DNA from: Rhodopirellula sp.
Lineage (GTDB): Bacteria > Planctomycetota > Planctomycetia > Planctomycetales > Planctomycetaceae
Reading direction: 5' to 3'
NCBI GenBank assembly: GCA_013203845.1
Contig: JABMPE010000549.1
Location: 1-34,665, forward strand
Length of the DNA stretch: 34,665 nucleotides
Below, piece after piece: positions 1 to 34,665 of the stretch. The notes under the pieces were generated by a model. It was not told the DNA's origin. It did no database searches and was given only the letters and a program-made list of their open reading frames with translations. Made by a program: the position numbers and the translations under genes. The stretch's first letter is position 1. The number at the start of each line of letters is the position of its first letter.

Positions 1-566
1 ACCGACAGGTCAATCCCCGCCGTGATAATCACCATTGTCATACCAATGGCGATGATGGCGATCACCGCATTCTGGTTGATGACGTTGACCAGGTTCTCTC
101 GCGTCAGAAAACTTGGCCATGTGTAACTTCGCGGCTTGAACAGCTTGATGCCGCGCAGACCGGGAAACTTCTCCGCGGCTTTTTCCAGGTGATCCGGTTT
201 CAGCGGTCCCCAACCAGAGGCGGAATGATTGGTCGCGATGGCATCCACTTTGTTAAACGAACCGCCGACCAGTTCCAGAGCTTCGCGGGCGTCGGTGGGC
301 TCTCCATTAACGACGGCCAGCACGGTTCCTCCGCCAGTCTCAACTGCCCCTCGCACCGCGTCTGTGAATGCTCGATCCTGAGCGGAGTCGCGTGAGATGA
401 CGACGACGGTCGCGGTGTCGGAAAACTCACTGAGAATTTCCGCAGCCACTTCCTGACCGGCAGCGGGCGTGTTGGGGTGTTGTTCGTCCAGCGTGACGAC
501 GCTGTAATACGCACACAACGCCAGCAGCACGATCACCGAACCGTTGTCAGCAATAAAGCGTTTCAC
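1..566 (-). CDS. Sugar ABC transporter permease, RbsC-like, partial (C-terminus beyond the window)
   Basis: This is the membrane permease of a ribose/galactose-type importer; only the first 188 residues are in the window. A GTG start at 566 follows GGAAAG with 6 nt spacing and lies 46 nt after the ATPase stop. Residues about 10-26 form one apolar membrane segment. Residues about 153-188 match the conserved RbsC segment that runs from the NLVNV motif through the second helix to GIDLSV. Between them lie about 125 residues, where RbsC proteins normally have only a short link. The insert is soluble-looking, with alternating hydrophobic strands and helices (VVVVISRDS near 53-61, then AFTDAVRGAVETGG), and it resembles part of a periplasmic sugar-binding domain. 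Family and operon role are well supported; the nature of the insert is inference. Confidence 0.85.
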   Translation of the reverse strand, partial: MKRFIADNGSVIVLLALCAYYSVVTLDEQHPNTPAAGQEVAAEILSEFSDTATVVVISRDSAQDRAFTDAVRGAVETGGGTVLAVVNGEPTDAREALELVGGSFNKVDAIATNHSASGWGPLKPDHLEKAAEKFPGLRGIKLFKPRSYTWPSFLTRENLVNVINQNAVIAIIAIGMTMVIITAGIDLS

Positions 567-612
567 AGATGGCTTTCCACAGGCGATCACGACGTGGCAT
601 GATCAGACTTCG

Positions 613-2166
613 TTACTTCACCGCCAGATCCATGATGGATTCCTGAGTCGCCGATTTCACGTCGGTAATTTCACCGGTCACGCGGCCTTCGTGCAGCACG
701 ATAATGCGATCGGCCATGCCGAGTACCTCCGGCAACTCGCTGCTGATCATCAGGATGGCCTTGCCCTGCTCGACGAGCTTGTGCATAAGCCCATAAATTT
801 CGTACTTCGCCCCCACGTCGATGCCTCGCGTCGGTTCGTCAAAGATGATGACTTCGGCGTCGCGTTCCAGCCATTTGGCCAGCACGACTTTCTGCTGATT
901 TCCCCCAGACAGATTTCCCGCTCGCTGATCCGGGCTGGACACTTTGATCTGCAACTGGTCGATGTAACTCTGAAAGGAACTTCGTTCTCGTTTCTGCTGG
1001 ATCAGTCCGCCCCTGGAGAACCTCGCCAGATTCGGAAGCCCGAAGTTCTCCAGCACGCTGCGGTTCAGAACGAGTCCCTGCCCCTTGCGGTCTTCGGTCA
1101 GAAGGCAGATACCTGCGGCGATGGCGTCGCGAGGACTGCGAATCTGCAGCTCTTTGCCATCCAGTGTGATCAAGCCGGCCTGGCGTTTATCCGCTCCAAA
1201 AATGAGCCGAGCAGATTCTGTACGCCCCGCGCCAACCAGTCCGGTCAGAGCGACAATCTCGCCGCGCCGCACGTTGAACGAAACGTCCTTCACTTTTGGA
1301 CCACCGACCAGCCCGCGAACTGCCAGTCCTGCCCGGTTCCCGGTATGGTTGTCTGAAGTCTTAATAGCGGCGCGAGTTGGAAATTCGTTTTCCAGTTTCC
1401 GACCGACCATCAGCTCGATCAGCGTTTCCCGAGTTAACTCTTCGATCGGCTGCGTATCGATGTGCGCTCCGTCCCGCAGTACCGTCACTCGGTTGCAGAT
1501 CGCAAAAATCTCGTCGAGCCGATGACTCACGTAGACGATGCCGATGCCCTGAGACTTGAGTTCTTCGACAATTCTGAAGAGGCCCTGGACTTCCCGAGGC
1601 GACAGCGCCGCACTCGGCTCATCCATCACAATGATTCTTGAGTCCAGCGACAGAGCCTTTGCGATTTCAACGACCTGCTGCTGCGCGACGGTCAAGTCGC
1701 GGACGAGAGCATCCGGGTTCAGCTCAACACCAATCCGCTCGAACAATTCTCGGGCTCGTCGTCGTTCTTTTCCGGCAGGGATCAAGCTGGCTCGTCCGGG
1801 CTCCTGACCAAGGAAGATGTTTTCCCGCACGGTCATGGCCGGAACCAGGTTGAACTCCTGGTAGATAATGCCGATGCCTGCCCGTTGCGAATTCTGCGGG
1901 CTGGAAATCTGGACGGGGCGACCGTCGATCTCGATCGTTCCGGAATCCGGCTGGTGTGCTCCGCCGAGCACTTTAATCAGCGTGCTCTTGCCGGCTCCGT
2001 TCTCACCGAGCAGAGCCAGCACGTCGCCAGCCGCAACGTTCAGATCAACGCCTTTCAGCGCGTGAACTCCGGGGAACGATTTTTCGACGCCACGCATTTG
2101 AAGCAGCGGCTGGCCTGGCGATTGGTCCGCCCTGTTTGTAGCGGATGTTTGAGGTCCACTTACCAT
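613..2166 (-). CDS. Sugar ABC transporter ATP-binding protein, RbsA/MglA type (two ABC domains)
   Basis: This 517-aa protein powers sugar import by ATP hydrolysis at the inner face of the membrane. It has the usual length and the duplicated layout of RbsA/MglA. The first domain has Walker A GENGAGKST and Walker B VMDEPSAAL; its signature region is the degenerate LTVAQQQ. The second domain has the degenerate P-loop GLVGAGRTE typical of the family, a good signature LSGGNQQ and Walker B IIFDEPTRGID. It lies between the binding-protein gene and the permease gene, all on the minus strand. No strong ribosome binding site precedes the ATG at 2166. A stable hairpin sits in the 171-nt spacer on its upstream side and may set its expression relative to the binding protein. 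The exact sugar cannot be read from the sequence. Confidence 0.95.
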   Translation of the reverse strand: MVSGPQTSATNRADQSPGQPLLQMRGVEKSFPGVHALKGVDLNVAAGDVLALLGENGAGKSTLIKVLGGAHQPDSGTIEIDGRPVQISSPQNSQRAGIGIIYQEFNLVPAMTVRENIFLGQEPGRASLIPAGKERRRARELFERIGVELNPDALVRDLTVAQQQVVEIAKALSLDSRIIVMDEPSAALSPREVQGLFRIVEELKSQGIGIVYVSHRLDEIFAICNRVTVLRDGAHIDTQPIEELTRETLIELMVGRKLENEFPTRAAIKTSDNHTGNRAGLAVRGLVGGPKVKDVSFNVRRGEIVALTGLVGAGRTESARLIFGADKRQAGLITLDGKELQIRSPRDAIAAGICLLTEDRKGQGLVLNRSVLENFGLPNLARFSRGGLIQQKRERSSFQSYIDQLQIKVSSPDQRAGNLSGGNQQKVVLAKWLERDAEVIIFDEPTRGIDVGAKYEIYGLMHKLVEQGKAILMISSELPEVLGMADRIIVLHEGRVTGEITDVKSATQESIMDLAVK

Positions 2167-2227
2167 GAAGATGCCAGAAGTCCAAATCTGAAGTCAATTC
2201 GGCAGAAAATCACGTGAGTAAGGTCTG

Positions 2228-2292
2228 ACAAGAGGAGCGCCGGCAAACCTATCGTCAGCGTCCCCAGGATGGTATGCCGGCGCTCCCCTTGT
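2228..2292 (-). repeat. Intra-operon hairpin between binding-protein and ATPase genes
   Basis: Positions 2228-2245 and 2275-2292 are inverted copies of 18 nt with one mismatch, around a 29-nt loop. The core GGAGCGCCGGC pairs without error. The hairpin begins 45 nt after the stop codon of the binding-protein gene, on the transcribed side. No run of T follows, so it is not a classic terminator. By analogy with malE-malF and similar operons, it could protect the 3' end of the binding-protein message or cause partial termination; this is inference. Confidence 0.6.
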
Positions 2293-2337
2293 CATACCCT
2301 GCCGATGCTTGCCAGGACGCAGGCAGCTACTTGACGT

Positions 2338-3402
2338 CTACGATTGGGCCGGTGCTTCGGCTCCATCCGACGTCTGCAGCTCGGGATCCTTCTCGGCGTC
2401 AGCCTTTTTGTAGATCGCTGTCGGGATCAACTCGACCTTTTCATACTCCTCGCCGTCCAGGTACTTAACGATGTTCTCGACGGAAACGACGCCCATCTTC
2501 TTCGGGAACTGAATGGGGTCCGCGTAGATCTTGCCTTCAAGAATCGCTTGCTTGCCTTCCAGTTGGCCGTCAAAACCGATGATCGTTACCTGATCGTTTT
2601 TTTCAGCCTGCTTCAATGCGGTCCACGCTCCCAACGCTGATGGATCGTTGATGGCGAAAATGCCTCGCAGATTCTGATGAGCCTGCAGCGCGTCGGACGC
2701 GGCTTTGAACCCTTCGTCACGCAGCCCGCCGCCTTCGAGTTCTGAGACAATCGTGATCTTGCCCGACTCACGATCTTTGTTGTGTTCATCGAGAACTTCC
2801 GAAAAACCCTGCACGCGCAACACACAGGAGTTTGCCTGTTTGAAATGCAGCACCAGGACGTCGCCGCCAGCATCGCCGAGTGCTTCGATCATGGCTTCGC
2901 CCGCGAGTCGACCGCCCTGGTAATTATCGGTGCCGATGTGCCCGGCGACTTTGGCGTCCTCTGCGGCACATTGCAGGTCGCAGGTGAAGACCGGAATGCC
3001 AGCTTCGTTGGCTTTACGAATTGCCGGTCCGATGGCGATGCGGTCAGCGGGGTTCAGGACGATTGCCGCGACTTTCTGAGCGATGTAATTGTCGATGTGT
3101 TTCGACTGTTCGTTGACATCCCGTTCGGCATCATTGACGAGCACCTCAAAGCCGTGCTGCCTGCCGGTTTCGGTCATGCTGTCGGCGATGATCTTGAAGA
3201 ACGGATTCTTCAGGGTCAGTGCTGAGAACCCGATCGTCCCGCGTGGCTCGACAGCCTCTGCATTCGTTTCCAAATGCACGGTTCCACTCGTCCCAGTCGA
3301 CGAAGAAGCACCATCGTTACTGCCGTTGGAGCAGCCACTGACAATCAGCAATGTCAGAAGAAGCGTTGTTGAGATGGTGTCGTTAATACGGGGCCGGAGC
3401 AT
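2338..3402 (-). CDS. Sugar-binding lipoprotein of the ABC importer, RbsB-like
   Basis: This 354-aa substrate-binding protein captures the sugar outside the cytoplasmic membrane. The N-terminus is a lipoprotein signal: charged start, apolar stretch, lipobox LIVSGC with the Cys at about residue 24. A Ser/Gly-rich linker follows. The mature part begins with IGFSALTLKNPFF and contains INDPSALGAW, both typical of the ribose/galactose (Peripla_BP_4) family. GAGGAAACTACA precedes the ATG. It is the first gene of the importer operon, an order that usually gives excess binding protein. The spacer upstream to the divergent aroE-like gene is 221 nt and holds a perfect palindrome at 3551-3571. Ribose, xylose, galactose or inositol are all possible ligands. 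Confidence 0.92.
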   Translation of the reverse strand: MLRPRINDTISTTLLLTLLIVSGCSNGSNDGASSSTGTSGTVHLETNAEAVEPRGTIGFSALTLKNPFFKIIADSMTETGRQHGFEVLVNDAERDVNEQSKHIDNYIAQKVAAIVLNPADRIAIGPAIRKANEAGIPVFTCDLQCAAEDAKVAGHIGTDNYQGGRLAGEAMIEALGDAGGDVLVLHFKQANSCVLRVQGFSEVLDEHNKDRESGKITIVSELEGGGLRDEGFKAASDALQAHQNLRGIFAINDPSALGAWTALKQAEKNDQVTIIGFDGQLEGKQAILEGKIYADPIQFPKKMGVVSVENIVKYLDGEEYEKVELIPTAIYKKADAEKDPELQTSDGAEAPAQS

Positions 3403-3550
3403 TGTAGTTTCCTCAGTACGTCAGGCAGACAGATGACGGTTGAACGGCTAAAGGCGCGGGCGACGAGCCAGAAGGTTTGCAGACGGCGGTTGCTGTGTCG
3501 AGTCACAGGTTCCAAGGTGCTCTGACTTCCTGAAAGGCTGACTCGACTCA

Positions 3551-3571
3551 ACGCAGCATGATATGCTGCGT
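3551..3571. promoter_or_regulatory. Palindrome in the divergent spacer, candidate operator
   Basis: Two 9-nt arms, ACGCAGCAT and ATGCTGCGT, are perfect inverted copies separated by three bases. The site lies in the spacer between the importer operon (start 3402) and the aroE-like gene (start 3624), where operators of sugar regulators are often found. A transcribed hairpin in the leader of either gene is the alternative. No regulator gene is adjacent in the window. Confidence 0.45.
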
Positions 3572-3623
3572 GCCCGAATTGATCCCTGACGACCATTGAC
3601 TATTTCTCAGGACACTGATTTCG

Positions 3624-4469
3624 ATGAACTTCTTGAGTCAACTGACAGGTTGCTTTGCTCAGCCTTGTGCCGAGAACCCTACCGTTGCCATGGTGGAAGC
3701 TGCTTACCAGCACCATGGTCTGGACTGGCGGTATATCAACTGTGAAGTCGGGCCGGACAAACTCGGCGACGCGGTACGGGGAGCCCTCGCGATGGGCTGG
3801 GCCGGCTTCAACTGTTCGCTGCCTAACAAGGTCGAGGTCATTCAGTACCTGGCCGGCCTGAGCGAGTCGGCAAAGATTATCGGCGCGGTGAACTGCGCCG
3901 TTCGCCGCGACGACCAGTTCATTGGCGAAAACACGGACGGAAAAGGCTTTCTGGAATCGCTGCGGGAGCAAGTCGACCCCGCTGGAAAGTCACTGGTCAT
4001 GTTCGGAGCTGGCGGCGCGGCGCGAGCCATTGGTGTGGAAACAGCTCTGGCAGGCCTGGCGAAAATCACCGTCGTTAACCGGTCCACAGGTCGTGGACAG
4101 GAACTGGCGACGCTGCTCCGCGAAAAGACGCCTGCTGAAGTCGACTTTGTTCAATGGGACAGTGAGTACAACATCCCGGCTGGAACCAACATCGTCGTCA
4201 ACTCAACATCGATCGGTCTGTTCCCGGACGTTGATGCGCGACTGGCTTTGAACATGGACTCGCTGACGCCTGACATGCTCGTCGCGGATGTGATTCCCAA
4301 TCCGCCTCGAACGAATCTGGTGCGCGATGCGGAAGCCAAAGGCTGCACGGTGATCGACGGTCTGGGAATGCTCGTCAATCAGGGAGTCATCGGCATCAAA
4401 TACTGGACCGGCCTCGACGCCGATCCCACCGTCATGCGGGCAAAGCTGGAAGAAATTTTTGCCGGGTAA
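3624..4469 (+). CDS. Shikimate dehydrogenase-like protein (AroE family)
   Basis: A 281-aa protein with the AroE two-domain layout. AroE reduces 3-dehydroshikimate to shikimate with NADPH in aromatic amino acid synthesis. The substrate-domain Lys is kept at position 69 (NCSLPNK, family NVTxPxK) and the Asp at 105 (ENTDGKG). The nucleotide site has the Rossmann loop FGAGGAAR at 127-134 and NRSTGR at 152-157, as in NADP-binding members. The N-terminal shikimate-binding motif, usually HSxSP, is missing: residues 14-19 read PCAENP. The protein may therefore be a paralogue acting on a related substrate such as quinate. The ATG at 3624 has only a distant AGGA upstream. It converges with the DUF1501 gene, 6 nt away. 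Confidence 0.82.
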   Translation: MNFLSQLTGCFAQPCAENPTVAMVEAAYQHHGLDWRYINCEVGPDKLGDAVRGALAMGWAGFNCSLPNKVEVIQYLAGLSESAKIIGAVNCAVRRDDQFIGENTDGKGFLESLREQVDPAGKSLVMFGAGGAARAIGVETALAGLAKITVVNRSTGRGQELATLLREKTPAEVDFVQWDSEYNIPAGTNIVVNSTSIGLFPDVDARLALNMDSLTPDMLVADVIPNPPRTNLVRDAEAKGCTVIDGLGMLVNQGVIGIKYWTGLDADPTVMRAKLEEIFAG

Positions 4470-4475
4470 CTGCGG

Positions 4476-5807
4476 CTAGCTCATGACTTCGGTGATCGGC
4501 GTGGGATTACTGACGAGGTGCGCCGGGCGTCCAAGAGGCGTGTAGTAGACCTTGTCCGGATCGATGCCGAGTTTCGCATAAACCGTTGAAACGAAATTCT
4601 CAGGCGAGAGCACTCGTTCGACCGCTGAATAGCCGCTTTTGTCGGTGGCTCCAACGACAACTCCGCCTGGAGATCCGCCGCCGGCCATCAGCACGGTCAT
4701 CGCGTTGGACCAGTGATCGCGCCCGCCGCGTGAGTTCACTTTTGGCGTACGACCGAATTCGCCGAGCGCGATGACAAGAGTCGTATCGAGCAGTCCTCGT
4801 TCATCGAGGTCGGTGATCAATGCGGCGACTGAATTGTCCCAAGATGGCAGCCGTTCTTTGCAGATCGGGAAGATCGTTCGATGGTGGTCCCAGCCGCCGT
4901 CATAGACCGTTGTGAATGGAACGCCAGCCTCGACGAGACGTCGTGCCAGCAGACATCTTTGACCGAAGGAATCACGCCCAAAGTTGTTTCGAACTTCGTC
5001 AGACTCTTCGTGAATGTTGAACGCGGCCTGAGCGGCGGGGGACGTAATCAGGCTGTGACCCTGTTCGTAGAATTCGTCGAGTGACAACACCGGGTCGGCC
5101 GCGGCCTGGTCGGTGATGCGGGGCAGCTTGTCGACGAGGCGACGCAGGTCCATACGATTCTGATAGCCATCCTCGGTCAGCCCTTTCGGAAGGGCGACGT
5201 CGCGTACGCGGAACTCGGTCCCGTTCGGATCGTCGGCCACGACAAACGGCGCGTACTTCGCTCCGAGAAAGTTCGGACCGCCTGAACGCGACATTCGAGC
5301 CAGCGAGAAATAGGCAGGCAGTCCGTCGTTGCGTCCGAGTTCTTTGGCCGCGACCGATCCCATGCTCGGATGAAAGCTGACGAACGCTCCGCAACCAACA
5401 GGAATCCGTGGTGGAGCGCCGGTCATCATGTAGTGATTGCCGGCTCCGTGATTTCCCTGGTTGTGACGGATTGATCGAATCAGAGAAAAACGGTCGTTGA
5501 TCGCAGCGAGTCTCCGCATGTGTTCGGAAAACTGAACTCCGGGAATCTGCGTCGAGATGGGTTCAAACTCGCCACGGATTTCGGACGGAGCACTCGGTTT
5601 TGGATCGAACATCTCATAGTGAGTTGGGCCTCCATCCTGCCAGATCAGGATACAACTCTTCGCCGCAGGTGCGATGGCTCTCTGCGTTTCGGCAGTGAGG
5701 CCGCGCATCCTCAGGACGTCGATCAGCGATGCACCGAACATTCCGCCCAGCCCGAGTTTCAGGCAGTCACGGCGGGTCGTTCCGTCACAATTCGTAGAGA
5801 CACTCAT
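4476..5807 (-). CDS. DUF1501 domain protein with Tat signal
   Basis: A 443-aa exported protein of the DUF1501 family, which is greatly expanded in planctomycetes and related to alkaline phosphatase/sulfatase folds; its reaction is not settled. The start chosen is the ATG at 5807, preceded by GAAGG at 7 nt; an in-frame ATG at 5891 would only add an unlikely leader. The N-terminus has a twin-arginine signal (TTRRDCLKLGLGG). Family motifs seen are IWQDGGPTHYEMFDPKP near the start of the mature part, and GEFGRTPKVNSRGGRDHW in the C-terminal third, where metal-binding His and Asp residues usually sit. In planctomycetes such genes often pair with a DUF1549/DUF1553 gene, but none is adjacent here. 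Confidence 0.9.
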   Translation of the reverse strand: MSVSTNCDGTTRRDCLKLGLGGMFGASLIDVLRMRGLTAETQRAIAPAAKSCILIWQDGGPTHYEMFDPKPSAPSEIRGEFEPISTQIPGVQFSEHMRRLAAINDRFSLIRSIRHNQGNHGAGNHYMMTGAPPRIPVGCGAFVSFHPSMGSVAAKELGRNDGLPAYFSLARMSRSGGPNFLGAKYAPFVVADDPNGTEFRVRDVALPKGLTEDGYQNRMDLRRLVDKLPRITDQAAADPVLSLDEFYEQGHSLITSPAAQAAFNIHEESDEVRNNFGRDSFGQRCLLARRLVEAGVPFTTVYDGGWDHHRTIFPICKERLPSWDNSVAALITDLDERGLLDTTLVIALGEFGRTPKVNSRGGRDHWSNAMTVLMAGGGSPGGVVVGATDKSGYSAVERVLSPENFVSTVYAKLGIDPDKVYYTPLGRPAHLVSNPTPITEVMS

Positions 5808-6099
5808 CAGGCAACCTTCAGATTCTGTGGGCAATTCCGTCCTGTCGAATTCGCAAGGATTCAGTGTGGGGCAGCACGGTTTCTGTCGCAAGGTCGAACG
5901 TTACTCACGACTGGCCGCCGTTATTCAGTTTCGTAGAAGGTTGAGTGTGTCCGGACGGTTGAACTGCAAGCTCATTCAGTAGACGATTTAGAACGAGGTG
6001 TTCAAGAGATGCCGAATCCGACCGATCAAGAGCATGAGAGTCACTATGGCGAAACGAAAAATAATTCGAAATTACGCGTGAAGATCCTGCGTATCAGAC
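5808..6099. other. Spacer without a recognisable gene
   Basis: These 292 bases hold the upstream region of the DUF1501 gene and the left edge of the decayed patch. A short open stretch from an ATG at 6009 could encode about 34 residues (begins MPNPTDQEHESHYGETK). It may be the original N-terminus of the broken ATPase gene that follows, but I recognise nothing in it. Confidence 0.4.
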
Positions 6100-6381
6100 G
6101 GTCGCGAGGATGAACTGCGTGTCACGCCGGACTGGGGCACCGACGAGGAGACCGGCCAGCAGTGGCTCCGCGTGACCGACAACGGAGCGGGCATGACCGC
6201 GGAGGTGATCAAGAACTACTTTACGCAAATCGACAAAAGCTACTACCGCAGCCCGGAGTTCAACCAGGAACGAACCGCCATGAAAGCCGTTGGCAGAAGT
6301 CATCTCGCGGATCTCGAAGCAGATCGACACGCGTTGTCGTTTGGGATTGCTGGGATTGTGAACTTTAGACGCGAGCGTTAG
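6100..6381 (+). pseudogene. Fragment of a GHKL/Hsp90-like ATPase
   Basis: From about 6112 the frame reads ELRVTPDW, then WLRVTDNGAGMT, then VIKNYFTQIDKSYYRSPEF. The DNGAGMT block is the DxGxG (N2) motif of the Hsp90/histidine-kinase ATPase fold, and the following stretch resembles Hsp90-like or HATPase_c_3 proteins. There is no intact N-terminal adenine-binding helix, and the similarity ends near 6295; the frame closes at 6381. The piece covers less than 100 residues of a family that normally needs several hundred, so it is a remnant. A stop just upstream at 6079-6081 closes the frame on the 5' side. Confidence 0.6.
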
Positions 6382-6422
6382 ACGTAGCAGCAGACGCTAC
6401 GCAACAAGGATTTGGGGTTAAC

Positions 6423-6611
6423 GTGTCACGATTGCCAACATCCCGTGAGATATCGCATCAGATTCCGTTCGTTTTGGAAGACGATGACCTCAAGAAATTT
6501 GTGGAAGCATTTAGGTCATTCGAGCCAAATTGCGAGATCGACGTCACATGCGCCGACAAGAACGAAAGGCATTTAGACGACCTCAAGAAGATTTGGGCAT
6601 GTTTGTCATGA
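6423..6611 (+). CDS. Small hypothetical protein, possibly a truncated accessory gene
   Basis: A GTG at 6423 preceded by GGGG at 5 nt opens a 62-aa frame. It is acidic in the middle (LEDDDLKKFVEAF) and ends HLDDLKKIWACLS. There is no signal peptide or membrane segment. The local sequence is clearly richer in A+T than the rest of the window, which suggests transferred DNA. I do not recognise the family. Its length and abrupt end fit the N-terminal half of a longer accessory protein. It sits alone between remnants, so it could also be non-functional. Confidence 0.35.
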   Translation: MSRLPTSREISHQIPFVLEDDDLKKFVEAFRSFEPNCEIDVTCADKNERHLDDLKKIWACLS

Positions 6612-6727
6612 TTTATTCACACCGCACTGGAAAGCACTCGTCAGTCGTCGGTGGGGACCCATACTGAAATAAGTTCCCAAAATTCCAACCAGATTATTCC
6701 CTCTCGCACGCAAAACCAGAAGATATG

Positions 6728-6793
6728 GGAGAACCGGTTTCCCGCCCCGCCTTTAGGAGGGCGCGGCTCTCCGCAGGAATCAGAACTCTGCGG
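6728..6793 (-). repeat. Overlapping hairpins in non-coding DNA
   Basis: Positions 6728-6736 pair with 6764-6772. The 9-bp stem is fully paired (one G-U) on the minus strand but has an A-C mismatch on the plus strand. Positions 6771-6776 pair perfectly with 6788-6793 (CCGCAG/CTGCGG). The two stems share two bases, so they compete. Better pairing on the minus strand hints at a structured RNA or mobile-element end read in that direction. No gene is present from about 6612 to 7340, so this is the main structure in that stretch. Confidence 0.4.
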
Positions 6794-6997
6794 GGGGAAT
6801 GCATACGGCGGTCAGATAACAATGCAGGCGGCGGACAGTAGCGGGCGGTCAGAACGACCACCGGAAGCTCGTTCGGTTGATCGCGGGAAAGAGTCGCCCA
6901 TTGATTTCGACGATGACCGCGAACCGTTCCGCATGCGCCAGGCGGATGCAAGCTCATGCCGAATGAGGATTGCCTACCTGCGAATAGCCATCGAATT

Positions 6998-7035
6998 GGC
7001 TGATTGGCTCAGCCAGTGTTGAATTTGACTCAACA
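6998..7035. repeat. Two tandem short hairpins
   Basis: GGCTGA at 6998-7003 pairs with TCAGCC at 7009-7014, and TGTTGA at 7017-7022 pairs with TCAACA at 7030-7035. Both stems are perfect, with loops of 5 and 7 nt, and they are 2 nt apart. Paired small hairpins occur at some mobile-element ends and in REP-type repeats. No coding frame crosses them convincingly. Confidence 0.3.
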
Positions 7036-7344
7036 ATACCAACACGACTGTCCGTGCAGCACTCTGTTCGAACGAATCCTGGAAAGCCTCCGCCGCCAGT
7101 CCCCGCTGCCGCTGCAAATCTAAAGAATCAGTATCCGAAAACTCCGCTTTCGAGAGACCTCCAGGATCGTCGTCCGCGCCGACGACCACGAATTACCCGG
7201 AAAAAGTCCCCGCACCGGCCGCCAGACAATGCCCCGGCCCCAATCGTCTCTCCCCGGCCCAGGCAAGCTGCCTCACCAACCGACTTCCCCAGCAAAAACC
7301 GCTCTGCCAAACCAGCCTGTGAGACATGCGGGTTGGGCGATCTG

Positions 7345-7734
7345 TTTAATCCGACTGACTTTCCCACGACCTTGGTCGACATGTTTGCCATCGAACATGA
7401 CTTCCCCAGCGGCGAACCGCCGCCTCACCTGCGTCAGCTCAGCCCCGAGCTGTACCAACAGGAACGCCAGCGTGAGCTGTCTCGCTTTGATGAGGCGGTG
7501 TAACTGACCGAACAGGCATTTGTCGAAGAACTCGCCCGATTGGTGGATCACCTGTCCGAGAGGCTGAGCGGCTCCGCTGACGGTAAGCTTAAAGTGTTTC
7601 GCGATTTGCGCGGTCGCCAATATGGCCGAGTTCTTCGAGCGGTTTCGCAGTCTGAACGTGCGGAGTCATGAACAGCTTGATGAGTTGGTCGGCAATGCCC
7701 AACGTGTTGTGCGAGGCGTGGAACCTCAGCAGCG
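7345..7734 (+). pseudogene. Broken planctomycete hypothetical gene (in-frame stop plus frameshift)
   Basis: The frame reads TTLVDMFAIEHDFP, GEPPPHLRQLSPELYQQE and RFDEAV, then meets a TAA at 7501-7503, and continues in the same frame as LTEQAFVEELARLVDHL up to KVF. Near 7600 the frame shifts, after which FFERFRSLNVRSHEQLDELV continues up to about 7720. These parts match in order a hypothetical protein family that I remember from planctomycete genomes; this is recollection, not a search. The 5' part from 7054 is Pro/Arg-rich, contains CETCGLGDLF and may belong to the gene. The 3' end runs directly into transposase sequence, so the gene was probably cut by that element. Confidence 0.55.
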
Positions 7735-7950
7735 ATCGCACTCAGGGCCGGTCGATTGGCAGCGGACTTATCGAAGGCGCGTGTAAGAACCTGATCGGAC
7801 GTCGCCTGAAACAGACCGGAGCGCACTGGAAAGTCCGCCGAGTCAACCGCATGGCTGGTCTATACGCCGTCATGTACGGCGACAACTGGAACCGCTACTG
7901 GAACTGCCTGGCCACCTGACTCCCGAAATCCCCGAGCACACCCTTTACCA
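7735..7950 (+). mobile_element. C-terminal remnant of an ISKra4-like transposase
   Basis: A frame ending at 7919 encodes the last 60 or so residues of a transposase. The run GSGLIEGACKNLIGRRLKQT followed by GAHWKVRRVNRMAGL and NWNRYWN is the C-terminal signature of ISKra4-family elements. The catalytic N-terminal part and the left end are absent, so the element cannot move by itself. The sequence just after the stop (CCGAAATCCCCGAGCACACCC near 7922-7942) could be its right terminal sequence, but no matching left end was found. It joins directly to the broken gene before it. Confidence 0.65.
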
Positions 7951-8092
7951 GGGCGAATGCAGCGTTCGTACTGCATCTCTGACCTGCGCACAGGTGCGGG
8001 CAACGCAGAACCGTCATGGATTCTCGCTGGAGGCCGCGGAGCACTCCGACAGCCGCGAATATGAATGGTTTCTCGACTTCCGTGCGTGAATG

Positions 8093-8740
8093 TCAGGCTG
8101 AGGGTCGCCGCCTTTCTCGCAGAACGTGATACAGCGATGTGACATCGACTTGAGGTTGCTGCAGCACCCGAGTGATCAGGATCGCTTCGAGGTTGGTCAG
8201 TGTGACCGCAATCATCGCGACACGAAACGGCCAGGTGGCCCAGCCGCCGAAGATGCACACGACGCCGATCGTGATCAGCCCCCAGCACTTCTTTGCGCCG
8301 AAAGTGTGATAGGTGGGTATCGAACCGAACTTACGCAGTCCGTAGATCGACGACACTCCGTAGAGGCCGATGGCTGTGGCCATGAAAATGAATTCGGGCT
8401 GCAGCGCGGCCCAATGCAACCACAGGCCGGCGAACAGTGTTGCTCCGGCCAGACACACATCGGCGACGCTGTCCAGCCGCGCCCCAAAGACGGTGCGCTG
8501 GTTGAGGGCGATCGCAAGTCGCCCATCGAACCAGTCGGTCATCTCAAGAGCAATGAACAGAACGAGGACTGTCAGCGGCTCTTCGGCGATGGCCAGCGCG
8601 ATCAGCACGAACGACCCGACCAGGCGAATTGCCGAGAGGAAATTGGGGATCGTCAACAGTTGGTTACTGCGAGGTTCGGCTGCTTCGCCGACCTTCCGAC
8701 CGGAATCCGGCAATGGTTGAGGTTCCTGCAGGCTGCCCAT
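8093..8740 (-). CDS. CDP-alcohol phosphatidyltransferase family protein (PgsA-like)
   Basis: This 215-aa membrane protein belongs to the family that joins a CDP-activated lipid to an alcohol, as in phosphatidylglycerol or cardiolipin synthesis. The motif DxxDGxxAR-x8-GxxxDxxxD is present with correct spacing: D69, D72, G73, A76, G86, D90 and D94. The Arg after A76 is replaced by Ile (DGRLAIAL). Several apolar segments lie on both sides, including VLIALAIA and VLVLFIALEM. It follows cdsA, whose product makes CDP-diacylglycerol, by 95 nt on the same strand. The head-group alcohol (glycerol phosphate, inositol phosphate or other) cannot be decided. The ATG at 8740 lacks a good ribosome binding site; a later start is possible. 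Confidence 0.82.
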   Translation of the reverse strand: MGSLQEPQPLPDSGRKVGEAAEPRSNQLLTIPNFLSAIRLVGSFVLIALAIAEEPLTVLVLFIALEMTDWFDGRLAIALNQRTVFGARLDSVADVCLAGATLFAGLWLHWAALQPEFIFMATAIGLYGVSSIYGLRKFGSIPTYHTFGAKKCWGLITIGVVCIFGGWATWPFRVAMIAVTLTNLEAILITRVLQQPQVDVTSLYHVLRERRRPSA

Positions 8741-8835
8741 CAGAGTGCTTTCTATCTTTCTGCTCAGAGTGCGTCTCGGGGAGACGCGACTTCAGTCACA
8801 ACGGGTGCCTTGCACTCGGCGTGCCAGGCGTTCTG

Positions 8836-9807
8836 TCAGCCGTTTGCCCATAGAACAAAGCCATAAAACGCCGGTGCCGTGAACGTCAGGCTGTCGATTC
8901 GATCGAGGATGCCCCCCTGTCCAGGCAGCAATGTGCCGCTGTCTTTGACACCTGCGTCACGTTTGACGGCCGACAGGTTGATGTCTCCGAAATAGCCGAT
9001 GATTGAGATCAGCAGTCCGGCGGCAATGGCATACGTAAGGCCAGTTTTCATGGCGATGGTATATGAATCGAGATTTCCACCAAATGACGTCAGGAGCGGT
9101 GCCAGCAGCACGGCCAGTGTGACGGTCGTTGCCACTCCGCCGTAGAAGCCGACCCACGTTTTGAACGGTGAAACGACGGGAGCGATCAGTCGGTTGCCCC
9201 AGTGCCGACCGAAGAATGCCTGCGCGATATCGTTCATCTCGGTCAGGATCATCAGATATAGAAACCACCCAACCGGACCGACACTGGCGCTCTTTTCTGG
9301 TGGAATGTTCCACAGCATCACGGCAAACGACGGGGCGTAAACCAGCAGAATCAGGCCCCAGTACCAGGAGGGAACAGCATGAGTAAAGCCGTTAGGCAGG
9401 CCAGCGGCTGTCCGTGAAATGCTCAGGACGAGTAATGCTCCGATCGGCAGGAATAAAAGCCTGGTAGTCGGGTAATCAAAGCAGATCAGCAGGTAATGCG
9501 CAGGGATCATACTCAGCGCGATTCGCTGCAGGTCACACTCATCTGTGCGGGATGAGACCAATCGTGCGTATTCGCGCAATGCCAGTCCGCTGGCAACAGC
9601 AAACACAACGGCAATCGCGAACTGTCCCAGAATGACCGCGGCTGCGAATGTCGGAGCGATCACCCACCAGGTCTTGAGACTGTCGACTCGCTTTCGCACC
9701 AGTTCCGGCCGTTTTCCGTACAGCGACACAAGCCTGGCCAGCGAGCCAACGATCAGCGCTGCGAACACTCCGGCCAGCATCCAGCCAAGCGTCGGATGGA
9801 GCGTCAT
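8836..9807 (-). CDS. cdsA: Phosphatidate cytidylyltransferase
   Basis: This 323-aa integral membrane enzyme makes CDP-diacylglycerol from phosphatidate and CTP, the branch point of phospholipid synthesis. The C-terminal family signature is clear: LSAVKRDAGVKD, then GTLLPGQGGILDRID, with Gln in place of the usual His before GG. About eight apolar segments precede it, in line with the family. The length is slightly above the usual 270-300. The start at 9807 lies only 13 nt after the upstream universal stress gene, so both are probably co-transcribed, with the PgsA-like gene next. Such a lipid pair behind a stress gene suggests membrane adjustment under stress; that is inference. Confidence 0.93.
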   Translation of the reverse strand: MTLHPTLGWMLAGVFAALIVGSLARLVSLYGKRPELVRKRVDSLKTWWVIAPTFAAAVILGQFAIAVVFAVASGLALREYARLVSSRTDECDLQRIALSMIPAHYLLICFDYPTTRLLFLPIGALLVLSISRTAAGLPNGFTHAVPSWYWGLILLVYAPSFAVMLWNIPPEKSASVGPVGWFLYLMILTEMNDIAQAFFGRHWGNRLIAPVVSPFKTWVGFYGGVATTVTLAVLLAPLLTSFGGNLDSYTIAMKTGLTYAIAAGLLISIIGYFGDINLSAVKRDAGVKDSGTLLPGQGGILDRIDSLTFTAPAFYGFVLWANG

Positions 9808-9820
9808 GATGAGCCTCTGC

Positions 9821-10798
9821 TCATTCGCCGCGGCGACGTGAGGACAGTCGATGCGGTTCGATTCGAGTATGGAATCCGGCTGGTTTCAACACCAGAACCG
9901 AACAGGTTAGATGCGGCAGCAGTTGCTCAGCAGTGTTGCCGATCAGTATTCCACCCAGGCCGCGTCGGGCTGCCGTGCCCATTACCAACAGGTCGATTCC
10001 CAGGTCGTGAACGACTGACTGAATCGCCGGGTTCGCCGGTCCCTGGACGAGATGCACATGATCTGGGGCAATCGAATCTGCCAGTCCGAGTTTCTTCAGC
10101 GACTCGTTCAGGTTGACGCGGGCTACGGAGCTCGCCTTCGCCTGCCACGCTCCATCTTCGCCGGGAGGCAACGGAATTCCGCGGTAAAGTGGTTCCGCGT
10201 ATTGCGGCACGGAATGAAGAACATGCAACTCCGCTTTAAACTGGTTGGCGAGTTCGGACGCAACCTGGACGGCCTGCTCAGAAGTCTCTGAGAAGTCCGT
10301 CGCTGCGAGAATCTTACGCACTGCACCGTCATCGTGTGGCGACGTGACCCAGACTGGACTCGGGCAGACTCGCAGCATTTTTTTTCCCGTGCTGCCAAGC
10401 ACCAGACGTCTCAATCCGTGACGGCGATGACTGCCAAGGATCACGACGTCGTAGTGGCTCTCGATAACCGCCCGCGTCAGTTCCAGCGACGGTGTGCCGC
10501 AGGTACAAACGAGATCCGCGACGAGACCCGCTTGCTCGGCTTCGTTACAGAAGCCTTCAAGAATTTCAGAGGCGGCCTCATAGACAAGCTCGCCTTCCGA
10601 TTTCTCTTCGGGCGGACTGATGAAGCGTCCGTAATCGGGCATGACCGTGGCGTGAAACGTAAGATGCCCTGATGTCCGACGTGCCAGCCAGATCGCCTTG
10701 TCAACCGCAGCCCGCGTACTCCGAGGGACAGCGTCCGCAACAAAGTGCTCTTCGTCGGACAGGTCAACACCAACCAGAATTCGCTTGAAGTTCTGCAT
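9821..10798 (-). CDS. Tandem-domain universal stress protein (UspA family)
   Basis: A 325-aa cytoplasmic protein with two Usp domains (about residues 1-150 and 155-315). The start chosen is the ATG at 10798 giving MQNFKRILVGVDLS, the usual Usp beginning; an ATG 30 nt upstream adds ten residues. The ATP-binding motif GxxG-x9-G(S/T) is altered in both halves: GSHRRHGLRRLVLGST has Arg for the second Gly, and GTAARRGLGGILIGNT has Ala there and Asn for Ser. ATP binding may be weakened. It is the first gene of a probable usp-cdsA-pgsA operon. A full match to the sigma-54 promoter consensus lies upstream at 10928-10943. Confidence 0.9.
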   Translation of the reverse strand: MQNFKRILVGVDLSDEEHFVADAVPRSTRAAVDKAIWLARRTSGHLTFHATVMPDYGRFISPPEEKSEGELVYEAASEILEGFCNEAEQAGLVADLVCTCGTPSLELTRAVIESHYDVVILGSHRRHGLRRLVLGSTGKKMLRVCPSPVWVTSPHDDGAVRKILAATDFSETSEQAVQVASELANQFKAELHVLHSVPQYAEPLYRGIPLPPGEDGAWQAKASSVARVNLNESLKKLGLADSIAPDHVHLVQGPANPAIQSVVHDLGIDLLVMGTAARRGLGGILIGNTAEQLLPHLTCSVLVLKPAGFHTRIEPHRLSSRRRGE

Positions 10799-10927
10799 AT
10801 CAATTACCGCTGAGAAGTCCGGACACATTGACGAAGATTGACGCCACTCAAGCGAGCACGACCGGCCTGTGGCTCTTGCTGGAGTGCCGGATCAAAGTGC
10901 TACCCTCAGAGGGCCGACTCACAACAG

Positions 10928-10943
10928 AGCAAGCACCGTGCCA
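10928..10943 (-). promoter_or_regulatory. Sigma-54 promoter for the usp operon (full consensus match)
   Basis: On the minus strand the sequence TGGCACGGTGCTTGCT fits every defined position of the RpoN consensus TGGCACGRNNNTTGCW. The GG and GC are 12 nt apart as required. The predicted start of transcription is near 10917, giving a leader of about 119 nt before the usp ATG. Confidence 0.75.
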
Positions 10944-10974
10944 CGATGAGTGAAGTCGATGAGCAGCGGACATT

Positions 10975-10990
10975 TGGCACCGTACGTGCA
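10975..10990 (+). promoter_or_regulatory. Candidate sigma-54 promoter for the CBS-domain gene
   Basis: TGGCACCGTACGTGCA differs from the RpoN consensus at two defined positions and keeps the GG/GC spacing. It lies back to back with the usp promoter, 31 nt away. Transcription would start near 11001, 53 nt before the ATG at 11054. An imperfect inverted repeat (10845-10856 with 10875-10886) about 135 nt upstream of that point is in the usual range for an activator site. Confidence 0.6.
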
Positions 10991-11053
10991 GACTCGGGAC
11001 AAAGACTCGCGTTTACGACTTCGCACGACTCAGCCGCCATTGGGAGCCCGATT

Positions 11054-11482
11054 ATGAACCCTTATAGTGAACTGCTTGCTCAGGACGTGATGAACTCGCC
11101 GGTACTGTCGACGTCCCCCGAGACTGATGTCGACGACGTTGAGCAGGAATTCGTGCGACATGGAGTCAGCGCCATGCCGGTCGTCCAGCAGGGACAGATT
11201 GTTGGGATCATCAGCCGCAGCGATCTGATGCTGGTGCCGGTCCTGGCAGCGGCCATTGAATCTGGCGTCACAGCCGCTGGGATCATCAGCCAGCCGAAGC
11301 CAGTCTTCCTGGTGCGCGATATTATGACTCGCCAGGTGGTGCAGTGTTCTCCGGAAACGGAACTCGGGCTGGTCGCCGCCGATATGGTGCATCAGCACGT
11401 GCACCACATCGTCGTCGTTCGTGACGGCTTGGCTGTCGGTGTCATCAGCAGTCTGGACATCGTGCAGTTGACTGTGCAGTAA
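11054..11482 (+). CDS. Protein with two CBS domains
   Basis: A 142-aa cytoplasmic protein made only of a CBS pair. CBS pairs bind adenosine nucleotides and act as energy sensors. The first domain starts ELLAQDVMNSPVLST and ends VGIISRSDLM; the second starts VRDIMTRQVVQCSPET and ends VGVISSLDIV. The start at 11054 is chosen because GGGAG stands 7 nt before it and the protein then begins directly at the first domain; in-frame ATGs at 10838 and 10946 would put the predicted promoter inside the gene. It diverges from the usp operon. Its partner is unknown; a stand-alone CBS protein next to Usp, Hsp20 and Lon is a familiar stress-gene grouping. Confidence 0.88.
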   Translation: MNPYSELLAQDVMNSPVLSTSPETDVDDVEQEFVRHGVSAMPVVQQGQIVGIISRSDLMLVPVLAAAIESGVTAAGIISQPKPVFLVRDIMTRQVVQCSPETELGLVAADMVHQHVHHIVVVRDGLAVGVISSLDIVQLTVQ

Positions 11483-11627
11483 TTGCCACGAATTGCGACG
11501 AGCAGTGACATTCTGTCCGTGAGAGGCAGAGCTTCGTCGAGCTGATTCGGAACGATTTCTTCGGCTTGCGACATTGTGCGACATTGAGAGAGGCAATCCT
11601 GACACGCTACCCAAATCTGGCAGCCAC

Positions 11628-12335
11628 TCAAGTGAGGCTGTCTGTTCGGCGAAGCCGACGAATGTGCAGCAGACGCGACAGCGATCGAACAGCCACGGGC
11701 AGGATCGCTGTCAGCAGCAGGCCAGCGATCAGCCAGGGATCAAGCAGCCGGATCAATCCCTGGTCGGCCAGTTCGTGCAGAGTCGGCAGTCGAGTTCCCG
11801 CAAAGACAAACACAATAGTTCCAGGGAGCAGTCCGAGCTGAGTCGTCCACCAGAACGTGCGGGCGGGCACTCGAAGCGCTCCAGACACGTAGTTGATGAA
11901 CGTGAATGGAGCATGCGCCATTCGTAACTGCAGCAGGTAGAACGGCCCGTCTCTGGCCAGATGTCGGTTCAAGCGTTCGACGTGGCCGGTAAATCGGGAC
12001 TCGACGACATCGCGAATCAGGTAGCGACAGATGAAGAACGTCGTGAGTGCGGCCAGCGTCAGAGCCGCATCGATCATCAACACAGCCGACCACAGCCCGA
12101 ACAGCCAGCCAAAGATCATCGACTTTCCGCCGGTCCCCGGGACCAGCGATGCCAGGAAGTAGACGCCGAAACCGATCATCCACGACTGGAACGGATTGTT
12201 CGCAATACTCTCACGCAACCTGGTCTCGCGACGGACGAGCACCTCCAGCGAGGTGTATTCTGGCAGAAGTACGGCAACGGCAGCCAGCACGCCCACGAAC
12301 ATCAGTCCGATCAGTACTCGGCGTCGATTGGACAT
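11628..12335 (-). CDS. TVP38/TMEM64 (DedA-like, SNARE-associated) membrane protein
   Basis: A 235-aa integral membrane protein. The start chosen is the ATG at 12335 (MSNRRRVLIGLMF), preceded by GGAAG; the longer frame to 12512 has no signal features. Five or so apolar segments are seen. The stretch SLVPGTGGKSMIFGWLFGLW matches the conserved family loop with its Pro and Gly residues, and LRMAHAPFTFINYVSGAL matches the second conserved block. Relatives are thought to move lipids or affect membrane energetics. A possible sigma-54 promoter lies at 12380-12395. Placement next to cdsA and the stress genes fits a membrane-stress role, by inference. Confidence 0.85.
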   Translation of the reverse strand: MSNRRRVLIGLMFVGVLAAVAVLLPEYTSLEVLVRRETRLRESIANNPFQSWMIGFGVYFLASLVPGTGGKSMIFGWLFGLWSAVLMIDAALTLAALTTFFICRYLIRDVVESRFTGHVERLNRHLARDGPFYLLQLRMAHAPFTFINYVSGALRVPARTFWWTTQLGLLPGTIVFVFAGTRLPTLHELADQGLIRLLDPWLIAGLLLTAILPVAVRSLSRLLHIRRLRRTDSLT

Positions 12336-12379
12336 GAGTCTTCCGGGATAATTGGAGTCGGCAATCAGAATTCGCGAGT

Positions 12380-12395
12380 CGCAGCTTTCATGCCA
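12380..12395 (-). promoter_or_regulatory. Weak sigma-54-like promoter before the TVP38 gene
   Basis: The minus strand reads TGGCATGAAAGCTGCG, with 10 of 13 defined RpoN consensus positions and correct GG/GC spacing. The start would be near 12369, 34 nt before the ATG at 12335. Alone this would be weak evidence; it gains weight from the stronger sites nearby. Confidence 0.35.
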
Positions 12396-12491
12396 GTTAC
12401 TGTGATGCTCCGCGATACCAGAACGGCATATCCGCGAGCGATTCCGCACACTAACCGGGCATCTGGTGGATGTGAGCGATCCTGCATTGAC

Positions 12492-12507
12492 TGGTACAGA
12501 CTCTGCA
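12492..12507 (+). promoter_or_regulatory. Weak sigma-54-like promoter before the metallophosphoesterase gene
   Basis: TGGTACAGACTCTGCA keeps the GG and GC 12 nt apart and fits 10 of 13 defined consensus positions. The start would be near 12518, 121 nt before the ATG at 12639. The leader would include the hairpin at 12540-12581. Confidence 0.3.
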
Positions 12508-12539
12508 GTCACTCGGTCTGTCGATTGAACAGGAGAGCA

Positions 12540-12581
12540 CAGAGGAAACCGAGAGATGACCGCGAGTCTCGATTTCCTCTG
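12540..12581. repeat. Hairpin in the divergent spacer
   Basis: Positions 12540-12554 and 12567-12581 are inverted copies of 15 nt with one mismatch and a 12-nt loop (core CAGAGGAAA/TTTCCTCTG). It lies upstream of both flanking genes, so it is not a terminator for either. It could be an operator, an activator site or a leader structure of the metallophosphoesterase gene. Confidence 0.5.
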
Positions 12582-12638
12582 TTGGCTGTTACTTGAGATT
12601 CTGTCAGTTGATGAGAGAACGTATCCGAGGAGCGAATC

Positions 12639-13532
12639 ATGAACGGAAGCGGCTCACTGAGAATTCTCCACATCTCCGATCTGCATTTCGGCCCCCCGTA
12701 TCGACCGGGTGTGGGCGAAGCGTTGCTTGACATAGCTGTCCAGCTCAGGCCGGATGTCGTCGTCGTGAGCGGTGACCTGACTCAGCGAGCGAAGCCTGAG
12801 CAGTTTGCCGCAGCAGCCGAGTTCCTCACTCGACTGCCCGCTGCTCCGCGATTGGTCATTCCGGGGAATCACGATGTGCCGCTCTATCGAGTGGTGGAGC
12901 GCTTCACAAACCCGCACGGGCTCTACCGGAAATATATCAGCGAGGAACTGAATCCTGTGCTGCGAGTTGACGGTGCGGTTCTGGTGGGACTCGACACGAC
13001 CTCGCCATATCGCAACATTACAAATGGTCGCATTTGCCGCTGGCAGCTTGATCGCTGCAGCGAGGCTCTCCAGGACGTGCCGCCGGACACCGCTCGGATC
13101 GTTGTTGCTCATCACCACTTCGCTCCGGCGCCAGACTATCTCCATGACTGGACGATGCCGAAGGCCCGCCGCGCCATCGAACGCTTTGTGGAACTCGGTG
13201 TCGAGTTGATTCTCGGCGGCCATCTGCACCGTGCCTACATCGGGAATTCGCTGGACTTCTTTCCGGGCAGCGACCGCGAGCGAGGGATCATCATCGTGCA
13301 ATCGGGCACGTCGACTTCTCGACGAGGGCGTGGCCGTGAACGGGAAAAAAACTCGTTCAACCTGGTCGAGGTCTCAGCAACAACGCACAGCATCACGCAT
13401 TACGTCTACTTCGATGAAGAGCACGGCTTCACCCCATTCAGCCGTCACCAGTTCCCTCGACCCGGCCAGCACTTCGAGCACGACGTTCTGCACGCATCGG
13501 AGGCAGCAAAGTCCGTAGTCGTCACCGACTGA
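12639..13532 (+). CDS. Metallophosphoesterase (calcineurin-like)
   Basis: A 297-aa cytoplasmic phosphoesterase with a two-metal centre. All motifs are present in order: D14-x-H16 (ISDLHFG), GDLTQR with D46, GNHD at 76-79, VAHHH near 155 and GGHLHRAY near 192. The arrangement resembles the CpdA/Icc-type class III cyclic-nucleotide or phospholipid phosphodiesterases, but the substrate cannot be fixed. GAGGAG six bases before the ATG supports the start. A terminator follows 35 nt after the stop, so it is probably transcribed alone. Confidence 0.9.
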   Translation: MNGSGSLRILHISDLHFGPPYRPGVGEALLDIAVQLRPDVVVVSGDLTQRAKPEQFAAAAEFLTRLPAAPRLVIPGNHDVPLYRVVERFTNPHGLYRKYISEELNPVLRVDGAVLVGLDTTSPYRNITNGRICRWQLDRCSEALQDVPPDTARIVVAHHHFAPAPDYLHDWTMPKARRAIERFVELGVELILGGHLHRAYIGNSLDFFPGSDRERGIIIVQSGTSTSRRGRGREREKNSFNLVEVSATTHSITHYVYFDEEHGFTPFSRHQFPRPGQHFEHDVLHASEAAKSVVVTD

Positions 13533-13567
13533 GGAATGCCTCATAACGAGATGCAGTTCCCGACGTG

Positions 13568-13607
13568 ATGGAATCTGGCTCTCGAAAAAACTGTTGATTC
13601 CATTTTT
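13568..13607 (+). terminator. Rho-independent terminator of the metallophosphoesterase gene
   Basis: ATGGAATC at 13568-13575 and GATTCCAT at 13596-13603 form a perfect 8-bp stem, followed by a run of five T ending at 13607. The stop codon of the gene ends at 13532. The loop is 20 nt, which is long for a terminator. Confidence 0.6.
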
Positions 13608-13744
13608 ACCTGATGCGATTCGCGATGTCGAATAGCGCGCTCTTCTGCACGATGGGCGAACCCGCACGGTGCTGCGGCTCGACGATGTCGCGACTGCTTT
13701 CTTCTATCGACGAATACTGCTTGAGAGGCTGCACAGCACACGCG

Positions 13745-13760
13745 TGGCACGAGTTTCGCA
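13745..13760 (+). promoter_or_regulatory. Sigma-54 promoter for the dnaJ-hsp20-lon operon
   Basis: TGGCACGAGTTTCGCA fits 12 of 13 defined positions of the RpoN consensus, with correct GG/GC spacing. Transcription would start near 13771, 77 nt before the dnaJ ATG. No CIRCE element was found in the spacer from 13533 to 13847. Confidence 0.65.
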
Positions 13761-13773
13761 ATTCATAAGGAGA

Positions 13774-13800
13774 CAGACCGTTGCCGCATCCTGCGGTCTG
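13774..13800 (+). promoter_or_regulatory. Alternative hairpins in the dnaJ leader
   Basis: CAGACCG at 13774-13780 pairs with CGGTCTG at 13794-13800. Inside it, CCGCA at 13784-13788 pairs with TGCGG at 13792-13796, so the two stems compete. They lie just after the predicted transcription start. A temperature-sensitive or stability role is possible but not shown; the ribosome site (GAGGG, 5 nt before ATG 13848) is not part of either stem. Confidence 0.4.
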
Positions 13801-13847
13801 GTGTTCGGGTATCACTTCAGATTCGGATCAATGCATCGAGGGATCAC

Positions 13848-14945
13848 ATGCCTGCCGCTCAAATCGATCTCTATGAGGTGCTGGGCGTACCACGGGATGC
13901 CGACTCGGCCGCCATCAAGAAGGCCTATCGAAAGCTCGCTGTCGAGTTTCATCCAGATCGGAACAAATCGCCCGGTGCGGAGGAAAAGTTCAAGGAAGTC
14001 ACCGAAGCATTCGCAGTTCTTTCGGATCCTGAAAAACGCCGCGTGTACGACAGCGGCGGAATGGCGGGGCTCGGTGGCTTCTCGGCTGAAGACCTTTATG
14101 GCGGGGTAGATTGGGGCGACATCGACGGACTGGGTGGTCTCGGTGGCAGCCTGTTTGGATCACTGTTCGGCGGCAGTCGATCTCGCGGGGTGGAGCCTGA
14201 GAGGACGCAGCCGGTCATGGTCGAGCTGCATGTTCCGCTCGAACGAATCATGCACGGTGGAATTGAGCAGGTTCGTGTTCCCGTACGTGGCACATGTTCG
14301 GCGTGTCATGGCACGGGAGCCAGAGCCGGTTCACAACCAAAGAAGTGTCCCGCCTGCGATGGCCAGGGTCGGCAGGTCGCAGCGCAGAGCCGCGGCAACG
14401 CGTCCGTGCAGCAGATTTCGATCTGCAGTCAGTGCCGTGGAACTGGGCAGGTGATCGAGAATCCGTGTCCAACCTGCCATAGCACAGGGCAGTCGACCGA
14501 GACTCAGACAGTAACTGTCGCCATTGTCCCCGGCGTAGCAGACGGAACTGTGATCCGGGTTGAACTGCCGGGCGGATTGAAACGTGAAGCTCGCGTGGTC
14601 GTTCTGAGCCAGCGACATCCGCAACTGGAGCGTCGCGGGCATGATCTGTGGACGGAACATGCCATCGACGTCACCGATGCCGTTCTCGGAACAAAACTCG
14701 ACGTCAGAACTCTCGATGGCGAATGCACCCTCAGGGTTCCGGAAAGAACCAGCCCCGGCGCCGTATTGCGACTTCGCGGGCAGGGACTGCCGATCCCCGG
14801 AACGACTGATCGTGGACATCTCTATGTTGCAGTTCGAGTGCGGATGCCGAGCGAGCTTTCGCCGGAAGTCAGAGCGCTCTATGAGCAGATTCGCTCGCTG
14901 CAGACAGCAGAACAGCGGACACCAGATCAACCACAACCGGTTTAG
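13848..14945 (+). CDS. dnaJ: Chaperone DnaJ (Hsp40, type I)
   Basis: A 365-aa co-chaperone that stimulates DnaK ATPase and delivers unfolded proteins. The J domain occupies residues 1-70 with HPD at 35-37. A Gly/Phe-rich stretch ([14 protein letters not shown]) follows to about residue 110. Four zinc-finger repeats CxxCxGxG lie between about 150 and 215: [24 protein letters not shown] and CPTCHSTG (Ser for the first Gly in the last). The C-terminal substrate-binding domain follows. GAGGG precedes the ATG. No dnaK or grpE is adjacent, so this is perhaps a second, stress-dedicated DnaJ. It is 15 nt from hsp20, and the promoter region holds a sigma-54 match. Confidence 0.95.
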
Positions 14946-14960
14946 GCAAAAGGGATTGCA

Positions 14961-15326
14961 ATGCTCGATGATTTCTTTCTGAAAACGGTACGCCCGATGA
15001 GTCTGCAGCGTGTCAATGCGACGCGCTGGCAGCCAGCGGCGGATGTCTATCGTATGTCGGATGGGTGGCTGCTCAAGGTGGAACTGGCTGGCGTTCGACC
15101 GGATGAGCTGCAGCTGTTGGTTGAAGGCTGCGAAGTCATTCTGTCGGGACGACGGCGAGACTGGATCATCGAACGTGGCAGGCAGTGTCATTCGATGGAA
15201 ATTGCCTACAGCTGTTTCGAACGACGATTCACGCTGCCCTCACGCGTTGACAACTGTCGGATCGCCACCGAATACCGCGACGGCATGCTGGTGATCCGAG
15301 TGGTGACAGGAGGCTCTGAAGGATGA
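14961..15326 (+). CDS. Small heat-shock protein (Hsp20/alpha-crystallin)
   Basis: A 121-aa holding chaperone that binds unfolding proteins without ATP. It consists almost wholly of the alpha-crystallin domain: PAADVYRMSDGWLLKVELAG opens it, ELQLLVEGCEVILSGRR is the middle strand pair, and SCFERRFTLPSRVD matches the conserved region near the end. The C-terminal IxI motif seen in many relatives is not clear; the chain ends GMLVIRVVTGGSEG. AAAAGGG precedes the ATG. Its stop overlaps the lon start (ATGA at 15323-15326), a sign of translational coupling. Confidence 0.93.
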   Translation: MLDDFFLKTVRPMSLQRVNATRWQPAADVYRMSDGWLLKVELAGVRPDELQLLVEGCEVILSGRRRDWIIERGRQCHSMEIAYSCFERRFTLPSRVDNCRIATEYRDGMLVIRVVTGGSEG

Positions 15327-17737
15327 ACGACTTCATTGATGACAACTCCAGTCAGGCCGATGCTGTGGCGGATCCCGCTGCGAATGATCCCGCTGCAACT
15401 GAACTCGTTGCGTCCCGTGAGCTGCCCGTACTTCCTCTGCGTAACAGCGTGCTCTATCCGCAGGTGACAATGCCGTTCGGGGTCGGACGAACGGAATCTA
15501 TTCTGGCGGTCGAGGCTGCGTTGCTGAGCGAAGACAAACACCTGCTCGTTTTTGCACAGAGAAATTCAACGATTGAACAACCATCAGCAGAGGATCTGTA
15601 CGAAGTCGGGACGGAAGCCGTCATCAAACATATGGTTCGCGGTAAAGACGGATTCAATCTGGTCCTGCAAGGTGTCGAAAGAGTTCGGCGTGTTGAAGAG
15701 GTGCAGGCGACTCCGTTTCTGTCGCTGCGAGTCGAATCTTTCCCGTTGCCCGACGACAAGTCACCGGCAACTGAAGCGCTGCTGCTGGAAGTGATGAAGG
15801 TCGCATCGCGTTTTCATGAACTCAGTGACATCGCCGGTGACGTTGACTTCGGACAGTTTCTCAGTCAGCTCGACGATCCACTGCAGACGGTCTTCATGCT
15901 GGGCGCCATGCTTTCTCCTGATCTGGAGAAAGCACAGCGACTACTTGAGATGACCAGTCGCGAGGCTGCGTTCCGAATTCTGCTCGAAGAGCTGTCACAC
16001 GAAGTCCAGGTGCTGGAATTACGTCGTGAGATTGCCAGCCAGACACAATCGGAGATCACCGACGAACAACGCAAGTTCATCCTGCGCAAGCAGCTTCGCA
16101 CCATTCAAAAGGAGCTGGGAGAGCTGAGTCCGGAAGAGGCGGAAGTGATTGACCTGAGAATGAGACTGGATGGGCTGAAAGTCTCCGATGACGTACTGGC
16201 CGAGTGCAATCGGGCACTGGACCGGCTGGAAAGTCTGCCAGCGTCGTCCTCCGAGTACCAGGTGCTGCGATCTTATCTGGAACTTGTATTTGATCTGCCC
16301 TGGTCGGAAGAAACGACGGACAACCTGAACCTCGCATCGGCCCGATCGATTCTTGACGCGGATCATTACGGACTGCGAGATGTCAAAGAACGAATCATCG
16401 AGCAACTCGCCGTACTCCGACTGAATCCCAAAGCGTCGGCTCCAATACTGTGTTTCGTGGGGCCGCCGGGAGTCGGCAAAACATCTCTGGGACAGTCCAT
16501 CGCGCGGTCGCTGGGACGGAAGTTCGAACGCTTCAGTCTGGGCGGGATGCACGATGAGGCCGAGCTGCGCGGGCACCGTCGAACGTACATTGGAGCGATG
16601 CCTGGCCGCATCATCCAGGCGGTCCGACGCGCTTGCGTCAGGAATCCAGTCATTATGCTCGATGAAGTTGACAAGCTCGGACACGACTACCGAGGTGATC
16701 CTGCAGCGGCTTTGCTGGAGATTCTCGATCCGGCTCAGAACTCGACGTTTCGAGACAATTATCTCGATCTGCCGTTTGACCTCTCGAAAGTGTTTTTCAT
16801 TCTGACGGCCAATACGCTTGACACAATCCCGCGACCATTGCTCGACCGAGTCGAAGTGATTCGGCTGTCAGGTTACTCGGATGAAGAGAAGCTGGAGATA
16901 GCGAAGCGATACTTACTGCCGCGACGGCTTGAGCAAACGGGATTGAAGCCGGATGAACTGATAATTCCGGACGAGACCCTGCAGAAAGTTATCCGGCGTT
17001 ACACACGGGAAGCGGGTGTCCGCGACGTTGAGCGTCAGTTGGGGGCATTATCCCGGAAGGTGGCAGTCGACTTCGCCGAGGGACGCACGAAAGCGGTCAT
17101 CGTCGAGTCGGAAGAGCTGTCGAAGTTCCTCGGCAGCGAGCGTTTCTTCCCGGAGGAGGCTCGAAAGGAAATGCCACCGGGAGTGGCGGCCGGCCTGGCA
17201 TGGACGGAATCCGGCGGAGAGGTCCTCTACATTGAGGCGCTGCTGGTGCCGGGCGAGGGCAGCGACATCCTGTTGACAGGTCAGTTGGGCGACGTGATGC
17301 GTGAATCAGCAAGAACTGCACGCAGCTACGTTCTTTCCCACTGTGAGGAACTCGGCATCGATCCTCCACACGGAAATGTCCATCTGCATGTGCCAGCCGG
17401 GGCGGTTCCCAAAGACGGACCATCGGCTGGCATCACGATGGCCACGGCGCTGACGTCTCTGTTTTCGGGGTGTCCGGTTCGTCGCGACACAGCGATGACC
17501 GGCGAGATCACGCTGACGGGTCTGGTGTTGCCCATCGGCGGAATTCGCGAGAAGGCCCTGGCTGCCCGCCGCTCAGGAATGACTCGAATCATTCTGCCAG
17601 CGGCCAACGAAAAGGATCTGGCCAACCTTCCCGAGTCTGTCCGCGAGGACATTGAGTTCATTCCCGTCTCAACAATCAGCGAAGTGCTGGCTGACGCAAT
17701 TCCTGGCTTAGCCGAGCGAGTACCGACCGGGGTTTAA
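15323..17737 (+). CDS. lon: ATP-dependent protease Lon
   Basis: An 804-aa cytoplasmic AAA+ serine protease that degrades damaged and regulatory proteins. The N-terminal LON domain begins at about residue 34 (LPVLPLRNSVLYPQ). The AAA+ module has Walker A GPPGVGKT at 380-387 and Walker B IMLDEVDK. The protease domain has the catalytic dyad S701 (DGPSAGIT) and K744 (REKALAAR), 43 residues apart as in E. coli Lon. Length is normal. The 4-nt overlap with hsp20 puts it at the end of the dnaJ-hsp20-lon operon, joining holding, refolding and degradation in one transcript. Confidence 0.97.
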   Translation: MNDFIDDNSSQADAVADPAANDPAATELVASRELPVLPLRNSVLYPQVTMPFGVGRTESILAVEAALLSEDKHLLVFAQRNSTIEQPSAEDLYEVGTEAVIKHMVRGKDGFNLVLQGVERVRRVEEVQATPFLSLRVESFPLPDDKSPATEALLLEVMKVASRFHELSDIAGDVDFGQFLSQLDDPLQTVFMLGAMLSPDLEKAQRLLEMTSREAAFRILLEELSHEVQVLELRREIASQTQSEITDEQRKFILRKQLRTIQKELGELSPEEAEVIDLRMRLDGLKVSDDVLAECNRALDRLESLPASSSEYQVLRSYLELVFDLPWSEETTDNLNLASARSILDADHYGLRDVKERIIEQLAVLRLNPKASAPILCFVGPPGVGKTSLGQSIARSLGRKFERFSLGGMHDEAELRGHRRTYIGAMPGRIIQAVRRACVRNPVIMLDEVDKLGHDYRGDPAAALLEILDPAQNSTFRDNYLDLPFDLSKVFFILTANTLDTIPRPLLDRVEVIRLSGYSDEEKLEIAKRYLLPRRLEQTGLKPDELIIPDETLQKVIRRYTREAGVRDVERQLGALSRKVAVDFAEGRTKAVIVESEELSKFLGSERFFPEEARKEMPPGVAAGLAWTESGGEVLYIEALLVPGEGSDILLTGQLGDVMRESARTARSYVLSHCEELGIDPPHGNVHLHVPAGAVPKDGPSAGITMATALTSLFSGCPVRRDTAMTGEITLTGLVLPIGGIREKALAARRSGMTRIILPAANEKDLANLPESVREDIEFIPVSTISEVLADAIPGLAERVPTGV

Positions 17738-18003
17738 GGTCTCCGCCGCAGTTTAAGATCAAAGCGGTTTCTCGTCGGCCTTTTCGTCTTCTGAGCAGCC
17801 GATTGAGTGATGGGCGATTCTCGTCGCATGGTGAACCAGTCGGCGGAGCCAGCGAGTAGTGTCCAAACCGACTCGATGATGTCCTGCAATGTTGCTCATA
17901 CGGCTTGCAACGCTATTTCAGGAGAGCCGAGCAGGTTCAGGAGAACCGAAAGGCTGGAATCCAGATGTCGCGTCAGCGCGTTGCCGGATTCCGATTGCGC
18001 TTC

Positions 18004-18675
18004 TCACTTCACCGGGGCGACACGGGCTCCCGAGAGTGTTGCCGGATCGGTGTTTGTATCGAGCAGAACCCGTTGACCGGTGGCGGTTGGTCTTGCCCGG
18101 AGAACTTTGAGATTCACCTCGGTTTGCTCCTTCATTGAGGACTCATGTATTTCCAGATACGGCTTCTGATCAGCCTGTCCTGATGACAGCCGTATCAGGT
18201 GACTTTGACCGGAATTCTCCTGCGGCGTTCTTGCGTCGAAGAGAATCAGTTGTGAACTTCCGGGCAACCCCGAGAAGCTCGGCGTCGTTGCCAGTACTGC
18301 TTGTTTATCGACATCACCGTCCTCAAGTCGGCTTGAAACAGACAGGTAGGCGGTGTCGTCCCAAAGCTCGTCAATACCCAGGAAGACCTGTCGCTGATGT
18401 TTGTGATTAAACATCTCCAATGCCGGTTCATTCGAGTCGAGACCCAGCACGAGTCGCTCTTGTCCATTGCTGTCGCTGATGACGACTTTTTTAACACGCA
18501 ATGTGTCAAACACTCCGTCTCCCCGCTTCTCAGCCAGGTCGGGCGCCGCGGCACCGACCATCAACACGGCGACGGCACCGACACTCAATCCAACCACAAT
18601 TCGTTTGAAAAACTGATTCTGGCGTTCGAGTGTTTCCAGCCGATTCTCAAGGTCTCTGACGTCAATATCTGTCAT
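18004..18675 (-). CDS. Membrane-anchored coiled-coil protein of unknown function
   Basis: The start chosen is the ATG at 18675, preceded by AAGGAAG; it gives 223 aa. Residues about 3-25 are a charged coiled coil (DLENRLETLERQNQFFKR), followed by one apolar segment (IVVGLSVGAVAVLMVGAAA). The remainder would lie outside the membrane. It contains strand motifs of the type VISDSNGQERLVLGLDSN and FNHKHQRQVFLGIDE, which look like a repeated unit of two beta strands; I recall similar units in other bacterial exported proteins. No catalytic motif is seen. It lies 79 nt after the cytochrome gene on the same strand and may be co-transcribed with it. Confidence 0.75.
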   Translation of the reverse strand: MTDIDVRDLENRLETLERQNQFFKRIVVGLSVGAVAVLMVGAAAPDLAEKRGDGVFDTLRVKKVVISDSNGQERLVLGLDSNEPALEMFNHKHQRQVFLGIDELWDDTAYLSVSSRLEDGDVDKQAVLATTPSFSGLPGSSQLILFDARTPQENSGQSHLIRLSSGQADQKPYLEIHESSMKEQTEVNLKVLRARPTATGQRVLLDTNTDPATLSGARVAPVK

Positions 18676-18754
18676 TGGAATACTTCCTTTGGACAAGTGA
18701 CCTGACCACCGCTTGTGGCGCAAACAATACGACGATGACCGCTTTCACCAGTCC

Positions 18755-19213
18755 TTACATGTAGGTCGGGTAGGCAGTCGGCTCGTGTGGTTTCAGTTCG
18801 TAGTGTGACTGTAAAAACTTTACCAGATCGATCAGCTGCTGCACGGTCATGACTTCGTTGTAATTCAGCATGCGGGATTCCTTGCCCTCGTCGTCTTTCG
18901 TGACATCCTCTTTGGCGTAACCTTTTGCCACTTTGTGAGAGGGGTTGATGATCGACGTGACAAGCTCGCCATACGTCTGAATTCGGTCGACTTTTCCGCC
19001 CAACCGCACAGCCATGTCGGTGGCGTTTTCTGCCACTGGAAACTCCAGGCCGTTGACCTGGTGGCACGCGTGGCATTGCAGTTCCGCGAACACTGCTTGT
19101 CCTCGCTCGACGTCTCCATCCGGCAAAGTGAACCCACGACCCGACTGAGGCGTCGGAGCACAACCCATCGCAAACAGCGCACCCAGTACCGTTACATTCA
19201 TTAGACGGGACAT
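18755..19213 (-). CDS. Small c-type cytochrome lipoprotein
   Basis: A 152-aa exported mono-haem electron carrier. The signal ends in a lipobox (LFAMGC, Cys at about 18), so the protein is probably lipid-anchored. The haem motif CHACH follows FAELQ near residue 47-51. The axial Met cannot be assigned with certainty; MLNYNEVMTVQQLIDLVKFL near the C-terminus is the usual end helix of class I cytochromes and supplies Met candidates. GAGGAG precedes the ATG. A weak sigma-54-like site lies upstream at 19301-19316. Confidence 0.9.
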   Translation of the reverse strand: MSRLMNVTVLGALFAMGCAPTPQSGRGFTLPDGDVERGQAVFAELQCHACHQVNGLEFPVAENATDMAVRLGGKVDRIQTYGELVTSIINPSHKVAKGYAKEDVTKDDEGKESRMLNYNEVMTVQQLIDLVKFLQSHYELKPHEPTAYPTYM

Positions 19214-19300
19214 CCCAGACTCCTCGGCTTTGACGGGGCAGGATTCTCAAGCCACTCCCTGGCGTTTTCCGCACACGCTCATTCGCTCACGAAAGGCTAA

Positions 19301-19316
19301 TGCAAACGGAATGCCG
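19301..19316 (-). promoter_or_regulatory. Weak sigma-54-like promoter before the cytochrome gene
   Basis: The minus strand reads CGGCATTCCGTTTGCA. The -12 half (TTGCA) is perfect, the -24 half keeps GGCA, and the spacing is correct, with 9 of 13 defined positions. It also overlaps a 10-bp palindrome (CCGAATTCGG, 19314-19323). The predicted start is near 19290. Confidence 0.25.
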
Positions 19317-19497
19317 AATTCGGTAACTCGGTGAATTTCCTTATCCAGCGTCGTTGAGCCCGCACACAACCTGCCCCCGGCCCGAGTCGTCTGCTCTGGA
19401 CGCTCTCCTGCCCGCCACTGGCTTCCCTAACGCGAGTCCTCCGCTTACAGAACCTCGCCGATACACGCCAAGCACCAGCCGGCCCTGACTCACCATC

Positions 19498-20149
19498 TGT
19501 CCGTTCCATTCGCCGGACAGCGGAAGCGCGTCGACGAGCACATCGGTCAGATGAAGCCGCGCGTCTGGCGTCGACTCTCGTGCGGACCGGGCCTGAAAGG
19601 CGAGCGTCTGTACGACAGGGCCTTCGTCTCGTGGCCTGGTTCGCAGGACGAAGACTTCACACGCGGCTTTCTCGTGCGGCGATCGATCAGCGATCCCGAC
19701 GATCTGGCTTACTACTTCACGAAGGCTCCGAAAGGAACGCACTTGAAGACGCTGGTGCGCATCGCCGGCAGTCGGTGGGCGATCGAAGAATGCTCAACCT
19801 CTGGTTGACCTGAAGAAGCTGGAGCAGGCCAAACAGGAAACCGGCCTGAACGAGTACGAAGTGCGTTCGTGGATCGGCTGGCATCGACACATCACACTGT
19901 CGATGCTGGCTCATGCGACTCTGGCGGTGATTCGCTCGCGAGCCCACTCGGCCGCTTCAAAAAAGACAGCGTCAATCTGATTTCTGTCACCGTCCCCGAA
20001 GTCAGAAAACTCATCACTCGACTCGTATTCCCATGCCACAACTCACCGGACCAAGCACTCGAATGGTCCCACTGGCGACGACGACACCAGCATCACGCTC
20101 GACTCTGCCACTACAGGAAAAGAGGACACGACCCACCAAATCATTGAAA
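19498..20149 (+). pseudogene. Broken IS701-like transposase
   Basis: The central and C-terminal parts of a DDE transposase are spread over shifted frames. From about 19510 the frame reads AGQRKRVDEHIGQ, then LSCGPGLKGERLYDRAFVSW, then GFLVRRSISDP and [12 protein letters not shown], with the catalytic Glu. Here about 27 extra bases and a stop interrupt it. It resumes in another frame as [20 protein letters not shown] and [17 protein letters not shown], and ends near 20147 with VPEVRKLITRLVF and EWSHWRRRHQHHARLCHY. These blocks and their order fit IS701. The N-terminal third is missing. It lies just upstream of the large exported-protein operon. Confidence 0.75.
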
Positions 20150-20288
20150 TACAACTGTAGTACGAAAGAACAAAACACGTAATTGGCGGCAAATCGTTCC
20201 GATGCGTCGCATTCGCACTCATAGTGTGCGGTCAGGCACGGCATAGCTGTGACGACGTCAATTGTCTGACCAGAATGCCATCAGTTGT

Positions 20289-20302
20289 GCTGGTTAACCA
20301 GC
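20289..20302. promoter_or_regulatory. 14-bp perfect palindrome upstream of the exported-protein operon
   Basis: GCTGGTTAACCAGC reads the same on both strands and lies 176 nt before the ATG at 20478. It sits in the spacer 20150-20477, which otherwise holds no gene. It could be an operator for a dimeric regulator. Chance occurrence is possible. Confidence 0.35.
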
Positions 20303-20477
20303 GGCAGTTTCGACATGACTGGTCTGACTGTGTTTAGTCTGCATTGCCAAATACTCACGCGGCGGCACAGATTCTGCTGACGTCAGCTCTCGTGCGTTGA
20401 CTGAATGACTTGAGCTCGTTGGACGAGAGCCGTGTGGACTCCGGGCTGTTTTGAGCGGCGCTGCCGAGGAAGTTCTC

Positions 20478-23400
20478 ATGGCCCGACATTCTGGTTTGAT
20501 CGTCGTTCGTGCAGCTCTGACTGCGGCTTTGCTTGTGGCGTCTATCGCCGAGATTAGTGCCCAGGACGGGCTCTACAATGTAGAGCTGAGTCGCATGGAA
20601 TTTTATCGCCTGCTCGATGCCAAAGAGCAGGACCTGGTGCGGAGCCTGTCGTACAACACTGATGGCTCGGTAAATCGCGGTACGAAGGAGTACCAGAAGG
20701 CCTTCAAAGAATTCAGCGACTACGAAAAACAACTACGGAAGGATTACATGTCGCGGCGGGGGCGGGACGATGCCCTGGTGAATGTCTTTGAAGATGCCGG
20801 ATTCGATCCCGATCAACGGAGTCGACTTTTTTCAGATAGCGGAACAGCCCCCGGCGAGCGACTTGGTGGTCCCCAGGGCCGAAACACAATCGATCGCGCG
20901 CCGATTACTTCACAGGACACGCAGACTCCTCATCGTGATGTGAAACCTGGCGATTCGAGTTCGGTTCCGCCGAGCGCGATTGATCGCGGAGAAAAGGACT
21001 TTTACCGCGGCGAACTGGGGGATCGCGACATTACGGCGAAATCAGCCGACGACGTGAGTCGTATCAAACAGACGGCAGAAGCAAAGGGTTACACCGTTAT
21101 TGATTCGGGTGATGGCTATATCCACATCAAGGAGTTGGACACGATTGTCTGGCACGAAGACAGCGATGCCTATCGGCAATATCTGAAGGACAAGGATGCG
21201 TTCAAATCCAGGCTGGCCAACCCAGAATACATTGCCGGTGGCAAAGACGCGGGAGCCATTCAGCAGGTCTCGAAGGTACAGAACCAGTTCAAAGCCGGGC
21301 AACCGCCGGGTAGCCGTGTTCCGTCGGATCAGCTTTCACTGGAACGTGCGAAGTACGCTCAGAATCTGGGCAAGGCCGGGCACAAGATCGACTCAACGAT
21401 TGTGCAACGTGGTCAGCCAACCGTAACGACTACGGAAACCCGGGACAAATTTCGAAAACTTGCGCAGGGACAGGATCAGCGGGTTGTCCTGGGAACCTTC
21501 GGTGAAAAAGATCCGGCTCACGTCGACAGAGTGCTGAGCAAACTCCGCGATGAAGACGTGGTTCAGACACTGAAAGACAGCATCGACGCCGATCACGAAT
21601 CGCGAGTCAACCAGAAAAAGTATCTCCACGACCGAAACCGCGAGCTGGCGGAAGGAATTGCCGAAGCCACGGAAAACGGCAACGTCATGGATCAGCGTCT
21701 GCGTGAAGCAGAACTCGCTGACAACACTCGCCGCATCGCGGAGCTTGACGATATTGATCGAGTTGAACAGATGACGAAGGACGTACTCGTCGAGAAGAAT
21801 CCTCAGATACGCCGTAAGATTTTCGATATCGAAGACCCGGTTCATCCTCGGCACGGCGGCCCAGCCGGTGTCGATCCCGATGTGCCCCGCCCCGATGCCG
21901 ATTCTTCACACGTTGCTCGCCCACCGGACGCCGATCCAGGAACGACCGGTTCGCGGCCCACGGAAAAGCCTCGCACCCGGCTCAGCAAAGCGAAGTCTCT
22001 GGTCGCGGAGTACGGAGCCGATGCGTTCGGGGCCGCGATGAGTCTTTACAACCGTTACACCGAAGAGTCCGAACGAGCGACTCGCGAGGGGAAACCAGTT
22101 TCGCAGGCTCGTGTCACGCTGCTGGTTGCCGCCGACCTGGCAAATATCACCGACGTTTACGAGGGACTAACGGGGCTGGCCGATGAAACAACGACCGGAA
22201 CATCGGACTACATCAAAGACCAGCTCAAGTACTACGAGCGTGCCGGAGTGGATGCGTCGAAGTTCAGCTTTCGAGCAGCACTTGCCCTGAAGGCTTCCGT
22301 ACGAGGAACAATCCTCGGGACATGGCAGGGCTGCAAAGCACTGCCGGGTGTCAACACAGGCATTGGCGCGGCAGAAGGAATCTACGCAATCGGGAGTGCC
22401 GGTTCCGACGCTGCTCGCGAGCAGGAACACACGGCTCTCGTCGAAGAGTTCAACCGAATCACTCAGTCAGACAATCGTGACGCGGCACTCGCCAGTGCAA
22501 AGCAAATGGCAACGCGAATCCGGACATTGCACGCGTCGCACCAGAAGTTCGATGGAGCCCTTAGAGCCATTGATGCAGAACTCACCGGGATGCTCGAAAA
22601 ACTTCAACCGGTTTCCGAGCCGCTTAAGCAGCGTGAAGAGTACGTCTGGAACATCGTTGAGGCTGCTCGAAAACTGCATGCGGAAGGCAACTTCAGCCAC
22701 GCGGCATTGTTCGATCGGCTGGATGCCTCGGTCCTGCGTTTCAACACGATTGCGAAACTGGCGGACGAAGCGCGGAGTTCAGTGGAATCCGGTAAGGCCG
22801 AGATGTCTTCAACGAAGGCGGTCTATGAAGGTCTGGTCCGGGACTTTGAAATCGAGAACGCACGCCACGGAGACACCGTTACTGCGGCACAGGGTGTCAT
22901 GCGTCTGGGTGAGGGACTTGCAGAAACCGGGTCTATCGCCGGACTCCTGGATTCGCTGCGCAACGACATGACGGTGATTAATCAGGCGGACTCCGCGGCC
23001 GTGGACATGCTGCTGAGCTATCGCGACGCGCTGAAGTACTTGCGTCAGGTCCAGCCGCCTCTGTTCCAGGCTCAGGCTTCGCTGGATCGCGGGTTGAAAT
23101 TCTTTCGCAACGAAGCCATTCGAAAAGACGATTCTGGAATGGCTCAGCAACTCGCAAGTCTCCAGGCCGTTCTGGAAGACACGCAGATCGATCCAGGTCG
23201 CCTCGATTACTACTCCAGTCGAGTCGATTCACTGGTCAGCGAAGTCACTCGAATCGGTCAGATCACCCGCGACATGAACGTGCCACCCGAAAGCGGTTTC
23301 GAGAAGTTCGATCTTTACGCCGAACTGGCGAGCGAAGCGGCAACACCGCTGCAGCAGTCGATCGCATCGACCAGCCAGGCACGTGAAGGTGCTGTGGAAG

Positions 23401-24371
23401 CGTTGAAGCGTCTGCGGGAATCGCTGCTGACAACACCAATCCCAGTTCCGGACACATCAAAACCAACGGCACCGCCACCGGGAAGTTACGTGGTGGCAAC
23501 AGCGATTAACCGCCGTGACAAACGGAACCTGACAATCGAGGAAGTGCAGGAGGATATGACGAATGGTCCGTTCGGGGATGATGGCAACGTGGGAATCGCC
23601 TTCAACAACCGCACCGGTGAAGCAACCGGCGATCTGCACTACGAGAAGTTGGCCGTGATGGGACGAACCGAGTCCGGTAGTCTGGTCTGGGCCTGTGCCT
23701 ACGTCACCCTCGAAGGCCGCGGACGTGTCGACGTCAAAACCGGCAGGTTTGAACTTTCGCTGCAACCCAATAAATATTCTGGACTGGGACCTGTCACCAC
23801 TTCCCCTAACGAACGACCACGGGGAATAGGTATCGTCCAACACGTGAATGGCGATGAATCGTGGGGGTTCGGGAGCGTCTGGGGAGAAACGGTCCGCCGA
23901 TCGACGGCCGTTAAAGCAGTTGGTATTGATCCGAAAAACGTGACCGCTCGTGTGACCGGTCAGATTGACATGGCCCGAGGCGGGGGCACTGCCAGAATAC
24001 AACTGGGCTCTCTTCCCGAAGAGACGTGGACGACAGCGCCCATCGGGAGTGTTGTCCTGCGTTGGCCGGTTCACCCCAGTTCTTACGAGTCACTCAGGAA
24101 ATATCGCGTTACTTTTTTCAGCCTTACGTTGTGGCCGACTTCTCGCGAAGCATCTGACGCGGCTCGAAAAGGCGGGCTGTCAGACAGCCTGACCGTTCTT
24201 GAGCGAAACTACGATTTCAGACCTGACCCACGCAGAATACGACTGCGAGTGGGACGTGTGATCATCGCAACCGAAACCCTATATCCGCTCCGTGATCTCA
24301 AACCGGCGGCAGAAGTGATCTTTGCTCCTTTCGTCACAGGTCTTCGAGAAATGGGGCTGGACGATGAATAG
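20478..24371 (+). CDS. Giant exported coiled-coil protein of unknown function (1297 aa)
   Basis: The start is the ATG at 20478, preceded by GAGGAAG at 5 nt. Residues 1-28 are a signal peptide (cleavage after ISA). The parts in order are: a charged, mostly helical region to about 450; a Pro/Asp-rich linker at about 454-505; a helical block with apolar stretches at about 545-571 (ARVTLLVAADLANITDVYEG) and 601-645 (rich in Gly and Ala); a long helical, coiled-coil region to about 980; a Pro-rich linker at about 985-1005; and a beta-rich C-terminal domain to 1297. Only a few Cys and no known catalytic motif are seen. I do not recognise the family. It overlaps the next gene by 8 nt, so they are probably translated together. 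It might be a scaffold or a surface or compartment protein. Confidence 0.85.
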   Translation: MARHSGLIVVRAALTAALLVASIAEISAQDGLYNVELSRMEFYRLLDAKEQDLVRSLSYNTDGSVNRGTKEYQKAFKEFSDYEKQLRKDYMSRRGRDDALVNVFEDAGFDPDQRSRLFSDSGTAPGERLGGPQGRNTIDRAPITSQDTQTPHRDVKPGDSSSVPPSAIDRGEKDFYRGELGDRDITAKSADDVSRIKQTAEAKGYTVIDSGDGYIHIKELDTIVWHEDSDAYRQYLKDKDAFKSRLANPEYIAGGKDAGAIQQVSKVQNQFKAGQPPGSRVPSDQLSLERAKYAQNLGKAGHKIDSTIVQRGQPTVTTTETRDKFRKLAQGQDQRVVLGTFGEKDPAHVDRVLSKLRDEDVVQTLKDSIDADHESRVNQKKYLHDRNRELAEGIAEATENGNVMDQRLREAELADNTRRIAELDDIDRVEQMTKDVLVEKNPQIRRKIFDIEDPVHPRHGGPAGVDPDVPRPDADSSHVARPPDADPGTTGSRPTEKPRTRLSKAKSLVAEYGADAFGAAMSLYNRYTEESERATREGKPVSQARVTLLVAADLANITDVYEGLTGLADETTTGTSDYIKDQLKYYERAGVDASKFSFRAALALKASVRGTILGTWQGCKALPGVNTGIGAAEGIYAIGSAGSDAAREQEHTALVEEFNRITQSDNRDAALASAKQMATRIRTLHASHQKFDGALRAIDAELTGMLEKLQPVSEPLKQREEYVWNIVEAARKLHAEGNFSHAALFDRLDASVLRFNTIAKLADEARSSVESGKAEMSSTKAVYEGLVRDFEIENARHGDTVTAAQGVMRLGEGLAETGSIAGLLDSLRNDMTVINQADSAAVDMLLSYRDALKYLRQVQPPLFQAQASLDRGLKFFRNEAIRKDDSGMAQQLASLQAVLEDTQIDPGRLDYYSSRVDSLVSEVTRIGQITRDMNVPPESGFEKFDLYAELASEAATPLQQSIASTSQAREGAVEALKRLRESLLTTPIPVPDTSKPTAPPPGSYVVATAINRRDKRNLTIEEVQEDMTNGPFGDDGNVGIAFNNRTGEATGDLHYEKLAVMGRTESGSLVWACAYVTLEGRGRVDVKTGRFELSLQPNKYSGLGPVTTSPNERPRGIGIVQHVNGDESWGFGSVWGETVRRSTAVKAVGIDPKNVTARVTGQIDMARGGGTARIQLGSLPEETWTTAPIGSVVLRWPVHPSSYESLRKYRVTFFSLTLWPTSREASDAARKGGLSDSLTVLERNYDFRPDPRRIRLRVGRVIIATETLYPLRDLKPAAEVIFAPFVTGLREMGLDDE

Positions 24372-25428
24372 TTTCGTCAGAACCTGGATTACATTCGTTG
24401 CTGGTGCGTTAATTGTGCTGTCTGGCAGTCTGTCGTCGGCAACAGCCGGTATTGAGCAGGATCATCCCTACGCCGGGTTTGCGATCTCCGTTCCCGACGG
24501 ATGGATGGTCAGCCGGTCGTCGCGAGGACTCCGACTGGCTCGTGACGGTGCGGTCATCAACGTTGTCCTGCAGAAGCTACAGAATGCGAACTCGGCACAG
24601 TTCTTCGAAGAGCTTGAAAAAGTTGCAGCGACTGAAGGACCGCCGAATGGATCGCCAACAAAGACAGCGTCTTTAACGCCAGCGCTGTTCAAACGAACGG
24701 CGACGAAAACTGTCGAACTGCTTGGCCAGCCAGCACAGTGTGTCGAGTATCTGACCGGAACCACAAAGAATGACCGTCGAAGCGATGTGGCGTTTGTCGT
24801 CCACGAGGGCAAAGGGTTCGTCCTCAGTCTGGACTGCGCCGCCGCGAATCATGCGTCGGAATATGAGGTCTTCAAAGGCGTTCTCCGCAGCTTTCGGATT
24901 ATCCCAGTCAGTCAGCAGCCGTTCCCGGTGCCATCTTCGGCAGAGACCAGTCGTCCGGCTTCGAAAGAGTCATCCTCACCGTCAAATGCTCATGCTGGGA
25001 AAGAACCGGCTGCTCCTGTCGAAAAACTGTCAGACGACGAAATCCAAGTGATGCTCGAAGCTTCGGGGATCTCTGAGGTGAAACGCGAAGCGCCGGACAG
25101 CGACGAAACGCTGTTTAAGATGCAGGCAGGCGATCGTGTTTTCGGAATCGTCAACGATCGAAAGCACGGACAGCTTCGATGCTACGCCTTCTTCGGAGCC
25201 GGCGGTGAGAGTGTCACGCTTCGTCGACTGCGGACCGTTAACGCCTGGAACGCGGACAACCGCTTCGCCAAAGCGTTTGTGTACGACAACGGGAACTGGG
25301 TACTGGAGAGCGACCTGCGTTATGCCCAGGGGACTCGGCCGGAAGCAGTCATGAGCCACGTCACCCGATTCGCTGAAGCGGTGCCACGATTTGTGAAACA
25401 CGTCGAAGAGATGCTGGCGGCCAACTGA
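24364..25428 (+). CDS. Exported protein: PsbP/DUF1795-like domain plus YbjN-like domain
   Basis: The ATG at 24364 lies inside the end of the giant gene and gives 354 aa. Residues 1-28 are a signal peptide. Residues about 32-180 start AGFAISVPDGWMVSRSSRGL and end GVLRSFRII; this is the pattern of PsbP/Mog1-like DUF1795 domains, in which a loose beta sheet binds a partner. A Ser/Pro/Ala-rich linker spans about 185-221. Residues 222-354 start LSDDEIQVMLEASG, contain YAFFGAGGESVTL, VNAWNAD and KAFVYDNGNWVLESDLRYA, and match the YbjN fold (related to type III secretion chaperones). YbjN proteins are usually cytoplasmic, so an exported one is notable. The domain calls are by eye. Confidence 0.82.
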   Translation: MNSFVRTWITFVAGALIVLSGSLSSATAGIEQDHPYAGFAISVPDGWMVSRSSRGLRLARDGAVINVVLQKLQNANSAQFFEELEKVAATEGPPNGSPTKTASLTPALFKRTATKTVELLGQPAQCVEYLTGTTKNDRRSDVAFVVHEGKGFVLSLDCAAANHASEYEVFKGVLRSFRIIPVSQQPFPVPSSAETSRPASKESSSPSNAHAGKEPAAPVEKLSDDEIQVMLEASGISEVKREAPDSDETLFKMQAGDRVFGIVNDRKHGQLRCYAFFGAGGESVTLRRLRTVNAWNADNRFAKAFVYDNGNWVLESDLRYAQGTRPEAVMSHVTRFAEAVPRFVKHVEEMLAAN

Positions 25429-25466
25429 TACTGCCGAAACGACTTTGAATCTGTCGGAGGTTTGAG

Positions 25467-26783
25467 ATGTATTCTGATTGGCCGTTTCTGGACACAAACC
25501 TGGAAACTCTTAGCAGACGTTTACAGCGATCTTTTCTGCCATTAGTAGTCGGCATGGTGACGTTTGCCGGTGCGATCGTTGTTCACGCTGCGGAGCCAGC
25601 CGTCGAACCTGGCGGGGTTGGCATTCGCGATGAAGCGCTCCTCGAAATGGCCAGACAGGCTGGAGCGACGGCCATCGAAGAAAACGAACCGGAAATCGGC
25701 ATCGGACACTATGTGATTCAACTCAGTGGACGCCGCCTGCTGCTGACAAATGATCGAATGGACGGCTTCGTTCAGTTGAGGTTCTCATGGCGGACCCAGC
25801 GGGAGATCGGCGAAGACGACCTGCTGCGAATCAATATGTGGAATCAGGAACCAGGCGTTGGTCGAGCGACTCTGCTGGAACTTCCTCTGCAGGGCGAGGT
25901 CCACACAATCTGGGTGCTTGAAGACGAGTTCGAGTTCCAGCCGAATGTGCCACGTGCAGCTCCGGTCGAATTCATCAAGCGGTTCGGTTATCTCGCACAG
26001 CGGTTTGATGATTACGTCAAAGGCAATCTTGAGGCGGTTCCAACTCTCGATGACAAACCGGGGGACAGGATTCCGGTCCGTTATCCCGGTCTGGAACCTC
26101 CAGTGGAAACCGTTGAAACTGGAGCTCCCGGCACTGACCGGGAAAAGCCTCAGCGGATCACGTCCGCGCTGGATGGTCCGCTGTCCGCAGTCGCTGCTCC
26201 TGCCGGTGCGAGCCTCGCCATGATCGCGGCGAAGCTGGGTGATCGCGAGCTGCTGACTCGATCGCTCGAGTTACTTGAACAGGCCGTTGATCGCAATCCA
26301 AATGACGTTCGCGTGGCAACTCAACTCGCCGATGCCTATGTGGCCACCGGGCGCGAACTGGCAATAACGCAGGCTATTCAGGTCTATCGATCGCAACTCA
26401 AGGACAATCCTAACGCGGGGCCTCTGCTGTCTCGAATCGCAGATGCCTATCAACAACTTGGCAATGTCGACGACGCACTTGATTATGCTGCACGCCGAGC
26501 GCGTCTCCCTGATGCTCAGGATCGCTACGCAGGCACTCTGCAGGTTGCACTGATTTCCATTGAGGCTGATCAATCGGTCCGAGGGCTCGAAGTGGCTGAG
26601 CCGATCTACGTGACGCATCCCGACGACAATGTGGTCGCCCTCATTGTGGCAACGCTGATGTTTGAGTCGAAGCATGACCACGACGCCAGAAAGCTGCTCG
26701 CTGGACTGATTGATCGGCTGCCGGATGACCACATCGTATCGATTAACGCTCGCAGTATGCTCGCCCGTCGAGAACGGGATTAG
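25467..26783 (+). CDS. Exported protein: YbjN-like domain plus TPR repeats
   Basis: A 438-aa protein starting at 25467 with GGAGG 7 nt before the ATG, 38 nt after the previous gene. A long N-terminal signal (apolar part FLPLVVGMVTFAGAIVV, end HAA near 42) suggests export. Residues about 55-190 hold a second YbjN-like domain: EMARQAGATAIEEN, then DGFVQLRFSWRTQ, INMWNQEPGVGRATLLELPL and LEDEFEFQPNVPR. A linker follows. From about 245 come helical pairs of the TPR type (LLEQAVDRNPNDVRVATQLA, then RIADAYQQLGNVDDALDYAA), which usually bind partner proteins. Together with the previous two genes it forms an exported set; two YbjN-type proteins in a row suggest a pair that docks on the giant protein. 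Confidence 0.8.
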   Translation: MYSDWPFLDTNLETLSRRLQRSFLPLVVGMVTFAGAIVVHAAEPAVEPGGVGIRDEALLEMARQAGATAIEENEPEIGIGHYVIQLSGRRLLLTNDRMDGFVQLRFSWRTQREIGEDDLLRINMWNQEPGVGRATLLELPLQGEVHTIWVLEDEFEFQPNVPRAAPVEFIKRFGYLAQRFDDYVKGNLEAVPTLDDKPGDRIPVRYPGLEPPVETVETGAPGTDREKPQRITSALDGPLSAVAAPAGASLAMIAAKLGDRELLTRSLELLEQAVDRNPNDVRVATQLADAYVATGRELAITQAIQVYRSQLKDNPNAGPLLSRIADAYQQLGNVDDALDYAARRARLPDAQDRYAGTLQVALISIEADQSVRGLEVAEPIYVTHPDDNVVALIVATLMFESKHDHDARKLLAGLIDRLPDDHIVSINARSMLARRERD

Positions 26784-26930
26784 AGCAGCTTCTGCTACTT
26801 CTGGTGCAACTGAGGATTTTTCGAAGACGCAACTTACGGCCAGTGTTTGAGATGCAATGTTCCCTCGCGTTTTCTTAAAGCACCGGTCATGAGTGCATGA
26901 TCTCGTCGGTCGCTTTTTGAGTTCGGCTCT

Positions 26931-27944
26931 TTATCGCTGATCGAACCACTCCGCGGGAACTTCAAGAGTCCAGACTTCACCATTCAGTGGTTTGGCATGC
27001 CCTCCGGTTACCCAGATTTTGTCCTGGTACACGAACGTCGAATGCTCATGGCGTTCCTTCCAGACGACATCAGAGTTGAGTTGCGTCCAGGCCTTTCCGT
27101 CTTTCGAATACCACACGTCGTCGAGGTTCGTATGTCCGTTTGTCTTGTTCCAGCCTCCCAGAACCCACATCCGGTCACGGTAGACAACGGATGAAAACCA
27201 GATACGCGCTGGCCACGGTGCGTTCGCTGTTTCCTGCCTCCAGTTGACGCCGTCGGCGGAACTCCAGACATCATTCAGAACCTGATACCTGGGAACATAG
27301 TTTCCGCCGCCGATGACGTAGAGCCGATCATTCAGAATCACTGCCTGATGGTACGCTCGCGGAGACCATTCCGCATTTTCGGTTTCCAGCTTCCACGTTT
27401 TTCCATCTTCTGACGACCACACATCGTTTTTCAGGCTTTTGTCGTCTCCGAAGTAGTAGTTCTCTGTTCCACCGAGCAGCCAAAGCTTGTTCTTGAACAC
27501 GACCAGTCCACCTGCGATCCGCGGACTCCAACCGGCGGCTGTGGTGACCTGAGTCCAGTCGACACCGTCAGTAGAAGACCAGACCTGGTTGCTCGCCGAA
27601 TGATTCGGCAGTCGGCCGTTGTGCCATCCTCCCATGAAGTACATCTTCCCTTGAAAAACCGTCGCCATGGAGAAATCACTGTGCTTCCAGGCAGCCTGTT
27701 TTGTGACCAGATTCCAGCGTTTGCCGTCAACGGTGTTCCAGACGTCGCGGGGTGGGGACGAATACGAATCGAACCAGCCACCCATGATCCAGAGGCGATC
27801 CTTGTAAACCAGTTCGACCGACGAATCCCGAGGTTGCCAGTCCGCGTTCTCCGTGACCTTAACCCAATCGAGCTTTCGCTCCTGGCCGTACAACACCGAA
27901 CCTATCAGCAGGGTTAACGTCATCACAGATATCTGAATCTTCAT
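26931..27944 (-). CDS. Exported kelch-repeat protein
   Basis: A 337-aa protein with a signal peptide (apolar VMTLTLLIGSVLYG, residues 7-20). About six repeats of the form LWIMGGW, MYFMGGW, LWLLGGT, LYVIGGG, MWVLGGW, IWVTGGH alternate with DVWNTVDGKRW, QVWSSTDGVDW and DVWSSEDGKTW. The double Gly and the spaced Trp are kelch features, and the set would form one six-bladed beta propeller. There are no extra domains and no Cys-Tyr pair of the galactose oxidase type that I can identify. It could bind a sugar or a protein outside the cell. It diverges from the beta-helix gene. Confidence 0.9.
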   Translation of the reverse strand: MKIQISVMTLTLLIGSVLYGQERKLDWVKVTENADWQPRDSSVELVYKDRLWIMGGWFDSYSSPPRDVWNTVDGKRWNLVTKQAAWKHSDFSMATVFQGKMYFMGGWHNGRLPNHSASNQVWSSTDGVDWTQVTTAAGWSPRIAGGLVVFKNKLWLLGGTENYYFGDDKSLKNDVWSSEDGKTWKLETENAEWSPRAYHQAVILNDRLYVIGGGNYVPRYQVLNDVWSSADGVNWRQETANAPWPARIWFSSVVYRDRMWVLGGWNKTNGHTNLDDVWYSKDGKAWTQLNSDVVWKERHEHSTFVYQDKIWVTGGHAKPLNGEVWTLEVPAEWFDQR

Positions 27945-28121
27945 TGCTGCAACTCTCTGTCGGAGACAGGAAAGGAACGCGGCCTTTGACTTTCGTGTCG
28001 ATATTATTGCCGTACGCGGACGAGAAGTTGCAACCTTATGTGGTCGGGCCGACTTCCGGTATCTTCCCGGACATGAAGATTCAGCAATCGACCTGCTTAC
28101 TCAGCCAGGGAGTACTTCACG

Positions 28122-29549
28122 ATGTCCAATGTTTTCGGGTTCGGTGCGGTCGGCGACGGAATTACGGATGAAACGGAATCGTTGCAGCATGCGATCGATT
28201 CCGGCGACGGAGTGCTTCGGCTGAATAAAGGGACGTACCGGATAACGAAGCCGCTGGTTCTCGATCTGACAAAGACGGGGTTCGGGGCCGTACGCGGCGA
28301 GGGGGGAGCGTCGCGGATTGTGATGGCCGGGGCGGGACCGGCGATTCGCGTAATCGGCGATCATCAAGGGACAGCGTCGCCGGGCAGCGTGCAGCCACAC
28401 ACCTGGGACAAAGAGCGGTTTCCAACAATCAACGGCATCGAAATTGTCGGCGAGCATCCGGATGCCGTCGGCATTGAGCTCCGTAAAACAATGAAGTGTG
28501 TGATCTCGCAGGTGCTGGTTCGACGGTGCCGGATCGGCGTCCATCTTGTGGAACGCAATCGCGACTTCGTGCTGGCCGACTCGCATCTGTACGACAACCA
28601 CGAAATCGGCCTGTTCTTCGATCGCTGCAATCTGCACCAGATCATCGTGCATGGCTGCCACATCAGTTGGAACAAGATCGCCGGCATCAAGTCGCTGGGC
28701 GGCGACGTTCACAACCTGCAGATCGTCGGCAATGACATCGAGTACAACAATGCGACCGCCGGGAAATCGAGTAAATCGCCAGCCGACCTGACTGAGCATC
28801 CGGGTGGCTCGGAGATCTGGTTCGATGCCACCGACGGCGTTATCAGCGAGGTCACGATCAGCGGTAACACGATTCAGGCGACGGTGCAGACAGGCGGTGC
28901 CAACATCCGCGTCGTCGGCGCTGACGTCCAGCGGCCTCAGCCAGCCGACACTCCGAAGACTCAAAAGCCAGACACCGCGCACCTCATCAACATTACCGGC
29001 AATGTACTTGGCAGCCAGTGGCGAGCAGTCGAACTCCGCAACGTCTCGCGAGTCACCATCACCGGCAACACGATCTACGACTCTGTCGACCTGTCCCTGT
29101 TCGCTGTCCACAGCGCCGGCATCGTTGTCAGTGGAAACACGTTTGCGTGGCGCGGCCTCGATTCCGAACCGGCGAAGGACGGGCTTCGCTTTGAAGACTG
29201 CGACAACGTGCTACTGAGCGGCCTCGCGACACAACGATTCTGTGCTGGCTCGACCGAGAGAGGCGCAGCAGTGACGTTCGTCCGTTGCAGCGACTGCGGC
29301 ATCTCCGACTGCCAGCTCCTGGACCCGCTGCATCGAGGTCTCGAACTGGACGACTGCGTTCGCTGCCGGGTCGCCAACAACACAATCGTCGATCGTCGCC
29401 AGCAGCCGACGATGCGGCACGCCATCCGCATTCTCGGCCGCAGCCGCGACAACCTCATCACCGGCAACATCCTGAGCGGGGCGACCGAGATGCTGCTGGA
29501 CGACAGCAGCGATTCATCCGAACCACGTGACAACCTGCTGCTTCGCTGA
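28122..29549 (+). CDS. Right-handed parallel beta-helix protein (pectate lyase-like)
   Basis: A 475-aa protein that starts FGFGAVGDGITDETESLQHA, the classic opening of a polysaccharide lyase or hydrolase beta helix (Pectate_lyase_3 type). Many short turns follow, such as ISGNTIQA, ITGNVLGS, ITGNTIYDS, VSGNTFAW and ITGNILSG, one per coil. GGGAG stands 9 nt before the ATG. No signal peptide is present, which is unusual for this fold. The C-terminal third is rich in Cys-containing turns (VRCSDCGISDCQL). Either the substrate is handled in the cytoplasm, or a signal lies in a missed upstream start, or export uses another route. Confidence 0.85.
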   Translation: MSNVFGFGAVGDGITDETESLQHAIDSGDGVLRLNKGTYRITKPLVLDLTKTGFGAVRGEGGASRIVMAGAGPAIRVIGDHQGTASPGSVQPHTWDKERFPTINGIEIVGEHPDAVGIELRKTMKCVISQVLVRRCRIGVHLVERNRDFVLADSHLYDNHEIGLFFDRCNLHQIIVHGCHISWNKIAGIKSLGGDVHNLQIVGNDIEYNNATAGKSSKSPADLTEHPGGSEIWFDATDGVISEVTISGNTIQATVQTGGANIRVVGADVQRPQPADTPKTQKPDTAHLINITGNVLGSQWRAVELRNVSRVTITGNTIYDSVDLSLFAVHSAGIVVSGNTFAWRGLDSEPAKDGLRFEDCDNVLLSGLATQRFCAGSTERGAAVTFVRCSDCGISDCQLLDPLHRGLELDDCVRCRVANNTIVDRRQQPTMRHAIRILGRSRDNLITGNILSGATEMLLDDSSDSSEPRDNLLLR

Positions 29550-29607
29550 TGGCGTCGTATGGATCAGTCCCGATATAACATTCTCGAATGCCGACTGAGG
29601 GTGAGTC

Positions 29608-29690
29608 GTAGGCTGGAACAAGCTCCGCGCAGTTCCGGCATTTCAGGATTGTCGTACTGCCGGAACTGCGCGGAGCTTGTTCCAGCCTAC
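29608..29690. repeat. 33-bp perfect inverted repeat (planctomycete intergenic hairpin)
   Basis: Positions 29608-29640 and 29658-29690 are exact inverted copies of 33 nt with a 17-nt loop. The arm begins GTAGGCTGGAACAAGCTCCG. I remember very similar elements in intergenic DNA of Rhodopirellula and relatives, so this is probably a member of a dispersed hairpin family. It lies 58 nt after the beta-helix gene and 46 nt before the dioxygenase gene. It could end or protect transcripts, or be a non-autonomous mobile repeat. Confidence 0.8.
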
Positions 29691-29736
29691 TTTCCTGAGT
29701 TAACTCGCGCGGGATAAATATTGGAGTACGGGACCG

Positions 29737-30642
29737 ATGGATGTGTCATTCACCAACTCGCGCGCAGGTATCGCTTCGGCCCGACGAGCCGACACGGATT
29801 GGGCGACGCTGACGACTGAACAACGGATTCGCTCAATCGAACTGGACGGCTTCGTCGTCATTCCGGACCTGTTGCCGGCGGCTCAACTGGAATTGATTCG
29901 CGCCGAACTGTGCCGGCTTCCGACAACGGCAGTCGATTACAGCGAGCATCAGCGCGGCCACTCCAACGTTCAATGGACCGATTCGCCAAATGCAGTCAGC
30001 GTCATCGCCTTGCCACCAATCATCGAATTTCTGACGACACTCTTTGGCGACGATCTGGTCTGCACATCGTGTGCGTATGCGGTGTCTGAGCCGGGGCATC
30101 CGGGCATTGCGATTCACACGGACGCCCAACCGTACGGCTCGAAGATTTTCGGTCTGGCGTCGAGCGCACCGTGTCTTGTCCGAGTGCTGTACTACCTCGA
30201 CGATCTGACTCCTGAGCGAAGTCCCTTCAAGGTCATTCCGAGGTCGCATCTGTCGCTGCACGCTGACGCCAATCCGTACCGGCGTTACTTGTCACACGAG
30301 GACGAGGTGATGGTGACTTGCCGGGCTGGCTCGGCGGTGATCATCAACCAGCGAGTGTTCCACGCGAATTATCCCAACTACAGCGACAGCGACCGTCGGA
30401 TGCTGGCCGTCGCCTACCGACCGGCGTGGGCAGGTCCTATCGGTGAAGTCCCCGACCACGATCCAGAGCGGGTTCAAGAACTACCGCACGAAGTCCGCCC
30501 ATTCTTTGGCAGCCTCAATACTCGCCACATCGATTTCGATTTGCCGAATCGTCCCGACGATATGTCTCGCGACGCACCAGGAATCAGCCCGCGGCGCTGG
30601 GATTCGACCCGGTTGGGTCACAAAGGACCGAAAGCCCCATGA
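29737..30642 (+). CDS. Phytanoyl-CoA dioxygenase (PhyH) family protein
   Basis: A 301-aa Fe(II)/2-oxoglutarate-dependent oxygenase. The start of the fold (LDGFVVIPDLLPAAQLELIR) is typical. The metal-binding HxD is H127-D129 (AIHTDAQPYG) and the distal His is H209 (RVFHANYPNYS); an Arg in SDRRML about 11 residues later would bind 2-oxoglutarate. The double-stranded beta helix between them is complete, with VRVLYYLDDLTPE and FKVIPRSHLSLH. The family hydroxylates many small molecules, so the substrate is unknown. No signal peptide. GGAG lies 10 nt before the ATG. Confidence 0.9.
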   Translation: MDVSFTNSRAGIASARRADTDWATLTTEQRIRSIELDGFVVIPDLLPAAQLELIRAELCRLPTTAVDYSEHQRGHSNVQWTDSPNAVSVIALPPIIEFLTTLFGDDLVCTSCAYAVSEPGHPGIAIHTDAQPYGSKIFGLASSAPCLVRVLYYLDDLTPERSPFKVIPRSHLSLHADANPYRRYLSHEDEVMVTCRAGSAVIINQRVFHANYPNYSDSDRRMLAVAYRPAWAGPIGEVPDHDPERVQELPHEVRPFFGSLNTRHIDFDLPNRPDDMSRDAPGISPRRWDSTRLGHKGPKAP

Positions 30643-31011
30643 GTATCTACCGCAGACTCATCCGCTTCCGCGATTTCGGGAGGCTGATCATGCTGAAACG
30701 TTTATTCACAGTTCGGCAAGTTGGCTCGACTCGATCAGCGTTGTAAGGGGACGATTGCTTTCTCGAAGGATTCGCAAAACGCGATTGTTTGTCCGGGCCA
30801 TTGTTTCTCTGGAATGAGCAGGCCGGGAAGAATCGTTGTAGAATCGATGGCGGACTCGTTCGCGTCAAAAGCTTCGCGGGAAATTGTTGATCGCCGGGAA
30901 GCGCCGGCATGAACGGGACTTTCTGCCGCGAACGGATTGCGGCAGACTGTACGGTGCCGTAACACTGGCAGTTATCCCGACATTCCCATTCAGAAACGCA
31001 CCAGGACTTCG
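30643..31011. other. Spacer before the second DUF1501 gene, with a hairpin
   Basis: These 369 bases hold no convincing gene. A perfect 8-bp stem with a 9-nt loop lies at 30922-30946 (TCTGCCGC/GCGGCAGA), about 65 nt before the DUF1501 ATG. It is not followed by T. It could be a leader structure or an operator. Confidence 0.45.
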
Positions 31012-32406
31012 ATGGCCCATCATCTGCAAAGACGACAACTGCTACAGGCCGGTTTGACTGGCTTTACCGGGCTCACGCTGCCCGGTCTTTACCGGGCGCG
31101 GGCCGAGGCGGCGACGAGTCAGCAGTCCGACACGGCGATTATTCTGGTCTGGTTGCGTGGCGGCCAAAGTCATCTCGACACCTTCGATATGAAGCCGGAG
31201 GCCGTATCGGATTACCGAGGCCCGTTCAGCCCGATCGACTCGAACGTGCCTGGGATTTCAGTCACCGAGCTGTACCCTAAAATGTCGCAGTGTGCGGACC
31301 GATTCGCTTTGCTGCGTTCTGTGGCTCATAACGCAGGCGGACATCCGGCTGGTTCGCTGCGAGTCCTCGGTGGTGATCCCGCTTCAGCCGATAAGCCCAC
31401 GCCGACGTATCCCGACTGGATGTCCATCGCCAGCTATCTGAGGCACGACCCGTCCCGACAGCTTCCCAACTACGTCACCGTCAATCCTGTTGATCGCTAC
31501 GACTCGTTTCAGATTGCTGGCCCCGCTTATCTGGGGCCGTCCTACGAGCCATTCAAAGTGACCGGGGACCCATCCGCGCCGAAGTTTTCCGTTCCTAATC
31601 TTGGATTGTCTGATCAGGAAGCAAATCGCCGCCTCAACGAGCGGAGCGATCTTAAACGGAACATCGATCTCATGCGGCGCGACATCGATCAAACGGGACT
31701 GATGCGGGCCTTTGACAATTTCGATGCGCAGGCTCTGCGACTGCTCTCCAGTCCCGAGGCGGCCAGAGCGTTCGACGTGTCTCAGGAATCCGACAAGCTT
31801 CGAGATCGATACGGTCGCAACAGTTGGGGCCAGCAATGTCTGATGGCTCGACGACTGGTCGAAGCAGGTGTGGACATCGTGTCGACGGAGTTCGATGGTC
31901 CGCTGTGTGGTCGCGTCGCGAACTGGGATGACCATGCCGTGAATCACCACGTGTTCGACGCCAACAGGCATCGGGCACCGTTTTACGATCAGGCGATTTC
32001 CGCACTGATCGAAGACATCTACGACCGCGGGCTGGACCGGCGAGTCATGGTTGTGGTGACTGGGGAGTTCGGCCGCACGCCGCGAATCAGTCACGTCGCC
32101 AGTAGTGGCGGAGGCGTGGCCAGCGGTGCCAAAGGCACGGTGCAACCCGGTCGAGATCACTGGCCACGAGCCAACACGATGCTCTTTTCCGGCGGAGGCA
32201 TTCAAACGGGTCAGGTGATCGGCGCGACAGATAAAAACGGCGAAGACCCAATCTCGCGGCGAGTGACACCGTACGATTTTCTAATGACGATTTTTCAGCA
32301 CCTCGGCTTCGACCACGTGCAGCTGGCCTTGCATTCATTCGCAGGCCGCCGGAATCCAATCTTTTCGAAGGGCGATCCAATTCCGGAACTCAAACGCACG
32401 TCGTAA
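31012..32406 (+). CDS. DUF1501 domain protein with Tat-like signal (second copy)
   Basis: A 464-aa exported protein. The start at 31012 is preceded by AGGA; the in-frame ATG at 30937 would give a leader without signal features. The signal is HLQRRQLLQAGLTGFTGL with the twin Arg. The mature part has LVWLRGGQSHLDTFDMKPEA, and later VTGEFGRTPRISH and GRDHWPRANTMLFSGGG, the same motifs as the first DUF1501 protein at 4476-5807, but overall the two are only distantly alike. No DUF1549/DUF1553 gene is adjacent. Function unknown; a sulfatase or phosphatase-like fold is assumed for the family. Confidence 0.9.
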   Translation: MAHHLQRRQLLQAGLTGFTGLTLPGLYRARAEAATSQQSDTAIILVWLRGGQSHLDTFDMKPEAVSDYRGPFSPIDSNVPGISVTELYPKMSQCADRFALLRSVAHNAGGHPAGSLRVLGGDPASADKPTPTYPDWMSIASYLRHDPSRQLPNYVTVNPVDRYDSFQIAGPAYLGPSYEPFKVTGDPSAPKFSVPNLGLSDQEANRRLNERSDLKRNIDLMRRDIDQTGLMRAFDNFDAQALRLLSSPEAARAFDVSQESDKLRDRYGRNSWGQQCLMARRLVEAGVDIVSTEFDGPLCGRVANWDDHAVNHHVFDANRHRAPFYDQAISALIEDIYDRGLDRRVMVVVTGEFGRTPRISHVASSGGGVASGAKGTVQPGRDHWPRANTMLFSGGGIQTGQVIGATDKNGEDPISRRVTPYDFLMTIFQHLGFDHVQLALHSFAGRRNPIFSKGDPIPELKRTS

Positions 32407-32523
32407 CCGATCGAAGCTCCGCTCCTTAAACTCGGACATCAGCGGACGTGTGACGGGGAATGATTGCCGTCGATGCTCGTTGGTTTGGACCACCAGCCAC
32501 AGACATAGGGAAGGCCAACAGCC

Positions 32524-33204
32524 ATGAAACGAATTCTTTACTTACTGTTTCCGCTTCTGGTGACGGCTCATTTAGTCTCCGCCGAAGTGCCGGTTCGTGA
32601 ACGCATTGAATGGGCCGATGTCTGGGTCACCGATGCCGACAAAGATGATCTGCCCAGAGTCCTGTTGGATGGCGACTCGATCACAAGGGGTTATTTCGGC
32701 GAAGTCGAAACGCATCTGGCAGGAAAGGCGTACTGCGCTCGCCTGACAACTTCCAAGTGTGTATCCGATCCTTCATTTGCCGACGAAGTTCAACTGCTGC
32801 TGAAGCACTACAGGTTTGCCGTCATTCACTTCAACAACGGCCTTCATGGTTGGGGATATAGCGAGCCACAATATCGTGACGGTCTTTTGAAGACGGTGGA
32901 TGCAGTAGGGAAGCAGGCAGGGGATGCCAAACTGATCTGGGCAACAACAACACCAGTGCGTCAGGGAAGCGATCTGAAGAAGTTTGGCGAGCGGACTGAA
33001 CGAGTCAAAGTCAGGAACAAATTCGCTGCTGAGATCATGAAAGAACGGAGCATCCCGACGAACGACCTGTTTGGACTCGTGGAAGAGCATCCTGACTGGT
33101 ATTCCAGTGACGGGACACACTTCAACGGAAGTGGCAAAGAGGCCCAGGGAAAGCAGGTGGCAGAAACAGTGGCCAGGTTCTTGCCCGAAAATTCCAGCAA
33201 GTGA
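32524..33204 (+). CDS. Exported SGNH/GDSL-type hydrolase
   Basis: A 226-aa protein with a signal peptide (ILYLLFPLLVTAHLVSA, cleaved near 20). Block I is LLDGDSITRGYF with the likely nucleophile Ser at 52. The oxyanion-hole block appears as HFNNGLHGWGY, where the usual GxND is NNGLH. Block V is SSDGTHFNGSG with the Asp-His pair near 195-198. The family includes esterases and carbohydrate acetyl esterases. GGGAAGG lies 9 nt before the ATG. The exported setting fits removal of acyl groups from polysaccharides. Confidence 0.88.
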   Translation: MKRILYLLFPLLVTAHLVSAEVPVRERIEWADVWVTDADKDDLPRVLLDGDSITRGYFGEVETHLAGKAYCARLTTSKCVSDPSFADEVQLLLKHYRFAVIHFNNGLHGWGYSEPQYRDGLLKTVDAVGKQAGDAKLIWATTTPVRQGSDLKKFGERTERVKVRNKFAAEIMKERSIPTNDLFGLVEEHPDWYSSDGTHFNGSGKEAQGKQVAETVARFLPENSSK

Positions 33205-33260
33205 CCTGCGAGTCTAACATTTGTAATCGGCGGCGAAACGGTGATTGGTTAATTGACTGA

Positions 33261-34208
33261 TCAGGATGAAGCTTGTCGCGTGTCCGCTAATGCTCGTGCC
33301 ACGGATTCTTTAATTCCGACCGGGCGGATCGGGAATTCGTCGAGGGCCGACTTGTCTTGCACGACCGTGGGATTTCGCAGCCCTTCAATCAGGTGTCTGC
33401 CGACTTCTGCCGAGGCCGGTGTGACTAGCGCTAGCCAGAGGCTCGACAGGTACGGCGTCAGGACGGGAACGGAGATCAGCCAGCGCCGCAGTCCTCGCTG
33501 TCGGGCGTATTCCTGAATGATCCCACCATAAGTCACGACATCCTCACCGCCGATTTCAAAAATGCGGCTGGGGCCGGGAGGCAAGTTCAGTGCGGAGAGC
33601 AGATAAGCCAGCACGTCATCGACAGCGATGGGTTGTGTGGGTGTGGCCAGCCAGCGAGGACAGATCATGACCGGCAGGTGGTTGGTCAGAGAACAGACCA
33701 GATCAAAAGACAGGCTTCCGACTCCGATCACGACTGATGCCCGGAACTCGATGCACTCAACGCCGGAATCCCAAAGAATCTGTCCGACTTCATGGCGGCT
33801 GCGAAGGTGTGGCGAAAGGTCGGGGCCTTCTTTTCCCAGCCCTCCGAGATAGATAATTCGCTGAACTCCGGCAAGTCTGGCTGCTTCTGCAAAGTTCTGC
33901 GCCGCCTGACGGTCTGCCCCTTCGAAATCTTCTGATTCCGCCATCAGGTGGACGAAGTAGAAGGCCGTATGAACTCCGTGCATGGCCCGGTCGAGCGAAT
34001 CACGATCCAGAACATCCCCCTGAGCAATTTCCGTTGCAGGGCCAACCATCGGGCGGAGTTTGTCGGGATTTCGAGCCAGACAGCGAACCGCAGCGGATTT
34101 CGCTTCCAGCAGTGGCAGCAGTCGGCCACCGACGTACCCTGTGGCTCCGGTAAGCAGCACGATGCCACGGTCAGGGTCGCATTTTTCTGCCACAAAGGAA
34201 GAATTCAT
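33261..34208 (-). CDS. Atypical SDR / NAD(P)-binding protein
   Basis: A 315-aa protein with an N-terminal Rossmann fold: LLTGATGYVGGRLLPLL at about 18-34 is the dinucleotide loop (TGxxGxxG) and CLARNPDKL follows the second strand. GDVLDRDSL and AFYFVHLM match atypical SDR proteins of the NAD(P)H-binding (NmrA/complex I subunit-like) group. The classical YxxxK is absent; RSRHEVGQIL stands in its place. Further conserved features are FRASVVIGVGSLSFDLV and PIAVDDVLAYL. It diverges from a DUF1990 gene with 103 nt between the starts. Confidence 0.85.
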   Translation of the reverse strand: MNSSFVAEKCDPDRGIVLLTGATGYVGGRLLPLLEAKSAAVRCLARNPDKLRPMVGPATEIAQGDVLDRDSLDRAMHGVHTAFYFVHLMAESEDFEGADRQAAQNFAEAARLAGVQRIIYLGGLGKEGPDLSPHLRSRHEVGQILWDSGVECIEFRASVVIGVGSLSFDLVCSLTNHLPVMICPRWLATPTQPIAVDDVLAYLLSALNLPPGPSRIFEIGGEDVVTYGGIIQEYARQRGLRRWLISVPVLTPYLSSLWLALVTPASAEVGRHLIEGLRNPTVVQDKSALDEFPIRPVGIKESVARALADTRQASS

Positions 34209-34311
34209 CGGCCACTCGTTAAGAATTACAGTGGTGCTGCGGATACATCAGAAAACTATTCTACAATCGTTACCGGCCATCAGTGTTGCAAACATCGAAA
34301 AGGACTGCTGA

Positions 34312-34665
34312 ATGTTGTCGCTGCGAAAACCAACTGTGCAGACAATTCGCCAGTTTGTCGATGATCGGTGCCGCTCGGATTTCAGCTACACATCAGTTGG
34401 AGCCTCAGCCACGGAGCCACCTCCGGGTTTTGTTGTCGACCATACCCGAGCGAAGCTGGGGAGCGGCGAAGAGGCGTTTCTCTCGGCCAGAACAGCACTC
34501 GAAAACTGGAAGCAGTTTCAGTTGGGCTGGGTAGAAGCCTGTCCGACTGACACTCTGATTCAGACCGGTGAAGTCGTAGCCGTCCTCGCTCATGTGATCG
34601 GTGTGTGGTGGCTCAATGCCGCCCGAATCATCTACGTGATTGACGAAGATGGGCCGGTTCACCGG
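34312..34665 (+). CDS. DUF1990 (UPF0548) family protein, partial
   Basis: The ATG at 34312 follows AAAAGGA at 7 nt and opens a frame of 118 codons that runs off the right edge. It begins MLSLRKPTVQTIRQFVDD and contains GFVVDHTRAKLGSGEEAF, LGWVEACP and VVAVLAHVIGVWWLNAARII, which are the family landmarks as I know them. The family has no settled function; some members sit beside lipid or short-chain dehydrogenase genes, as here. The missing C-terminal part is expected to be about 60 residues. Confidence 0.8.
   Translation, partial: MLSLRKPTVQTIRQFVDDRCRSDFSYTSVGASATEPPPGFVVDHTRAKLGSGEEAFLSARTALENWKQFQLGWVEACPTDTLIQTGEVVAVLAHVIGVWWLNAARIIYVIDEDGPVHR

Follow-up and report, generated by a model that had tools for sequence, protein, structure and literature searches.

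An undescribed gene pair for an exported TPR protein and a giant coiled-coil-like partner, with an apparently rearranged and extended copy in a Rhodopirellula genome

Three adjacent genes for exported proteins in a Rhodopirellula genome raise the question of whether they form a system of their own, and which of the three belong together. They lie on contig JABMPE010000549.1, analysed here over a stretch of 34,665 nucleotides (the window). Three plus-strand open reading frames, all uninterrupted, occupy 6.3 kb in the order giant (P0001), P0002, P0003. The giant and P0002 overlap by 8 nt, P0002 and P0003 are 38 nt apart, and hydropathy places a hydrophobic signal-like N-terminus on each protein, as the original prediction had described. 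Base composition is uniform along the locus. The features discussed below are as follows.

20478..24371, +, giant P0001 (1297 aa, ATG start), diverged within its family
20478..20561, +, signal-peptide-like N-terminus of the giant (residues 1-28, boundary ISA/QD; hydropathy and sequence)
21027..21158, +, small beta-alpha-beta-beta domain (residues 184-227; conserved G-L-x-D-R-D ... GY ... ELDTxVW in the alignment)
21840..21992, +, proline-rich linker 1 (about residues 455-505)
22155..22427, +, conserved core region with GT(Y/W)xGxKxLPG (about residues 560-650)
22407..23432, +, long helical, coiled-coil-like rod (residues 644-985, AF2)
23439..23501, +, proline-rich linker 2 (about residues 988-1008, from the sequence)
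23502..24368, +, beta-rich C-terminal part (AF2, low confidence)
24364..25428, +, P0002 (354 aa, ATG start), exported, PsbP-like plus YbjN
24475..24900, +, PsbP-like domain of P0002 (suggestive, under the cut-off)
25033..25410, +, YbjN domain (PF10722) of P0002 (over the Pfam cut-off)
25467..26783, +, P0003 (438 aa), exported, YbjN-like plus TPR, the TPR partner of the giant
25623..26036, +, YbjN-like domain of P0003, where other family members have leucine-rich repeats (LRR)
26205..26777, +, TPR partner domain of P0003 (126 bits to the eight-partner profile)

Directly upstream of the giant is a frame-broken stretch resembling a transposase remnant (19500-20150, +); its pieces have no Pfam match and the transposase identity is unconfirmed. 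Other neighbours include genes for a Lon protease (15323-17737, +) and DnaJ (13848-14945, +) and, past P0003, a convergent gene for an exported Kelch protein (26931-27944, -). No RNA families or tRNAs were found in the window, and its proteins have no match up to E 0.1 in PADLOC (anti-phage defence).

We then examined the giant. Its length, two proline-rich linkers (11 prolines in residues 451-500 and 7 in 951-1000), long helices and beta-rich end agree with the earlier description, the helical and beta assignments being those of low-confidence AF2 models. No internal transmembrane segment was found by hydropathy. The protein resembles no known family in the libraries searched: it has no match in Pfam, NCBIfam or PADLOC and no sequence relative in the PDB, and its sole match (17.7 bits) is to a PHROG of unknown function. 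A search of PDB sequences with the giant profile returned designed bundles and generic coiled coils only. AF2 models of a Victivallales relative and of the window giant (7-8 sequences; mean pLDDT 53 and 48, with unresolved ends) are weak but both show long helices, the longest of 98 residues, that form a rod, and a low-confidence beta-rich end. The rod covers residues 285-618 in the Victivallales giant and 644-985 in the window giant, where the beta-alpha-beta-beta domain has a pLDDT of about 65-75. In fold searches with the models, the rod matches only coiled coils and helix bundles (Foldseek TM-scores 0.1-0.3), and a BFVD search gave only long helical viral proteins (TM 0.05-0.13).

Relatives of the giant are diverged. 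As a single-sequence query against 294 genomes of the phylum it matched its own genome alone, and a contig scan with the same sequence found nothing; family-level and profile searches were needed to reach further. Within the family these uncovered relatives in three genomes (G302, G316 and G364), together with two fragments at contig ends of the Rhodopirellula assembly itself (C700 and C666); single-sequence matches of the window giant are E 1.9e-26 to G364 and 4.9e-15 to G316. Profile searches added two genomes from other families of the phylum (G162 and G461), a scan of named genomes added one Victivallales, one Lentisphaerae and one Desulfobulbaceae genome, and a class search with the giant profile found G750, of the same class as the last. 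The giant is thus known from other planctomycetes, Victivallales/Lentisphaerae and Desulfobulbia, and is rare: counting partial and degraded copies, it occurs in 6/170 genomes of the family, 6/392 of the phylum and 2/106 of the Desulfobulbaceae class, so that independent cases are few. Ten genomes with weak matches were left aside: seven (G068, G108, G160, G174, G252, G277 and G493; E 1e-5 to 6e-4) vanished with a second profile, and three (G334, G410 and G612, the last an unrelated coiled-coil protein) were left out of the counts. A viral contig scan gave 367 pattern matches and no giant relative, and a plasmid scan gave none either.

The giants of this family measure about 900-1740 aa and have a signal-like N-terminus, no clear further transmembrane segment and a variable beta-rich end, with PKD and CarboxypepD among the C-terminal modules. 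The window giant covers positions 1-1170 of the 1183 in the profile, of which it is itself a part. It retains the DRD/ELDTxVW motif and the GTxxGxKxLPG core, and the last half of its C-terminal part aligns with the end domain of relatives. It has no PKD domain, which is present in the G316 giant at 34 bits. Absent too is TESSVGLVYDT, the most conserved core motif, which follows GTxxGxKxLPG in relatives; because this motif has been lost, the window giant may function differently from them. Some copies are incomplete or unusual. In G254, a 715-aa protein (L067:3268-5415) corresponds to the N-terminal part of the family only; its gene sits after one for a large Ig-like-looking protein, and a search of G254 for a TPR partner was negative. 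The degraded end piece in G283 (L033:7537-8556, -), without a TPR partner, is likely a remnant of loss. The Lentisphaerae locus (L043:7059-14658) has CarboxypepD-like domains in both TPR partner and giant, and the end of the giant seems to run on in a second overlapping frame (13720-14658).

In all ten loci with upstream DNA, an exported-TPR gene precedes the giant and its stop overlaps the giant start. The overlap is 4 nt in eight loci (L011, L010, L012, L015, L037, L043, L044 and L082) and 8 nt in two (L038 and L041), and these loci span Planctomycetota, Victivallales/Lentisphaerae and Desulfobulbia. G750 (L082) was found by its giant alone, and the predicted TPR partner was then confirmed upstream (247 bits to the TPR profile). 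At E 1e-12 across 61 genomes, that profile detects a partner in each of the nine that have a full giant and in none of the 52 that lack one (Fisher p 6e-11); eight of the nine positives helped to build it, so the independent weight lies with G750, the Rhodopirellula genome and the 52 negatives. TPR and giant trees broadly agree, and the window forms a long separate branch in both. Since giant and TPR homologues occur together in every complete locus, the grouping in the window is more than chance. What is conserved is a pair of genes, so far undescribed, usually in the order TPR then giant. The original prediction of an undescribed exported system stands in this form, and its three-gene unit does not; of the two partners it had proposed for the giant, the TPR protein is upheld as a dedicated one, and P0002 is not part of the conserved unit. 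The libraries searched contain no curated family for the giant or the pair, and open-licence papers yielded nothing relevant. The biochemical role of the pair may yet prove ordinary.

The TPR partner in the window is P0003, described earlier as YbjN-like plus TPR. Its TPR repeats are clear in Pfam, and the partner TPR domains are homologous to this region and in register with it (BLASTP E 2.5e-19 to 7e-11). With a profile of eight partner TPR domains, built without the window and the paralogue from its own genome, P0003 scores 126 bits and the partner on C700 158 bits, everything else in this genome reaching at most 31. The YbjN-like part lies below Pfam detection (no PF10722 match to the N-terminal part) and was recognised by its similarity to the YbjN domain of P0002 (BLASTP E 2e-05) and a common N-x-W-N...E motif. 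The N-terminal module varies across TPR partners (LRR, CarboxypepD, YbjN, extra TPRs or none), the nearest family members of P0003 carrying LRR. Membrane attachment varies as well: some partners start with a single transmembrane anchor and others with a signal, the G162 partner has a lipobox, and those of Victivallales and Lentisphaerae have a two-transmembrane hairpin. The loop between the two segments of this hairpin is positive, so that under the positive-inside rule the TPR domain would lie in the periplasm.

The middle gene, P0002, stands apart. Its YbjN domain is secure at 42-45 bits against a gathering threshold of 22, the sole YbjN match in this genome. The PsbP/DUF1795 likeness is only suggestive: searched alone, the domain reaches 17.3 bits to PsbP (PF01789; cut-off 23.5), with nearly the full profile covered. 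In the family search P0002 adjoins a giant in the window only, and its nearest YbjN relatives there are short stand-alone exported proteins in G312 and G291; the possibility that homologues are found apart in most genomes, considered at the outset, is thus borne out by the middle gene but not by the giant and TPR genes. In G312 (L084:5111-5644, -, and 5822-6295, +) the stand-alone exported YbjN gene is divergent to genes for small exported proteins, PsbP/DUF1795-like on visual inspection but with no Pfam match; domain kinds adjacent there are fused in P0002. A convergent gene for a PsbP-like exported protein (L044:7074-8195, -; 23.3 bits, just below the cut-off) lies beside the Desulfobulbaceae pair. 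Pfam searches found no PsbP domains in the tails of giants.

Compared with other loci, the window departs from the pair in several ways. The usual TPR-then-giant order with its 4- or 8-nt overlap is absent, a YbjN-like module stands where LRR is usual, and the PsbP-like/YbjN gene is inserted in the middle. Judged from these sequences, the window appears to be a rearranged, extended copy of the two-gene pair; the full triplet was not found elsewhere in the 170 genomes of the family. The same assembly also holds a canonical copy, an LRR-TPR gene plus giant, on two contigs (G000:C700:3-2374, L035; G000:C666:3-2738, L036). The fragments span adjoining parts of the giant model (2-367 and 373-1183) and so are apparently one gene split by assembly; with 6.4% contamination in this assembly, the two copies need not belong to one organism.

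How might the pair work? The shared overlap and strict co-occurrence indicate that TPR protein and giant act together, and an exported TPR domain at the membrane combined with a soluble exported rod would have them meet in the periplasm. From this we infer that the TPR protein serves in docking or assembly and that the rod spans a distance or presents its end. Our favoured reading, held tentatively at a little under an even chance, is that a periplasmic TPR protein docks or assembles a co-translated rod with swappable end domains in the envelope. The product of the first gene would be either held in the inner membrane or exported through it, so that its TPR domain lies in the periplasm. That of the second would be a soluble exported giant which begins with a small N-terminal part, alpha/beta or helical, and continues with a short conserved core, the coiled-coil-like rod and the variable beta-rich end. 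Made in coupled fashion, the TPR protein might capture the giant on its arrival in the periplasm and hold it at the membrane, while the rod would extend outward and present the beta-rich end as a head that binds or has a structural role. Swappable modules could set the bound target, on the TPR side LRR, CarboxypepD, YbjN, extra TPRs or none, and on the giant side PKD, CarboxypepD and other beta domains; the PsbP-like/YbjN protein of the window is possibly an extra adaptor. More speculatively, and with appreciable doubt, the pair could be a previously unrecognised envelope system, patchy over Planctomycetota, Lentisphaerae/Victivallales and Desulfobulbia, in which an inner-membrane TPR dock is co-translated with a long coiled-coil rod whose exchangeable head reaches through the periplasm or outside the cell. 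The window might then illustrate module swapping and adaptor capture (YbjN, PsbP-like), with YbjN domains serving as extracytoplasmic adaptors.

The binding range of TPR domains is wide, so the target of the partner could instead be a third protein, or its task export or folding. One such scheme makes it an export or folding chaperone for a giant that leaves the cell as a secreted or antagonistic protein, a coiled-coil stalk bearing a variable head, much as in umbrella particles or ClyA-type alpha-helical proteins. Gene order (chaperone then client) and variable C-terminal ends would fit, as would VIA-align, which ranks the Umb1 umbrella particle top for both giant models (Z 15.6 and 13.4) and lists many ClyA-type proteins (Z 8-11, large rmsd), in each case over the rod only. 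However, helical models reach Z 13-14 through arrangement alone, so we draw no relationship from these scores, and the Foldseek TM-scores are low. The giants also lack any strongly hydrophobic segment for insertion into a membrane, searches turned up neither a toxin domain nor an immunity gene nor a defence profile, and the TPR protein too is an exported one; we regard this scheme as quite unlikely. A pair that is an architectural spacer or anchor between the inner membrane and the wall or outer membrane, with no specific ligand, would suit a long soluble exported rod with TPR at the membrane, and the CarboxypepD part of the Lentisphaerae giant weakly matches an anammox S-layer model (30.6 bits). 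Yet the very patchy occurrence within one family argues against housekeeping architecture and the variable end modules suggest binding, which makes a plain spacer unlikely.

The window itself could be a decaying or chimeric copy with no function of its own, its middle gene a chance insertion. Loss of the core motif, reversed gene order, the possible transposase remnant directly upstream and the fact that P0002 is beside no other giant found all point that way. Against this, the 6.3 kb hold three intact frames, their overlap and close spacing are operon-like, a YbjN module is common to two of the genes and base composition is uniform, so that we consider decay improbable. What began as a single-genome curiosity becomes a conserved gene pair that is open to testing and small enough to be co-expressed and co-purified. 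The YbjN domain, little understood in its role, gains an exported partner context.

Several known systems resemble parts of the pair. The class II TPR chaperone/translocator pairs of type III secretion (SycD-YopD, PMC3443056) likewise encode a small TPR protein with a long helical partner, a comparison of how they work only. Type III chaperones are cytoplasmic and have no signal peptide, whereas P0002, P0003 and their relatives have signal-like or transmembrane N-termini; the giant is signal-bearing too and does not have the strongly hydrophobic segments of a translocator. We noticed no secretion-system genes in the flanks read. The Streptomyces umbrella toxin particle Umb1 (8w20; PMC11062931) offers a likeness in its long helical stalk. 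Umbrella toxins combine such a stalk with ALF repeats, an adaptor, lectins and a toxin domain; the comparison covered the stalk alone, and neither ALF repeats nor lectin partners nor a toxin domain have been identified for the giants. ClyA-type proteins form a five-helix bundle with a hydrophobic tongue; the rod aligns with them at Z 8-11 with large rmsd, and the giants have no strongly hydrophobic internal segment. The N-terminal domain of P0002 aligns along almost the entire PsbP model (PF01789), yet is not a member by the cut-off. The YbjN family (PF10722) includes AmyR of Erwinia amylovora and DR1245 of Deinococcus. P0002 scores above the Pfam cut-off for this family; in contrast to these, the YbjN domains here follow a signal-like N-terminus, are fused to PsbP-like or TPR parts and are encoded in an operon with a candidate giant client.
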